From: a virus
IMG/VR virus record: IMGVR_UViG_3300025072_002582
Span: 1 to 56,896 of that record
Direction: 5' to 3' (one strand)
DNA: 56,896 nucleotides
The notes under the pieces were generated by a model. The model had not been told where the DNA came from and made no database searches. It saw only the letters and a list, made by a program, of their open reading frames with translations. Shown piece by piece: positions 1 to 56,896 of this stretch; position 1 is the stretch's first letter, and each line of letters opens with the position of its first letter. The translations under genes were made by a program, and so were the position numbers.

Positions 1-3000
1 CAACCTCGATTGGGGGTCCGTATAAATAACCACGTAAGCTGGAAGAAAGAGGGCCCTCGGCATATGGTATATTAGGACTATAAATAAAGTTACTTCGGCG
101 AGGGCCCTCGCACATTACCTGGTCTACGCCCATTTCCAACTTCAAATCCATGTAATATGTAAATCCAGGAGTTGTAGCCTGTAACTGGTGTCTTGGTCGC
201 GATACAATAATTGGGAATTTTGTATTTATTGTTTTGTCATAAGGCTCTAAATAAAATTCCATAGTTTCAGCAAGGAAATTGTTAATAGCACTTTCATACA
301 AGTTTAATTCCGTTGTATCAAGATAAGCAGGGTTTTGCTTGAGGCGAACATTTGGCTGGTAATCGAGAGAGGCGGAATCAAGCGCGGTGACGTGGACGGA
401 GGAGTCCTCACTTATATTGCCGGCCCCATATAAACTTCCAGACCCCCATAAAAAGTCCGAAACTAAATAATTTGCAAATGGATTTTTGTTAGCATCTGAT
501 ATGTGAAGTTTTGCTAGCTTATTCATATCATAAAGCGCTTCGAAAGGCATCCTATAATCAGGTGCACTCTTAAGATAGGCCGGCATAGCATTTGCAATGC
601 CCATCATGTGATAGCCGCCATGGCCAAAAGAACCAGTTGAGAGAGTTAAATCATCTGGCATGCCATCAGGATGATCTATACAAATTGCATGAGAGGCACT
701 CATACAACTAGTATAATACACAGGTGCATTTTTTAAATATACAGGATAATCAACAGCAATGCCCGATTTAATTGAATTATATAATAAACCTGGCGCGAAG
801 AAAGGTTCCAATAAAGATTGCATCATCGCTTGATTTTTTGAATCTAGTGATTGTCCACTGGGGGCTCCAAGACTATTAAATGCACTAGGTTCCCCCCGAA
901 TTAGAATATCGTCCAAAGCCCAGTGATCTGAATGGGCACCGCCGAGGATGGTGTGCGAGGTGGCATATGCATGCCACCTAATATACACAGGTATATCTGT
1001 AGTTAGAGATGAGGTCGCATCGTTCCAAGACGCTGTCGGGATGAGGGAAGGGGAGTGGCTGGCCAGGAAGGACCACGTGGTGCCGTCTTCGCTATATTGA
1101 AGAGATAAATTTTCGCCGGCGCCGCCCTCGGCGACTTCTAGATTAAGGCCAGTGGGATCATACAGGTCGGTGATAGGGCCACCAGTGAGATATTTATAAG
1201 TAATCTCTAAGGTACCTTTATATTTTTCTGCAGTTTGAATCCAGCGATCTTGTTCAGTTGATAAATTGCCACTCAAACAAGCCGCCCAGCGGTTTGCCGT
1301 TGTATCATACTTAATACAATTATCAGATGTGTTGCAGAAAGGTTCGAAGACGTTTTGGCAATCCCAAACTAAAAACATCCCAGTAGTTGGGGATGCATCA
1401 ATCGGGTTTCCGATGCCTAGAACAGACCCCGAGAAATCCGCGTCTAATAAATCCCATGCAGGCAGACCTAAACCATGCGACGGTGCTGCCGAAACTTCGC
1501 TATTTGTAGAAGAATATCCTTCTGCTATATAATCTTCAAAAGCCTTCTTGAAATAAGATCCAATTTGAGTTGTCCTCGTCATTGGATAAAAACCTTCATA
1601 TGGTAACAACTTTTTAATGCTGTCACATTCAAATGAAATTTCACCAGGTACTACATCTTGATTGAATCCCTTATTTTGTATTAAATACGTAAAGTTTTTA
1701 ATATCATCCGTATGAACAAATTTTTGGTTGAAAACTACATTCGAGCCAACATTTCTATAATGCTTTGCATTGTTTATATTATCGGGATCCTCAAGAAGAT
1801 TGCCCAAATCATCATATGTATAGCGAGTTGTCGTAAGGTCTTCAGCCTCCAAGTTAACTAAATCAGAACTAGAAGTTGTTTCCACACCATGTAGCGTTAA
1901 AAAGTCTAATTTGTGTGCGATTTCTGGAGAAAATGGATTGTTTTGTGTTCCAAAGTTCCTTTTAACACGCGTGACCTTGCGGCCAAGTGATTCATCAAAA
2001 GCTTCTGCTGTTGTAAATACTTTAATATGGCCATTGCTCTTATAAGCTCTAAAATAACGGTCATAATAATCAAAATGTTCTGATATTCTAAATTCAGGTA
2101 AAATTGAATAATCGCGAGCAATATATTTTAAATCATTCCCAATAAAATCAGCATATGTGTCGAACATTGGATTGCGATTAGCAACTAAGTTGGTCACCCA
2201 CCAAGGTGATTGATATGGATATGTATGACGCAAATATTGTATTGAAGCTGTTGCTGCCGCGTAGCCAATGGGCCCATACATCGACCCCGTAGTATCAGTC
2301 CAATCATCCCAGTCGGGATCCCAGATCGAGGCCGAGACTGATACAAGTTGTGTAACTTCCAAAGGAGTCTGCCTATAAAAGAAAATTGTTGGTTTTGTGC
2401 TATATGCTAGTTCGCCGGCTGAGCGCGTAATAAAATGACGCGGGTTCGGGTTCTCGGGGTTCCAACTAAGCCACAATTGTTCCTCCGGAGTATAACCACC
2501 ATGCATGGAAGTCCAATAGGTGAAAGAGTCTCCGCGGTCGGGAGGGTAGATAATTAAATCTGATGCATGTGGTGTAAGACCAATATGATCGGCGTTGGCC
2601 CCAATTGTATAATATTCCCAAGTCCAAATCGGTTTTGAAATACAACCTACACCACAACAATCTATGCACGATGGTGCGCAGGCGGGGCCCGGGTGGCAAA
2701 CACTAGAAGAAGGTGTCATATCGTAAACATGTGCGTCTAAAGGCCACGCGCTATTAAGGTTAATTTGGTATGGTTGGTATGGATCTTGTTGCACATATCC
2801 TTTCATGTGGCCAAACGACCATGTTGTACCACCAAAGGCCGTCGGGGTGACCGGACCACAAGAAGACGTGGTGTCAATAGCAAAACACTTTGCAGTAGTA
2901 AATTGATTCATTACGATACCATTAGGCCAATACCACAATTGGGCCCCTTCGCCAAAAGCACCAGTCATATTTTCGCCAAAAGAGGAGCCAGATGTCCAAA

Positions 3001-4174
3001 TTCCAATATCTTCTGCATCAATAGCGAGGTCGCCATTCGCATCAAATCGATGTATAATCCCGGATTTATACCACTGCCAATCCATGGGATTTTCCCAAGA
3101 AGGAGCGTAACTCATGCTTTGCGTAACATCTTGAGTACTTAAAGCTTGTTCTATTGTTCTGAGCCTTGATGAAGAAGTGGTTGAATATTGGGTATCCCTC
3201 CAAAAACTTCTAATCAAGCCATGATTTCTATCATATCCATTTGAGCCGTAACCAGCGACTTCTTCATAATTTGGCTTTTCCAATTTATATTTGCGATAAG
3301 TATTAATACCGCGAGGATAAATTGTTTCATGAAAAATAAACCGGCCTGACCCCAAATCTTTTGCAGCGTGAAATAAAGAATATACTTTTTGATTATTAAC
3401 TGTATATCCTGCTGGAGGATTGGGCGCCGCATTTGAAAATTTTAAAAGATCATTTAAGTCATCATTAGAAAAATAAGTCATCTGATTAAACAAACTTTGT
3501 CTTGCTCTGGCTTGTTCAACTGTGCCCAAATTGCCCACATTAATTGGTACGTCATACAAAAAAGGCTTGTATTTTGATACAACTACTGGCTCATAAAATT
3601 GTTTTAGATCTTGTATGGACACACTACCGGAAAAGACTGTGGTATGAAAAGCTGGGCTACCTTCTGGACCATAATTGTCCATATTGACCGATTTAACGAT
3701 GTGCTTGGGATTGCGCCGATCAACTGACACCGTATTGCGCAATCTTTGGTATCTTGCAACGGGATGTTCACCGCCTCTAATCTGTTTCCACGTGGGATGC
3801 TGGTAAGGACCGTTGCGCTTTAGATTAATTGTATTTAGAATAGATGCCAAACCTGGGAGTCCAGAAGCCCAAGATCCAACGAAGGTGTTGGCGTCCGCGA
3901 CGACGGAGCCCACATTTGCATAATTAGTGTCCCCCGCGAAGGGTGTGAGCCCGGGGGTGAAAATTAAATCGCTATAGCCAAGAAAATTTTCTGAAGAAGT
4001 TATTGGTTCCTGTATACCCAAGTTTAAATTTGTAAAATTTGCAGCAGGAGAATAATCGTACTCAGGGTGTGCTGCAGCATAGTGAGGGGTGGCCGAGTGG
4101 AATTGCATACCGGCGACGTGTGCAATTAAAGACTCGCTCGCACTCACAAAATTTAATGTTTCATCTGTTGCCAT
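1..4174 (-). CDS. Giant virion structural protein, 3' end cut by window
   Basis: An open frame starts at an ATG at 4174 (MATDETLNFVSASESL...) and runs, wherever I checked it, without a stop to the first base, so at least 1390 residues are present and the C-terminus lies outside. I do not recognise the family. Visible pieces: an EF-hand-like loop (DANGDLAIDAEDI) near residues 373-386, a cysteine cluster near residues 490-512 (CHPGPACAPSC then IDCCGVGC), and around residues 980-1090 a jelly-roll-like segment ending in HWALDDILIRGE, the kind of ending seen in MAM-type domains. It is the last gene of the tail/baseplate block, 37 bases after the 2175-residue protein, which also carries concanavalin-like domains. 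An adhesive tail or fibre-like component is a reasonable inference, not a demonstrated role. Confidence 0.75.
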   Translation of the reverse strand, partial: MATDETLNFVSASESLIAHVAGMQFHSATPHYAAAHPEYDYSPAANFTNLNLGIQEPITSSENFLGYSDLIFTPGLTPFAGDTNYANVGSVVADANTFVGSWASGLPGLASILNTINLKRNGPYQHPTWKQIRGGEHPVARYQRLRNTVSVDRRNPKHIVKSVNMDNYGPEGSPAFHTTVFSGSVSIQDLKQFYEPVVVSKYKPFLYDVPINVGNLGTVEQARARQSLFNQMTYFSNDDLNDLLKFSNAAPNPPAGYTVNNQKVYSLFHAAKDLGSGRFIFHETIYPRGINTYRKYKLEKPNYEEVAGYGSNGYDRNHGLIRSFWRDTQYSTTSSSRLRTIEQALSTQDVTQSMSYAPSWENPMDWQWYKSGIIHRFDANGDLAIDAEDIGIWTSGSSFGENMTGAFGEGAQLWYWPNGIVMNQFTTAKCFAIDTTSSCGPVTPTAFGGTTWSFGHMKGYVQQDPYQPYQINLNSAWPLDAHVYDMTPSSSVCHPGPACAPSCIDCCGVGCISKPIWTWEYYTIGANADHIGLTPHASDLIIYPPDRGDSFTYWTSMHGGYTPEEQLWLSWNPENPNPRHFITRSAGELAYSTKPTIFFYRQTPLEVTQLVSVSASIWDPDWDDWTDTTGSMYGPIGYAAATASIQYLRHTYPYQSPWWVTNLVANRNPMFDTYADFIGNDLKYIARDYSILPEFRISEHFDYYDRYFRAYKSNGHIKVFTTAEAFDESLGRKVTRVKRNFGTQNNPFSPEIAHKLDFLTLHGVETTSSSDLVNLEAEDLTTTRYTYDDLGNLLEDPDNINNAKHYRNVGSNVVFNQKFVHTDDIKNFTYLIQNKGFNQDVVPGEISFECDSIKKLLPYEGFYPMTRTTQIGSYFKKAFEDYIAEGYSSTNSEVSAAPSHGLGLPAWDLLDADFSGSVLGIGNPIDASPTTGMFLVWDCQNVFEPFCNTSDNCIKYDTTANRWAACLSGNLSTEQDRWIQTAEKYKGTLEITYKYLTGGPITDLYDPTGLNLEVAEGGAGENLSLQYSEDGTTWSFLASHSPSLIPTASWNDATSSLTTDIPVYIRWHAYATSHTILGGAHSDHWALDDILIRGEPSAFNSLGAPSGQSLDSKNQAMMQSLLEPFFAPGLLYNSIKSGIAVDYPVYLKNAPVYYTSCMSASHAICIDHPDGMPDDLTLSTGSFGHGGYHMMGIANAMPAYLKSAPDYRMPFEALYDMNKLAKLHISDANKNPFANYLVSDFLWGSGSLYGAGNISEDSSVHVTALDSASLDYQPNVRLKQNPAYLDTTELNLYESAINNFLAETMEFYLEPYDKTINTKFPIIVSRPRHQLQATTPGFTYYMDLKLEMGVDQVMCEGPRRSNFIYSPNIPYAEGPLSSSLRGYLYGPPIEV
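49..109. repeat. Two copies of a 10-bp palindrome
   Basis: The palindrome GAGGGCCCTC occurs at 49-58 and again at 100-109. Both copies lie in the coding frame of the truncated structural gene, where they encode EGPL and EGPR. This may be simple coding repetition; no regulatory role is claimed. Confidence 0.4.
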
Positions 4175-4211
4175 TTTTTACCTTGGTCCTAACATATAAT
4201 TAGATTATACC

Positions 4212-7200
4212 CTAAATTATTGATCCTGTTATCCATGCATATTGTTTATCTGTTCTCGGGATCATATGAGAAATGAAAGCATTGTCGTATGTTGATTTAA
4301 ATTCTGCTGTGATTATATCGCAGCTGCCGGGGGTTGGGCCGGGAGTGGTCTTCGGGCGCTGGCCAGCGGGAGGGGTTGCATCATTACTTCCTTTTCTGTC
4401 GAATGTTTCCATAAGATCGGGGCCAACAAGAGTATCATCGAGATCGCCCATACGCCACCAAGATATTAAATTATTATATTGAGAATGATTTGCAAGATTT
4501 CCAGGGCCAGCGACGACGGTATCATAACAGTCGGCACCCTGATATAGTTCTAATACTTCTGCGGCTGACAGCTCAACTCCCCAGATACTAGGCTCATCTA
4601 TAGAGCCAGAAGAATAGTCTGTGTCCCTTTTACCTATATCAAGATCTTCAGAGGTATTGCTCATAGCTATATAGGCGCCGTTTGTCGTAGGATCCGCAGG
4701 GGCGAGGTCTCCGTTGATATAAAGTTTAATACCGGAAGTGGTAGAGGAGCCGTCATATGTTGCGCAAACATGATACCAAATATGACTATTTAGACTGGCA
4801 ATCGTCGACTGACCCACCCACTCGGTCGAGGTGCCGCCAGAGGTGACAATAAAATAAAGACTGTCGGTGCCGGCGGAAACATAGAACGTGTATTCCCATG
4901 TGGGGTCGGATCCTTTGCTGAAAATCGCAAATTCGGAAGTGAGATCTGCTTTAATCCATGCGCTTAGAGAAAATGGAGAATCAACAACCCCATTTCCAAA
5001 AGAAAGAGAAGGGTCATCATCGATAACATAACATTGCGCTATGCCGTTGAGTGAGACAGCAGTATCTCCAACCATGGGAACAGAGCTAGAAACAACGAGA
5101 TATGGCCTCTCAATATTATTTCTGTGCACTTTGTGTTTTGATGCATCGCCAGTAATTGTATAATCAAGTGCGTTGATAGAGCCTACTGTTTCTGAACCAT
5201 GTACCCTCGCAAAATCAGTACTTGGACCGTGGACGCTAACACCAAATTGGCCCATATGTGCTTGAAGTTGCGTATTATATACTTTTCTGCCCCAGTTATT
5301 TCGCCATGGCATCGCATTGTAGACAGAATAAGTTTCATGAGCAGGATCCAAGAACCCTCGTGACATAATTTCAAAACCACCTAGGGAGCTGAATCTATTT
5401 TTGAATCTCGTTCTATTTTTTATAGAACCAGTTAGATAATCTTTATTAAGACAATTATAGTCAAGGCGTTTTAATTCAGTTCTAATTGTACCAGGAGTTA
5501 TAGTTAATATTTCCTCAATACTGCCAGTGCCAATACCTAAAATTTCTGCTGTTGTCGACGTAATTTCATCTGCATGTTTAATAAACCAAGGATCATTTGC
5601 TTCTGGACTAGTGGTGCTAACATATTCATATCTATCTAAATAATTACCTGCTGTTGTCGGCGAAGAGCCTGTCATGTGAATATTGCGAATGTTTACAGGA
5701 CGTTTTGCAAATTCTTGGCGGGTATATATTGCGCTTGGTCTATGGTGGTTATCGTAGGTTGGATTAAGAAGCTTAAACGAATTACGCTGGTTTCCAGTCT
5801 CGTTAACTTGAATTGAAACTCTATCAATAGCGCAGTCGCCCAAATGAGTAATGCCGGCAGTATATAAGAATCTAATATAAAAACGAGTTCCTAAATATTT
5901 ATTAAGATATTCAACTATAAAATTAGAGGCAGTAAAGGCATATCTAAACGAATCTGAAGGGCTGGTTTGTTGTTGGCCTGCAATGTAGGTCGATATAAAG
6001 GGTGAACCTAAAAGGTCCCAGAGCATCGGAACATCTTCAACATTTGTTTGAAATGTCGGATCACCTGATATTTGAACCTTTAAATTACCTATATGCAAGC
6101 CATACATATGATAATAAAAAGCAAATACTACCCGGGCATCGGGTTGGACGTCCAGCAAGTCAACCAAGGGAGTAACCAACGCAAAAGTCTGTCCTACTTT
6201 AGATGGTAAAACTTCACAATAAGCATAACCAGCGTCCAACCCGGCATCAGGACCAGTACCCACTGACGGGGTGGGGCCAGATAAAAATGTCCATGAGTTG
6301 TCTGCTCCCACGCCATTTTTCCAATATTCATATGGGCTCGGATCACCAAGAGTAGAGCCTAGTGGCAAATCAAGTATTTTAACATCAGTGGTACCGACCG
6401 ATGTTGCATTTCCAAAATCTTCCGTAAAAAGAATATCAGTCGATGTTTGATCTAAAAATTCCTGTAAATGCCACCCTTCTGCTCTTGTTAATTGGCCATC
6501 AGTGCCTCTGTTTAATTCGATATGGCGATGTTGCATGCCCCCAACATACTTTTCAGCAAATGGACCCTGCATTGGTATTTCTGCATTATAACCGTATTTA
6601 TCATCGTGTATGTTAGTAAAATCAAGTTTAAATTGATTAGAATATAAAGTTTGATACCCTGTATCGACAGACGATGAATATATATTAAATGGTAATAATA
6701 AAGTGCTTTTTGCATCAGAATATTTTAAATCATTTAAACCTGCGCCAAGTGCATTTGAATTCATAGTTTCATTTGCCGGCATTGTTAGCGCTTTTACTCT
6801 AAATTGCTTTTTATTTAATTCATTTGGTGTTATTTCATCTTCAATAACTTGTTCTAATATTTCGTTATCAAGATCTAAATAAATGAAGTCATCATCGCTT
6901 CCCCACTTAATAACGCCTTTGTAGTAATCATGACGATTATTATATTTTGGATTTGAGCCGCCTTTAAGCTTGAGTGAAAGTTCTTTATCCAAATGAACAG
7001 GTTTTGCAAGGCGTCGCGGAATATACGAAGAAACTTCGTATTTAGCGTTGCCAATTGTTTTTAATGTAGGACCAGAAGTGACTATTTCAGTGGTAACCCT
7101 TTCCAATAATAAATTTTTATTATCATTTACGCCTGGTGCACTTGAAGATATTTCTGCAATATCTCTTTCTGCTCTATCCTTCCACCAAAGATGATTTTTT

Positions 7201-10200
7201 GTCTGTGAAAGCGGCGAGGAGGGCAGGGGGGCATGTCCAATTTTCCAATTATATAAAAGTTTATTAATACCGACCAAAGAAGAAATTGGATCTTTGACTT
7301 CTGAATCTAGAGTTGGAAATTTCGTCCAATATTTGTTTCTTTCCAAAACATGGCTCTCAACCATGTTTCTAAGAAGCTCTACAGAATTAGATGATGCCGG
7401 CATTAATTGTGCGATCATCATTGTGACGGCATCATCTACCCACTTGTAATATTCAATAAATTTATCTAAATCTGGCTCATTTTCTACTTTTTCAAAAAAC
7501 AATTCTCGCAATTTTTCCATGCGCTTGTAATTTGGTCGATAACGATTAACAGGATCGCCTATAAGGTTGTTGAAATCAACAATTGTAGCAAAAAATCTCA
7601 GCATTTCTTCTGAAATAATCTGATACATACTCTTTTCAATAGAAACAAGATGCTGAATATAGGTTGTATCCCGAGTAAATACTACTTCATCTTGTTGTGT
7701 TAATATTTTAACAAAATCATCGCTATTAATAATTTCTGGAAGCTTTTGTTTGGCCGTGTGCACAAATTCAACGTCGACTGCTTGATCAGCGTAATCAGAG
7801 TCGCCAATAAAAAAGTCTCCTCGGCCGGTGTAATTATATTTGGCGACATCACTAACCCAGCCATGTCTAGATATATTGCGGTCAGAGGTTGAGCCTGAAG
7901 CAAAATCTTCAATTAAAAATTGTCCCGAAGGGTTTGAGCCGGTTACGCTGTCAAGTGTCCAATTTAGAGCCAAAGTTTCTATTTGCGGAATAAAATCATC
8001 GAATAATTCTGTATGACTGGACGCAAAATTACTATTTTTATAGGGGTGTAGTGGGCCATATATACTAGCATCTTTCCCATGAGCACGAATTGTTTCATTG
8101 GGCAGATAATCAAACCAGAATTTTACAGATGAAACTTTTACGTCTGAATGTCTAGAAACACTTCCTGTAAAATTTTCTCTCGTTGCACCAGCATAAATTC
8201 TTTTTGGTTGTGTGAAGAATTTTTCTGCATCGGATAGGCTCATCGTACCACTCAAAGAGAATTCATTCTGTAATATATTTGATAGGTAATTGACACCATA
8301 AAACTCATAAGTATAAGCAGTGCTAGCTTCTTCTAGGCTGCCATCAACTAAGTTAGCAATAGGATGCTTTGTTGGTCTTAATCTAAATGCTAAATTCCAT
8401 TTTTCATTGTCATATATACCCATGAAAGTTTCTGTTTCCAACGTAGATAATATTGGCAACAAACCGTCACTCACTAGAGCAAAACTAGCATTTCTCCTGT
8501 CATTGTTTCCTTTGTTTACAACAAAATTAAAATTAATTGTATTATCTGTGGCGTATGTTAAATCTTCGTTGTCAGCTACTGCGGCGTGGAGGCCCGCGAT
8601 AGAAGAAGTTAAAGAGGGAAACAACTGGTAGTTGTCATCACCAGATAAAAATCTTTTAGGGAAGATTACTTCTGCTTCCAAAGTCATTGAGGCGCCAGAC
8701 ATAAAAGAAGCAGAAACCCCAGGAATATAAGATATTGAATTAGAGTCTATCGAGTCATAATACTGATAAGCAGTCGCAGTATATGAGTTATCATACAATC
8801 CAGTACTGGCGAATCTTGTTTCTAAATCATCGAAATCAAGATATTTCTTCTTTACAGAAGCATGCGAAGTATTTTCTTTTAATTCATATGTGTCATTAGC
8901 CGCATAAATATTTATTTTAATTAATTCTTCATCTATTCCATAACATCTAAGAAAATTTCTTAAAGACTTTATGGTACCTTTTGATTTTTGTATATATGAT
9001 AAATTATTATATATATTTTGGTATATTGTATTTTTTACTTCATAAAGTTTCTGTTCATAAAGCTTTTTTTCTCCTCTTTGAAGATATTTTGCCAATATGG
9101 AAGCATCGGCGAACAATTCTGGAGTTTCAAGGCCGCGTGTACCAAGTAAATAATCAGCAAAAGGCAGGGGCTTTTCATAGTTGTTGTCATAAGGATAATT
9201 TATATCTTTTAATCTCGGGAGGCTCTCCATTTGCAAATATAAATTATCAAAGTAGCTAGCAATAATTTGTGTTAAAAACTTTAAATGGCTAGATTCAGAT
9301 TCATCTTCTTCTAGGATCCACCCGGGTACTGATTTATATATGGAAGCAACATTCAGATGATCGTGCATTGACCCAACATCCATCTTGTTACTTAATAGTG
9401 ATACTACATCTGGATGATCTGAATAAACAATTGGATCTTCAAATTCATAATCAGCAGCAGTTGATAAAACCATTGCTGATCCAGTGGATCTGCATTCAGA
9501 ACTATAATTTACGAAATTACCATTAGAAATTCTTCCAGAATAATCCAATACTGCAGAGTCAGTAGAAGTATTTCCTACTATACCCTCATTAAATTTAAAA
9601 TAGACGCCAAGATCTACTTTGTTTGTTACATTATCATATTTATCGTTATCAGTGTTTGTTCCACCACCAATTTGAGTTCTATAATATCTTCCAATTTGTT
9701 GTGCATCTCTTTCTGTTTTCCAGTATCTAAATTCATCGAAAGAGCAGGATACTACATTGCCCCAGCCCTGTGCCGCACTAGATCCAACAGGGCCGGCCAA
9801 GGCGCCAAGTGAAGCCGAAAGGGTTCCACCAAAAGTACCGGTTACCAATCCAACGGTAAGTGTCGTAGTTTCTTTATGAATCCCATCAACATAAAAATTC
9901 ACTTTATTCACAGAGCCGTACGTCTTGAATGTAAATGTATAATGATGCCAATTACCATCCGCAATATCCGATAGGCCCGTTTCAAGTAAAGCAGTATCGC
10001 TCACAGAACCAGATTCAATTCGAAAATAGAATCTACTTCTATCTGTTGCTGTTAGACCATGATATCTTAAATAAAAATGCTCGCCGTTAGCAGAAACAAG
10101 ACTAAAAGGATATTCCTGTTTTCGAAGAGTAGTCGAGGCCCAGCCATCTTTTTTCATCCAGAACTCAACAGTTACCCCCTTCGAAGGATCAAGTTCAAGA

Positions 10201-10739
10201 TTATTGGTTTGTTGTGTTCCCACATCATATATGTTGGCTTTTGTTACACCTGGGCCTGAAGGGCCGGCAGAAAAATCATTTTTGTAATCTCCCGATGCAT
10301 CGGCATGAGGGCCGCCGTGGAAAAGAACATACTGCGGGAGGCTACTGCTATATATATTACTTTCTTCAGTTGCAGTATAAGTACTTGTCGCACCATTAAT
10401 AATTATATGGCCATTAGTTCGAGGATATTCATTCTCAAACATAAAAAGATCTAAATAGGTACTTTCATTTTCCCATTCAATCTTTTCTGTTAATGAACCA
10501 TCATATGGGTAGGTTTGATAAATTCTTTTAATAGAATTTTCATAGTAAAGTTCAGCCAACCCAAAACGAGCAAAGTTAGAAGCAGTTGCAAAATCAACAT
10601 CTGGAAAAAATCTATCTCTTCTAGTTGAATATTCATCAATATATTTTGCAGATTCTAAATCTTTAGCTAAATCATCTTGGGATTTATTTTTAAGAAACTT
10701 TAGCGAATGGCCCTTATCAAATAAATCCTTAATGCTCAT
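4212..10739 (-). CDS. Giant tail/baseplate protein with LamG and MAM-like domains (2175 aa)
   Basis: Begins MSIKDLFDKGHSLKFLKNKS. Residues about 180-345 form a LamG/concanavalin-like domain (VEFWMKKDGW ... GNWHHYTFTF ... VNFYVDG). A second one lies near the C-terminus, about residues 1915-2070 (SLSAWIKAD ... IWYHVCATYDG ... KLYINGD ... LDIG). Between them a MAM-like domain can be seen (YYHMYGLHIGNLKVQ ... LWDLLGSP ... GDCAIDRVSIQV). Such beta-sandwich modules usually bind glycans or proteins at surfaces. The rest is unrecognised, with long helical stretches around residues 1000-1200. It starts 23 bases after the DNRLRE-like gene, in the baseplate operon. I infer an outer baseplate, tail or fibre-associated virion protein that may contact the host surface. 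Confidence 0.8.
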   Translation of the reverse strand: MSIKDLFDKGHSLKFLKNKSQDDLAKDLESAKYIDEYSTRRDRFFPDVDFATASNFARFGLAELYYENSIKRIYQTYPYDGSLTEKIEWENESTYLDLFMFENEYPRTNGHIIINGATSTYTATEESNIYSSSLPQYVLFHGGPHADASGDYKNDFSAGPSGPGVTKANIYDVGTQQTNNLELDPSKGVTVEFWMKKDGWASTTLRKQEYPFSLVSANGEHFYLRYHGLTATDRSRFYFRIESGSVSDTALLETGLSDIADGNWHHYTFTFKTYGSVNKVNFYVDGIHKETTTLTVGLVTGTFGGTLSASLGALAGPVGSSAAQGWGNVVSCSFDEFRYWKTERDAQQIGRYYRTQIGGGTNTDNDKYDNVTNKVDLGVYFKFNEGIVGNTSTDSAVLDYSGRISNGNFVNYSSECRSTGSAMVLSTAADYEFEDPIVYSDHPDVVSLLSNKMDVGSMHDHLNVASIYKSVPGWILEEDESESSHLKFLTQIIASYFDNLYLQMESLPRLKDINYPYDNNYEKPLPFADYLLGTRGLETPELFADASILAKYLQRGEKKLYEQKLYEVKNTIYQNIYNNLSYIQKSKGTIKSLRNFLRCYGIDEELIKINIYAANDTYELKENTSHASVKKKYLDFDDLETRFASTGLYDNSYTATAYQYYDSIDSNSISYIPGVSASFMSGASMTLEAEVIFPKRFLSGDDNYQLFPSLTSSIAGLHAAVADNEDLTYATDNTINFNFVVNKGNNDRRNASFALVSDGLLPILSTLETETFMGIYDNEKWNLAFRLRPTKHPIANLVDGSLEEASTAYTYEFYGVNYLSNILQNEFSLSGTMSLSDAEKFFTQPKRIYAGATRENFTGSVSRHSDVKVSSVKFWFDYLPNETIRAHGKDASIYGPLHPYKNSNFASSHTELFDDFIPQIETLALNWTLDSVTGSNPSGQFLIEDFASGSTSDRNISRHGWVSDVAKYNYTGRGDFFIGDSDYADQAVDVEFVHTAKQKLPEIINSDDFVKILTQQDEVVFTRDTTYIQHLVSIEKSMYQIISEEMLRFFATIVDFNNLIGDPVNRYRPNYKRMEKLRELFFEKVENEPDLDKFIEYYKWVDDAVTMMIAQLMPASSNSVELLRNMVESHVLERNKYWTKFPTLDSEVKDPISSLVGINKLLYNWKIGHAPLPSSPLSQTKNHLWWKDRAERDIAEISSSAPGVNDNKNLLLERVTTEIVTSGPTLKTIGNAKYEVSSYIPRRLAKPVHLDKELSLKLKGGSNPKYNNRHDYYKGVIKWGSDDDFIYLDLDNEILEQVIEDEITPNELNKKQFRVKALTMPANETMNSNALGAGLNDLKYSDAKSTLLLPFNIYSSSVDTGYQTLYSNQFKLDFTNIHDDKYGYNAEIPMQGPFAEKYVGGMQHRHIELNRGTDGQLTRAEGWHLQEFLDQTSTDILFTEDFGNATSVGTTDVKILDLPLGSTLGDPSPYEYWKNGVGADNSWTFLSGPTPSVGTGPDAGLDAGYAYCEVLPSKVGQTFALVTPLVDLLDVQPDARVVFAFYYHMYGLHIGNLKVQISGDPTFQTNVEDVPMLWDLLGSPFISTYIAGQQQTSPSDSFRYAFTASNFIVEYLNKYLGTRFYIRFLYTAGITHLGDCAIDRVSIQVNETGNQRNSFKLLNPTYDNHHRPSAIYTRQEFAKRPVNIRNIHMTGSSPTTAGNYLDRYEYVSTTSPEANDPWFIKHADEITSTTAEILGIGTGSIEEILTITPGTIRTELKRLDYNCLNKDYLTGSIKNRTRFKNRFSSLGGFEIMSRGFLDPAHETYSVYNAMPWRNNWGRKVYNTQLQAHMGQFGVSVHGPSTDFARVHGSETVGSINALDYTITGDASKHKVHRNNIERPYLVVSSSVPMVGDTAVSLNGIAQCYVIDDDPSLSFGNGVVDSPFSLSAWIKADLTSEFAIFSKGSDPTWEYTFYVSAGTDSLYFIVTSGGTSTEWVGQSTIASLNSHIWYHVCATYDGSSTTSGIKLYINGDLAPADPTTNGAYIAMSNTSEDLDIGKRDTDYSSGSIDEPSIWGVELSAAEVLELYQGADCYDTVVAGPGNLANHSQYNNLISWWRMGDLDDTLVGPDLMETFDRKGSNDATPPAGQRPKTTPGPTPGSCDIITAEFKSTYDNAFISHMIPRTDKQYAWITGSII

Positions 10740-10762
10740 ATTTTCAATCCCAACTTTGTAAT

Positions 10763-12265
10763 TTAATTACTCTCTACTCTAAATTTAAATAATTCTTTCT
10801 GTTCTCGCCAGTCGTCTGAGGAGAAATAAGCAAATTTAAAAGCATACATATAGCCAGGCTCTAATAAAGACATGTCAAAATCAAAATAACCTCCAGATTC
10901 GTCATAAGACAAATAAGTATGATAATCAGCGCTGGCCGTTGAATGATTAAAAATTGTTTCACCATCAGCCATTCTAATAACTTCATATGAAGCACTGGGA
11001 ATTATAGAGCCCTGGATATCCGTTGAAGCAACAGTATAAATTGTTGGACTAAAATTTCTAGGCCTGGTGAATACTCTAAGTTTAGCCTTTTCTTCTTTAC
11101 CATATGAATGTTTTAAATTAGTGATCTTAGTTGTGTGCTGCAGATAGTCATTCGCAGTAAGCACACACACATCATTAAAGCTCTTAACGGATATTGAGCC
11201 AGTTTTATATTCTCCCCCAGCGCTACCAGACCATACGTCATGTATAAGAGAAGAAGTAGTATTGACTGATAATTGGGCCTTATAGATGCCAGTATCAACC
11301 TTCGATGCTGTAACCGGGGTGATCAAAGAACTTCCAGTTGGGCCATCATTGTATGACGCATACAAACTAACCATTAAATCTTCGCTGTGGGGTATATCCT
11401 TGAGAGACCCACGAATATAGTTGTACAAATATAAATTATTTAAATTATCTACTGCGGGGGCAACAGAACTACTAGCATAGAATATTCCTCTATCGTCCAT
11501 CACCCGAGAATCCCAACGTACTTCTAATACGGGCACTTTAAAGAAAAATTCACTTGATCTGGAAAAGAATCGTTTTGTATAAAAACTTGTTTGTTGCCCT
11601 TCGGCATTTAATAGCACAGAACTATCTGAGGCTGTTGTGTGAGCCTCCTGACTAGAAGTTAAAAATATACCAAAACCATTATTAACTTGTGTTCCATCTA
11701 GCCATTCCTCTACTGCAGTTGTTACATCAAGAAGAAGATTTTCATCGCCGTTGTTAAAAGTAAAAGTGTAGTTTGGCATTGTAGAACCAGCAAGATAAGA
11801 AGAAGAGTGGTAATCTCCGCCAATTTGATCCCATGTGGCAACCGGATTTGAATCTCTATTTACCCAGTTCGAGCCCTCTATGGCATCTTCAGTTTCATCA
11901 GTGTAGCTTTCCATATCAAGACCAAATCCTTCTTGCCAGGATTGTGAAACTGCCAGCACATTCACAGTAAAGTCTTTTGGGAGCTGCTCAGAGTGTCGCG
12001 CGTTAAACATTCTTAAATAAAAACTAGCGCTTCCTACTGCTGGGATTATGCCTGCTAAACGATCAGCTGAAACTGTATCAACTGGGAACTGAAGTAGTAT
12101 ACGGGAGAGTTCAGCTGAAGAAGTTGTCTGCTGGCCATATATCGAAAATACTTCTAAAATATCAGAAGCTCCCATATTCGAACCGGTTCCGCGTGTACTT
12201 AAATTTAATTTATAAGCATTGGTTATGGTGTTATCTTTTGATGCTTTATATCTTTTAATCGCCAT
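10763..12265 (-). CDS. Virion protein with DNRLRE-like domain (500 aa)
   Basis: Starts MAIKRYKASKDNTITNAYKL; its ATG overlaps the end of the gp6-like gene (last and first base shared at 12265). Residues about 50-270 look like a DNRLRE/CBM96-type beta-sandwich: ILLQFPVDTV early, SWQEGFGLDMESYTDE, then LLLDVTTAVEEWLDG and NNGFGIFLTS. The remainder is beta-rich with repeated Ig-like stretches. In related domains this fold sits in surface or structural proteins. Position directly after the baseplate wedge gene suggests a baseplate or tail-periphery component. No catalytic residues are evident. The domain name rests on visual resemblance only. Confidence 0.7.
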   Translation of the reverse strand: MAIKRYKASKDNTITNAYKLNLSTRGTGSNMGASDILEVFSIYGQQTTSSAELSRILLQFPVDTVSADRLAGIIPAVGSASFYLRMFNARHSEQLPKDFTVNVLAVSQSWQEGFGLDMESYTDETEDAIEGSNWVNRDSNPVATWDQIGGDYHSSSYLAGSTMPNYTFTFNNGDENLLLDVTTAVEEWLDGTQVNNGFGIFLTSSQEAHTTASDSSVLLNAEGQQTSFYTKRFFSRSSEFFFKVPVLEVRWDSRVMDDRGIFYASSSVAPAVDNLNNLYLYNYIRGSLKDIPHSEDLMVSLYASYNDGPTGSSLITPVTASKVDTGIYKAQLSVNTTSSLIHDVWSGSAGGEYKTGSISVKSFNDVCVLTANDYLQHTTKITNLKHSYGKEEKAKLRVFTRPRNFSPTIYTVASTDIQGSIIPSASYEVIRMADGETIFNHSTASADYHTYLSYDESGGYFDFDMSLLEPGYMYAFKFAYFSSDDWREQKELFKFRVESN

Positions 12266-14061
12266 TACTTAATAGTTCCCTTAATATCGAGATTCGGATA
12301 TTTTAATTCATAAACTACATTTTCAGGTGCATATAATATACGGCCGTCGGCTGAAATGTTTTCATTTATATCATATGAAAAATCAGAATACAAGCCTCCG
12401 ACTTTGTGTTCTATTTGGACATTCGTGACATCAACAACCTCATCAAGCTCATTTAATATATCATATATTTTTGTAATATAGATTGGTTGGCCGAGGTCGA
12501 GCTTTTGCACAAATTCTTTTTGAATTGCTTTTATAGATTCATTAAGAGCTTCAAACTTATCTTGATCATAATTGGTAACAGCAACAAATTTTATACCTAT
12601 ATTAATAACTTTTGCATCAAGTATATCAATAGTATCATTGATCATCTTGAAGTGGTTTAGCCAAGTTTTAATATTGTTTTTTAATATTTGGCTACAAACT
12701 ATCAAATTTTGATCTGAATCTTCTGTGAGCAAATATAAATTCAAGTTTCTTTTAAAGGAATCAACATCACGAATAATTTTTGCCCTTTTAACTTTCCCAA
12801 ATTTTGGTGGTATCCTGTAAACAATGGCTTCATAGTCCTCGGTTGTCACTGCTCTATTCTGTGTAGCAAAGACGTCATTAACTCTCTGTTTAAGTTCCCC
12901 AAGAGAGGGAAGCGAAACATCTCCAGTAATAGGATCTTCATTTGTTACTTCCAACCCACCCCTGACAAAATTAATTTTATTTTGATTAGTAGCATTTTCA
13001 CTAAAAATAAATATCGGGCTAGCCACATTAGTAACTGATTTTGTAGCTACATTGGCGTTTGAAGAAGAATTAGTTCTGAAAGTAATTCTCAAAGCAGTAT
13101 TTGCTGGCGCGACTCCAAATTTATCAGTTTCTAATAATTTGGACGGGTCAAATGAAGATTCGGTCTCGTAATCTCTACCATGCATTTTTAACACTACATT
13201 AGAGGGGTGAGTTATATTATCTGTTTTTAAAGAAGATTCGGAGCCATATCCAAATTTCAAAGAAGTTTGGCCGGCGCGGCTCGAAACGGTGAATCGGCGC
13301 GGAACAGAGGCAGCAACAATGATACTAGGTACATTATCTCTCGTATCTGGATCCTTGTTAATTACTGTTCTAAAAATTGTGTCCTGTGAAAGATAGTCGA
13401 CTTCAAAATATTCATGACCCTCGGTATCGGTTACTGAAACTATTTCTGTTATGTTTGGATCCGCCAATGATACAGTTAAAAATCTTTTAAAATCTCCAAC
13501 ATTAATAGTTTCTTGTTTCATTTCACCAGACACAATTCTTCCATAAGATTTAACAGCAAAAGCAGTTGGGACGCCAGTGGTTGTATCGCTTGTGGCAACA
13601 ACTACCTCATTATCAGAATTGGCGAAATCGACGTTATCAAGCAAAGTGAAAACCTGGCCAGATTTAGAAGTAAATTTAGTGTCCTTTACTAAAATAGGTA
13701 AATAATTTATGTCTGGGCCAGTACCATTCGGGTCCGTTGGAACCAGAACATAAAGCGTAACCAGACCAAAAGAATTTGATCTAAGCATTTCTCTATAGCC
13801 AGCCTGTTCCCCTAGACGTACTACATTATTATATTCTACTGCTGTATCCAAGAAAGACTCATTTACCTGGTAATCTAAATAAAACGAAAGAACATCCCCA
13901 ACATACGCCACAGTATCAAGCATCATTGAACCAAAGCTGGCTTCAGAAAAATCTTTAAAAACACTTGGATAATATCTTTTTGTATATTCTACCAAGCCCT
14001 CTTTAATCGTTTTAAAATCGCGATTTGTGTATCTAATAAGTTTTTTGCTATCTTTAGCCAT
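12265..14061 (-). CDS. Baseplate wedge protein, T4 gp6 / J-like (598 aa)
   Basis: The N-terminus (IRYTNRDFKTIKEGLVEY ... FKDFSEASFGSMMLDTVAYVGDVLSFYLDYQVNE in pieces) matches the start of gp6-like wedge proteins in T4-related marine phages. Around residues 390-430 it has the J-like core: VNDVFATQNRAVTTEDYE followed by GKVKRAKIIRD. In T4, gp6 forms the baseplate iris that triggers sheath contraction. It lies 21 bases after the gp25-like gene, the same neighbour relation as in many myophages. Ribosome site AGGAA lies upstream of the ATG. Family placement is by motif and context. Confidence 0.85.
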   Translation of the reverse strand: MAKDSKKLIRYTNRDFKTIKEGLVEYTKRYYPSVFKDFSEASFGSMMLDTVAYVGDVLSFYLDYQVNESFLDTAVEYNNVVRLGEQAGYREMLRSNSFGLVTLYVLVPTDPNGTGPDINYLPILVKDTKFTSKSGQVFTLLDNVDFANSDNEVVVATSDTTTGVPTAFAVKSYGRIVSGEMKQETINVGDFKRFLTVSLADPNITEIVSVTDTEGHEYFEVDYLSQDTIFRTVINKDPDTRDNVPSIIVAASVPRRFTVSSRAGQTSLKFGYGSESSLKTDNITHPSNVVLKMHGRDYETESSFDPSKLLETDKFGVAPANTALRITFRTNSSSNANVATKSVTNVASPIFIFSENATNQNKINFVRGGLEVTNEDPITGDVSLPSLGELKQRVNDVFATQNRAVTTEDYEAIVYRIPPKFGKVKRAKIIRDVDSFKRNLNLYLLTEDSDQNLIVCSQILKNNIKTWLNHFKMINDTIDILDAKVINIGIKFVAVTNYDQDKFEALNESIKAIQKEFVQKLDLGQPIYITKIYDILNELDEVVDVTNVQIEHKVGGLYSDFSYDINENISADGRILYAPENVVYELKYPNLDIKGTIK

Positions 14062-14082
14062 TATTTATATTTCCTATTAATT

Positions 14083-14466
14083 CTATGCTGGGCCGTTCAA
14101 TATCAAAGTTGAATTCGAATTCAAACTCGGAATATTATATTCAATTATAATTGATAACATATTAGGATTACTACGATTCTCTCTAGCCGGTTTAAATTTT
14201 ACATTCTTAATTTTTACAAATGGCATATATTTTCCAACTTGAGAAAATATTCTACTTTTTATTTCCGACGCCAATCCTTTTTCTGGCTCGAAAAGAAAAT
14301 GTCTCAAACCAACCCCAAAATCAGGCAACATAACGCGTTCGCCAGGAGAAGTTAACATCAAATTTTTTAAATTTTGTTTTACTTCATTCTTGTATAAAGT
14401 TACTAAAGAATAAGCACCACTTTTACTATCACGAGCAAGCGGCAATTGGGGTCCGATTCCATTCAT
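14083..14466 (-). CDS. Baseplate wedge protein, gp25-like (127 aa)
   Basis: A short protein of the gp25/GPW (lysozyme-like fold) family. The signature lies at residues 41-60: PGERVMLPDFGVGLRHFLFE, with the conserved GERvm-P-FG-gl--lF-p pattern, preceded by a helix with KQNLKNLMLTS. In T4, gp25 nucleates sheath assembly and bridges gp6 and gp53. Length fits the family (about 100-135 residues). It sits between the 3199-residue structural gene and the gp6-like gene. Ribosome site GTAGGAATTTTTAAT precedes the ATG. Confidence 0.92.
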   Translation of the reverse strand: MNGIGPQLPLARDSKSGAYSLVTLYKNEVKQNLKNLMLTSPGERVMLPDFGVGLRHFLFEPEKGLASEIKSRIFSQVGKYMPFVKIKNVKFKPARENRSNPNMLSIIIEYNIPSLNSNSTLILNGPA

Positions 14467-14516
14467 ATTAAAAATTCCTACAATCTATTAACATAAATAG
14501 TAACGCAAAATGAAAC

Positions 14517-17500
14517 TTATAATTGTTCATCACAATCTTCTTCCTCACTAAGTTGACCATCATCATGTTGTTTTTCTTCGTACATATCTAAAAACAATAA
14601 AGCAAGATAAATCATGCCAGGAATAGTACTGGGTGGACCTCCCATCGGGGATAAGCCACCAAAAAATGGTATTGTTGAGGGAACCAAAGAAGCCCACAAC
14701 GATGGGAGAGCGTAGGGAGAGCTAAAAGCTGCATCAGTAATCTCTTTAGCTTGTTTTAAGGTTTCATTTAGATCGCCCTTGAGGCCTATCGACTTCGGAT
14801 CATTGGGATCACCATTAAGAAGAATATCAACTGATCTCACCTCAAGGCCTGCATCTTGCCACTCACTATATTTATCTTGTACATCAGCTAGCGCATTTAA
14901 GAAGTCTTGTGAAATCTCTACATCACCTTGCTGTTGCGCAATTTGTTCACCGGTCTCTGGGTCGACTTCAACGCTAGCATCATTTGGAAACTCCCAGCCC
15001 TTGATAGGACCATCAAGATTTAAAGTAGTATTCCCATAAGCAGCTGCTCTATCAGTTGGACTAATTAATTTCCACTGAATCTTGGCAGGGTCTGATGCAA
15101 TTTGTGCGTTAACTTCTGCTTGGCTGACCGCAAATTCAGCAGATATTTTATCTTGTTCCGCAACAGTTATGGCAGCTCGAATACCCTGTTCTATTCCACT
15201 AATAATCGTAGCTGCAATGGTTGCAGCAAGATCGATAATTTTCTTTGATATTGAAATAGCAGGATCTATAAGCTCTACCAGCCCTTTCAATATCAACAAA
15301 GGTGTCATAAAAATTATCTTCAACAACATCTTTGTTGTGTCAGGTGAGTTGCCTCTTGTCCCGAGAGAACCTCGCATCAGTGAGGCCTCAAGCATACTTT
15401 CCCCAACAGTAGAATCATATACAAAATTATCAGATTCGAATAATGATTGAATTGTGGTAAGAATAGCTTCTTTTGTTTCGTCTAAAACGTCTGTCGGTTC
15501 AGGAATAAACTTAGATAAGCCATCACCAGAATATAGGAAAGCCAAAGACATATATCTATGCATTGGAAATAAATGTTCAAACATCAATCTAAATTCTGGT
15601 GTTTGTTTTAATTCAGCAAGCAAATCTTTGGCAATTCTCTTATAAAAGAATTGGGCTGGATTATTGATTACTCCTTTTATTGTATCTGCATATGCATCTG
15701 ATTGTAGGTCTGAAACGCTAGTATTAGAGCCAATATACATGGGATCTGAGGCTAAATATCCCAACTCGTCATATGAGAAAAAATTACCAGGACGATTTTG
15801 ACTTACGCCAGAGAAACCACCTATTGAAAAACCATGAGGATTATGATGAAAATCAAGATGTCTTTCAACTTCAACAATAGGTATTTGCAATTCTGGTGCT
15901 AAATTAATAGCATCAGTTGTTTCTTTTACTATCGAAGGCCAGTTTTGACCCTCGTGAGACTTAGATAATTCTTCTAATTGTTTAACATACCATAATTTTG
16001 CTTCGGGGCCGCCGGCTGCAGCGCCCCAGACAGATGAAAGATTTACATCCGGATTCAAATATACCACTTCTCCGTCAGTTACAACAGCTTGTACAACATC
16101 CGGGCCCGGCGATGCAGTTGTAGATGGGTGAGTTTTATATGTTTTAGTCTGAGTAGTGGATACTTCTCTTCTAAAATTATAAATTGCTTTAGCTTTCTTG
16201 AGATTGTTGCTTCCGACCAATTCTTTTATTTTATCACCAATATCAATAGAATAGTCCTTTCTGGAATAAACCATGCGAATTCCAAATTTTATTTCCTTGA
16301 AAAATGGTTTGATACCATATTGTTCATATATCATCTTATATTCTGGAACATCCATGATTTTTTTCAAGAACACATGAGTATAAAAATATGACCAAACATC
16401 CAAAGGCACATAATCATAAATTTTACATCCAAATACATTGTTCTCATTCCTATAGTAACCCAAGAATGGTAAAGGTAAGTCTTTTAACATAGTATGGGAT
16501 GTTGCTTGCGGGGTGTCTTCACATGGCTCGCCGGATGGAGTTTCTGCAAAAATATAATCTTTGGCCACCAATCCCTCTAAATCGCTTGTTTGTGTATCAA
16601 CAATTTTTACGTAAGGCTGAAATGTGATATTGCCTAATTTAGAATTAATTTCGTTTGTAAACAACATCTCATAACAATTTTGGTTGTGTTTTGAAACTTC
16701 GTTTATTCTTTCCGCCGAATTATAATAATCACTTGCATAATCTATATATTCTTTTGTTGGAACGTTGGGGTTATATGGATCATATATTTCCCACTTATTT
16801 GGCCATGTAACAGCATGTAATTCCCCATTTTCATGAAAAGTCATAGGCAGGGAATGAAGATGTAATTTTTGTTGTACATCTGATTTACTCATACCAAACA
16901 AATCAATTCCGCTGTTAGCCACCCAAAGACCGGTATATATATCATTTTCCATCTTCTGGGGAGAAGTAAAGCGACCGGGTACCAAATTCATATCCCAACC
17001 ATAATTCATAGTATAAATATTATTTGTAAACTTGGCGTCAACAACGTATTCATGGCCCGCTTCTTTCATGAATTTATATAATATTTTCTCATCTGAATCC
17101 CAGTGTTCTTTTTCGTCAGAAGATAGTGTTATATCTAAATCCAAATCCGTACTAAGTGGGCTGCTATTGAGAAACAATGATTTAATAGTCGCAGAGATAT
17201 CTTCACTTTCTTTTTTTATAAGATATTCAATCGAGCTAGCCTGACTTGCTAACATATAAGATTCATAATCTTCTAAATTTTCCAATTTTTTAACAATATC
17301 ATTAGAATATTCCGTAAATTTTTCAAAATTTGTTATATCTTGCTTAATGTTTGCCACAACAACCTTTACCATGGCACGATCTTTAAAAATATCGCCAATA
17401 TCAAAACTATCCCAACTAATAACGCTGGCCAGGCACATTTCCAATGTATATACTTTTATCAATAGAAGTATGCAACCCCCGATTAAAGAATCTTTAACTG

Positions 17501-20500
17501 CATTATGGCCCTCTGGCGCTTTATCATATACGTCGCGACAGACTGAATTTTCATAAAAGTCCATTATCTTTGGTTTAACTTTTTCCAAGTCAAAGAAATC
17601 TGTTTCTGTTTTTTTATCCGGACTTGTAATATAGTTAAATGTCTGCTGGCATTTTGAATTAAGATCTTGGCTGACCAGTGGACTTTTAAGTATTTTTTTC
17701 CATAATTTTCTTAAAAACTTTCTATAATGCAATCTCGAATTTTTCAGTTTAACAAACATTTGGTTTGAATATGCGAATTGCAGAGACGCGTACCCTGTGT
17801 CAGAAAGATTTCTTGAAACATGTCTCAAAACTTCTTCTTTTGTCACGTCAGAAGATGTTGTATCCTCCTCATTGGGATATTTTTCTAAAAGTTTTTTTAA
17901 TTTATGTGTCAAAAGTCGACCAAATATCACAGCCTTTGAATTATGCTCCACCGTGTTAACAATTTTATTAGCTGATAACAAATCTGAAATATCGTTTGAA
18001 GAATTTAATCCTATATCAGACAACAAATTTTGAATATCGGGAGCATAGCCAGTTTGAAAATTAAAATTATAAATTCCATCTGAGACCCAAGAATCTGACT
18101 CTATAGCCCCGTTATATGTCGGAGGGTGATCAGGGGAAATTTTACCTTTAATCAGCTTCGAAACATCCTTTAGGCCGTTCTTTTGAATTTCGTTTGTGTT
18201 CTCTAGGGGCGCCAACATATTTTGATATAATAAAATGTTGTTTAAACTAACAGATTGTATACCATCGAGAGCTGTCGCGATTGCTTGACTACTTGAATTT
18301 TTAAACAAATTAAGTACTTCTTCTACTTGTCTCCGAGCATTCTGATCAGAAGATATGATTTCAGTAAAAGGAAGATCATATTTTAAATAATTTGGATTAA
18401 AGTTTGAATAAGTTCCGCCGGGGGCCATCATGATGGCGGTTGTTTCTATCGACCCAGCTATATTAGAAGAAATCTTTCTATCAAAAAGTTCCGGGAATAT
18501 AGAACTATCTACTAAACTATCATATAGTTCTATATTTACTTTTCTGCCCTCTAGGCTGGTTGCATGAGCCAAGCCTTTTGCATCTTGCTCCCATGGGTTG
18601 TCAGGATCCCTAACATATTTTTTGAACACTGCAAATACCGGGGCATAGCCTAAAAAATTACCCAAATCATCATCAAATTCAACCGATGTGGTTCTAGTTT
18701 CATATCTTATGGCGCCGGCGTCGACAAGTATATCCATCAAGGCTAGTGGCCAGGTGCCGAGTTTAACGGTGGGGAGGACGTTGTTGCGTGCGATTTTTTT
18801 ATCTGACCAGCCTAGGGCTTGCATGAAGACGAGCAGTGCCAACGACCAGTCCTCGTAGCCAGGAGCAACCCACGAATCGAGATCTTCTGCAATGATTGAT
18901 ACTGCCAGTTCTTCATCTAATATTGTTACATCAAGATAAACATTTGTTAGTTCTTTAAACTTATAAGTACTTTTTTGACAAATCACACCTTCTATGGCAT
19001 CTGAACTAGCAAATTTAGGGTACATAGCCCTCAATCTTCTTCTTGTCAAGCCTGTAGCTTCGCCAAAAGTTAAGTTCATAAAAGCTTCAATAATATCGTT
19101 CGGAATTACTTGTGAATCGGCATCAGCTAAATTTGCCAAATAATTTATGCCCGGGCTTAAATTAGTTGATAAAGAGCCTGGCTTTACGTTCCAGGAACAA
19201 ACAGCATCTTCGCCGGTACAATTGAAGACAGTTGTTGGTTCTTTTACCCCAGTAAACATCCTTAGCATGTGTCTCCACGTGGGCCTTAGCTCGTGTATAT
19301 CTCGTAATTTTCTATCCAAGGGGTAATATATCACCATATCACCGTGGGCGTCGGGGATGTGCGAGAACGGCCTGGTGGCCGCCAAGTTCATATTTGATTC
19401 AGCTCCTGCATCTCCCGGAGATGGATCCGGCCAGAGCACGCTATAATCTATGCCAAAGGGTGCATAGCCACCGTAACGTTCGGAAGCGACTTGATGTTCT
19501 TCATCCAAAAGGAAGCCTCGGTTGGATCCGGTCCAAAGTAAAAACAGATTTGCTGTAAAAAATAACTTCTCTATATTCATCGGCATCGGCATCTTATTGA
19601 CGCGCACTTTAATTTCAGCACCAATCTGATTCACTAAAGTTTCATAATCTGCCTCTGCAATATCAAGTTGTGCATCCGAATTTTCATAATCTATTCTTGT
19701 AACAGTTGTCAAGGCTTGCATTTCCGAAATTCTTGGTACCATTTCCTCTTCTGCAATCCTAATACGTTCATTCTTTTCACGAGCTTGCTGGCGGCGCTTG
19801 AAGGCGGGGTCGACCTCCGCTCGAAAATCATTCCAACCTCCCTCTATTACGGCCCAAAAATCAGCTATTAAGCCAAGCAAAGGAGCAGGGTAAAAATAAG
19901 CCAGTATAGCCTGGGCGACGACGAGGACGACTTCGCCTACAGTATCTAACTCTTCGGCAATTTGGTCTAAAAGAGTTTGATCGTTATCAATAAAGGCTTG
20001 CATCTGTTGTTCTAATAATTCCGTAGCTCTTTTCCATTCCTGCCATGTGTTATATAATGTTTCGGTGTCATTGCCAAGAACAGTAAGATCTGTTGTATCC
20101 TTTTCAAAATCGCTGAGGCCAAGATCAACAGCTATCTTTCTAATTTCCACCTTAACGTCATTAGGAAAAAAGTTGTTCATCAGCTCTTTAAATTGAAAAC
20201 CGCTACCAGGATCGAAATCATTAAATACCAACGGTTCAAACATCCTATGATCGCGCAAGTCGGGTTTGCCTTTTGGACCGTTGGCGTTGCCAACTGAAAA
20301 ACTTTCAAATTCCTCTTTTAGATCTGCCTCCCGAGGGAGGTAATGACGAGTAGCACTGTAACACATGTGATAATCATTCTCAGCTGTTTTATAACCACCA
20401 CTGCCGTCTTGGTCCCCTCCGCCAATATAAGCCAAGGCCAAAGCGTGATATGGCTCTTCTTGAACTTGATCAGTTATAGCTTGGGCTGCGGCCTCCATCT

Positions 20501-23500
20501 CACCTGGATCCGCAGCTGCCATTACAGCGCGTGGAGGTAGCGAAAAGAATTTAAGTGATTGTAAATCCTCAAGTAAACTATATTTTATATAAGTTAATAT
20601 TTCATCTGTCAACCATGCCATACTATCTTTGATGGCCGGCGGTAAAATAAACAGCCCTTGGGGGCCGCACTTATCTGATAAAATACCGTCTAGCGGATTC
20701 GAATTTGGAAAAAGCCAGCCAGAAAGTGCAAGTATTTTATTTTTTAAATCCTCCAGTTCTTTTTTAATTTGTTTATCACACTCTTCTTTTGTTAGGCCGG
20801 CCATTTGAAGTTCTGCACACCGAGCATCGTAATTATATGAAACACCGCAAGCATCTGCAACTGAAGGTAGGGTTGTTCCAATTGCATCACATATATCTAA
20901 GTTAATATGTTCGCCTATTGTTCTAAATAAAGTGCGTATTTCTGCGCTACTTTCAATGCCATTTTCATACATTTCTGGATTGTTTAATTTGGTTGCTTCT
21001 AGACAATCTTTTAATGTTGAATTAGAGGCATTGCCTTTCAGTAGAGCACAAATTTGGCTTGGGGAGAGATTATTATTACTTAAAATATCTTTAGCCCAGT
21101 CACCCACATCAGAAAGTGGCAAATCTCCCACAGTGCCAATAGAACCTAAGGCATTTTGTAGTTCGTCGAAAGGTATTGGAACGCTTGTCAGATTGTTTGA
21201 ATTCCCGGTGCGGCCAAGATCTGTATCTTCCTCGAAGCACGCGCTAATCAATTCTTCTAACAAAAGACCCAATATCTGGCCTAGCATAGAAGCAATCATG
21301 CCAAGTAGGGCACTAAGTAGCTGATCGCCAAAATCGCCTATCATATCTTCTGTCGCAAGACTATCAGGCAAAGCTATTTTTGGAATACTGAGTGACGGAG
21401 GTCTTAATTGCTTTATAAAACCCCCGGGATCTGATAAAAATCCACCTGGCATTTCTAATAAGGGGCCTACGATGCCCTCACATAAAGCATGCAGGCCGAT
21501 GCGACTTTTTAAATATTGTACAAATTTACCAGCATTTTGTACTTTTCCGTATGGACTATTATCGTAGCTATCTTCTGTTTCAGAAAATATTCTGTTATCG
21601 GAATTAGATTGATATTGCACCTGGCTTGGTTCTAGATAACCGTCCTTCACTAAAAGTGCATTTGTTTCTTCCTCTGTGAAACCTAGTTCTAGGAAATTTC
21701 TTGTGGCCGCATTGATATCAATTTCTGCATATGGTTTTGACCCTCCGGTAGCTGCGTCGGTAAAAGTCCCAGGTGTTAAATCAATCGAAACGCCACTTTG
21801 CTCCATCTCACGAACACTGTTTGCCGCATCGAGATCGTCGTCTCTTGAAAAAAGAGCTGCAGCAATAGGAGCACCATCAAAATTGATATCCGCTCTTTCC
21901 CCATCTTCATTTACCGTTGTATTGGTTAGCTTTAACTCTACAATAGCTTCGCCAAGTTCAACTTCTAGTTCGGGAAAAGCTTCAATGATTGTATTTGTAA
22001 ATTCTTGTATTCCCGCATCTTCAATTAATTTTGTTATGGCAGCCTCGCATAAAGCCTCTGCTGTCAAGGGTATGCCAAGTCGACTTTGTATACAAGCCAT
22101 CAATAATGATAATAAAGCTTGTGGATCTAAATTGTGCAATAAACCAGTGTAAAGAAGCTTAAGATTTTGTTCACCAGCGCTTTTTGAAACACCTTTTACA
22201 ACTTTCGAAGTACCCAAAAGACCCTTTTTAGATAAAGAAGAGTCTGCTGAAGAGGTGTCTTTTTGTTTTGCCTTTCTCCAAGCCTCTGCACACTTGGGGT
22301 TTTTAAGAATCTTTTGTTGTTCATTATTTTCCTTAGCAGTTAAAGGTTCGCCGCTTTTTTCCCTTTCTAGGAATCCCTCGATAAGTTCAACGCAATCATA
22401 ATCTCCTGCCTCTTCCTCTCGTCTCTTATCTCTTGTTAGTTGTATTAAAAATGGAGGTGCCGAAAAATTTTGTAAAAATTTCATCCATTCATTTAGCTTA
22501 ACATCACTGCTGGCTAACTCATTAAAACCAATAATGCTCTTTTGGGCCATAAGGTAATGAAGAGTCCTTGTGCCCTGTGTACCTATAAATTTACTTCTTA
22601 ACCAATTTAGGCCATTTCTAAGATCGATGCCGCTTCTTTTTGATTCTTTGGCGCCGGAAGCTTCTTCTTTTGTAAGCCAGGGGTCAAGCTCATATAAACT
22701 AATATTATCTATATTAGACAAATATTTGTTATCTGGCGAAAATAATATATAAGAAATAGTTTCACGAACATTTCCACCAATAACATTATTATCTTTAAGG
22801 CCTATTTGAATTATATGGTCGTCATCGGTATTTGTGCCCTGGGCTGCAGCGCGGGATATGACATCACTATTCGTGACTAGCGCGTCTGCTTGGCGTTCTA
22901 AGAATTCGTCTATTATGTCCGGAAATTCCTTTAAAGCCTCTATTTGCTGTTCTACATCAAAATCAATATTGTTTGGATTTTTTATTTTTCCACCAGATTG
23001 TCTAAATTCTTCTACTTTAGATTTTATCTGCTCAAATGATTCCACCAAATCATCAACTTGACCTCTTAAGTCCTTTAATTTTATAAAGAAAGCATAGTCT
23101 CGTCCCTTAGCGAATGGGGCATCGTCTTCGTGATTCGGATCAAATTCTGATCCGTATTTTAGATCAGAAGAAGGAAGTCCATCAATATAATTTGCAGAGA
23201 TCGCAAATAATATTTTTTGATTTTTAGGGTTAGAGGAATTTGTTGTAACGTGTTCCGAAACGTTTACAAAATATCTATTTTTTAACAATGTTCTTATTAA
23301 GACATTATGATTAGAAGAACTGATATCCTTATTCAAATATCGCAATAATGTTTCGAAAGCTTCTGTTTTTATTGATCCTGCAGATACTGCCGCTTCTTCT
23401 GATTTCGCAGTCTCTTGAGATTCTTCCGCATCTCCCTCAACCCCCAACTCTTCTGCTGTTTTTCTTTTCCCATCTTCGGCAATAAAATAGTACAAACCTT

Positions 23501-24116
23501 CAGAGTATCTAAAAGTTGGATTTTGTTCAATAGTACTTGCATCAATTATTAAAAGATCTTCCGGAATATTTTTTCTGTTATGCTTATTAAAATTATAATA
23601 TGCTAATCTAACATCATATTTCTCAAGTTTCTTCCAATTTAAATTAGAATCCGGAGCTATTAATTTGGCGCCCTCAAGCAAACCAGATTCTGCGTCGGAA
23701 GCCTCTTTCTTAGTTAAATTATTTGATATTAAAATATCTGGCGCGCTATCTGTTTTTTCAAAATAATGAGGACGAGCGTATAATACTTTTGTTTCATCTG
23801 CTGTCCACGAATTAATTTTTTCTGTCGGAACGTCATTTGAAGTAAACACGAAGCCATACCAGATTCCAGTAAGACTATTCACAATTTCTATAACTTCTAC
23901 TTCGACCTCTGGAGGCAATTCAATGCCGTCGCAATCTTCCTTTTCAGGGTTAACTAATTTGCCCTCATTGTTTATCAATAAGAAATTTTCATCGTCCCAT
24001 CCAAGTTCCAATTTGGGATTATTTTCGCTGGGTGAATACCTAACTGGCAAAAACGGACTAGAACGCTTTTTTGATTTGTTCGGCTTATTTAAATTTTTAA
24101 TAATATGGCTAGCCAT
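14517..24116 (-). CDS. Very large virion structural protein (3199 aa)
   Basis: One uninterrupted frame, starting MASHIIKNLNKPNKSKKRS. I do not recognise a named family. Visible properties: a mixed alpha/beta composition, several hydrophobic helical stretches (for example LLSALLGMIASMLGQILGLL near residues 975-995, and a run around IDLAATIAATIISGIEQG near residue 3010), a proline/glycine-rich end (GGLSPMGGPPSTIPG) and a very acidic C-terminus (SEEEDCDEQL). It lies between a spike/hub-like gene and the gp25-like wedge gene, so a tail-tube, hub or internal tail role is likely. Tape measure is possible by size, but it lacks the uniformly helical pattern expected. Several short stretches are much more GC-rich than the rest (about 18705-18870 and 19340-19470). 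Confidence 0.7.
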   Translation of the reverse strand: MASHIIKNLNKPNKSKKRSSPFLPVRYSPSENNPKLELGWDDENFLLINNEGKLVNPEKEDCDGIELPPEVEVEVIEIVNSLTGIWYGFVFTSNDVPTEKINSWTADETKVLYARPHYFEKTDSAPDILISNNLTKKEASDAESGLLEGAKLIAPDSNLNWKKLEKYDVRLAYYNFNKHNRKNIPEDLLIIDASTIEQNPTFRYSEGLYYFIAEDGKRKTAEELGVEGDAEESQETAKSEEAAVSAGSIKTEAFETLLRYLNKDISSSNHNVLIRTLLKNRYFVNVSEHVTTNSSNPKNQKILFAISANYIDGLPSSDLKYGSEFDPNHEDDAPFAKGRDYAFFIKLKDLRGQVDDLVESFEQIKSKVEEFRQSGGKIKNPNNIDFDVEQQIEALKEFPDIIDEFLERQADALVTNSDVISRAAAQGTNTDDDHIIQIGLKDNNVIGGNVRETISYILFSPDNKYLSNIDNISLYELDPWLTKEEASGAKESKRSGIDLRNGLNWLRSKFIGTQGTRTLHYLMAQKSIIGFNELASSDVKLNEWMKFLQNFSAPPFLIQLTRDKRREEEAGDYDCVELIEGFLEREKSGEPLTAKENNEQQKILKNPKCAEAWRKAKQKDTSSADSSLSKKGLLGTSKVVKGVSKSAGEQNLKLLYTGLLHNLDPQALLSLLMACIQSRLGIPLTAEALCEAAITKLIEDAGIQEFTNTIIEAFPELEVELGEAIVELKLTNTTVNEDGERADINFDGAPIAAALFSRDDDLDAANSVREMEQSGVSIDLTPGTFTDAATGGSKPYAEIDINAATRNFLELGFTEEETNALLVKDGYLEPSQVQYQSNSDNRIFSETEDSYDNSPYGKVQNAGKFVQYLKSRIGLHALCEGIVGPLLEMPGGFLSDPGGFIKQLRPPSLSIPKIALPDSLATEDMIGDFGDQLLSALLGMIASMLGQILGLLLEELISACFEEDTDLGRTGNSNNLTSVPIPFDELQNALGSIGTVGDLPLSDVGDWAKDILSNNNLSPSQICALLKGNASNSTLKDCLEATKLNNPEMYENGIESSAEIRTLFRTIGEHINLDICDAIGTTLPSVADACGVSYNYDARCAELQMAGLTKEECDKQIKKELEDLKNKILALSGWLFPNSNPLDGILSDKCGPQGLFILPPAIKDSMAWLTDEILTYIKYSLLEDLQSLKFFSLPPRAVMAAADPGEMEAAAQAITDQVQEEPYHALALAYIGGGDQDGSGGYKTAENDYHMCYSATRHYLPREADLKEEFESFSVGNANGPKGKPDLRDHRMFEPLVFNDFDPGSGFQFKELMNNFFPNDVKVEIRKIAVDLGLSDFEKDTTDLTVLGNDTETLYNTWQEWKRATELLEQQMQAFIDNDQTLLDQIAEELDTVGEVVLVVAQAILAYFYPAPLLGLIADFWAVIEGGWNDFRAEVDPAFKRRQQAREKNERIRIAEEEMVPRISEMQALTTVTRIDYENSDAQLDIAEADYETLVNQIGAEIKVRVNKMPMPMNIEKLFFTANLFLLWTGSNRGFLLDEEHQVASERYGGYAPFGIDYSVLWPDPSPGDAGAESNMNLAATRPFSHIPDAHGDMVIYYPLDRKLRDIHELRPTWRHMLRMFTGVKEPTTVFNCTGEDAVCSWNVKPGSLSTNLSPGINYLANLADADSQVIPNDIIEAFMNLTFGEATGLTRRRLRAMYPKFASSDAIEGVICQKSTYKFKELTNVYLDVTILDEELAVSIIAEDLDSWVAPGYEDWSLALLVFMQALGWSDKKIARNNVLPTVKLGTWPLALMDILVDAGAIRYETRTTSVEFDDDLGNFLGYAPVFAVFKKYVRDPDNPWEQDAKGLAHATSLEGRKVNIELYDSLVDSSIFPELFDRKISSNIAGSIETTAIMMAPGGTYSNFNPNYLKYDLPFTEIISSDQNARRQVEEVLNLFKNSSSQAIATALDGIQSVSLNNILLYQNMLAPLENTNEIQKNGLKDVSKLIKGKISPDHPPTYNGAIESDSWVSDGIYNFNFQTGYAPDIQNLLSDIGLNSSNDISDLLSANKIVNTVEHNSKAVIFGRLLTHKLKKLLEKYPNEEDTTSSDVTKEEVLRHVSRNLSDTGYASLQFAYSNQMFVKLKNSRLHYRKFLRKLWKKILKSPLVSQDLNSKCQQTFNYITSPDKKTETDFFDLEKVKPKIMDFYENSVCRDVYDKAPEGHNAVKDSLIGGCILLLIKVYTLEMCLASVISWDSFDIGDIFKDRAMVKVVVANIKQDITNFEKFTEYSNDIVKKLENLEDYESYMLASQASSIEYLIKKESEDISATIKSLFLNSSPLSTDLDLDITLSSDEKEHWDSDEKILYKFMKEAGHEYVVDAKFTNNIYTMNYGWDMNLVPGRFTSPQKMENDIYTGLWVANSGIDLFGMSKSDVQQKLHLHSLPMTFHENGELHAVTWPNKWEIYDPYNPNVPTKEYIDYASDYYNSAERINEVSKHNQNCYEMLFTNEINSKLGNITFQPYVKIVDTQTSDLEGLVAKDYIFAETPSGEPCEDTPQATSHTMLKDLPLPFLGYYRNENNVFGCKIYDYVPLDVWSYFYTHVFLKKIMDVPEYKMIYEQYGIKPFFKEIKFGIRMVYSRKDYSIDIGDKIKELVGSNNLKKAKAIYNFRREVSTTQTKTYKTHPSTTASPGPDVVQAVVTDGEVVYLNPDVNLSSVWGAAAGGPEAKLWYVKQLEELSKSHEGQNWPSIVKETTDAINLAPELQIPIVEVERHLDFHHNPHGFSIGGFSGVSQNRPGNFFSYDELGYLASDPMYIGSNTSVSDLQSDAYADTIKGVINNPAQFFYKRIAKDLLAELKQTPEFRLMFEHLFPMHRYMSLAFLYSGDGLSKFIPEPTDVLDETKEAILTTIQSLFESDNFVYDSTVGESMLEASLMRGSLGTRGNSPDTTKMLLKIIFMTPLLILKGLVELIDPAISISKKIIDLAATIAATIISGIEQGIRAAITVAEQDKISAEFAVSQAEVNAQIASDPAKIQWKLISPTDRAAAYGNTTLNLDGPIKGWEFPNDASVEVDPETGEQIAQQQGDVEISQDFLNALADVQDKYSEWQDAGLEVRSVDILLNGDPNDPKSIGLKGDLNETLKQAKEITDAAFSSPYALPSLWASLVPSTIPFFGGLSPMGGPPSTIPGMIYLALLFLDMYEEKQHDDGQLSEEEDCDEQL

Positions 24117-24137
24117 AATTTATATACCTTAATATAA

Positions 24138-25481
24138 CTAATTAGTCTTGTTGGATGTACTGTTTATATATGATGGCCCGTGTTCCATCAAGAAGTTCTT
24201 TTTAAAGCCAGCATAATTATTTAAGCTTTTTAAAACCGATAATTCTGTACCAGACATCGTCTTAATGGCATTTTTGATTGCTTCCGGTGGAAGATCTGCA
24301 GAGGGCGTTGTGTTGATTGCAAAAAACGGTGAAAAATGCTGATGTGTGGCGATTGCACGATTGTATGCTTGTTGATGTCGAATGTAACTATGAAAAAACT
24401 TAGTTAATTGTTTAAGATGATCGCTCATTTTTTCTAAAGCGTCGACAAGATTATCACCTTTTACCATAGGTTGCAACTCGTCCTCATCATTATTCGCCAT
24501 CAGCCAAATACCATTCCAACTATGGATATCACCACCTTGCGAATTTTTTGTGTCTGTGTTGGTTATCAATCTTAAACTTTCCCGGCCGACGAGGCGGACA
24601 TGATCTGCTTTTACAATAATACCCGACTTGCCTTCGGATTTATCATAATTTTCCTCCTTTCCAATTGCAAAATTAGTATCTGTATCGGTTTTTTGTGATA
24701 TGTATATCATGGCCGCATCTACAAAAAAATTAGGATTAGTATATACCAGCTCACCATCTTCATTGGACTGTTTTGGCTCAGAACCCCCCATCCCGGCCGT
24801 CAGAAGTATCGAATCACACTGAGTATGTGCTTTCCCACCATAGCCGCTCGCGTGATGGCCAGTGGTATCGGGCCCGCAAATTATAAATGCATTGCCACTC
24901 CTTGTTTCTTTTTGGCTGGGAGTTGCAAGCCTATTAATTTCAGCTTGTGGATTCGAAGTACCAAAAGCCCCATGGACAAAAAGTTCTGCGCGTTGTTTTC
25001 GATCGAGAGCTTCAATATCCGATCGAAAAGCATCAGATACACCGCTTAAATCATACGCTTTTTTCGTTATAGTGGAAGTTCCGCCAGGCGTAAGAAAAGT
25101 CTCTCCGGAGCTGAAGCTAAAATCATCCATTTTTACTACGCCAGCGTCACTAAATTTAGTAGTGGGCGTTGAAAGCAAGTCTGATTCTAATTTTGTATCT
25201 AAATCATAATAGTCATATTTCGCGCCGACTGGCGACGGCATAGTGCCATCGTTAAAAGGATCTGCTGTCGACCGGGCTTCGCCATTTACAGTAGCACCGG
25301 GATTTTCGCCCAAAGCTTGTTGATAGTTCTCCTGTGCCTCTTTATAATCTGATGTTGATTCTGCAACTGTTTCAGTAGTGGAACCATCAGATTTAGTTTC
25401 GATGACGTACGTTGTATAATAAGTTGTAAGCCCATTATTAGTTGGTACTGTTTTATTTGTTGTTACAATATTTTTTGACAA
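24138..25481 (-). CDS. Putative baseplate spike / hub protein (447 aa)
   Basis: Starts MSKNIVTTNKTVPTNNGL; the N-terminal 60 residues are Ser/Thr-rich. The central part (about residues 195-315) is a repetitive beta pattern: SGNAFIICGPDTTGH, SILLTAGMGG, DAAMIYISQKTDTDTNFAI, SGIIVKADHVRLVGRESLRLITN. This kind of short-strand repetition is typical of the trimeric beta-helix of gp5/gpV-like spikes. A helical segment with HQQAYNRAIATHQHF follows. It lies between the 1236-residue and the 3199-residue structural genes. Spike is an inference from pattern and place; the lysozyme domain of T4 gp5 is not here. Confidence 0.55.
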   Translation of the reverse strand: MSKNIVTTNKTVPTNNGLTTYYTTYVIETKSDGSTTETVAESTSDYKEAQENYQQALGENPGATVNGEARSTADPFNDGTMPSPVGAKYDYYDLDTKLESDLLSTPTTKFSDAGVVKMDDFSFSSGETFLTPGGTSTITKKAYDLSGVSDAFRSDIEALDRKQRAELFVHGAFGTSNPQAEINRLATPSQKETRSGNAFIICGPDTTGHHASGYGGKAHTQCDSILLTAGMGGSEPKQSNEDGELVYTNPNFFVDAAMIYISQKTDTDTNFAIGKEENYDKSEGKSGIIVKADHVRLVGRESLRLITNTDTKNSQGGDIHSWNGIWLMANNDEDELQPMVKGDNLVDALEKMSDHLKQLTKFFHSYIRHQQAYNRAIATHQHFSPFFAINTTPSADLPPEAIKNAIKTMSGTELSVLKSLNNYAGFKKNFLMEHGPSYINSTSNKTN

Positions 25482-25490
25482 TGTACTATC

Positions 25491-28400
25491 CTACTGGTTT
25501 ATACCTTTTGCTTCCGCTATTTTTTTAATATGATCCCAAGGAACAAGGGGCGGTCCGGACCAAAATTGAAAATAACTATGATTATCAAAAGTATTGACAG
25601 GCCACGAAATATTTCTCACCCTCCCAACAACATTGTCAATGCCATATTTATCAGCTATAAATCTTTTCTCAGCGTTTGTCCAGACACCACCATTTTGTTT
25701 TCGTTTCAGAAATTGACTATTCCCCCATTTCGCACCGGATTTTTCGCAAAACACAATTGCCCATAATGTTGGATTGGCGTCTGGTGGCACAATATAATTT
25801 CCTTTGCACTGGCCAGCCAATTTCTGGTTTACTAAATATTTTTCTAATTCTGCTGCAGCTGGAGTTTCTGCAGTTGGGATTCCCTGGGCGGAGTTACCAT
25901 TTAAATTCTCCATTTTTCTTCGCCAACCAAGAGACTGTAAATTGCCATGCGTTACCTCGCCGTGAACATCTACTCCAGGAAGATAATTTGGAACGCGGTC
26001 ATACATATTTTTAGCGTTAAATTCGGCGCCGAGCTTAAAAACTCCCATAAAAGTTAAAAATTCATCATCACCTATCCCGGGAGTCCAGGCGCCAGTAAAA
26101 ACACTATGACTCATAATAGATCTAGTGTACGGCGCGATGAAGGGATCGATATTGATTGATAATCCGTATGAAGATACAAACGTGCCAGACTCAGCATAAC
26201 CATTTTTTATGCCACTTGCAATTTTAAAAGGTATATAATTTGATGCCTCACAGGCCGCGGCGTACGCTTCTTTAAAAATAGGTGCAACGCATGACCATAC
26301 TGGTGGACTTGTTTCTTCTCTGACAACTCCCCTGCCACGTCGTACTTTATATTTGAAGGTGGCAGTTTTAAAATCTGGAACCTTTGTTTTCATATCTACT
26401 TTTTTAGAAGAAGTTTTGCCATATACGCTGGTTTGGCCCTCAAAAGTAAAATCATCTTTTTTGGGATAATAAGGAATCCACTCACTTAATATATCAAATT
26501 TTTTAACTACCTGAACACGAGAGCCCTCGCAGTTGAAAAGACTAGGCTCTAGAAGTTCAACGCCGGCGCTACTGAATTCACCCAAGGGTGTTGGTTTGGA
26601 TCTGCACTTTTCAGGTAAAGAACAATCGGGATTTGCTGATTTTTGTTTGCCTTTTAATCTCTTAATTATATCTTCTACTGCATTTTGGCGGCCCACAAGA
26701 TCGGAGGCGCTTGAAATAGTTCCTAAAGTACCTACAGTTTGAGCTGAATTGAAAAAGCCAGGTTTAAAAATTTGTAATTTTGCTAATTCAGCTTTAGCTG
26801 GCTCAAGGTTGGCTTTTATTGTTTTTAATAAATCTTCATATTCTTTAAGACGCGTGTCAATAAGAACTTTATCCTTGCCGGCCTCAACTAAAATTACATG
26901 TCCTTCTTTCAATTGTTCTAATTTTGGAATTTCTATTTTAGCATGCAAATAATTATTATAAAGCCTGTGAAACATAGATTCTTCACCATATTTTAATATA
27001 TAAGAATTTGAACCAATATCTGTACAATAAACTTTATATTTGGATATCTTGCATAAACTATTTAATCCCCCGGTAGCGAGAGCGAACAACATTTCTTCGA
27101 ATTTGGCCGCCTTCTTTTTATATTGTTCTATTTTTATATTATAATTGCTAGCTGCTGCAGATTTTTGTTTAGCTGAAATATTTTGAGCATGATTGGGAAC
27201 ATAATCCATTCCCACTTTTGGAATAGTATCAGATTTATGAGGCGCATTTATTTTATTTATCATACTAAAAGTATAATCAAGTCTTTTTTTGCCGCCGACG
27301 TAACAGGATATAGAGGTATTATTATTTATATTATTATTGACCCAAAAATCGAATTTCTTTTCGGCACCAGAGCCCCCTTGCTTGAAATTTTTAACAAACT
27401 CTGTTTCTCTCCCTAAGAGGTCAAAAAAGTGTTTGGAGCCCGGGCCGCCACCGAAATCTAATGGAATAAAAGATGCTGCATCATCGACAATATAATTAAA
27501 TTCTAAATCTTTTTTTGCACTTGGTTCTATAAACAATTTATAAAGAACGTATGACGGTATATTGCGCAATACTTCTGCTTCTGGTTCAGATATATTACTA
27601 TAATCAAAAAATGAATATCTGTCCACCTCATCAAAACCATTCGGAACAAAATCTATCCTGTTGAGGGGAATATCATAAACCAAAGGCAACGATCCGGCAA
27701 GAGAGAGCGCGCCAGCCCCTTCTGCCAAAATCGAAACATATTCAATATTTTCTGCTATATTTTTATATATATATTGTTGTAATACTTCAATAATCTCGTT
27801 GTGAAATATATTTAAATCTCCACTATCAACAAACGTCTTGATAACTCTTTCTTTTTCTATAAATCCTGATATTTTATTATCAGATATACTGTCTAGATAA
27901 TCTTTAATCACTGGAATTGCTTTTCTATTCGCGACGGACTCCATATTTGTCCTAATCAAATCAATTTTTGTAGTTTCGCCCCGGGGAACTGTTGAACATT
28001 TTGTGTAATTTTTTATTCTTTTTACATCTCCTAGTTTTGTTCCAAACCCCCTTGAATACAGCATTTCCGGTATGACAAGAACAAAATTACGACCATCACG
28101 TATTAGGTCTTTTAAATTTGCTGCTACTTTCATTCTTAAATCATTATTAGCTATCTTCGCACTACTTTTAGCCTCTGCTACTGTTGTTTCTGGACCGTTG
28201 ATCCAGGGGAAACCAAAGCCGGCAATATCATGAAAATAATATTTTATTTCGATCGGAGACGTTATGTCCAGTGTTTTTGAAGCATAAATAATTGTTTCGC
28301 GCCCAGGACCAGGTGGACGATCAACAAGATCATTGGCGCCATTGCCATTTAAATGGCCAACCCAAACAAAAGCATTTTTTGAATCTGGTGTTGGGCCGGC

Positions 28401-29201
28401 AATACTATGCTTAAAAGAGATACCAGCATGTTTCAAACACTCATCAAAATGTGATTTTGTTTGCTCAAAGCCGTCACCATACATACCAGTTTTAATCTTT
28501 CCCTTTACTTTTCGAATAGGGGGCCCCGTCAACTTAAATTTATGTGAAGTTGAGCCGGCATATAAATTTTCTACTTCCGATGGTGCGCACACTTTAGGAA
28601 GCGTACATGTATCATCAAATGCTTTTGAAGCTGATTTGGCTTCTTCTATTTTGGCTATAAAATTCGTATCATGTAAGCCAATAAGTATACCAGTTTTAGA
28701 AGTCGGGGCTGAAAGATCAACCCAGACCAGGGCGCCCTCTGTGATCTTTGCCATGGCAGAATCATGTTCTATTTGTTTTGAAGCAACAAACTCTGGAAAC
28801 AAAGAAATACCAAATTCATCTTCTATACCTGATGGCCATGGCATCTGGTGAATATTGGGAACTTTTGCTATCACTCTTACTGGTCCAGGCTTTAATCTTA
28901 GGCGCGCCGAGTTATCTAACAGGGAAAGAGCCTCAGGTGCCTTAAGCAGGCTTTTTGTAATAATATTTGGTGAGTGGGTTTTTGCTTGTGGGCCAGATAA
29001 AACTTTAAGAACTACTGCTAAGTGAGGACCAGTACCGGTACTAGACAATAGATCGTATTCATATTTATCTTTAAAAAGCCTAGCAACTAAATCAGTTATT
29101 GGGACGTCACTATTGTAAGCTTCAGTGTAAGCAAAATCGCTAAGAGGGTTAAACTCGTGGCCACTGAATCCCTCATGTACTTTCCATGGTTTTGTTCCCA
29201 C
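25491..29201 (-). CDS. Large tail/hub-associated structural protein (1236 aa)
   Basis: Starts MGTKPWKVHEGFSGHEFNPL. Near residues 165-190 a short OB-like stretch (ALVWVDLSAPTSKTGILIG) resembles the N-terminal barrel of spike proteins. The middle (about residues 370-560) has an alpha/beta segment with FVLVIPEMLYSRGF and VSILAEGAGAL. Near residues 1000-1090 a stretch with SSYGLSINIDPF and a following FLTFMGVFKLGAEF looks like the core of VanY/M15 peptidases, but the usual metal-binding histidine (SxHxxGxAxD) is Tyr or Ser here, so activity is doubtful. It is the first large gene of the baseplate block, following the 99-residue gene. Probably a hub or tail-tip protein; no firm family assignment. 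Confidence 0.55.
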   Translation of the reverse strand: MGTKPWKVHEGFSGHEFNPLSDFAYTEAYNSDVPITDLVARLFKDKYEYDLLSSTGTGPHLAVVLKVLSGPQAKTHSPNIITKSLLKAPEALSLLDNSARLRLKPGPVRVIAKVPNIHQMPWPSGIEDEFGISLFPEFVASKQIEHDSAMAKITEGALVWVDLSAPTSKTGILIGLHDTNFIAKIEEAKSASKAFDDTCTLPKVCAPSEVENLYAGSTSHKFKLTGPPIRKVKGKIKTGMYGDGFEQTKSHFDECLKHAGISFKHSIAGPTPDSKNAFVWVGHLNGNGANDLVDRPPGPGRETIIYASKTLDITSPIEIKYYFHDIAGFGFPWINGPETTVAEAKSSAKIANNDLRMKVAANLKDLIRDGRNFVLVIPEMLYSRGFGTKLGDVKRIKNYTKCSTVPRGETTKIDLIRTNMESVANRKAIPVIKDYLDSISDNKISGFIEKERVIKTFVDSGDLNIFHNEIIEVLQQYIYKNIAENIEYVSILAEGAGALSLAGSLPLVYDIPLNRIDFVPNGFDEVDRYSFFDYSNISEPEAEVLRNIPSYVLYKLFIEPSAKKDLEFNYIVDDAASFIPLDFGGGPGSKHFFDLLGRETEFVKNFKQGGSGAEKKFDFWVNNNINNNTSISCYVGGKKRLDYTFSMINKINAPHKSDTIPKVGMDYVPNHAQNISAKQKSAAASNYNIKIEQYKKKAAKFEEMLFALATGGLNSLCKISKYKVYCTDIGSNSYILKYGEESMFHRLYNNYLHAKIEIPKLEQLKEGHVILVEAGKDKVLIDTRLKEYEDLLKTIKANLEPAKAELAKLQIFKPGFFNSAQTVGTLGTISSASDLVGRQNAVEDIIKRLKGKQKSANPDCSLPEKCRSKPTPLGEFSSAGVELLEPSLFNCEGSRVQVVKKFDILSEWIPYYPKKDDFTFEGQTSVYGKTSSKKVDMKTKVPDFKTATFKYKVRRGRGVVREETSPPVWSCVAPIFKEAYAAACEASNYIPFKIASGIKNGYAESGTFVSSYGLSINIDPFIAPYTRSIMSHSVFTGAWTPGIGDDEFLTFMGVFKLGAEFNAKNMYDRVPNYLPGVDVHGEVTHGNLQSLGWRRKMENLNGNSAQGIPTAETPAAAELEKYLVNQKLAGQCKGNYIVPPDANPTLWAIVFCEKSGAKWGNSQFLKRKQNGGVWTNAEKRFIADKYGIDNVVGRVRNISWPVNTFDNHSYFQFWSGPPLVPWDHIKKIAEAKGINQ

Positions 29202-29212
29202 TTATTTAATCC

Positions 29213-29512
29213 TTAATTATCTTCGTTAATTAAATCATATATTTCAGATTTATCAACTGAAGATAAGCTGCTATCGACATTTTCTTTTTTAGCCAATAAA
29301 GAGGCTAATTTTACCAGTTGTTCATTTGATCTCTGTAAGGTTTCTAGATATTTTGCTGCTACGGGCCCAGAATATTGATGTTTTGCTGTATCTTCCTTTA
29401 GAACTTTCATCAAGTCAATAAGTAAAGTCGAAGCAATTGCCCTATCGTCTCTGATATTGGCAATTGCCTCCTCAACATATTCTTGTGATTCTAAACGTTT
29501 CCTTTTACCCAT
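29213..29512 (-). CDS. Small helical protein of unknown function (99 aa)
   Basis: MGKRKRLESQEYVEEAIANI... is almost wholly predicted helical, with a basic start and an acidic end. Its start overlaps the end of the late sigma factor gene by 22 bases, so the two are probably translationally coupled. It directly precedes the baseplate block. I see no motif that assigns a function; a chaperone or small structural role would fit the position, but that is speculation. Confidence 0.7.
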   Translation of the reverse strand: MGKRKRLESQEYVEEAIANIRDDRAIASTLLIDLMKVLKEDTAKHQYSGPVAAKYLETLQRSNEQLVKLASLLAKKENVDSSLSSVDKSEIYDLINEDN

Positions 29513-30204
29513 TCGCTTTTAAAATTCCTATATCTTTTTCTAATACGATTCAAATTATTAACAATTTGTTTTGTATTCATGCCAGTTATTTCTCGCATGT
29601 ATAGATAAATAGCTTTTTTATTAAAAATTTCAATTTCGTCCACACTTTCAAAAAGAATTTTTATTGCGTCTAATACTTTTTTTTCACTTTCTTTGAGTTT
29701 TAATTTTTGCCAACTTTCCATTTCTTTCCACAAGTGTAACCAAAATTCTGCTTGTTCTCTGTTTTGTTCGTATTCATTGTGTACTATTAATTCTTTTCTT
29801 GTCGAGTCTGCTCCCAAGTTTTCATACTGAACATCTCTCTTTAATTTTTTAGAATTTTGCTTTACTTGGTGAATAAACCAATTTTTAGTTATAACACTAA
29901 AATATGAAAAGGCTTTTGACTTTCTTTCTGGATCATATTTATCCAAAATTGTCATTAGCCAAATTTTACAGTCGTCTTTTAAATAATCTATATTGGGGAG
30001 ATTATTAAATTTATAGGTATAAACAATTTTATCAACCAGCTCGTTGAAAGCTGGTGCCAGGAGTTCAACATAAAGAGTGGTTCGTACTGCTTTACTATCC
30101 GATAACGCGTAGTCTATTACTGCTTTCTCGTGTACTTTAGTAAAATATTCATTCTTGCGCCTCGGTCGTCTCTTCCTCTTCGGTTTCTTCATTATCATTG
30201 TCAT
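29491..30204 (-). CDS. Late-transcription sigma factor, T4 gp55-like (237 aa)
   Basis: After a very basic N-terminus (KKPKRKRRPRRKN), residues 50-116 have a sigma region 2 pattern: AFNELVDKIVYTYKF, DDCKIWLMTILDKYDPERKSK, AFSYFSVITKNWFIHQVKQ. This follows the T4 gp55 arrangement (fDPeks--fAYFt-i--na), which binds core RNA polymerase and reads late promoters. The C-terminal third is helical (GMNTKQIVNNLNRIRKRYRNF) and could be a weak region-4 or clamp-loader contact. The start at 30204 lies within the end of the two-TM gene (56-base overlap); MKKPKRK at 30192 is an alternative. Placement just upstream of the tail genes fits a role in their expression. Confidence 0.8.
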   Translation of the reverse strand: MTMIMKKPKRKRRPRRKNEYFTKVHEKAVIDYALSDSKAVRTTLYVELLAPAFNELVDKIVYTYKFNNLPNIDYLKDDCKIWLMTILDKYDPERKSKAFSYFSVITKNWFIHQVKQNSKKLKRDVQYENLGADSTRKELIVHNEYEQNREQAEFWLHLWKEMESWQKLKLKESEKKVLDAIKILFESVDEIEIFNKKAIYLYMREITGMNTKQIVNNLNRIRKRYRNFKSEWVKGNV

Positions 30205-30550
30205 ATGTTTCTATTCCTGTTTCAACATCATAATATTTTTCTTGTAAATCCACTATATCGTTAATTACTCTTCTAGAGTGGCCAATTAAATCTTGCAATG
30301 TCTGATCTCCATAAAATGCCTCCATTTCATGTAATTGGTCTAAATGATCAGAAAAAGACTCAATCGATTCCAAATTATAAAGTAAATCTTCTCTTATGTC
30401 ATCCATCTCGTTAAGATTTTTTATGATAAACCAAACAAAAAAGATATTAATAAGTGTGCTCAAATACAGTAAAAAAGGCACTAAACCAAATAGTACTATC
30501 AATAGTATCCCATTAAGTACTATACTTAACCCTAAAATATATTTATTCAT
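30149..30550 (-). CDS. Two-helix membrane protein with acidic tail (133 aa)
   Basis: The first 45 residues contain two adjacent membrane segments (YILGLSIVLNGILLIVLFGL and LLYLSTLINIFFVWFII). The rest is a soluble helical part and a strongly acidic C-terminus (DNDNEETEEEETTEAQE), which overlaps the start of the sigma factor gene by 56 bases. Its ATG overlaps the stop of the zinc-ribbon gene (ATGA-type junction near 30547). Function unknown; the close coupling to sigma and to the zinc-ribbon protein suggests coordinated expression only. Confidence 0.75.
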   Translation of the reverse strand: MNKYILGLSIVLNGILLIVLFGLVPFLLYLSTLINIFFVWFIIKNLNEMDDIREDLLYNLESIESFSDHLDQLHEMEAFYGDQTLQDLIGHSRRVINDIVDLQEKYYDVETGIETYDNDNEETEEEETTEAQE

Positions 30551-30807
30551 TTAACATCCTCTTTTCTCTCCTTTAAGCGTCTTTTTTCTTCTTTCAAGTC
30601 TTCACGAAATTCTTCAATTGACCTTTTAACGATTTGTCCAGTTGAAATTTCACGCTCAACGTCCTCTATCAATCTAAAACTAGTGGGCAACTTAGTCAAA
30701 GAATCGTTTGTATCACAATATTCGCAATCTTTTAAAAGTTTAGAAATTGAATGGTGCGCAAAGAAAATAAATTCGCAACTTTCACACTTATAGCGATATT
30801 TGGGCAC
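30547..30807 (-). CDS. FmdB-like zinc-ribbon protein (86 aa)
   Basis: The N-terminus has a zinc ribbon of the FmdB type: YRYKCESCEFIFFAHHSIS with C8 and C11, then DCEYCDTNDSLTKLP with C28 and C31. The C-terminal half is a charged helix (REDLKEEKRRLKERKEDVK). Such ribbons are common in T4-related and cyanophage genomes, often of unknown role and sometimes regulatory. It abuts the 64-residue gene upstream (shared base at 30807) and overlaps the two-TM gene downstream. Confidence 0.75.
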   Translation of the reverse strand: MPKYRYKCESCEFIFFAHHSISKLLKDCEYCDTNDSLTKLPTSFRLIEDVEREISTGQIVKRSIEEFREDLKEEKRRLKERKEDVK

Positions 30808-31001
30808 TATTCTTCTTCAAAAGGCTCAAGATTGGCATTACCATAATTAACAATTGGTGGGTTCATAACAAATAATTCTTTGTTTTCATTAATTTTGAAT
30901 TCAAATCCTTTCAACACAGGAACAATATCTGATTGTTCCAATAAAGATTTCTGTAGGGCCATCATAAGGGCCCCGAGGGCTTCATCTGATAATTTAAGCA
31001 T
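30807..31001 (-). CDS. Small protein of unknown function (64 aa)
   Basis: MLKLSDEALGALMMALQKSL... is a short protein, helical at the start and acidic at the end (LEPFEEE). It has a ribosome site (AGGAGTTAAAAA-type) before the ATG at 31001 and its last base is shared with the next gene's start. The tight packing and good Shine-Dalgarno sequence support a real gene. No motif recognised. Confidence 0.65.
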   Translation of the reverse strand: MLKLSDEALGALMMALQKSLLEQSDIVPVLKGFEFKINENKELFVMNPPIVNYGNANLEPFEEE

Positions 31002-31020
31002 TTTTTAACTCCTTTGTCTG

Positions 31021-31731
31021 CTATATTTGCTTTAATATAAATTTTTCTAATAATTCAGCTGATTTTTTGATATTTAATTTATCCGTTTTAATTACCAAAT
31101 CAGCGTCTTTTGGTACCTCAAAAGGATCTGAAATACCTGTAAAGTTTTTAATTTCTCCCAAAAGAGCTTTTTTATATAAACCTTTTATGTCTCGCTCAAT
31201 GCATTCCTCGATCGAGCAATCGATAAAAATTGTTCTTGCTCCATGGATTTCTTTTAGTTCTTTGCGTATATTATCATAAGGATTTATAGTAGACATAATT
31301 ATAACAACATTGTTTCTTGCCAATACTTTTCCAACAAATCCCAGTCTACGAATATTTGTGTTGCGATCTTCTTTTGAAAAAGTTAAATCGCTACATATGC
31401 CTTCTCGATATTCGTCTCCGTCAATTATTTCTACTTTTAAACCACGATTTTTTAATCTTTTTTCAACATCTCTTGCAATCGTTGTTTTGCCAGAACCTGA
31501 TAAACCAGTCATTTGTATAAATAAACCAGAAGTTTTGCCCCAAAGAATCCTATTCCATATCTTTTCATGAAAATAATAAAAAATAAGCATAATAACGTGG
31601 TAAACAGCTGCAATGATCGAGGTGTCTTTTAAGGATCCAGTTATAATATAGGCTAGCGCCGAGAGTATTAAAAATCCACTAGTTTTCCAGCTAATGGCCT
31701 TACTAAAAGTTCTTTTTGTAGAATCAATCAT
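31021..31731 (-). CDS. cysC: APS kinase with N-terminal membrane domain (CysC-like, 236 aa)
   Basis: Residues 5-65 match the small DUF2061-type membrane domain (FSKAISWKTSGF ... YHVIMLIFYYFHEKIWNRILWG), which is also fused to APS kinases in some bacteria. Residues 70-236 are an adenylylsulfate kinase: P-loop GLSGSGKT (76-83), DGDEYR (104-109) for APS binding, FSKEDRNTNIRR (118-129), and INPY where the family has I-S-P-Y/F. The enzyme phosphorylates APS with ATP to make PAPS, the sulfate donor for sulfotransferases. Two PAPS-type sulfotransferases lie just upstream in the same operon, so local PAPS supply at the membrane is a coherent inference. ATP sulfurylase is not in the window and would come from the host or elsewhere. 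Confidence 0.88.
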   Translation of the reverse strand: MIDSTKRTFSKAISWKTSGFLILSALAYIITGSLKDTSIIAAVYHVIMLIFYYFHEKIWNRILWGKTSGLFIQMTGLSGSGKTTIARDVEKRLKNRGLKVEIIDGDEYREGICSDLTFSKEDRNTNIRRLGFVGKVLARNNVVIIMSTINPYDNIRKELKEIHGARTIFIDCSIEECIERDIKGLYKKALLGEIKNFTGISDPFEVPKDADLVIKTDKLNIKKSAELLEKFILKQI

Positions 31732-31745
31732 TAAAAGTAATTTGT

Positions 31746-31753
31746 TATTTATC
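31746..31753 (-). promoter_or_regulatory. Possible late-promoter box before the APS kinase
   Basis: In the 73-base gap between the sulfotransferase and the APS kinase, the minus strand reads GATAAATA, one base from the T4 late promoter TATAAATA, 14 bases before the APS kinase ATG. The phage encodes a gp55-like sigma factor. In AT-rich DNA such a match is weak evidence, and the short leader it implies has no clear ribosome site. Confidence 0.22.
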
Positions 31754-31804
31754 CTTATCTATAATACTAGATTTTTATTTATTTTTTAAATTTATAATTT
31801 TTTA

Positions 31805-32341
31805 TTATTCATTTTTGTATGTTCCCCTGTTTGCATGTGGAAAAGGGAAATCTGGAACAGGCTTTTCTAAGAAATTACAAATCTTTTTCCAACCTTCGCC
31901 TTTTTCGAAACACACTTCCAACAAATCTGACCTATCTTTAAAATATTCTCGAACTTCCTGATTATGTTTATTATATCTTTCAACAAACTTCTCAGCTAAA
32001 GGAGCGTTAGGTTTTCCTAATTTTTCCCACATGTTGATATCGCTTCTTGCGACATCTTCAGGAGTCTCTCTCAACGTTAAAATAAATTTGCTATTGGGAA
32101 ACCATATATCTAATTCCTTATATAAAAACAGCCATGGAGAATCTGCAAAAGCTTGATATTTGTTTGCTCTTTGTTTGACAACTGAATGATATTTTTTATA
32201 AGTTGATTTATCTTCCAACCAATAATCGAATCCTTTTAAGCCCCAGAAGCTATAAGTTGTTTGATAACCCAGTATCTTCATTGCTACTCCAACACTAGTT
32301 GTGCCGGTTTTAAACATACCTATACAAAAAACTTTACTCAT
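31805..32341 (-). CDS. Sulfotransferase (Sulfotransfer_4-like, 178 aa)
   Basis: The PAPS 5'-phosphosulfate loop is at residues 5-24: FCIGMFKTGTTSVGVAMKIL. The 3'-phosphate site follows at 86-100: FILTLRETPEDVARS with R91 and S100. The end (FLEKPVPDFPFPHANRG) is the usual closing motif of this short P-loop sulfotransferase family. It would transfer sulfate from PAPS to a hydroxyl, here probably on a sugar. Its start overlaps the end of the GT25 gene by 8 bases, and the APS kinase follows after 73 bases. Substrate unknown. Confidence 0.85.
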   Translation of the reverse strand: MSKVFCIGMFKTGTTSVGVAMKILGYQTTYSFWGLKGFDYWLEDKSTYKKYHSVVKQRANKYQAFADSPWLFLYKELDIWFPNSKFILTLRETPEDVARSDINMWEKLGKPNAPLAEKFVERYNKHNQEVREYFKDRSDLLEVCFEKGEGWKKICNFLEKPVPDFPFPHANRGTYKNE

Positions 32342-33227
32342 TGTTTATCCATTTATTAAAAAGAGTATCATATTCTTCTTTAGATTTAACTCCTTTAGTG
32401 TGATTAGCTTTCCTAATTATATCAGCTTCATTATACCCCCTAGGGATAATCTCTGAGCGCATTTGAGGAAACTCATGATCTGATAACTGATATGCCGGCG
32501 CAGGTAATACAGTGAAATGTTGAATTGATGGGTCTTTATTGAGAATATCAACCTGTATATAACCATCGCTAGCGTATTTTATTTCTGGTAAATATTTTAA
32601 AAATGATTCTGCATATTGTTTGTTAACAGAGAAACAAGCATTTGAATATATGGGCCTAGGGATGAAGACTGGCCCGGGATTGCGAGAACGCCAAAGTTTG
32701 AATCGTTCATTTATCTTTCTCTTAAGATAACCAAAAACTGGTGGCCAATGAATTCTCCTACTTCTACGTTCATATCTTATCAATATTGGCTTATTTAAAT
32801 CAATATTGTATTTTTTAAAATTTTTCAAATTAATAAATCTATCAAATGTAGTTTTGCAGTGCTCTGCAAATTTTACGTCGTCTTCACATATCAAAACATG
32901 TTTATAATTATTTTTAATAATATCCTTCATAAGATTAATAAATGAACACCAATTCCCAACTTGTTCAGGTATTACAATATTGTTTTCATGGTCGCAACTA
33001 TTCTCGCCGCATCTAAAACATGGTGGAAATCGTTTAACACGACCAGATTTATACATCTCAATAACTTCTGATGAAGATTTATCAGATGCCGAAAAAAATT
33101 CGTAATCACTTATACCAACTCTAGAAAACTCTTCAATAATATGTTGCTTTCTATCTCTACATCGATCTAGGTTTATTACATATATATGATCAAAATAATC
33201 TAAACCAACTTCCTCTTTTATACTCAT
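32334..33227 (-). CDS. Glycosyltransferase family 25-like (297 aa)
   Basis: The N-terminus IYVINLDRCRDRKQHI (residues 15-30) and the acidic motif ICEDDVKF (113-120, with E115-D116-D117) are diagnostic of GT25 enzymes (LOS/LPS galactosyltransferase type). Near residues 70-80, CFRCGENSCDH could bind a metal, which is unusual for the family. The ATG at 33227 overlaps the stop codon of a 15-codon leader ORF made by a tandem duplication just upstream (see 33217-33304). It lies between the two sulfotransferase genes in the glycan island. Confidence 0.82.
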   Translation of the reverse strand: MSIKEEVGLDYFDHIYVINLDRCRDRKQHIIEEFSRVGISDYEFFSASDKSSSEVIEMYKSGRVKRFPPCFRCGENSCDHENNIVIPEQVGNWCSFINLMKDIIKNNYKHVLICEDDVKFAEHCKTTFDRFINLKNFKKYNIDLNKPILIRYERRSRRIHWPPVFGYLKRKINERFKLWRSRNPGPVFIPRPIYSNACFSVNKQYAESFLKYLPEIKYASDGYIQVDILNKDPSIQHFTVLPAPAYQLSDHEFPQMRSEIIPRGYNEADIIRKANHTKGVKSKEEYDTLFNKWINNE

Positions 33228-33304
33228 CTTAATATCCTTTTATAGTTTTTTGTTTTCAAATTTATACTCATCTTAATATCCTTTTATAGTTTTTTGTTTT
33301 CAAA
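33217..33304. repeat. 44-bp perfect tandem duplication
   Basis: Bases 33217-33260 are repeated exactly at 33261-33304, and the match continues six bases further. The unit contains the end of the sulfotransferase coding region, a ribosome site (AAAGGA) and an ATG. The result is two successive start signals, the outer one opening a 15-codon ORF. Confidence 0.95.
33224..33271 (-). CDS. 15-codon leader ORF created by duplication
   Basis: The minus strand reads MSINLKTKNYKRILR followed by TGA. Its start has the same upstream ribosome site as the GT25 gene because both come from the duplicated unit. Its TGA overlaps the GT25 start (ATGA), which would couple the two. Whether it is translated is unknown; it starts 13 bases inside the end of the upstream sulfotransferase gene. 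Confidence 0.4.
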   Translation of the reverse strand: MSINLKTKNYKRILR

Positions 33305-34012
33305 TTTATATCCAAAATATTTAATATAATATTTATATTCTTTCGCAATCAAATCTCTTGTTTCATCATCATAATAAGTTGAATAATGTCTCTTATCTAA
33401 TCTAAATTGTGATTTCTTATGCGGAAAATTTCTAACTTGTGGAATTCCAAGTTTATCAGAAAAATTATTAAAATCATTTTGTAAATTTTCAAATTTCAAA
33501 TAAACATTGGCAATAGGTTTGTTTTTGTTGAAATAATAGATTTTATTCATTTTTGGATTTTCCATAATAGCTTCTCTAAATCGCTTATTGACTCCCTCAC
33601 GATTTTCAAAATTTTCTTGTAACCACAAAACTCTTTCTGTTCGAAGCCGAGGACAGCGCTGCGGAGGAGGAGCATACCAAAAACGAGAAATACACATATC
33701 CCAAGGATTTCTGATTATAGTAACTTTGCAATAATCATTCCATATTTTGTTTCCTATTGCTTTTTTGATTTCATCAGGTTTAGTGTGGCCACGTAAATTA
33801 TTTTCAATAATGATACTAGGAACGATGCTATTTCTATTTTTATAAAATTCTCTAGCACATGCGTTACCATAAGAACCCTGTGGATCGTAAGAGCCACCTT
33901 GAGAGAATATATCATTTGCATCACAATTTTGTCCCAAAGCCACTTGTACACTAGTGCCCGCAACTTTCATTGGCTTTATAAAAATATATTTATATTTGTG
34001 TGAGATGATCAT
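33284..34012 (-). CDS. Sulfotransferase (Sulfotransfer_2-like, 242 aa)
   Basis: Residues 6-27 (KYKYIFIKPMKVAGTSVQVA) hold the PAPS 5'-loop in the form used by carbohydrate sulfotransferases (K-x-AGTS). Residues 96-112 (KVTIIRNPWDMCISRFW) are the 3'-phosphate motif with R101 and S109. It therefore belongs to the family of heparan/chondroitin and bacterial glycan sulfotransferases. Its ATG overlaps the stop of the cytidylyltransferase (ATGA). The C-terminus lies in the 44-bp tandem duplication. Acceptor unknown; neighbouring glycosyltransferases suggest a glycan. Confidence 0.85.
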   Translation of the reverse strand: MIISHKYKYIFIKPMKVAGTSVQVALGQNCDANDIFSQGGSYDPQGSYGNACAREFYKNRNSIVPSIIIENNLRGHTKPDEIKKAIGNKIWNDYCKVTIIRNPWDMCISRFWYAPPPQRCPRLRTERVLWLQENFENREGVNKRFREAIMENPKMNKIYYFNKNKPIANVYLKFENLQNDFNNFSDKLGIPQVRNFPHKKSQFRLDKRHYSTYYDDETRDLIAKEYKYYIKYFGYKFENKKL

Positions 34013-34443
34013 TTGTTATTGTTTCTCCTTTCGTTGTAAATTGCTTCTTTTAGTTTAGTTGTCGAATAGTCGTGGTTTCTTTCACAATAATATGTGGCTT
34101 TATTCAACTCGCCACCAGTATACTTGCTAATATTTTTATAATCGCTACCTAATATTCTAACATCATAAGGAATTTTGTTAAGCAATTCTAATAATTCTCT
34201 TTCAGTGTTGTATACTACAATCATATCAACATAGCGAATTGCTTCTAATATCTCTTTTCTATCTTCTAGGGACTGTACCGGCTTACACTTATGTGGTCTA
34301 TCAATAGTTGGGTCTCCTTGCAGGGCAACAATGAGTTCCTCGCAAACGCTTTTTGCCTCTTTAAACATACGAATGTAGCCTGGATGCATCAGATCAAATG
34401 ACCCGCAAATAATGCCTTTTTTATATTTATTGTTTTTTGGCAT
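34009..34443 (-). CDS. Cytidylyltransferase-family protein (TagD/RfaE-C-like, 144 aa)
   Basis: A small HxGH-type nucleotidyltransferase: GSFDLMHPGYIRM near residues 14-26 is the GxFDxxHxGH motif (last His replaced by Tyr), DRKEILEAIRYVD follows, and the end YSTTKLKEAI takes the place of the ISTT motif. Family members make CDP-glycerol, CDP-ribitol or ADP-heptose. The exact product cannot be read from sequence. It overlaps the epimerase gene by 17 bases and the sulfotransferase by 4. The missing second histidine is worth noting for activity. Confidence 0.82.
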   Translation of the reverse strand: MPKNNKYKKGIICGSFDLMHPGYIRMFKEAKSVCEELIVALQGDPTIDRPHKCKPVQSLEDRKEILEAIRYVDMIVVYNTERELLELLNKIPYDVRILGSDYKNISKYTGGELNKATYYCERNHDYSTTKLKEAIYNERRNNNK

Positions 34444-35257
34444 TAAAACAATTATGTATTGCCATTATTGGGTTAATTTTGACAGTCCAGCCAATATTTT
34501 TTAAATTCTCGATATTTGCTTTCGTGTGCTTGGGATCCCCCTTTCTTTCCGGTCCGTGCCAAAATTCAACATTGTTGTAACGCTGAACAATGTTTTTTAT
34601 ATCATTAACAGACAAAGCGGTACCGGAGCCAACGTCATAGACCTTGCCATTAAATTCTTTATTGTAATTCATACAAAACAAATTAATATCAACAATATCC
34701 TCAACATGAATAAAATCTCTACTTTGGGCGCCATCTCCATCTAAACGCAAAAGTTTTTTCTGTCTTATCATCTCCATCCAAGCGCTAATAATGGTAGAGT
34801 ATGATCCGCCAAACTCTTGATCCTCCGAAAAGACATTAAAATATCTTAAACAAACAGTATCTAGATCATATAATTCTGAATATAATTTGCATTCCATTTC
34901 AGACATTAATTTGTGAAGACCATATGGGGATGTTGGCCCTTCGCCGTCGCCAGTCACGGCTGAAGAAGAAGAAAAAATAAACCTCTTCACTCCATGATTC
35001 TTTGACCATTCTAATAGTTTAGAGGTAGCCATAACATTGTGCCTAAGCGCATAGCTTGGGTGTTCTACGGAATATCCAACCCTTGGGAGAGCTGCAAGAT
35101 GGAAAACATAATCAAACTGTTCGTTTGGTAAACAACAAAGAATATCTTCTCCTTCTTTTAAATCAACACCTTTTACTTCGTAATTAAGTTCAATTAATTT
35201 ATTATATATTTTATTACCAATATATCCTTTGTGTCCTGTAACTAAACATTTCATCAT
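34427..35257 (-). CDS. NAD-dependent epimerase/dehydratase (extended SDR, 276 aa)
   Basis: The Rossmann motif GHKGYIG is at residues 8-14 and the catalytic pair Y-x-x-x-K in SPYGLHKLMSE near residues 111-121, with SSSSA upstream giving the catalytic Ser. The middle (RDFIHVEDIVDIN, near residue 185) is the usual nucleotide-sugar epimerase signature. It would epimerise or dehydrate an NDP-sugar, such as UDP-glucose. It sits in the glycan operon between a sugar methyltransferase and a cytidylyltransferase. Confidence 0.88.
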   Translation of the reverse strand: MMKCLVTGHKGYIGNKIYNKLIELNYEVKGVDLKEGEDILCCLPNEQFDYVFHLAALPRVGYSVEHPSYALRHNVMATSKLLEWSKNHGVKRFIFSSSSAVTGDGEGPTSPYGLHKLMSEMECKLYSELYDLDTVCLRYFNVFSEDQEFGGSYSTIISAWMEMIRQKKLLRLDGDGAQSRDFIHVEDIVDINLFCMNYNKEFNGKVYDVGSGTALSVNDIKNIVQRYNNVEFWHGPERKGDPKHTKANIENLKNIGWTVKINPIMAIHNCFNAKKQ

Positions 35258-35268
35258 TATTTATCCCC

Positions 35269-36222
35269 CTAAAATTTTATTACACGACAAAATTGTTGAT
35301 GTTGTGGCATAACAGCTTGTGGATCAGCCTCTATAGATAAATTTGGAAAATTTGATTTATTAAACTGATTAAAAGAAAAATAATCATCGTGGCCGTGCCG
35401 TATCTTGCATCTCGCACTTTTATCCGCCATAATACTTTTGTTATTCCATTTAAAAAATCCACATGTACTCTTCTTTATTATTTTTTCCATATAGATAGAG
35501 CCCCACTCTTTACTAATTTCTGAAAAACAATAATTGCTAACCACTAGGTCTATTTTCTCAAACGTCCTATTTGATTCTTTAATATCTAAACATTCTACAA
35601 ATTGAAGATTCGTAATTAAATCCCAATCAAGATTCGAATCAACTGTGGTTAAATATTTTTTTTGTAGTTCGGAAGCAGCATATAAATCTATCAAAGTATA
35701 AGAGTTTACTGTTATCCCGTAATGTTTGGCGACAATATGAAACAATAAACACTGACCACCATAACCTGCTCCAATCTCTACTACATTAATCTCATTTGTA
35801 ATACCATGATTTATTAAATGATTAACCATAGCAAAAGCAGTCCACAAATATCCTAATGTTGTAGGAGAAAACAAATAATCCGATGAATTATTACTCTGTA
35901 TCACTTCATGAAGCTGATTTTTAAAAAATGTTCGAGAAGTGTTGGTACATATATCATTTTTTCTAACTGCGTTCCAGTCTAACTTTTTTAATTCATCAAA
36001 GTATGCCGTTAAAAGTAATTCTATATAATTATAAGCTGCTTGGACTGATGTATGTTCTAATTCATATGTGTATTCTGGATTTACTTTAAAATTCTGGAAG
36101 ATAGAATCATCTTCTATCGCTTTTTGACATACCGCTATATATCGATTATAGGAGGTATCTGATCCGGACAATATTTCTTTTTTACGTTTACTCATAAGTA
36201 TTTCCCCATGTAATTTTTTCAT
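35269..36222 (-). CDS. Putative sugar O-methyltransferase (317 aa)
   Basis: The SAM-binding motif is VVEIGAGYGGQCLLFHIVA near residues 147-165, followed by SYTLIDLYAASELQKKYL. The layout resembles the putative sugar O-methyltransferase family found in polysaccharide clusters. A long N-terminal helical domain precedes it. The start at 36222 lies 4 bases after the previous gene; a second ATG (MSKRKKE, 36195) has a better purine-rich ribosome site (GGGGA) and may be the real one. Probably methylates a sugar hydroxyl of the glycan. Confidence 0.78.
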   Translation of the reverse strand: MKKLHGEILMSKRKKEILSGSDTSYNRYIAVCQKAIEDDSIFQNFKVNPEYTYELEHTSVQAAYNYIELLLTAYFDELKKLDWNAVRKNDICTNTSRTFFKNQLHEVIQSNNSSDYLFSPTTLGYLWTAFAMVNHLINHGITNEINVVEIGAGYGGQCLLFHIVAKHYGITVNSYTLIDLYAASELQKKYLTTVDSNLDWDLITNLQFVECLDIKESNRTFEKIDLVVSNYCFSEISKEWGSIYMEKIIKKSTCGFFKWNNKSIMADKSARCKIRHGHDDYFSFNQFNKSNFPNLSIEADPQAVMPQHQQFCRVIKF

Positions 36223-36228
36223 TATTTC

Positions 36229-36801
36229 TCATTTTAAGGCTTCCAAATTTAAACTCATAAGGACGCCATTTTCCTTATCCATATGTGGTAAATAAGCCTG
36301 GCTATAATCATCTATGTTAGAGTGCGATGTTTCGCGCCAATCCCAGTTATAAACCTCTAAAAAACCTATCTTCAACAATGCGGAGGTTAGACTCTCTTTA
36401 TTAAAAATCATATTATGGTAGTCATGTATTGTTCTTTGGCCTCCAGTCAAAAGCCCAAGCAATATTTCTATATTGGCATTTTCGTTATATACCTGCACAA
36501 TACTATCAAAATCCGGCACTGATAATCTCAATCTCCCGCCTTTGCGCAACTTTCGAAACCAAACATGTAACACACCCATATACTCGGCGCGGCCAAAGTG
36601 CTCTAAAATATGACTAGCATAAATCAAATCACACGATGCATCTTTAATTGTTTTAAGAGTCTTTGCATTATCGACAACATCAATCGATGCGTTGTTAAAT
36701 ATATCTATATCTAGATTTGTCCATCCTGGTATATAACATTTTCCACACCCCAAATGAAGTTTCGTATCGGTCGGGTGCATATATTCCTCAATGTTGTTCA
36801 T
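36229..36801 (-). CDS. SAM-dependent methyltransferase (190 aa)
   Basis: Class I methyltransferase of the short predicted type found in glycan clusters: LHLGCGKCYIPGWTNLDID at residues 16-34 (motif I), ASHILEHF near 62-69, and LRKGGRLRLSVPDFDSIV near 84-101. The first base of its ATG is shared with the last base of the nucleotidyltransferase gene (36801). It may act on a sugar or a lipid-linked intermediate; the substrate is not visible. Confidence 0.82.
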   Translation of the reverse strand: MNNIEEYMHPTDTKLHLGCGKCYIPGWTNLDIDIFNNASIDVVDNAKTLKTIKDASCDLIYASHILEHFGRAEYMGVLHVWFRKLRKGGRLRLSVPDFDSIVQVYNENANIEILLGLLTGGQRTIHDYHNMIFNKESLTSALLKIGFLEVYNWDWRETSHSNIDDYSQAYLPHMDKENGVLMSLNLEALK

Positions 36802-37469
36802 TAATCATTGTCCTCATAGATCTTATGTTCAAAAAATATAGTGCCTTTATCCCCCACAGAATTAAGGCCCGGGTCGGACCATATCTCTTTAAAAAATGAA
36901 TACATCATGTGTGTTCCAATATCATTGTATGCCCCGTAGTTTATTCCTTTATTAGGGTAAAAATCTTTAAAAAGCAAAACAGCATTGTCATAATTCTTCT
37001 GGCCAAGAAATATAGACTTATCATCTTCTGATATCATTGATATGCAGTCGCCCATATCCGATCTTCGAAGGGTACCAGTCGAAGAACTTAATGGCGCGCC
37101 CCATGCCTGAGAGTATCGACATATGGCAGACTTGTGGTTCGAATTTACAAATTTTTCCACGTCTCCCTTTCTAATATTAATCAGATCTCCACAAACTAAT
37201 ATGCAGTCACCAGGAATTGATAATGCTGACTTAAAAGTACTGTAAATAGTTTCATTATCTGGAGTAAGAATAATAATATGTTTATGAAAAACACCAACAT
37301 GTTTTATTAGGTCATGATTACTCTTATTGATGACTATCGACAACGAGACATCATTACATGCACATTTTTCTATCACACGATCAATTAGAATTTTTCCACC
37401 AAATACTTCTAGATGCCTATTTCTGGAATGCTTTGGTGGACCCGCTGCAAGGATCACTATATTTTTCAT
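36801..37469 (-). CDS. Sugar nucleotidyltransferase-like protein (222 aa)
   Basis: The start NIVILAAGPPKHSRNRHLEVFGGK has the arrangement of NTP-transferase fold enzymes (LAAG-x-x-x-R ... K), with extra residues in the phosphate loop. CILVCGDLINIRK near residues 90-102 provides the metal-binding Asp. Such enzymes join a sugar phosphate to NTP. The loop departs from the classic G-x-G-T-R-x, so the donor may be unusual, or the protein may be a molybdopterin-type relative. Gene order supports sugar activation. Confidence 0.65.
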   Translation of the reverse strand: MKNIVILAAGPPKHSRNRHLEVFGGKILIDRVIEKCACNDVSLSIVINKSNHDLIKHVGVFHKHIIILTPDNETIYSTFKSALSIPGDCILVCGDLINIRKGDVEKFVNSNHKSAICRYSQAWGAPLSSSTGTLRRSDMGDCISMISEDDKSIFLGQKNYDNAVLLFKDFYPNKGINYGAYNDIGTHMMYSFFKEIWSDPGLNSVGDKGTIFFEHKIYEDND

Positions 37470-37485
37470 TATTCTTTTCCTTTTT

Positions 37486-38271
37486 TTATAAATTCACTTT
37501 GGGGGCTCCGACTGAATGTGTAATTAAACTCAACTCTTTTTGTGTTTTTTCATCAAAGCCCGGGCCGTTGCAACCCTTTAAAGATCCAAAATGAAGTAAT
37601 TTGCCTTTGTTCACTCCGTCTTTGAAATATATGACACCATCCGTAATTGTGCCTAAAAACTTATTATCCTTTTTAAAGATACCGTCATTAACTTTATGAT
37701 CCCTTAATGTTCTAGATGAATTTATCTCAAAACTCCATGGATCAGAATCTATAATATGTGCCAATTTTCTAAGCACACTCTTTTTCCATAAGCTAGCTCT
37801 AAGCGAAGCTCTATAATTGTACGCAGGTAAAAACTCTATTAATTCATATCCATCGTATTCAGATACTATTTGAGCGGGCATAGACTTAAAACGCCAGTGT
37901 TCCTTGGCACAAAGATCAATTTTCGAAATATTTGAATCCTCATTAATTAGGTTTATATGGGAGTTTAATATATTAAAGTTAATAGGTTTGGTAAAAAATT
38001 CATTTTCAACCATATGAATCAAATAATCTGAATCAACATTATCTAAAGTTCTCTTTAAATCATCACACCAATAATTCTTCCCCCTATCTTTTCCGAGGGA
38101 TCGAAAAACAAAGTTTGGAGGAAGTTCATGATTAGGTTTAGAATAGCCATAAATTTCCACCTTTTTTTGAGGGCCCCAATACTTGTTAAATAAATGTGTA
38201 AAATATTTTAGACAATAAAGATATTTATCGCATGTTGTTATAATAACAGGGATATTTTCTACACTAAGCAC
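37486..38271 (-). CDS. Glycosyltransferase-like protein (261 aa)
   Basis: MLSVENIPVIITTCDKYLYCLKYF has the beta-strand/turn seen at the start of GT-A fold transferases. The place of the DxD motif holds DYLIHMVENEFF (near residues 83-94). The rest (WWCDDLKR-like, EHWRFKSM, YNYRASLRASLWKK) resembles uncharacterised proteins of O-antigen clusters. It starts 1 base after the end of the 684-residue gene. Function as a transferase is inferred from fold-like pattern and neighbours. Confidence 0.5.
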   Translation of the reverse strand: MLSVENIPVIITTCDKYLYCLKYFTHLFNKYWGPQKKVEIYGYSKPNHELPPNFVFRSLGKDRGKNYWCDDLKRTLDNVDSDYLIHMVENEFFTKPINFNILNSHINLINEDSNISKIDLCAKEHWRFKSMPAQIVSEYDGYELIEFLPAYNYRASLRASLWKKSVLRKLAHIIDSDPWSFEINSSRTLRDHKVNDGIFKKDNKFLGTITDGVIYFKDGVNKGKLLHFGSLKGCNGPGFDEKTQKELSLITHSVGAPKVNL

Positions 38272-38272
38272 T

Positions 38273-40327
38273 TTATAAATTCCTTGTCTCGTTGTTACTA
38301 ATTAAAGATTTTATTAATTCAACGTCAATGACATCTTTTTCTTCGTTTCTGTTATTTTTCATAGCCAGTATAACATCTAAAGATGCAAACTTTAATCCTT
38401 GATAATAAAAATGATTTCGCGGATTGAAGATAATATCATCCTTCTTGTGGGTATAATATTTCATTTCCTCATTGTGGCATGAAACATCTAATAAACCCGT
38501 ATTAATAAAATCCTCATGATAAAGAAAGTCTAGATCTCTGCAATCCCTTAAACCATATGCTGATAAAACAGCGCTGCTATCAACACACACGTTTTCTGGA
38601 TCAACACCAGAACTTGAAATCCATCTAATTAAAATTTCGACAAATCTCTGAAAATTTGGCATTAAGTTTGGTTTGCAGTTGTTTAAAAAATGTATGCTGT
38701 TATCATTAAACACATGGCCGGCCGTCTTTAAAGTTTCTGAATATGTATCATTTATGTGCACAGAGTGGTTTCCTATACCATATAAGTCTCTTATCTCTTC
38801 TTTTAGGGCCCTACAATCATCAACATTCTCCGTCTCTATCAAGAATACACGAATGGGTGAAGGGTTTGTAAAACAGCAAGAAACTTTTGATCTTGCACCA
38901 GCAAAATTATTATGCCAATTACCCATCCATGGATTCCCACGTGACGCGTCCTCATCATATAAAAACCGAATAAAATTAAAAGCCCCCTGATTTGTTAGTT
39001 TAAAAGATTTTTCATAAATGAGGCCGGCCTTCTTAGAGAGAATCCCTCGAACAATATCATCCTGACCTTTTGCAGCTGGAAATAATGTAACAACAAAAGT
39101 ATTCTTTTTAAGACGGCAATATTCAAGCGCCGCAAGATCAGAATGTTCTTTCGAAAGGCCACCGGGAACATGTGTATTCCTATTGGCAAGATAGTAATAA
39201 CTACATAATTGACCTTCTATCTCAGGAGAATGTTTACAATATACAGACTTGTTAAAAAATATGCTAGCGGCTATTCTGTGCGCCCCATTAAGTGGTGACT
39301 GGCTTTTTGTATGAAATGGAATATAAGACGTCTTTTTGTCAAACCCCTTTTCTTTGATAGATTCAAGAATTTTATGAAATTCAGATTTATAATTATCTAT
39401 TCCTGCCTTCGCAGGTTTCAATTCATTAAGGCCGTTCCATACTTTAAGATGGTGTCCATATATTTCATCAACCCATTTTTCATTAATGCCCTTATACAAA
39501 AGTTTAGCATAAATATATTTAAATAAAATATCAAACCTCAAGGGCGTCAAGAGTTTTAAAGCATCGCACCAAAATTCAGTTTGTTTTGATTTTTCAATTT
39601 GCTCATAAGATGTTTTATTTCTTATTTGCTTATCCAGTGCTAGTTGTAGCGAATGGTCGACCTTGTGATCGTTGATAGGGTTAGACTCATTATAGACGTA
39701 TAAAACATCTGGTATAAATCTCGCCTTTTCTCTTGCCATCTCCAGCATAGGAAACATAAATGCCAAATCCCAAGCCATTCGATAATAACTATTATCTGGG
39801 GCCCTTAGATCTTCATCTTGAATTTTGTTCCACAATCGATATTTAAATGTACGTAAGTGGGAAGCCCTCCACTGAGGATCTTGCCGATAAGAGCCCTCCT
39901 GAATCACTTTATCTGGATAGACTGATATATTCCAAGGCTTTATACCATGTGGATATTTAATATAATTCCCATACGTCATCAAACAATCTTGCTCTTCGTA
40001 TTCTTGTTTCACCCGAGCCAAAGTTGTTTCACTGGCTAGCCAATCATCGCCATCGATAGTGACAATAATATCATCGTCACTTGGGTTGATTTTTTTTATT
40101 CCCTCGACAATATTTTTAAGTGCATAACTTTTTTCTTTTCTCTCCCACAATTCAAATCGTGAATCTCCCTCAATCTTTTGTTTGACTATCTGTACAGTAT
40201 TGTCAGTTGATATATCATCGATTAAAAGACATTTAAATGATTCTGTTTGCTGCTTGAGACTTTTTATACCAGTAGATATCCATTTTTCGACATTATACAT
40301 TGGTATAATAATTTTAAAATGATTCAT
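38273..40327 (-). CDS. Two-domain GT2 glycosyltransferase with NTase-like C-terminus (684 aa)
   Basis: Residues 1-230 form a family 2 glycosyltransferase: FKIIIPMYNVEKWISTGIKSL, CLLIDDISTDNT, and DDIIVTIDGDDWLAS with the DxD motif. The middle region contains SPLNGAHRIAASIFFNK, similar to an NGxHR-type pocket. The C-terminal part (about residues 550-684) has GLRDCRDLDFLYH and DIIFNPRNHFYYQG, which looks like a nucleotidyltransferase-fold domain of polysaccharide clusters. The combination suggests one protein that both transfers and activates or modifies a sugar. It shares base 40327 with the previous gene. Confidence 0.72.
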   Translation of the reverse strand: MNHFKIIIPMYNVEKWISTGIKSLKQQTESFKCLLIDDISTDNTVQIVKQKIEGDSRFELWERKEKSYALKNIVEGIKKINPSDDDIIVTIDGDDWLASETTLARVKQEYEEQDCLMTYGNYIKYPHGIKPWNISVYPDKVIQEGSYRQDPQWRASHLRTFKYRLWNKIQDEDLRAPDNSYYRMAWDLAFMFPMLEMAREKARFIPDVLYVYNESNPINDHKVDHSLQLALDKQIRNKTSYEQIEKSKQTEFWCDALKLLTPLRFDILFKYIYAKLLYKGINEKWVDEIYGHHLKVWNGLNELKPAKAGIDNYKSEFHKILESIKEKGFDKKTSYIPFHTKSQSPLNGAHRIAASIFFNKSVYCKHSPEIEGQLCSYYYLANRNTHVPGGLSKEHSDLAALEYCRLKKNTFVVTLFPAAKGQDDIVRGILSKKAGLIYEKSFKLTNQGAFNFIRFLYDEDASRGNPWMGNWHNNFAGARSKVSCCFTNPSPIRVFLIETENVDDCRALKEEIRDLYGIGNHSVHINDTYSETLKTAGHVFNDNSIHFLNNCKPNLMPNFQRFVEILIRWISSSGVDPENVCVDSSAVLSAYGLRDCRDLDFLYHEDFINTGLLDVSCHNEEMKYYTHKKDDIIFNPRNHFYYQGLKFASLDVILAMKNNRNEEKDVIDVELIKSLISNNETRNL

Positions 40328-42315
40328 CAGGCATATTCCAAAAATTCACCACACGGATCTGGGAAAAAAGTCATTCCTGTTTGCTGTCTGATAGTATCTT
40401 TCAACAAAGTCTGATTTCCCCACTCTGTGTAGGAGTCATCATTGTGCCACACAACTGCTTCTGAATTAAAATCCAACTGGTATCCACTCATTATTAAATC
40501 CATGCTATATTGTAGATCTTCTGGAATACCGTCTCCTGTCCTATCAGAATAAACTAGCCGTTCTTCATTCCATTTTACTTTTTCGAACACCTCTCTTCTT
40601 ATAATAAAAAAGCCAGATGTCTGAAGAAGATTTCTGTTATAAGATGGATAAGAGTAATCAACGAGAACTCTTGGATTTATTGTGCCTCTGTCCCAGTGTC
40701 TTGTACCATCTGGATTGAAAATCTTATTTCCTAACACATTCCAACCATTTTTTTCCGAATATTCTAAAGTTTTTTCCAACCAGCCAGAAGACAAGATCAT
40801 ATCATCATCGCACCAAACAATTGTATCAAACTTAGAATTTGCAGCTGCGGTATTTCGTAAAACAGCTACTTTTCTAGAATGAGCTTCTTCTTTTTTATCA
40901 ACAACCTTAACGTTATCAAAACTTTCAAAATTATCAACATCACCGCATAAAATTATTTCATGTGGAAAGTTTTTCATTTCATCTTGAATAGAACTAATTG
41001 TTAAGCTTGTTTTCTCTGGTCTTTTTCCATTTGTTGGAATACAAAAACTAATTCCTTTTACTGAATTTGGCTTTAAATTGCTCTTGCCAACTATGCAATT
41101 AACATATTTTTCATTTTGTTTTTCTTCGGTAAATTCTTCACTGACCCACTTTTGAAGCTCTTTTGCTCTTTTGTTGAACCGACCATAGTCACTAAAGATA
41201 TCTTCTAGCGCCATTTTTAAAGAACCATCCTCAGGAACTGCCCATTTAGAATCTGCTTGTATGACACCATCCCAAACAGATGATTTATCAACTGGTTGCA
41301 ACGTGTAACCTACTCTAGAAAACATAGGCTTGTTTTTAACATTGCCTTTTTTATCTGTTTTCGGCATATAGAGAAAATCTAAATGGCCGCTCCAATCGGG
41401 CGCGATAACTGGTAAGCCATAATACACGGATTCGAATATCGGTAAACCAAAACCCTCTCCATGTGTTGTTGTAACATATGCTTTAATTTTTGGATGAGTA
41501 TAGAGGCCGGCCATTTCCTCATCTGTTAGCCCGCCATGTAAAACATAGATTTTGCACTTCCTCTCAGGAAAGTTATTTAAAAACATCTTAATATTGTGTA
41601 GTGTATGAGTACGGTCGACCAGAGAATTTTTAGCTATATTTAATTTGAGAACCAATCCAACATTTTCTTCGTCTTTGAATTGTTCAATAAAACATTTTAT
41701 TAATTGCTGAATATTCTTTCTAGGGCTCCACTGTGCAACACTCAAAAAATTAAAATCGGTTGTCAAGTCGAAATCTAGCTTGACAGGATCAAATTTTCGT
41801 ACAGGGTAGTGCACTACATCTATAGGCACCTCACATTTGGCTTCAAAAGCTTGGCCGGTCTGCGGGTGCTGCGCTTGGTATTTTGTGTTTGCATATGACC
41901 ATTTAGAATGTTCAGAAATAGTTATTATTTTGTCCATTAAAAATGATTTTTCAATCCACAGGGGCGCCACTTTTGTTGTTTCAATGCCTGCCGTTATACC
42001 AATGTTAACAGGAGCTAATTTCTCCCACTCGTTAGGTATGGTAACCTGTAAAGACATATCAAATTGGCCTTGCTGACCAATATAATTTAAAGTTTTCTGG
42101 AGAGTCTCATCAATCCATTTTCTCTCTTCTGTTTCTTCCCATTGCCAGCTACATTGACCCCAGTTAACAGCCTGCAAGTAAATATCAAATATATCTTCTC
42201 TAGTTCTTAGTGCACGTAAGACAGTGCGCGTATGGTGGCCATAACCAGATTGAGTTAATAGTGGGCCTCTTAAAAGTACTTTCTTACGCATCTCTAAACC
42301 TCTGTAAAATCCCAA
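40327..42315 (-). CDS. Bifunctional GT4 + GT2 glycosyltransferase (662 aa)
   Basis: Residues about 10-390 are a GT-B, family 4 transferase: LRGPLLTQSGYGHHTRT, SVAQWSPRKNIQQLIKCF, and the donor site THGEGFGLPIFESVYYGLPVIAP (in pieces). Residues about 410-660 are a separate GT-A domain: ISFCIPTNGKRPEKTSLTI, TIVWCDDDMILSSGW with the DDD motif, and GIPEDLQYSMDLIMSG. A two-domain transferase can add two sugars in succession. Its start lies in the end of the GT4 gene (22-base overlap). Confidence 0.85.
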   Translation of the reverse strand: MGFYRGLEMRKKVLLRGPLLTQSGYGHHTRTVLRALRTREDIFDIYLQAVNWGQCSWQWEETEERKWIDETLQKTLNYIGQQGQFDMSLQVTIPNEWEKLAPVNIGITAGIETTKVAPLWIEKSFLMDKIITISEHSKWSYANTKYQAQHPQTGQAFEAKCEVPIDVVHYPVRKFDPVKLDFDLTTDFNFLSVAQWSPRKNIQQLIKCFIEQFKDEENVGLVLKLNIAKNSLVDRTHTLHNIKMFLNNFPERKCKIYVLHGGLTDEEMAGLYTHPKIKAYVTTTHGEGFGLPIFESVYYGLPVIAPDWSGHLDFLYMPKTDKKGNVKNKPMFSRVGYTLQPVDKSSVWDGVIQADSKWAVPEDGSLKMALEDIFSDYGRFNKRAKELQKWVSEEFTEEKQNEKYVNCIVGKSNLKPNSVKGISFCIPTNGKRPEKTSLTISSIQDEMKNFPHEIILCGDVDNFESFDNVKVVDKKEEAHSRKVAVLRNTAAANSKFDTIVWCDDDMILSSGWLEKTLEYSEKNGWNVLGNKIFNPDGTRHWDRGTINPRVLVDYSYPSYNRNLLQTSGFFIIRREVFEKVKWNEERLVYSDRTGDGIPEDLQYSMDLIMSGYQLDFNSEAVVWHNDDSYTEWGNQTLLKDTIRQQTGMTFFPDPCGEFLEYA

Positions 42316-43547
42316 TTCTTGTAATGTTTCCTAGTTTCCCAGGATCCATATTTTTCATGTACATTTTGTAAAATCCTATCCCACTCTTCATGGTAAGTTT
42401 TAAAATTATAATTCTTTACAACATGGTCGCGACCCTTCAAGCCCAACTCACGACGTTGAGAACGACTCAATTCATATATTTTCAGCAAAGCATTAACAAA
42501 ATCGTCTTTCCCAATTCGATCTTCATAAATATATGGGATTTCTTGTGATCCTATAACAGCTTTGGAGTTCGGCTCGATTCCAACACCGAACCATTCTTCA
42601 CCATTTGTTACCTGTTCTTGAAGGCCGCCGGTCATATTAACAATAATAGGAGTACCGCAAGAAAGAGATTCTAATGTAGCTAAACCGAAGCCTTCGGCAT
42701 CTGAGATATTAACCGTAACATCAGTCATATTATACATGGCCGCCAAATGTTCGAATCCAACTTTTTGAGTTGAAAACTTCACTTCGCCATTGGTGAGGCC
42801 CAAATTTTCTATTATACTAGCTAAATTTGGCCCATTGGGATCGTTTGGATCCGTATGCATAACAAGTGTCGCTTTGTCCTTACCAACTTTCTCTAGAAAA
42901 TCATTAAACCAATAAATCAAAGTACCTGGCTGTTTGCGTCGAGCATTGCGATTATTCCAGAAAACAATAAATTTATCATCATCTATTTTCAAATGCTCTG
43001 ATCGAAGTTTTAATACCTCTTCTTCTTCCAGTGGTTTAAAAATTTCAGAATTCACTGCATGTGGCAAATAAAAGCTTTCTACGTCCGGGGCCACATTCTT
43101 TACTATGTCGTGTGTTAATTTTGAAATGCAAGCAATTACATCTGTTGAGTTATACCATTTGCTATTAAAATTTGGATATGGATAATTATCCCATACATGG
43201 TAATAAACCATGGGGATTAGTGAACGAACCTCATCTTCAATTTCCCATAGCCATGGGAAAAATCTTGGGTCCGTCATAAACCAAAGTATATCTGGGCGTT
43301 CTGTCCTCAGAATAGACCTCACAGCCTCTTGCGAGCCGTATCCCTTCACTGGATAAACGACTAAATCATCGCCGTATTTATCATATTTTTGAGGATTATA
43401 ATTTTCGTGTTTAAGGGCGCCCCCAAAACACCTAAACGAGTATCTACCAGTTTCTAATAGATTCTCAACCATATTTCTAGTTTGGATGCCAACACCCGAT
43501 GGAGAAAAAGGATGATCGGCTATCACAAAAACTTTAATCTTTTCCAT
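42294..43547 (-). CDS. Glycosyltransferase family 4 (417 aa)
   Basis: GT-B fold: VFVIADHPFSPSGVGIQTRNMVENLL at the start (in pieces), KFIVFWNNRNARRKQP in the middle, and the donor-binding motif SDAEGFGLATLESLSCGTPIIV near residues 282-303 with E-x7-E. It is the first gene of the glycan island in transcription order, following the nuclease gene after 3 bases. Retaining transferase by family; sugars unknown. Confidence 0.88.
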   Translation of the reverse strand: MEKIKVFVIADHPFSPSGVGIQTRNMVENLLETGRYSFRCFGGALKHENYNPQKYDKYGDDLVVYPVKGYGSQEAVRSILRTERPDILWFMTDPRFFPWLWEIEDEVRSLIPMVYYHVWDNYPYPNFNSKWYNSTDVIACISKLTHDIVKNVAPDVESFYLPHAVNSEIFKPLEEEEVLKLRSEHLKIDDDKFIVFWNNRNARRKQPGTLIYWFNDFLEKVGKDKATLVMHTDPNDPNGPNLASIIENLGLTNGEVKFSTQKVGFEHLAAMYNMTDVTVNISDAEGFGLATLESLSCGTPIIVNMTGGLQEQVTNGEEWFGVGIEPNSKAVIGSQEIPYIYEDRIGKDDFVNALLKIYELSRSQRRELGLKGRDHVVKNYNFKTYHEEWDRILQNVHEKYGSWETRKHYKNWDFTEV

Positions 43548-43550
43548 ATA

Positions 43551-44330
43551 TTACCTACAATATTCTGTTTTATAAAATTCGCACCCATAACCCTGTGTAC
43601 AGGACAAACGGTTTTTTATGCGGTTCTCATGTTTAATATTATAAATCGCTTTTCTTAATAAGTTAATAGCATTTTCAGTTTTTTTCTTTCCACTGGTTAC
43701 GCGAAATATTTCCACCTTGTTTTTCTTTGCTGTTCTCTTCAAAAGGGCAAAATGGGTTTCGATATTAGAAAGCTCAATATTGTGCTTCTTCGCAAAGTAA
43801 TATTTATACAAAGTTAGCTGATAAGTTGTCATTCGGTCTGACCTTCTTTTTGAATCCCAGCCCCACGAACAAGTCTTCCAATCAATAATATGATACTTAC
43901 CATCTTTAGTCTTCAAGACTAGATCGATATATCCTTTGAATTTGAACTCAGGATCCTCTGTATCTACATACAGAGCTTCTTCTGCCGATATGACTTCATA
44001 ATCTACAAAATATTCTTTAACTGCTGGAAGGATATAATCAGTTAAGGAGGCCCCTTGCTTTCTCATATCACTAATGAGGGTTTGTTTAAGCTCTATGTCT
44101 TCTTCTTTTAATTTCTTTAGTTCATCTAAAAATTGAAGATCAAAATATGTACCTAAATTAGGTATCACAGTTTCGGAAAGAATCATCTTCTCACAAGCAT
44201 CATGAATTGCTTTTCCAAAAGCAGTATATTCGTTGCCAACGAATTCTTTTATTTTATCAACATATATAAGTTTATGTTTGAAAGGGCAGTCATTCCAGTT
44301 TTTTAATTCTGAAAAGGAAATATGATTCAC
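43551..44330 (-). CDS. PD-(D/E)XK nuclease, Cas4/RecB-like, probable Fe-S protein (259 aa)
   Basis: All motifs of the RecB/Cas4 nuclease family are visible: H43 in AFGKAIHDACE, D136 in GYIDLVLK, D150-W-K152 in HIIDWKT, and Q171-x3-Y175. C15 (WNDCPFK) together with C244, C250 and C258 at the C-terminus matches the four-cysteine Fe-S layout of Cas4, AddB and Dna2. Likely a DNA end-processing nuclease for replication or recombination. It uses a GTG start at 44330 with GGAGGAAAA just upstream, and this GTG overlaps the stop of the previous gene (GTGA). Confidence 0.85.
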   Translation of the reverse strand: MNHISFSELKNWNDCPFKHKLIYVDKIKEFVGNEYTAFGKAIHDACEKMILSETVIPNLGTYFDLQFLDELKKLKEEDIELKQTLISDMRKQGASLTDYILPAVKEYFVDYEVISAEEALYVDTEDPEFKFKGYIDLVLKTKDGKYHIIDWKTCSWGWDSKRRSDRMTTYQLTLYKYYFAKKHNIELSNIETHFALLKRTAKKNKVEIFRVTSGKKKTENAINLLRKAIYNIKHENRIKNRLSCTQGYGCEFYKTEYCR

Positions 44331-44701
44331 TTTTCCTCCGGAGGATTTTCTATTGCCTCTACCAATTTCACTGGTTCGGCAGTTTTTACTTTTTTGGTGC
44401 TCTTGTGGCGCGTGGGGGGCGACTTTTTAGACGTCTTCGTCTTTGGGCGCGATGGTGCCACAAGCTTAAATTCCCAAGCAGCTGAAAGTTTGCTGTCAGG
44501 AGAATTGTTAACTGTTACAAAGGGATCGATGCATTCACCTAATTTGTATCCCTTTGGAAGTTTTAAATTGTCATCTAGGATTTTTTTCATTTTATGATAA
44601 TTAATTTTTTTGTTTGGTGTCGCAACGCGTCGCCTTGGCGCAAGCGCTATAGTAATAGTAAGCATATTTTTAGCTTTGTCAATATTAATATCAAAATTCA
44701 T
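44327..44701 (-). CDS. Small protein with basic tail (124 aa)
   Basis: I chose ATG 44701 (MNFDINIDKAKNML), one base after the stop of the previous gene, with GGAG upstream; an in-frame ATG at 44728 would lie inside that gene. The N-terminal 75 residues look folded (beta-rich, TITIALAPRRR, KLPKGYKLGECIDPF). The rest is a Lys/Pro/Thr-rich low-complexity tail (PKTKTSKKSPPTRHKSTKK) like nucleic-acid-binding tails. Function unknown. Confidence 0.65.
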   Translation of the reverse strand: MNFDINIDKAKNMLTITIALAPRRRVATPNKKINYHKMKKILDDNLKLPKGYKLGECIDPFVTVNNSPDSKLSAAWEFKLVAPSRPKTKTSKKSPPTRHKSTKKVKTAEPVKLVEAIENPPEEK

Positions 44702-44702
44702 T

Positions 44703-45392
44703 TTAATTGGTCTCCATTTCCTCTTCATTTATTGAATTAATTTTTTTATACAAAAAAGGAGAGATATCTTTTACATCCTGTCTGTTGCCTAAATAGTATT
44801 CCTCAAAAGCAGTGGCAAAATACTCTCTTAAAGAAACAACAGAATACCCTCTCAAGAAAAGTCCATTGGTTAAATTATTCAATTTTTCATTACCAACTTC
44901 ATTATACATAAAAGCATCAAATTCCTTATCATAATTAGAATTTAAAAAATTTAATTTGCTTATACTGTATTCTTCATAATTTAATAGAAATTCTAGTTTG
45001 TTTCGCTTCCCTAGAAACTCTTTTTTTACCAAATTATCATTATATATAAAATATTTATGTTTTTCCTCAACCGCATGAGCAACTTCATGTATTATATCGT
45101 CAATCATGTCCTCATTGTTATCTTGTTCATTAGAAACATAAATAGCTTGATCCATGTATAGTGCATTAATCGATCGATTTTCTAAAAAATCGAAATTACC
45201 AACATACACAATATCAATTAAATTTATCATGTTATCTGGCAAAATAGAGCTAATATGCCCAAAAACAGCCCCAAGATTGATCTTATCCGCTACATTATCC
45301 TTTATAAAGACGTCTAAATTGCCAAATTTTTGCTGTTTTAGGCTATTATTCCTATTCTTCACATAATTTACAACTTTTTTTTCGTTTATCAT
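44703..45392 (-). CDS. HExxH metalloprotease-like protein (229 aa)
   Basis: The zinc motif is HEVAH at residues 102-106, after an acidic stretch (EQDNNEDMIDDI). About 90 residues later SLREYFATAFEEYYLG (188-202) offers the third Glu ligand, in the arrangement of gluzincins such as the anthrax lethal factor-like (ATLF) domain. The start at 45392 (MINEKKVV) is preferred because AAAGGAAAAAG lies just before it; a longer frame to 45473 would overlap the 103-residue gene by more than 120 bases. There is no signal peptide, so it would act in the infected cell or in the virion. Confidence 0.7.
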   Translation of the reverse strand: MINEKKVVNYVKNRNNSLKQQKFGNLDVFIKDNVADKINLGAVFGHISSILPDNMINLIDIVYVGNFDFLENRSINALYMDQAIYVSNEQDNNEDMIDDIIHEVAHAVEEKHKYFIYNDNLVKKEFLGKRNKLEFLLNYEEYSISKLNFLNSNYDKEFDAFMYNEVGNEKLNNLTNGLFLRGYSVVSLREYFATAFEEYYLGNRQDVKDISPFLYKKINSINEEEMETN

Positions 45393-45663
45393 CTTTTTCC
45401 TTTGCATACCCTTGGCCAATCTCAACATCGTCCAAAGCTTGCTGATATCCTCGAACCCAGTTTTCTTCAGCAACTGCTAGAAGAAATTCAGGAAATTCTG
45501 CGGCTAATGTTTCAATAATCATCTCTACTGTAACATTTTGGTCTTCCGGGCTCGAACTTTCTCCAACATATTCAACCAGCATGTTCTTTAGATCGTTATT
45601 TGGTTCAACTGTCTCAGATAATGTTGGATTTTTAGCATATTCTTTTGAATTAATTATTTCCAT
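45352..45663 (-). CDS. Acidic small protein (103 aa)
   Basis: MEIINSKEYAKNPTLSETVE... has a helical middle (VEMIIETLAAEFPEFLLAVAEENWVRGYQQALDD) and a C-terminus with two cysteines (KSCKLCEE). Its ATG overlaps the stop of the PhoH gene (TAATG), and its end overlaps the metalloprotease-like gene by 41 bases. Similar small proteins with this helical motif occur in T4-like genomes, but I cannot name a function. Confidence 0.65.
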   Translation of the reverse strand: MEIINSKEYAKNPTLSETVEPNNDLKNMLVEYVGESSSPEDQNVTVEMIIETLAAEFPEFLLAVAEENWVRGYQQALDDVEIGQGYAKEKDDKRKKSCKLCEE

Positions 45664-46970
45664 TATAATACTTTCGAAGCTAAAGTGGCTACTTTAGATC
45701 GTTCTCCCTTTATTAGTGTTATGTGGCCTGACAAATCATAAGATTTTAGTTTTTCTGCAGCATATGATAGGCCGTTGGACGTAGAATCTAGATAAACGCT
45801 ATCAATCTGTTCTATATCCCCAGTCAAAACTATTTTAGTATTCTCGCCCACTCTTGTAATTATAGTCTTAAGTTCGTGAATTGTTAAATTTTGTGCTTCA
45901 TCAACGATGATAAAAGCATTTGAGATAGAACGACCACGAATATAAGTCAGGGCTTCTGTTTGGATAACTCCTTTATCAAAATAAATGTTCATTGACTCTT
46001 TTTTGCCATTTAAGAGAAAATCTAAATTATCTTGAATCGGCATGAGCCATGGCTTCATCTTCTCTTCCATGGTTCCAGGCAAATATCCTATATCCTTTCC
46101 CAGGGGCTGTACGGGGCGAGATACAATTAACTTTTTGTACTCTTCTTTTTCCAGCACCTGTTCTAATCCTGCTGCTATAGCCAATAAAGTTTTTCCGCAG
46201 CCGGCTTTGCCAACTAATGTGACTATCGGCACTGCTGGGTCTAAAAGAAGATCCAATGCGAACATTTGTTCTTTATTTCTTGGTTTTAAACTCCATATAC
46301 CCTGCTTATACTCATTAACCTTAAATAATTTTTGATTATAATTTTTAAATCTAGCTAGTGCAGTTTTTTTCTCGTTTGCGCTGGATACAAGCATGACAAA
46401 TTGATTAGAAAATAATTTAATCTCTTCTTTTTCTAGAAATATCTCCTCATCATTATAAAACTGATCAATTCTTTGATCATCGACAAGGTGAGTAGTAAAG
46501 CCAATATATAACTCATTTGTATTGGAAATTATGCGATCCGGTACATAATCCTCAGTGGGGATCCCCAAAGAATCACATTTAACTCGCATATTAATATCAC
46601 GTGTTACGACAACAACTTTTCTTTTAGGATCTTTTTTATGTTCAGTAATGGCTGTTGTAATAATTTCGTTATCTGCGCTTTGTATATCACAACCACGTGG
46701 TAGATCTTCAACATCATATCCTCTAACAGATAATATGCCCTTTCCTTTCCCGAGTCTCACACCTTTGTGTAGATTGCCTTTTGCCCTTAAGCTGTCTAGT
46801 ATACGGATGATAGAACGTGCATTTAACCCAACACCATCTTGCCTCTTTTTGTGTTTGTCGATTTCATCAAGAACTTTTAACGGTATTATAATATCGTTAT
46901 TCTTGAACTCAAAAATTGATTTAGCGTTTGTTAAAAAAACGTTAGTATCAAGGATATATTTTTTTTTCAT
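45663..46970 (-). CDS. phoH: PIN-PhoH fusion protein (PhoH2/YlaK type, 435 aa)
   Basis: Residues 1-140 are a PIN ribonuclease domain: D8 in ILDTNVFL, LKVLDEIDKHK, ADNEIITTA (D100) and VTRDINMRV (D125). Residues 230-435 are a PhoH ATPase: Walker A GKAGCGKT (254-261), SRPVQPLGKDIGYLPG, and Walker B IIVDEAQN (D357-E358). Bacterial PIN-PhoH proteins act as RNA helicase/nucleases. PhoH is very common in marine phages. The gene starts 36 bases from the divergent lipoprotein protease. Confidence 0.93.
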   Translation of the reverse strand: MKKKYILDTNVFLTNAKSIFEFKNNDIIIPLKVLDEIDKHKKRQDGVGLNARSIIRILDSLRAKGNLHKGVRLGKGKGILSVRGYDVEDLPRGCDIQSADNEIITTAITEHKKDPKRKVVVVTRDINMRVKCDSLGIPTEDYVPDRIISNTNELYIGFTTHLVDDQRIDQFYNDEEIFLEKEEIKLFSNQFVMLVSSANEKKTALARFKNYNQKLFKVNEYKQGIWSLKPRNKEQMFALDLLLDPAVPIVTLVGKAGCGKTLLAIAAGLEQVLEKEEYKKLIVSRPVQPLGKDIGYLPGTMEEKMKPWLMPIQDNLDFLLNGKKESMNIYFDKGVIQTEALTYIRGRSISNAFIIVDEAQNLTIHELKTIITRVGENTKIVLTGDIEQIDSVYLDSTSNGLSYAAEKLKSYDLSGHITLIKGERSKVATLASKVL

Positions 46971-47006
46971 AAAGTACTCTGTAGTCTCGCCACTAGTTAT
47001 GATATA

Positions 47007-47822
47007 ATGAAAAACTTTTATTTATCTCTTATTTTCCTATCTTTTCTGATAATAAATAGTTGTGCGATACAAACCAACACCCTAAAGAGTTTGGCGACTG
47101 CTAAAAAATCTTTTGTTAAAATAGAAACGCTAGTTAAATTTAAGGTCTGTGAAATAGAAGAAGATATTAATTCTTGTAATCCATATATGATGTTCTCTTC
47201 GGGTTCTGGTATGGTTATTCGTTACGGGAACAACAAGACTATTTTAACTGCCGCTCATGTGTGTAAATCTGACCAATTTACAGGAATGATGGGTCCGTTC
47301 GAAGGGAGCGAAATTATTTTACGGGCCATTGACCGAGAAAATAAAAAATTCTATGTTAATGTTATTAAATATGATGTAGATTTGGATATATGTTTATTGG
47401 ACGCGGAGCAATTGCCAGTTAGCGCGATCCGAATATCTTCAGTTAGGCCTGTATACGGAGATCGAGTTTATAATATAGCCGCTCCTGCAGGTATAGTAGA
47501 TGGAGAAATGGTGCCTTTATACGAGGGATTCTTTTTTGGTGAAAGCCAAAATCGAGCATTTTATAGCATCCCAGTTACCGGTGGGTCATCTGGTTCTCCT
47601 ATCTTAAATATTAAAGGAGAATTAGTTGGGATGATTCACTCTGTACATTATCGCTTCCACCACATCTCTTTATCGGCAACTTATAAAGATCTTTGGAATT
47701 TTTTATCTTTGCCACATAGTCGTACATCAAAATCCCAGAACAAGTGCCTACGTTCAGACTCCGAACAGAGCCTGCTTGAGGAATTTCGACCACCTGGTCC
47801 GCCAATTCTAAAACGTCATTAG
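47007..47822 (+). CDS. Trypsin-like serine protease, predicted lipoprotein (271 aa)
   Basis: This is the only clear plus-strand gene. Residues 1-19 are a signal peptide ending in a lipobox-like FLIINSC, so C19 may be lipidated. The catalytic triad is complete by motif: H84 (TAAHVC), D127 (DVDLDICLL) and S195 (TGGSSGSPIL). The conserved domain ends near residue 232; the last 38 residues are antisense to the RNA methyltransferase gene and look unstructured. No ribosome site is visible before the ATG, and the promoter is unclear (TATGATATAAT runs into the start codon). As a periplasmic or outer-membrane protease it could protect the infected cell or alter its surface; this is inference. Confidence 0.82.
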   Translation: MKNFYLSLIFLSFLIINSCAIQTNTLKSLATAKKSFVKIETLVKFKVCEIEEDINSCNPYMMFSSGSGMVIRYGNNKTILTAAHVCKSDQFTGMMGPFEGSEIILRAIDRENKKFYVNVIKYDVDLDICLLDAEQLPVSAIRISSVRPVYGDRVYNIAAPAGIVDGEMVPLYEGFFFGESQNRAFYSIPVTGGSSGSPILNIKGELVGMIHSVHYRFHHISLSATYKDLWNFLSLPHSRTSKSQNKCLRSDSEQSLLEEFRPPGPPILKRH

Positions 47823-48240
47823 TCAGACCGACTCCTTCTTCTCCGAAGATCATCATTGGTGGCTTTTCTAATAAGGACCAATCAAATTCATTAAGTTTTT
47901 GTGTATTTGGAAGATTATTGTCAATTGCAACAAAAACATATTTATTTTTTAGCTCGCTAAGCTCTTCATATGTGTTAAGGTGTTGCAAGTTAATATAATG
48001 ATGTGAACCAACTGCTCCTCGGCGGTCCCATCTTTTCTTGCCTAAATAAAACACTTCTTTGGCATTGAATGCATTCGCATTGCGAATCATTGTAGAAATA
48101 TTAAAATCACCTTGCCAGTGTTCCATACAAACTGAAAAAGGATTTGCATTTTTTTGCAAATCCTTTTTTATATCTTCAACTGACCAATCTTTATATTTAT
48201 CAATTACATTGCGAGTCCACAAGCTCCAGCGCTCAGACAT
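47611..48240 (-). CDS. SpoU/TrmH-family RNA 2'-O-methyltransferase (209 aa)
   Basis: Three SPOUT motifs are present: N47 to R53 in FNISTMIRNANAF, IFGEEGVGL (131-139), and VEIPQAGSVRSLNVGTCSGI (152-170) forming the SAM-binding knot. It would methylate a ribose in tRNA or rRNA. The start at 48240 (MSERWSLW) has GGAG six bases upstream and overlaps the end of the preceding gene by 8 bases. The last 30 residues run antisense into the lipoprotein protease gene (212-base overlap in total). Confidence 0.85.
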   Translation of the reverse strand: MSERWSLWTRNVIDKYKDWSVEDIKKDLQKNANPFSVCMEHWQGDFNISTMIRNANAFNAKEVFYLGKKRWDRRGAVGSHHYINLQHLNTYEELSELKNKYVFVAIDNNLPNTQKLNEFDWSLLEKPPMMIFGEEGVGLTNDVLELADQVVEIPQAGSVRSLNVGTCSGILMYDYVAKIKNSKDLYKLPIKRCGGSDNVQSESSQLILL

Positions 48241-48556
48241 TATCATCTCCAATAATAATTACATCAAAATTTTCTTGATTATCAAAAATTTCCTGTTGTT
48301 TGTTCTGAATAGCCAGAATGGCATCTTCAAGCTTGAGGTACTGCCCACAACTAATATTTGGATAAGATACGGCATTATAATTCATCATCAACCTGTCAGA
48401 CACCGACATCTTAAGAGTTTTATCTTCTCGGTACTTCTTCCAATCGACGTCGTGCTTCTCTTTTATTTCAGTATGTATAAAGCCTAAACAATTACCATTT
48501 CTCCAAACATATCTCTTCGAAGGTATAAATGTATCTTTTACTATTCTATAATTCAT
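48233..48556 (-). CDS. Protein of unknown function (107 aa)
   Basis: MNYRIVKDTFIPSKRYVWRNGN... is a small, mixed alpha/beta protein with a start like WYVERSNGKVIGFI-type phage proteins, and an acidic end (VIIIGDDNV). It lies 8 bases after PurA and overlaps the RNA methyltransferase start. No motif recognised. Confidence 0.7.
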   Translation of the reverse strand: MNYRIVKDTFIPSKRYVWRNGNCLGFIHTEIKEKHDVDWKKYREDKTLKMSVSDRLMMNYNAVSYPNISCGQYLKLEDAILAIQNKQQEIFDNQENFDVIIIGDDNV

Positions 48557-48564
48557 AATTTATT

Positions 48565-49662
48565 TTACCAGTAGTTAAGACCCAAAATACCTTCTTCAGA
48601 AGAATAAAGACGATCCGAATTAAAACACTCTCCCAAATTAATCTTGTTGTCAGAAAAATGTACTTCTTCTAAAATATATGCGATGCCACTATAATTTGAT
48701 AATTTTTCATTCATATTACCATGAAGTCGTTTCATAATAAAAATTTGCATTTCCTCGCCACTGGCGAATTCATGAAGTTCACCTCCACTATAAACTGCAA
48801 AATGATTTAGTTTTTCCAAAACATCAACCTTATTAAGCACAAGATGGCTAACACCATTAATATTAATAGACTTAATTAGTCTATCAAGGTCCAGCCAATT
48901 ACATTGTCTAGGACGACCAGTTGTTGCGCCGTATTCTTCACCAATTTCTCTAACTTCATTAAAAATTTTATTATTTGGTTCAAAAGTCTTCGTGCCCACA
49001 TACGTATCGTAAACTTTTCCAACGCCCCAAACATTCCTGATCGCACGTGGCGATATGCTGTTAAGGAGCGCGCTGGCAGAAATGCAGTGGCTGGAAGTAA
49101 CATATGGATAGTCACCCCAGTCAATATCCAGCTCAAACCCTTGAGCGCCCTCACACAAAATTTTAACATCATTTTCATTATTAAAAAATTCCTCATAAAG
49201 ATCAATTAAAAATGGTTCTAATTCCAAAGCATCCTTTGCTTGCAAGCCGGTACGATTATATTTATTACGATAAGCTGGCCCATTGCCTTTTTTGGTTGTA
49301 CCAAGTTTTTCATCTTTGCCATCTTCACTCAGATGATCACTGGTAATAATGTGACAATTTTTAGCTATTTTAACCAATGATGTATCGATATCAGCTTTTC
49401 TTAGTTCTTCCAATTCTTCAAAGAAATGCTGAATATTCAATACACACCCGCTTCCAATAATACTTTTAACCCCATAAAAAACACCAGCTGGAATATAATG
49501 TGTTACAAATTTACGACCATTATGATAAATGGTATGACCAGCATTTCCGCCTCCGTTGAACCTTAATACATGCGTGTAGTCGCCTTCCGAACACAAATGA
49601 TGTGTTACCTTCCCCTTTGCTTCATCTCCATGTTGCAAGCCTACAACAATATCCGCAATCAT
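48565..49662 (-). CDS. Short adenylosuccinate synthetase family protein (PurA/PurZ type, 365 aa)
   Basis: PurA family: G12-D13-E14-A-K-G-K (catalytic Asp13 and P-loop), GGGNAGHT (37-44), GTTKKGNGPAY (121-131), CEGAQG then DYPYVTSSH, TTGRPRQ (247-253), and N277-K-V-D280, the base-recognition motif for GTP. At 365 residues it is shorter than bacterial PurA (about 430) and closer to archaeal PurA and phage PurZ. Asp13 is kept; the canonical PurZ enzymes that make 2-aminoadenylosuccinate have Ser there. The reaction is thus IMP (or possibly dGMP) plus aspartate plus GTP. No MazZ- or DatZ-like gene is seen in this window, so a diaminopurine genome cannot be claimed. Confidence 0.85.
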   Translation of the reverse strand: MIADIVVGLQHGDEAKGKVTHHLCSEGDYTHVLRFNGGGNAGHTIYHNGRKFVTHYIPAGVFYGVKSIIGSGCVLNIQHFFEELEELRKADIDTSLVKIAKNCHIITSDHLSEDGKDEKLGTTKKGNGPAYRNKYNRTGLQAKDALELEPFLIDLYEEFFNNENDVKILCEGAQGFELDIDWGDYPYVTSSHCISASALLNSISPRAIRNVWGVGKVYDTYVGTKTFEPNNKIFNEVREIGEEYGATTGRPRQCNWLDLDRLIKSININGVSHLVLNKVDVLEKLNHFAVYSGGELHEFASGEEMQIFIMKRLHGNMNEKLSNYSGIAYILEEVHFSDNKINLGECFNSDRLYSSEEGILGLNYW

Positions 49663-49664
49663 CT

Positions 49665-49886
49665 CTACTCCTTAATTAAATTTTTCCTGCACCAATGCAG
49701 AGTTTTAGTTTGTACATTTCCAGTACGTAGATTTTTGACCCTAGCTGACTCATTCTCTTCGCTAATATTGATCAGAATTACTTTCTCCGAAGGTCTAGAC
49801 CTCTTGGTATAGGTCTCATCTAAGAATAATTTTATGTGCCTATATTTAGCATACTCTTGTAAATAAATTTCTTTTGATGAAGACAT
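49665..49886 (-). CDS. Small basic protein (73 aa)
   Basis: The start is at 49886 (MSSSKEIYLQEYAKYRHIKLF), with AAGGA six bases upstream; an in-frame extension to 49940 would read through the tRNA-like element and is rejected. The protein ends TLHWCRKNLIKE and resembles small phage proteins of unknown role. It lies 2 bases before purA. Confidence 0.65.
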   Translation of the reverse strand: MSSSKEIYLQEYAKYRHIKLFLDETYTKRSRPSEKVILINISEENESARVKNLRTGNVQTKTLHWCRKNLIKE

Positions 49887-49902
49887 ATAATTTCCTTGTA
49901 CC

Positions 49903-49982
49903 TGGTGGGACAGGTGGGGATCGAACCCACATGTAACCATTTACTCTTTCTACGCTTTATAAGAGCGAGGAGATACTATCCC
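49903..49982 (-). tRNA. tRNA-like gene with atypical core, anticodon unclear
   Basis: Minus strand: a 7-bp acceptor stem (GGGATAG with CTGTCCC, one G-U pair), discriminator A, encoded CCA, and a perfect T arm (GTGGG, loop TTCGATC, CCCAC). Only 43 bases lie between the TA after the acceptor and the T arm, and they do not make a normal D arm. Alternatives: an anticodon-like arm CGCT/AGCG with loop CTTATAA (anticodon UAU), or a CTCTT/AAGAG stem with a 12-base loop, followed by a GTAA/TTAC variable arm. It may be a degenerate or structurally reduced tRNA, or a tRNA-like RNA. CCA end is at 49903. Confidence 0.5.
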
Positions 49983-49998
49983 ATACAAAATTATTGTA

Positions 49999-50014
49999 AG
50001 GACGTGTAAGTCCT
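49999..50014. other. 5-bp hairpin upstream of the tRNA-like gene
   Basis: AGGAC and GTCCT form a 5-bp stem with a 6-base loop, between the 56-residue gene and the tRNA-like gene. There is no U-run, so it does not look like a terminator. It may be part of the RNA processing signal. Confidence 0.35.
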
Positions 50015-50022
50015 GAGTAAAG

Positions 50023-50193
50023 TCAGTCTAAAAGCAATTTTAGTTGCTTCTTTGTTTCGTTAACTAGATTACCCTCTTCTTTAAGCTCTTCGTATTGAAG
50101 ACGAGCTAAATGAGGATATTTTTCAAACAGTTGCGGTAGGGTCAAACATTCTTCTGTTTGAAGTTTTCTTATTTCGTTTGCGATTTTTCCCAC
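50023..50193 (-). CDS. Small helical protein, GTG start (56 aa)
   Basis: The frame MGKIANEIRKLQTEECLTLP... ending in KKQLKLLLD begins at a GTG at 50193 with GAAGGAAAAGAAGC just before it, and overlaps the last 71 bases of the 94-residue gene in another frame. The composition is that of a real helical protein (LARLQYEELKEEG). Its end contains an AAGCAA/TTGCTT hairpin at 50032-50049. Function unknown. Confidence 0.6.
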   Translation of the reverse strand: MGKIANEIRKLQTEECLTLPQLFEKYPHLARLQYEELKEEGNLVNETKKQLKLLLD

Positions 50194-50407
50194 GCTTCTT
50201 TTCCTTCTTTTCTTCGAAATCTGGATGTAACCTAGTTTTAACTACGAAGCGGCCCTGAGACAGGGCCCTTACTTTAACTTGCATACCTTTATGCTTCTCA
50301 TCTGCAGACCAAATTTCAATTAATCTATTTCTTTTTAGATCTGCTTCGTTGAAGCTGAGATGATATGATTCATTCTTCCAAAGTTTGCCAGTATTAGTAT
50401 CAGACAT
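50123..50407 (-). CDS. Small basic protein (94 aa)
   Basis: MSDTNTGKLWKNESYHLSFNEADL... has a folded N-terminal part (residues 1-65, KHKGMQVKVRALSQGRFVVKTRL) and a very basic end (EEKKEKKRGKNRKRNKKTSNRR). Its ATG overlaps the stop of the preceding 53-residue gene (TAATG). A nucleic-acid-binding role would fit the charge, but no family is recognised. Confidence 0.65.
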   Translation of the reverse strand: MSDTNTGKLWKNESYHLSFNEADLKRNRLIEIWSADEKHKGMQVKVRALSQGRFVVKTRLHPDFEEKKEKKRGKNRKRNKKTSNRRMFDPTATV

Positions 50408-50568
50408 TATTTAATACTTCTAACAGTCTTAAGTACTTGCTTAAGATCCTCCGCAACAGCTACCTTGAAAGTAGCTAAATTATTAGTAAGTACAAAGACT
50501 TCATCAACTAATTTATTGATTCTACTTTGAATTTGTTCAATCTTTTCAGAATTTTCCTTTACAGACAT
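50407..50568 (-). CDS. Small coiled-coil protein (53 aa)
   Basis: MSVKENSEKIEQIQSRINKL... is a short, wholly helical protein with heptad-like leucines and isoleucines (IEQIQSRINKLVDEVFVLTNNL). AAGGAAACAAACA precedes the ATG at 50568, and its TAA overlaps the next ATG. Function unknown. Confidence 0.65.
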   Translation of the reverse strand: MSVKENSEKIEQIQSRINKLVDEVFVLTNNLATFKVAVAEDLKQVLKTVRSIK

Positions 50569-50653
50569 TGTTTGTTTCCTTATAATAGTAAGCAGGACTT
50601 GCTTTCAATAACTATTATATATACAATAAGTGTAATAGTTAAATAATTTAAAT

Positions 50654-52732
50654 TTATTTTTTAGATTCTTTAAGAATCTTTAATTTAATTGGTTTTTTAG
50701 ATTCAGACTTAATATTAGTCTTTTTCTTTTGTTCTTTGATAATTTTTAATTTAATTGGTTTTTTAGATTCTTCAAACCGTCGGCCACCGCCACCGCCACC
50801 GCTAGCGCCTGGCGGGCCTAGAGTACGTAGGGCCTCTCGCGTACCTGCGTGTGGTGATGAACTGCTTTCTGTTTCAGCTCCGGAACAATCCGGATTTCTA
50901 GATTTGCTTACATACCAAGAAAGTTCTCCCATTTCTTTAAGCCAATCACATGCACGCTCACCTGGGATTTTACGTACCTTCTTCCAAATTGGAATTTTAG
51001 TTCTAATACCGTCTTGTACACCTTCTTTCCAGCCGGTTATATCATAACCAAATGATTTTCCTAATTCGTCTTGTCTTGGGTCCATGGGGTCCCAATCCTT
51101 AAAGGATTCCATCGTACAAAAATATGGCATGCACTTCTTTTTAAGTACTTCTTTGTGTTCAGCACTTCCTTCTCGATAGCCTCCACCATGTTCATCACTC
51201 CAATCTACTGCAGAGTCTAAATCATCTGAATCGATTTCTTTATGTCGGCGAGTTGGGTCATTCTGTCCTTTGCCCCAGCCATTATTCCAAAGTGCATATT
51301 TGAAATGTAATTTTTTAAATTCTTTCTTGAAGTATGCAGCTGTAGTATGATCCATATAATCAACAACACTCATTATAGAGGACACTCCAATTCCGGCTGT
51401 CATAACAGTTTTTACTTCTTTTAAAAATTCTGGATGAGCTTCTCGTTCAACCATAGCTTTAAGATCCACTAGGGAAGTAGGCATTTCAATATTGTTTTGA
51501 TCAAAGATCATCGCCACATTGTCTCCAAAAAGTAGCTGAAGAACCCAATATATAATTTTTTGTAATAACTCAATTGGAAGTTTAGCCATGGCCATCCAGA
51601 AGTCGTCGTCGTCGTCAAACGCGGCCGCACCTGCCCACAATATTGTAATTATAACAGCTAAAAATGCCATTAATTTTACACCAAATTTTGTTACCTTTAC
51701 ACCCGAATCAGCTAGCCAAATAAATCTAGCTAGGAGTTTTTGTAGTGGTTTTCCACTATCTAATTTCAGTAAATGTTCTAAAAATTCAAGCGCCTTTCTT
51801 CTAGCAACCTTGTCTGACTCACCACTCTTAATAAGATCATCAAAAAACTGATCATATTTCTTTTTTTGTTTAGGCGACATACCCTCTTCGGCCGCAACTT
51901 GACGCTTTATGGCCGCCCGGCGAAAGGCTTTTTTCTCATCTAAATATTGTTGATATCTAGCCCGCTCACCGCCGGCCTCTAAATTTGCATTTCTTTTTTC
52001 TTTATTGCGTCTTTCCCGTGCTTTTTTCTCTTCCTTGGATTCTCCTTCTTTTCGTGACTCCGGAGCCTCATAATCAGGTGGGGTCCCCGATGGGCCCCCC
52101 GCTCCGCCTGGCCCTCCTGGATAAGATGGGGTTAATTCTGGCGTAACTCTTCCTCTGAATCTACGCCAATCTCTAAATTTTTGCATTAACGTTTTACTTT
52201 CCAAAGACCCAGGCTCTGGGAGGCGAATTACTCGTCGTTGTCGATTATTTATGTTCCACATGGGGTTGTCCCGAAAATATTCGGGAGCAGTATTCCAGAA
52301 ACGATCTATATCAAATGAATTTATTCGCATATGTGATTCAGGAATTCGAATTATGCCTTTTGTATCATGATGACCAATAGCCCAATTACCAGTTTTTTGA
52401 TTGTAAAATAATCTATCACCGGCATTATGATCAAACATCCCAGTATTTGCAAATGCATTATTAAACATATGATTTTGTTCTGGTGTTGCTGATACCCAAT
52501 TAGATTTAAATCGACGTCCCGTTCCCCGCGTCCGCGTAGCGCCGGCCGGCCGCCTTCGCGTGCGCACTATTTCACCAGAATTATCATCCCAACTAGACAA
52601 AATTCTGATCCAGTGCTCATCTTCCATGCCGAAAAATATTTTTTCGTAATCAGCTGCTGATGGTGTCCATTTTGGTAATTTGGCTTCTTTTAATAATTCA
52701 AATTCACGCCAATTTTCAAATAATTTTTTCAT
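50654..52732 (-). CDS. Leader-bearing virion-packaging candidate with TM segment (692 aa)
   Basis: Starts with the shared leader MKKLFENWREFELLKEAKL; L14-K15-E16 followed by Ala matches the L-x-E cut site of T4-type prohead proteases. Next is an Arg-rich stretch (RTRRRPAGATRTRGTGRRFK, residues about 57-76) encoded by unusually GC-rich DNA (52508-52572), then a Gly/Pro linker, a charged coiled region (EEKKARERRNKEKRN), a membrane segment near 347-370 (LMAFLAVIITILWAGAAAF) and an amphipathic helix (LLQKIIYWVLQLLFG). The C-terminus has a run of Gly and two copies of ESKKPIKLKI(I/L)KE. It fits an internal head protein delivered to the host membrane; that role is inference. Confidence 0.75.
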   Translation of the reverse strand: MKKLFENWREFELLKEAKLPKWTPSAADYEKIFFGMEDEHWIRILSSWDDNSGEIVRTRRRPAGATRTRGTGRRFKSNWVSATPEQNHMFNNAFANTGMFDHNAGDRLFYNQKTGNWAIGHHDTKGIIRIPESHMRINSFDIDRFWNTAPEYFRDNPMWNINNRQRRVIRLPEPGSLESKTLMQKFRDWRRFRGRVTPELTPSYPGGPGGAGGPSGTPPDYEAPESRKEGESKEEKKARERRNKEKRNANLEAGGERARYQQYLDEKKAFRRAAIKRQVAAEEGMSPKQKKKYDQFFDDLIKSGESDKVARRKALEFLEHLLKLDSGKPLQKLLARFIWLADSGVKVTKFGVKLMAFLAVIITILWAGAAAFDDDDDFWMAMAKLPIELLQKIIYWVLQLLFGDNVAMIFDQNNIEMPTSLVDLKAMVEREAHPEFLKEVKTVMTAGIGVSSIMSVVDYMDHTTAAYFKKEFKKLHFKYALWNNGWGKGQNDPTRRHKEIDSDDLDSAVDWSDEHGGGYREGSAEHKEVLKKKCMPYFCTMESFKDWDPMDPRQDELGKSFGYDITGWKEGVQDGIRTKIPIWKKVRKIPGERACDWLKEMGELSWYVSKSRNPDCSGAETESSSSPHAGTREALRTLGPPGASGGGGGGRRFEESKKPIKLKIIKEQKKKTNIKSESKKPIKLKILKESKK
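50679..50770. repeat. 26-bp direct repeats at the 692-aa gene's 3' end
   Basis: Bases 50679-50704 are identical to 50745-50770. They encode the repeated C-terminal motif KKPIKLKI of the 692-residue protein. Such repeats can expand or contract by slippage. Confidence 0.85.
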
Positions 52733-52803
52733 AAATAAATTCTCACATTATAAATAGTTATTATATTTTATAATAGCCTAACCTAGACTTAAACTAAATC
52801 AGG

Positions 52804-53100
52804 TCATGTTTCTTCAATTGGTTGAGCCAGCGGTCCATTTCCCGACCAAGCAGATTCATCTACTTCTTCTTTGGACACCTCATAAGTCAAACATTCACAT
52901 ATCCACTTACCTTCACTTGTTTGCGCAAAATCTAAATTAATTTTTTCAGCAACACATTGATAATTTTTATTAAAAATACAATCATGACATTCGCAGTGAC
53001 ATTCTACTTTTGGTATACTTTCTCTCTCTATACCAGGTCTAATAGGTACAATATTATCTTCTTTTAAGAATTTATTCCAATTTTCAAATAAATTTTTCAT
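52804..53100 (-). CDS. Leader-bearing cysteine-rich small protein, DUF1540-like (98 aa)
   Basis: The start MKNLFENWNKFLKEDN has the shared leader, with L12-K13-E14 as a candidate cut site. Residues 34-75 hold a cysteine cluster (VECHCECHDCIFNKNYQC, then CECLTYE) very like DUF1540 repeats (C-x-x-x-x-C-x-N-x4-C-x-A ... C-x-T), which probably bind a metal. GAGG lies upstream of the ATG at the end of the preceding gene. It may be a small injected protein. Confidence 0.72.
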   Translation of the reverse strand: MKNLFENWNKFLKEDNIVPIRPGIERESIPKVECHCECHDCIFNKNYQCVAEKINLDFAQTSEGKWICECLTYEVSKEEVDESAWSGNGPLAQPIEET

Positions 53101-53101
53101 T

Positions 53102-54706
53102 TTATGACCTCAGCAAAATTTTAATTTTGTAAGTAGATTGCTTATTTTCTCTTAGTAAATCTTCTAGTTTTTCACAATCAATAACATCACATATATCTAA
53201 TTCAAACATATCAAAAGTAACTGTTCTAGAAATTTCTTTTATTTTTTTTCTTATTCTTTCTACTACTTCTTTAAGCACTAGTTTTATTGCAGCTTCTTCG
53301 TCTCCCATAGCAACTAATACAATACATCTCATATATAGTGCACGATTTTCTTTCCAATTTTCTGGTAATAATTGTTTATATAGCCAATCAATAAGTATTT
53401 TTTCTTGTTTTTCGGTAAGTTGTAATTTTTCAATCCATTTTATTTTTAAATTTAAATTTTTTCCAGCCCAGAAGCCTATTAACCATTTGGCAAATTGTTT
53501 AAATATTTTTTCATGATAATGTTCTGGAAAGTCCATTACCATATCAAAACAAGGGCTTTCATACCAATTTTCGGCAGCACAATATTGATCAAAGAATTGT
53601 TTTATATAAATTAACACATGCTCTTTATACCCAGGAGCAAAAACATATATTCCGTCCTTTGTTATTTTAACTGCAGTTAATTCTGTAGGGTATGGTACTT
53701 TTCCTGTTGGTTCTGGTTTTACATATGTTGGATCTTCCGGCCCGGATTCTGGATCTGATATTAATTCTTCTAACGCTTTTATAATATTTTTATTGTGAAC
53801 TTCCATGGTGGCACCGGTTAAATACCCATGAATTTCACTAAATAAATCTATGTCCTCCTCTTCTCTTCCCTGACCTTTTCTATTATGAGTTTTACTAATT
53901 CTAAATAATGTATTAATTTCTTCGCTTTCAATTCCTCTTGCCATAATTCCACTTGTTGAAAAATCAAGCACATATGTATTTTTACCACCTTTCGGATGTG
54001 GAGCATGGCCCCCCGCACGATAATATGCCGTAAAACTTAATTTTTCTCCAGCTTTTATATATCCTTTTATTTCTTGTAAATTTCCATCTGATGTGGCATC
54101 ATCAGGTATCCATATAGAATTTTCATTTCCCATATAAGATCCAACTAAAGCATAATATTTGTTTTCTAAAGTTTCGAACGAGGGCAAGCTAATTAATAAT
54201 TCTTCTTCTGGTGTCAATGCACCATCTTCTTGCGGATTTTTAATTTTATCATTAATAAGATCAAAAGTATTAAGTACGGCACTAGGTACTTCTTTTGCAA
54301 ATTGTTTTGCTTCTTCACCTTGGTATACTATTTTTCCGGTTGATGTATGCAAAACATATACATTTTCAAACATATCAATTTCTTTTGAAGCATCGCGATA
54401 TATTGCCATGGCTTGTGGACGATCAAATTCATGCATGTGTTTTATTACATGACTTCTGCCAGCATGAGTCTTCCCACGCTTTGCGTATACTTCATCTGGA
54501 CTAAAAACAATAACATATTTACCCCAAGTCTTATTTGATTCTCTTCCTGATTTAGGAAGAGGTTTTATTTTATCAGTACCTGGCCTATCCTCATCGCTGG
54601 TATGAAAGAACATGTTGTCTCTTTCATCGCCCGCAAGATCTTGTTGAAGATCCTCATGCAATATTTCTTTTTGATATTTTCGCCAATTTTCAAATAGTTT
54701 CTTCAT
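53102..54706 (-). CDS. Leader-bearing protein of unknown activity (534 aa)
   Basis: Begins MKKLFENWRKYQKEILHEDL; L16-H17-E18 is the candidate cut site. The mature part is not recognised. Notable pieces: HAGRSHVIKHMHEFD near residue 82, TAYYRAGG followed 17 residues later by DFSTSG, and a helical C-terminal half. The R/STS pieces recall ADP-ribosyltransferases, but the spacing is too short and no clear E-x-E follows. Its first 27 coding bases and leader are nearly identical to those of the 359-residue gene upstream. Candidate injected protein; activity unknown. Confidence 0.7.
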   Translation of the reverse strand: MKKLFENWRKYQKEILHEDLQQDLAGDERDNMFFHTSDEDRPGTDKIKPLPKSGRESNKTWGKYVIVFSPDEVYAKRGKTHAGRSHVIKHMHEFDRPQAMAIYRDASKEIDMFENVYVLHTSTGKIVYQGEEAKQFAKEVPSAVLNTFDLINDKIKNPQEDGALTPEEELLISLPSFETLENKYYALVGSYMGNENSIWIPDDATSDGNLQEIKGYIKAGEKLSFTAYYRAGGHAPHPKGGKNTYVLDFSTSGIMARGIESEEINTLFRISKTHNRKGQGREEEDIDLFSEIHGYLTGATMEVHNKNIIKALEELISDPESGPEDPTYVKPEPTGKVPYPTELTAVKITKDGIYVFAPGYKEHVLIYIKQFFDQYCAAENWYESPCFDMVMDFPEHYHEKIFKQFAKWLIGFWAGKNLNLKIKWIEKLQLTEKQEKILIDWLYKQLLPENWKENRALYMRCIVLVAMGDEEAAIKLVLKEVVERIRKKIKEISRTVTFDMFELDICDVIDCEKLEDLLRENKQSTYKIKILLRS

Positions 54707-54727
54707 ATTATTAAATAGTTGGTGGAG
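54679..54727. repeat. 49-bp leader repeat, copy 1
   Basis: Differs from 55788-55836 at only two positions. It covers the start of the 534-residue gene and 21 bases upstream. The upstream part (minus strand CTCCACCAAC then TATTTAATAAT) contains no Shine-Dalgarno sequence. Confidence 0.95.
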
Positions 54728-54735
54728 ATAATAGA

Positions 54736-55815
54736 TTAATCTAAAATACGAATAGCAATACTATCTATATTTATTGATCCTGTGGCTAATATTTCTTTTT
54801 CATTTTTTAGAAATCTGCGTAGCCAAGAGCCCATCTCTTTATCAATTTCAGTAGATGACCTTGTGGCGCCCTGGAGAGTGCTTTCAATATCTATGAGATT
54901 ATCCACTTTTTTTCCGTCTACAATATACATTACTTGTATACGTGATGAGCTAGTTTGTTTATAAAGTGGGTTTGCAGCAAATGTCTCGGCTATATCAATT
55001 TTTTTTGAAAAAGACATTGCTCCAATTTTGTTTTTAGGTTTTAATACTAAATTTTCAATAGGTAATTCAATAAAATCATCGGCAGTTCGGCCAAACCAAC
55101 CTTTATGCATAGGATCTTTTTTTGCCCTATTCAGCCAAAATAAAATATCGTTCTTTATTCCGCTTGGTAAATCTAAACGCTGAGCTAGTTCTTCAAGAGT
55201 GTTGAAACCCTCGCCGCGATAGGCATCCTTTTTCCATAACGAACTCAGCGAATTAGCAGCTTTTTTTAACTTATCAAGATTTGTTATTGGCCTTATCGGT
55301 TTCAATATCGTTGCGCCTGTCTTGTCAGCAGCTTTTCCTCCCGTAGCCCAATCAATCAAACCTTTTAATTCTTTTTCTGCTGAAGCCACCGCATCGTCAA
55401 TTTTAGAGGCTAATTTCTCATATTGCGGCGCGCCCTTCATTGCAGCAGAGGTCTCTTCTGCTGTTTTAATAACTTGTTTTGTTTTGCTTAATTTTTCAGC
55501 TGCAGTAAGACCTTTAAAATGAGGAATGCTAGCCAATAATGCTAAGGCAGCAGCACCGGCATTTTGTAAAGATGGGTTATCAGTAAATGTTTGCATAGCT
55601 CCTTTAAATTCAGGAATGGCTAAAGGAGGAATTCCAATCGATAATATTTGTCGACCAAGATCGACCAATTCAGCGCATTGAGGATATTTTTTTGCATCGC
55701 ATTTAAGCTTGTCGAGAGTATGTCCTTGTTCCTGATAGCCTATTGCATCAGTAGTAAATTGTTCATTTAAGATATCTTTTTTAAATCTTCGCCAATTCTC
55801 AAACAGTTTCTTCAT
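54736..55815 (-). CDS. Leader-bearing ADP-ribosyltransferase, Alt-like effector (359 aa)
   Basis: The start at 55815 gives MKKLFENWRRFKKDILNEQF, with L16-N17-E18 as a candidate cut site; a longer frame to 55863 is rejected. The C-terminal half is an R-S-E class mono-ADP-ribosyltransferase: R200 in DAYRGEG, S268-F-S270 in GAMSFSKKIDIAETFA, and E339-K-E341 in NEKEILATGSINID. The three motifs are in the right order and the order of spacing expected. In T4, Alt is packaged with the head after its leader is cut and modifies host RNA polymerase on injection. Residues 80-180 are Ala-rich helices. Activity and target here are predictions. Confidence 0.85.
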   Translation of the reverse strand: MKKLFENWRRFKKDILNEQFTTDAIGYQEQGHTLDKLKCDAKKYPQCAELVDLGRQILSIGIPPLAIPEFKGAMQTFTDNPSLQNAGAAALALLASIPHFKGLTAAEKLSKTKQVIKTAEETSAAMKGAPQYEKLASKIDDAVASAEKELKGLIDWATGGKAADKTGATILKPIRPITNLDKLKKAANSLSSLWKKDAYRGEGFNTLEELAQRLDLPSGIKNDILFWLNRAKKDPMHKGWFGRTADDFIELPIENLVLKPKNKIGAMSFSKKIDIAETFAANPLYKQTSSSRIQVMYIVDGKKVDNLIDIESTLQGATRSSTEIDKEMGSWLRRFLKNEKEILATGSINIDSIAIRILD

Positions 55816-55836
55816 ATTATTAAATAGTTGGTGGAG
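55788..55836. repeat. 49-bp leader repeat, copy 2
   Basis: Near-identical partner of 54679-54727. It covers the start of the ADP-ribosyltransferase gene. Its upstream sequence CTCCACCAAC is also found at the 3' end of the tmRNA gene (56441-56450 region). Confidence 0.95.
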
Positions 55837-55837
55837 G

Positions 55838-56386
55838 TTACATATTTTTAGATACTGCCTCACAAAACAATTTTACTTCATTATCTGAAAAACTGTTTCT
55901 ACAATAATTAGCTATTATCGCGATAAAACGTACGTTTCCCTTAACATAACCTTTTAAGTTATCGATGCGATCGAGAGAAGCTCTTTTTGGTCTATTGCTG
56001 TCTCTTTTCCAGTCGCTACTATGAAATGGCAATTCTAATTTCCACCCAGTAAACGGACAGATTCCAGATTGAGCTTCCCACAAATTACTTAAATATTCCA
56101 AATCGACATCAAAATCTTTGCCTTTTTCTTTTTTCCTTCTTTTAATAACTCTCATAAACCATTTAAACGGCGAATAATCATCACGACGATTAGCGGGATT
56201 CAAATGTTCTGTGAATCTTTTTCCACCATTTTGATAATATTCATCAAAGTTTTTCGTATTATTAGTTCCGGAGCATTTTCTAGAACAGAAACTAGGTCTT
56301 CCAAGTTTTTTACTTCTATTATATTCTCCCCTACTTCTTTCGAATTTTTTATTACAAATTCCACATTCTAAAATAATAACTGTCAA
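55838..56386 (-). CDS. HNH endonuclease with N-terminal zinc ribbon (182 aa)
   Basis: The N-terminus has a zinc-binding pattern (LECGICNKKF ... PSFCSRKCSG). The C-terminal part is an HNH-type nuclease of the variant in which CPFTGWKLEL, then RASLDRIDNLKGYVKGNVRFIAIIAN, carry the metal and catalytic residues (D-R-I-D ... N). The AGGAGG ribosome site at 56394-56399 is 1 base from a GTG but 7 bases from a TTG at 56386, so TTG is the more likely start. It lies directly after the tmRNA gene. A free-standing homing endonuclease or a packaging nuclease is possible. Confidence 0.8.
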   Translation of the reverse strand: MTVIILECGICNKKFERSRGEYNRSKKLGRPSFCSRKCSGTNNTKNFDEYYQNGGKRFTEHLNPANRRDDYSPFKWFMRVIKRRKKEKGKDFDVDLEYLSNLWEAQSGICPFTGWKLELPFHSSDWKRDSNRPKRASLDRIDNLKGYVKGNVRFIAIIANYCRNSFSDNEVKLFCEAVSKNM

Positions 56387-56444
56387 TTCCACACCTCCTA
56401 TAATAAATAGCTAGAAAGTATGGAATTGGACAGTTTTTTTATGT

Positions 56445-56793
56445 TGGTGGAGATGTCGACGATTCGAACGTCGAGTCCTGCCGCACTTCTAATACAACGT
56501 CATTCACAAGGTTAGTCAGTTTATGAACTCTGACAAACTCGCACCGCGCACCACCAAGTTTGTCCTGTGGGCCTTACTTGGAAAAACCCTTTACATCTAC
56601 TTTCCGAAGAAAACCATCGATGAACAGTCTTTGGTTAATAAGGCTCTCGTTATTCCCCATGACTACGCCGCTAGGGCGTAATCAAACTCAACGTTATCGT
56701 TGGCGTTTAAAGTTTGAGTGTTTTTTACTGTGCCACACTCACACAGCCTTGCACGCTATATTTTCAATACTCAGTCGATACCAGTTCACCCCC
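56445..56793 (-). ncRNA. ssrA: tmRNA (ssrA), phage-encoded
   Basis: A complete one-piece tmRNA of 349 bases. The 5' end GGGGGTG pairs with CATCTCC at the 3' end, followed by A and an encoded CCA. The 5' domain has CTGGTATCGAC (family consensus GG-TTCGAC), followed by the GTGCAAGGC region and PK1-like complementarity (CTGTG/CACAG and GAGTGT/ACACTC). The tag frame runs 56704-56663: GCC AAC GAT ... giving ANDNVEFDYALAA and TAG. The 3' part has AACTGACTAA and a T arm CGACG-TTCGAAT-CGTCG. It starts 3 bases after the stop of a protein gene, so it may be co-transcribed and processed. Together with SmpB it would rescue stalled ribosomes and tag the peptide for ClpXP. Confidence 0.95.
56663..56704 (-). 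other. tmRNA degradation-tag frame
   Basis: The 13 codons encode ANDNVEFDYALAA, followed by TAG. The resume codon GCC follows CTTTAAAC. The tail YALAA is the classical ClpX recognition end. The family adds an uncoded Ala first. Confidence 0.92.
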
Positions 56794-56796
56794 GTA

Positions 56797-56896
56797 TTAG
56801 TCACTTCCTTTTAGTTTCTTTGACAAATTAGCCCGGGCATTGGCCTCGGCCCCCTTCAACGCGCTGCTGGTAGTAGCTCCTTTTGCTTTTCCTTCT
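56797..56896 (-). CDS. C-terminal end of an Ala/Lys-rich protein (partial)
   Basis: The last 32 codons of a gene whose start is outside the window: EGKAKGATTSSALKG, AEANARANLSKKLKGSD, then TAA at 56797. Codon use is more GC-rich than in the neighbours. The sequence is basic and low in complexity, so no function can be named. Its stop is 3 bases from the tmRNA 5' end. Confidence 0.7.
   Translation of the reverse strand, partial: EGKAKGATTSSALKGAEANARANLSKKLKGSD

What the first reader, a model, noticed from the sequence alone, without database searches (positions are those of the whole stretch)
56445..56793. A complete phage tmRNA gene with a 13-residue tag
Seen: both ends pair, CCA is encoded, the tRNA-like half and PK1 are recognisable, and a tag frame reads ANDNVEFDYALAA then stop. 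Known: tmRNA rescues stalled ribosomes and tags proteins for ClpXP; phage-borne copies are known but uncommon. Inference: the phage supplies its own rescue RNA, possibly because host mRNA is degraded late in infection. The tag keeps YALAA, so tagged proteins should still go to host ClpX.
Basis: partly seen in the sequence, partly recalled or inferred. Interest (0 to 1): 0.82.

Follow-up and report, generated by a model that had tools for sequence, protein, structure and literature searches.

The report
Phage tmRNA gene invaded by homing endonuclease
A real ribosome-rescue RNA (tmRNA) gene sits at the end of this uncultivated phage fragment, but its last 40 or so bases have been swapped by a selfish DNA-cutting gene (an HNH endonuclease) parked right behind it, and related phages show that such insertions at the tmRNA gene have happened repeatedly.

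Summary
The tmRNA is real: RF00023, 93 bits, E 5.9e-35, full length at 56793..56445 (minus); tag ANDNVEFDYALAA. It belongs to a family of phage tmRNAs (56 distinct copies compared) with invariant G3-U70 and covarying acceptor and PK1. None of 28 phage records tested carries SmpB. The exact tag core was not found in 84,980 bacterial and archaeal species genomes.
Compared with the 93%-identical sister (L027), the last 42 nt are replaced; the T-stem has 6 bp against 5 in all others measured; ARAGORN misses it. An HNH endonuclease follows 52 bp on, and after its stop lies the old tmRNA end (CCTCCACCA plus the sister's 16-nt leader). HNH relatives (L051, L098/L142, L099) also sit exactly behind tmRNAs, with altered T-arms and RBS-hiding hairpins; L100 keeps a decayed scar. 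Displaced tmRNA ends recur only 0.2-2.5 kb downstream, mostly before genes with capsid-targeting-like N-termini; many start at T-loop position 57/58.
Best reading: a free-standing HNH homing endonuclease targets the tmRNA T-arm and inserts while supplying a replacement 3' end. It works like T4 SegB but is a different nuclease class. Cleavage is inferred. Ordinary as a phage tmRNA; new variant as a homing element.

The parts
56445..56793 (-). one-piece (non-permuted) tmRNA gene, 349 nt
   Evidence: RF00023 93 bits, E 5.9e-35; family-wide acceptor and PK1 covariation
56663..56704 (-). tag reading frame ANDNVEFDYALAA and stop
   Evidence: conserved in relatives
56715..56746 (-). pseudoknot PK1 (CTGTG/CACAG and TGAGTGT/ACACTCA)
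   Evidence: both stems in 56 of 56 distinct tmRNAs, with compensatory changes
56445..56486 (-). replaced 3' end of the tmRNA (42 nt, after ..GTATTAGAA), differing from the 93% identical sister L027
   Evidence: alignment; sequences
56456..56474 (-). T-arm with a 6-bp stem TCGACG-TTCGAAT-CGTCGA
   Evidence: the only 6-bp T-stem among the 63 tabulated copies; T-arm type absent from 57 non-carriers
56379..56434 (-). hairpin hiding the Shine-Dalgarno and start of the endonuclease gene, with a CTATTTATTA motif (56401-56410) in its loop
   Evidence: -29.5 kcal/mol; same architecture in L052, L068, L076
55838..56392 (-). HNH endonuclease gene, 184 aa from GTG; start more likely TTG at 56386 by comparison with the ATG at that codon in L051, L098 and L099
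   Evidence: phrog_3322 endonuclease 8.5e-25; relatives directly behind tmRNAs
55829..55837 (-). displaced old tmRNA 3' end CCTCCACCA, directly after the HNH stop codon
   Evidence: 25-nt match to the sister's tmRNA/gene junction
55813..55828 (-). leader ACTATTTAATAATATG of the next gene, same as in sister phages directly behind their tmRNA
54720..54729 (-). second displaced tmRNA-end-like sequence ATCTCCACCA with the same leader
54736..55815 (-). gene of the variable island, N-terminus MKKLFENWRRFKKDILNE (capsid-targeting-like)
   Evidence: function inferred from N-terminus only
53102..54706 (-). gene of the variable island, N-terminus MKKLFENWRKYQKEILHE

Best explanation
The window carries a phage-borne, one-piece tmRNA meant to work with host SmpB, alanyl-tRNA synthetase and proteases. 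Its 3' end has been invaded by a free-standing HNH homing-type endonuclease element. The proposed mechanism: the HNH protein cuts or nicks the conserved T-arm of tmRNA genes lacking the element in co-infecting phages; repair copies the element in; the element supplies a replacement tmRNA 3' end with an altered T-arm, so the RNA stays foldable and the site is no longer cut; the old 3' end is left behind the element. Translation of the endonuclease from read-through transcripts is hidden by an RBS hairpin and probably released by a late promoter inside the hairpin. Shown: the tmRNA, the replaced end, the displaced end, the same association in other phages, the hairpins. Inferred: cleavage, homing, immunity of the altered site, late promoter, and that this copy is functional.
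For: tmRNA: RF00023 at 93 bits; G3-U70 in 56/56, acceptor pairs 5 and 6 and PK1 covary. Element: empty site in sister L007/L027, where the tmRNA runs straight into the next gene; in the window the HNH lies between and the sister's junction reappears after its stop. Relatives: L051 (72% aa), L098/L142 (54%) and L099 (54%) all directly behind tmRNAs; all HNH loci the profile search returned in IMG/VR are tmRNA neighbours. L098 and L142, from different metagenomes, show the same junctions. L100 holds a decayed element plus displaced end. T-arms of 5/5 carriers are absent among 57 non-carriers, while 4/57 non-carriers have singleton types. Hairpins of -29.5 to -38.7 kcal/mol hide the RBS in all four elements with that region held; the same arrangement is known for I-TevI, segB, mobE (PMC2988022). 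SegB's cleavage motif RAWTSGAAC (PMC13096335) is the reverse complement of GTTCSAWTY, the T-loop consensus (my observation). No group I intron, no tyrosine or serine recombinase in 18 records.
Against: No cleavage data. Some relatives are fragments. In the window the displaced piece is only 9 nt of tmRNA plus the leader, and the same leader occurs once more upstream of another gene, so leader recombination could have produced it. Carriers share ancestry, so the T-arm test is not independent. The window's 3' end has more changes than homing needs. The HNH family is not exclusive to tmRNA: crAss-like phage relatives (33-44%) exist, and the one inspected is not beside a tmRNA or tRNA.
Confidence: 0.68

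Rival explanations
1. The displaced tmRNA ends come from recombination between the shared leaders of capsid-targeting-like genes that happen to begin with the tmRNA 3' end; the HNH gene is a passenger in a gene-exchange hotspot.
For: Leaders with tmRNA ends recur before several such genes; L098 and L101, with 99.7% identical flanks, differ in cassette content; the window's second copy has no HNH.
Against: About 6 of 11 displaced ends begin at T-loop position 57/58, more than random breakpoints would give (not corrected for copying); the changed T-arms go with the HNH; L100 is a decayed element with a displaced end.
Confidence: 0.27
2. Plain phage tmRNA with an unrelated neighbouring endonuclease; the odd 3' end is drift.
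For: HNH genes are common in phages; the RNA still folds.
Against: HNH relatives sit at the same spot in at least three other phages; the body is 93% identical to the sister while the last 42 nt are replaced; the displaced end is present.
Confidence: 0.05
3. This copy is a dying tmRNA: the swap of the 3' end broke it and the phage lives without it.
For: 6-bp T-stem, part of P2 re-paired with G-U and a bulge, lowest RF00023 score of the full-length copies, missed by ARAGORN.
Against: Acceptor, G3-U70, CCA, PK1 and tag intact; all 6 T-stem pairs are standard; cofold energy -39.8 kcal/mol lies inside the family range.
Confidence: 0.2
4. Host ssrA at the edge of an integrated prophage, not a phage gene.
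For: ssrA is a common attachment site; the gene lies near the contig end.
Against: Relatives sit inside contigs of up to 190 kb with phage genes on both sides; no integrase in 18 records; exact tag core absent from genome contigs.
Confidence: 0.02

Closest known systems
tmRNA / ssrA (RF00023), including phage-borne copies (Bxz1, Wildcat, phage G; Karimac; permuted copies in marine phages such as Melnitz)
   Same: tRNA-like end with G3-U70, PK1, alanine resume codon, tag ending ALAA, one-piece order
   Different: 6-bp T-stem and replaced 3' end; tag core not seen in the bacterial genomes held; followed by an HNH element (the 5 kb around the Karimac tmRNA, shows none)
T4/T6 SegB, free-standing homing endonuclease of tRNA regions
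   Same: sits next to tRNA-type genes; RBS hairpin with late promoter (PMC2988022); SegB cleavage motif corresponds to the T-loop (PMC13096335), which is where many displaced ends here begin; SegB drives segmental amplification
   Different: SegB is GIY-YIG, this is HNH; the target is tmRNA; here the element carries a replacement 3' end of the target gene and leaves the old end behind
Group I introns in the tmRNA T-loop (with LAGLIDADG genes in 23 of 844, PMC11915505)
   Same: same place in the gene, mobile element with endonuclease
   Different: no intron RNA found by Rfam; the gene is rebuilt at DNA level instead of by splicing
Genomic islands and prophages integrated at ssrA
   Same: element carries a replacement ssrA 3' end and displaces the old one
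   Different: the element is little more than one nuclease gene inside a phage genome; no integrase found
phrog_3322 / endonuclease VII-like HNH proteins, incl. crAss-like phage endonucleases
   Same: HNH homologues, 33-44% identity
   Different: the crAss-like copy inspected is not beside a tmRNA or tRNA

Membership tests
tmRNA (RF00023) | covariance-model match over the gathering score, full length | tested here: met
   93 against 47 bits, model 1-374
tmRNA (RF00023) | alanine acceptor with G3-U70 and tRNA-like T-loop closed by G-C | tested here: met
   the T-stem has 6 bp rather than the usual 5, a deviation in size, not in kind
tmRNA (RF00023) | PK1 before a resume codon and an open tag frame ending in a hydrophobic degron and stop | tested here: met
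tmRNA (RF00023) | trans-translation with SmpB | not testable with these tools
   no SmpB in the phage records; host unknown
permuted (two-piece) tmRNA RF04321 | acceptor 3' half upstream of the tag half | tested here: not met
   47.9 bits by overlap with the tag half only; the order of parts is the standard one
free-standing HNH homing endonuclease | homology to HNH endonucleases | tested here: met
   phrog_3322 8.5e-25; no Pfam match over cut-off; AlphaFold model too poor to use (pLDDT 47)
free-standing HNH homing endonuclease | empty site in a close relative, and flanking sequence changed in carriers | tested here: met
   sister L007 empty; carrier T-arms 5/5 absent in 57 non-carriers
free-standing HNH homing endonuclease | site-specific cleavage and biased inheritance | not testable with these tools
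   needs enzyme assay and co-infection
T4-type homing endonuclease regulation | RBS hidden in a hairpin, late promoter within | tested here: inconclusive
   hairpins in four elements; promoter motif only inferred (20/24 genes against 8% background by a loose motif; weak enrichment in the whole window)
group I intron in tmRNA T-loop | intron RNA structure | tested here: not met
   no Rfam intron match even at relaxed thresholds
SegB family | GIY-YIG nuclease | tested here: not met
   the protein matches HNH/endonuclease VII-type families only
integrase-type genomic island at ssrA | tyrosine or serine integrase with the element | tested here: not met
   PF00589 and PF00239 absent in 18 records; several records are fragments

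The most novel reading that the evidence does not exclude
The T-loop of a phage tmRNA gene acts as a repeated entry door: HNH-driven breaks let gene cassettes, mostly for proteins with capsid-targeting-like N-termini, enter one after another, each bringing a new tmRNA 3' end and leaving the old one as a fossil, so that the rescue RNA is kept working while the phage builds an array of putative injected proteins behind it.
Probability: 0.33. Interest if true: 0.82.

Novelty: new variant of a known kind. Interest (0 to 1): 0.6.

Why it matters
Free-standing homing endonucleases are known in tRNA regions of T4-like phages, and group I introns and integrated islands are known in ssrA. I found no report of a free-standing endonuclease using a phage tmRNA gene, rebuilding its 3' end and leaving displaced ends behind (the paper searches, cover an open-access library only). 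If true, it explains why one phage tmRNA escapes a standard gene finder, gives a DNA-level alternative to introns for living inside an RNA gene, and gives a way to read past insertions near phage tmRNAs. The repeated displaced ends would make the growth of a variable island of putatively packaged proteins traceable. Both the cleavage and the function of the tmRNA with a 6-bp T-stem are testable with small in vitro experiments.

Tried and rejected
Permuted tmRNA: RF04321 overlaps only the tag half. Host ssrA or prophage edge: rejected. Group I intron: none. Donor of the window's T-arm: no exact copy in IMG/VR. HNH leader pattern: only L052. Host by shared tag: exact core 0 hits; a looser ANDNV[ED] pattern gave alphaproteobacterial, delta/myxococcal, Chitinophagales and Oscillospiraceae tags but none alike, so the host stays unknown. 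AlphaFold of the HNH protein: too poor. PDB profile search: one weak match to a PPR protein, not informative. Idea that the new 3' end destroys P2: folding shows it re-pairs with a bulge, so weakened. Idea that the junctions always form the stop codon of the gene before them: true in some copies only.

Full report
OBSERVATION. The tag reads ANDNVEFDYALAA. The weak permuted-tmRNA match (47.9 bits, cut-off 47) overlaps only the tag half; the order of parts is that of a one-piece tmRNA. ARAGORN reports nothing.

THE FAMILY. A tag pattern gave 22 viral contigs and a PK1 pattern 55 stretches, some of them in the first set. All 22 of the first set and 42 of 44 further records carry a tmRNA over the family cut-off. 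Sixty-three copies were tabulated. In 56 distinct sequences all seven acceptor pairs are standard; G3-U70, the alanine identity pair, is invariant; pairs 5 and 6 and the second PK1 stem show compensatory changes. Tags vary (ANDNV[ESATG]FDYALAA, AND[DN][VI]E[IN]FED[FY]ALAA and others) but end in -AA. So these RNAs are under selection as tmRNAs. The tag counts are biased by the tag pattern used in the first search; the acceptor and T-arm were not used to find the loci. No SmpB gene was found in 28 records of up to 190 kb, so host SmpB would be needed. The exact tag core was not found in 84,980 species genomes, and the host is unknown. The window encodes T4-like baseplate proteins, PhoH and a late-sigma-like factor, so it is a large myovirus-like phage.

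The closest relative, L027 (in L007), is 93% identical along the tmRNA, but the last 42 nt differ: sister ..GTATTAGAAATATTCAGGACCCGGGTTCGACTCCCGGCACCTCCACCA, window ..GTATTAGAAGTGCGGCAGGACTCGACGTTCGAATCGTCGACATCTCCACCA. The window T-stem has 6 pairs; every other copy in which a T-loop was found has 5 (L060, with an inverted-looking T-loop, could not be scored). The new end still pairs: acceptor 7/7, T-stem 6/6, and P2 re-forms with G-U pairs and a bulge; the cofold energy (-39.8) lies within the family range (-29.3 to -47.9), though weaker than the sister's -46.9.

THE HNH ELEMENT. In the sister the tmRNA runs directly into the next gene..CACCTCCACCAACTATTTAATAATATG. In the window an HNH endonuclease gene (phrog_3322, E 8.5e-25) lies between. 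Directly after its TAA stop comes CCTCCACCAACTATTTAATAATATG, the sister's junction. The insertion is therefore bounded by a replaced tmRNA end on one side and the old end on the other.

OTHER CASES. A search with the HNH protein found L051, 72% identical, directly behind a tmRNA. A profile of four sequences found only loci behind tmRNA genes: L051, L142, L143, L144; L143 is the contig of L098 and L144 that of L099. In L098 and L142, from different metagenomes, the tmRNA is followed by the element, a second small gene, and then TGACTCCCGCCACCTCCACCAACTTTTC, the 3' half of a tmRNA from T-loop position 57 on. L100 has the same left end as L098, a decayed interior and a displaced end. All five carriers have T-arm sequences not present in 57 non-carriers, 4 of which are singletons themselves (Fisher 1.9e-5, not corrected for shared ancestry).

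DISPLACED ENDS RECUR. A 25-base pattern of the tmRNA end plus its flank, searched over whole contigs with 3 mismatches, gave 10 extra copies in 5 records (two of them, G039 and G067, likely the same phage type), all 174-2504 nt downstream of the tmRNA on its strand, and none with the reversed control pattern. L053 alone has five by a shorter pattern. Most stand before genes whose products begin like MKLIMENWRKFLKE or MKKLFENWR; I read these as capsid-targeting or prohead-protease propeptides, by analogy with T4 internal proteins; this is inference. About 6 of 11 distinct displaced ends begin at T-loop position 57/58. Two close records, L098 and L101, differ in cassette content between near-identical flanks.

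MECHANISM. The anatomy fits homing: empty site in the sister, changed flank in carriers, endonuclease gene next to its presumed target, and decay after fixation. The four elements whose leader is held have a strong hairpin hiding the Shine-Dalgarno and start (-29.5, -36.6, -37.9, -38.7 kcal/mol), with a CTATTTAWTA-type motif in the loop that also stands before most capsid-targeting-like genes. T4 I-TevI, segB and Aeh1 mobE use this arrangement, a late promoter inside an RBS-hiding hairpin (PMC2988022). T6 SegB, a tRNA-associated homing endonuclease, prefers RAWTSGAAC and drives segmental amplification (PMC13096335); that motif is the reverse complement of GTTCSAWTY, the T-loop consensus, which I did not find stated in that paper and note as my own reading. 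Cutting of the T-loop by the HNH protein is an inference from this and from the breakpoints.

ALTERNATIVES. Leader recombination between cassettes explains some copies and may act together with homing (27%). A broken window tmRNA is possible (20% as a statement about this copy; it does not exclude the element). An intron, an integrase-borne island and a host gene were tested and are not supported. The probabilities given to the rivals are not exclusive.

VERDICT. As a phage tmRNA this is a new member of a known kind. The tmRNA-borne HNH element with a gene-rebuilding 3' end is a new variant of free-standing homing endonucleases. The array idea is the most novel reading not excluded.

Noticed in passing
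L101:1393-1410 (tmRNA L060): The T-loop looks inverted (GCGGGAGTCGGAGCCCGC instead of GCGGGTTCGACTCCCGC) in a tmRNA 96% identical to the HNH carrier L068; it could be a repair scar of a T-arm break or an assembly error.
   Followed up: partly
window 48565-49662 minus: Adenylosuccinate-synthetase-like gene matching the PurZ-type PHROG (phrog_1211, 1.5e-67): possible 2-aminoadenine (Z) DNA or purine metabolism.
   Followed up: no
window 50654-55815 minus: Four genes with N-termini like MKKLFENWR..K.E between the tmRNA and a conserved 94-aa gene (50123-50407); the same interval is filled by different genes in L027, L055 and L084 and has none of this type in L063: a hypervariable island of putatively packaged proteins.
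   Followed up: partly
window 49906-49982 minus: tRNA-like Rfam match (31.2 bits, cut-off 29) with a long insertion, not seen by ARAGORN; similar weak matches in relatives.
   Followed up: no
L148:1254-3578: Capsid-targeting-like N-terminus followed by a thioredoxin-like domain ([20 protein letters not shown]).
   Followed up: no
L096:3289-3386 and 4033-4190: RAGATH-20 and RAGATH-9 RNAs near the crAss-like phage HNH relative.
   Followed up: no
window 47007-47822 plus: Trypsin-like protease with a lipoprotein-like start, on the opposite strand to its neighbours.
   Followed up: no
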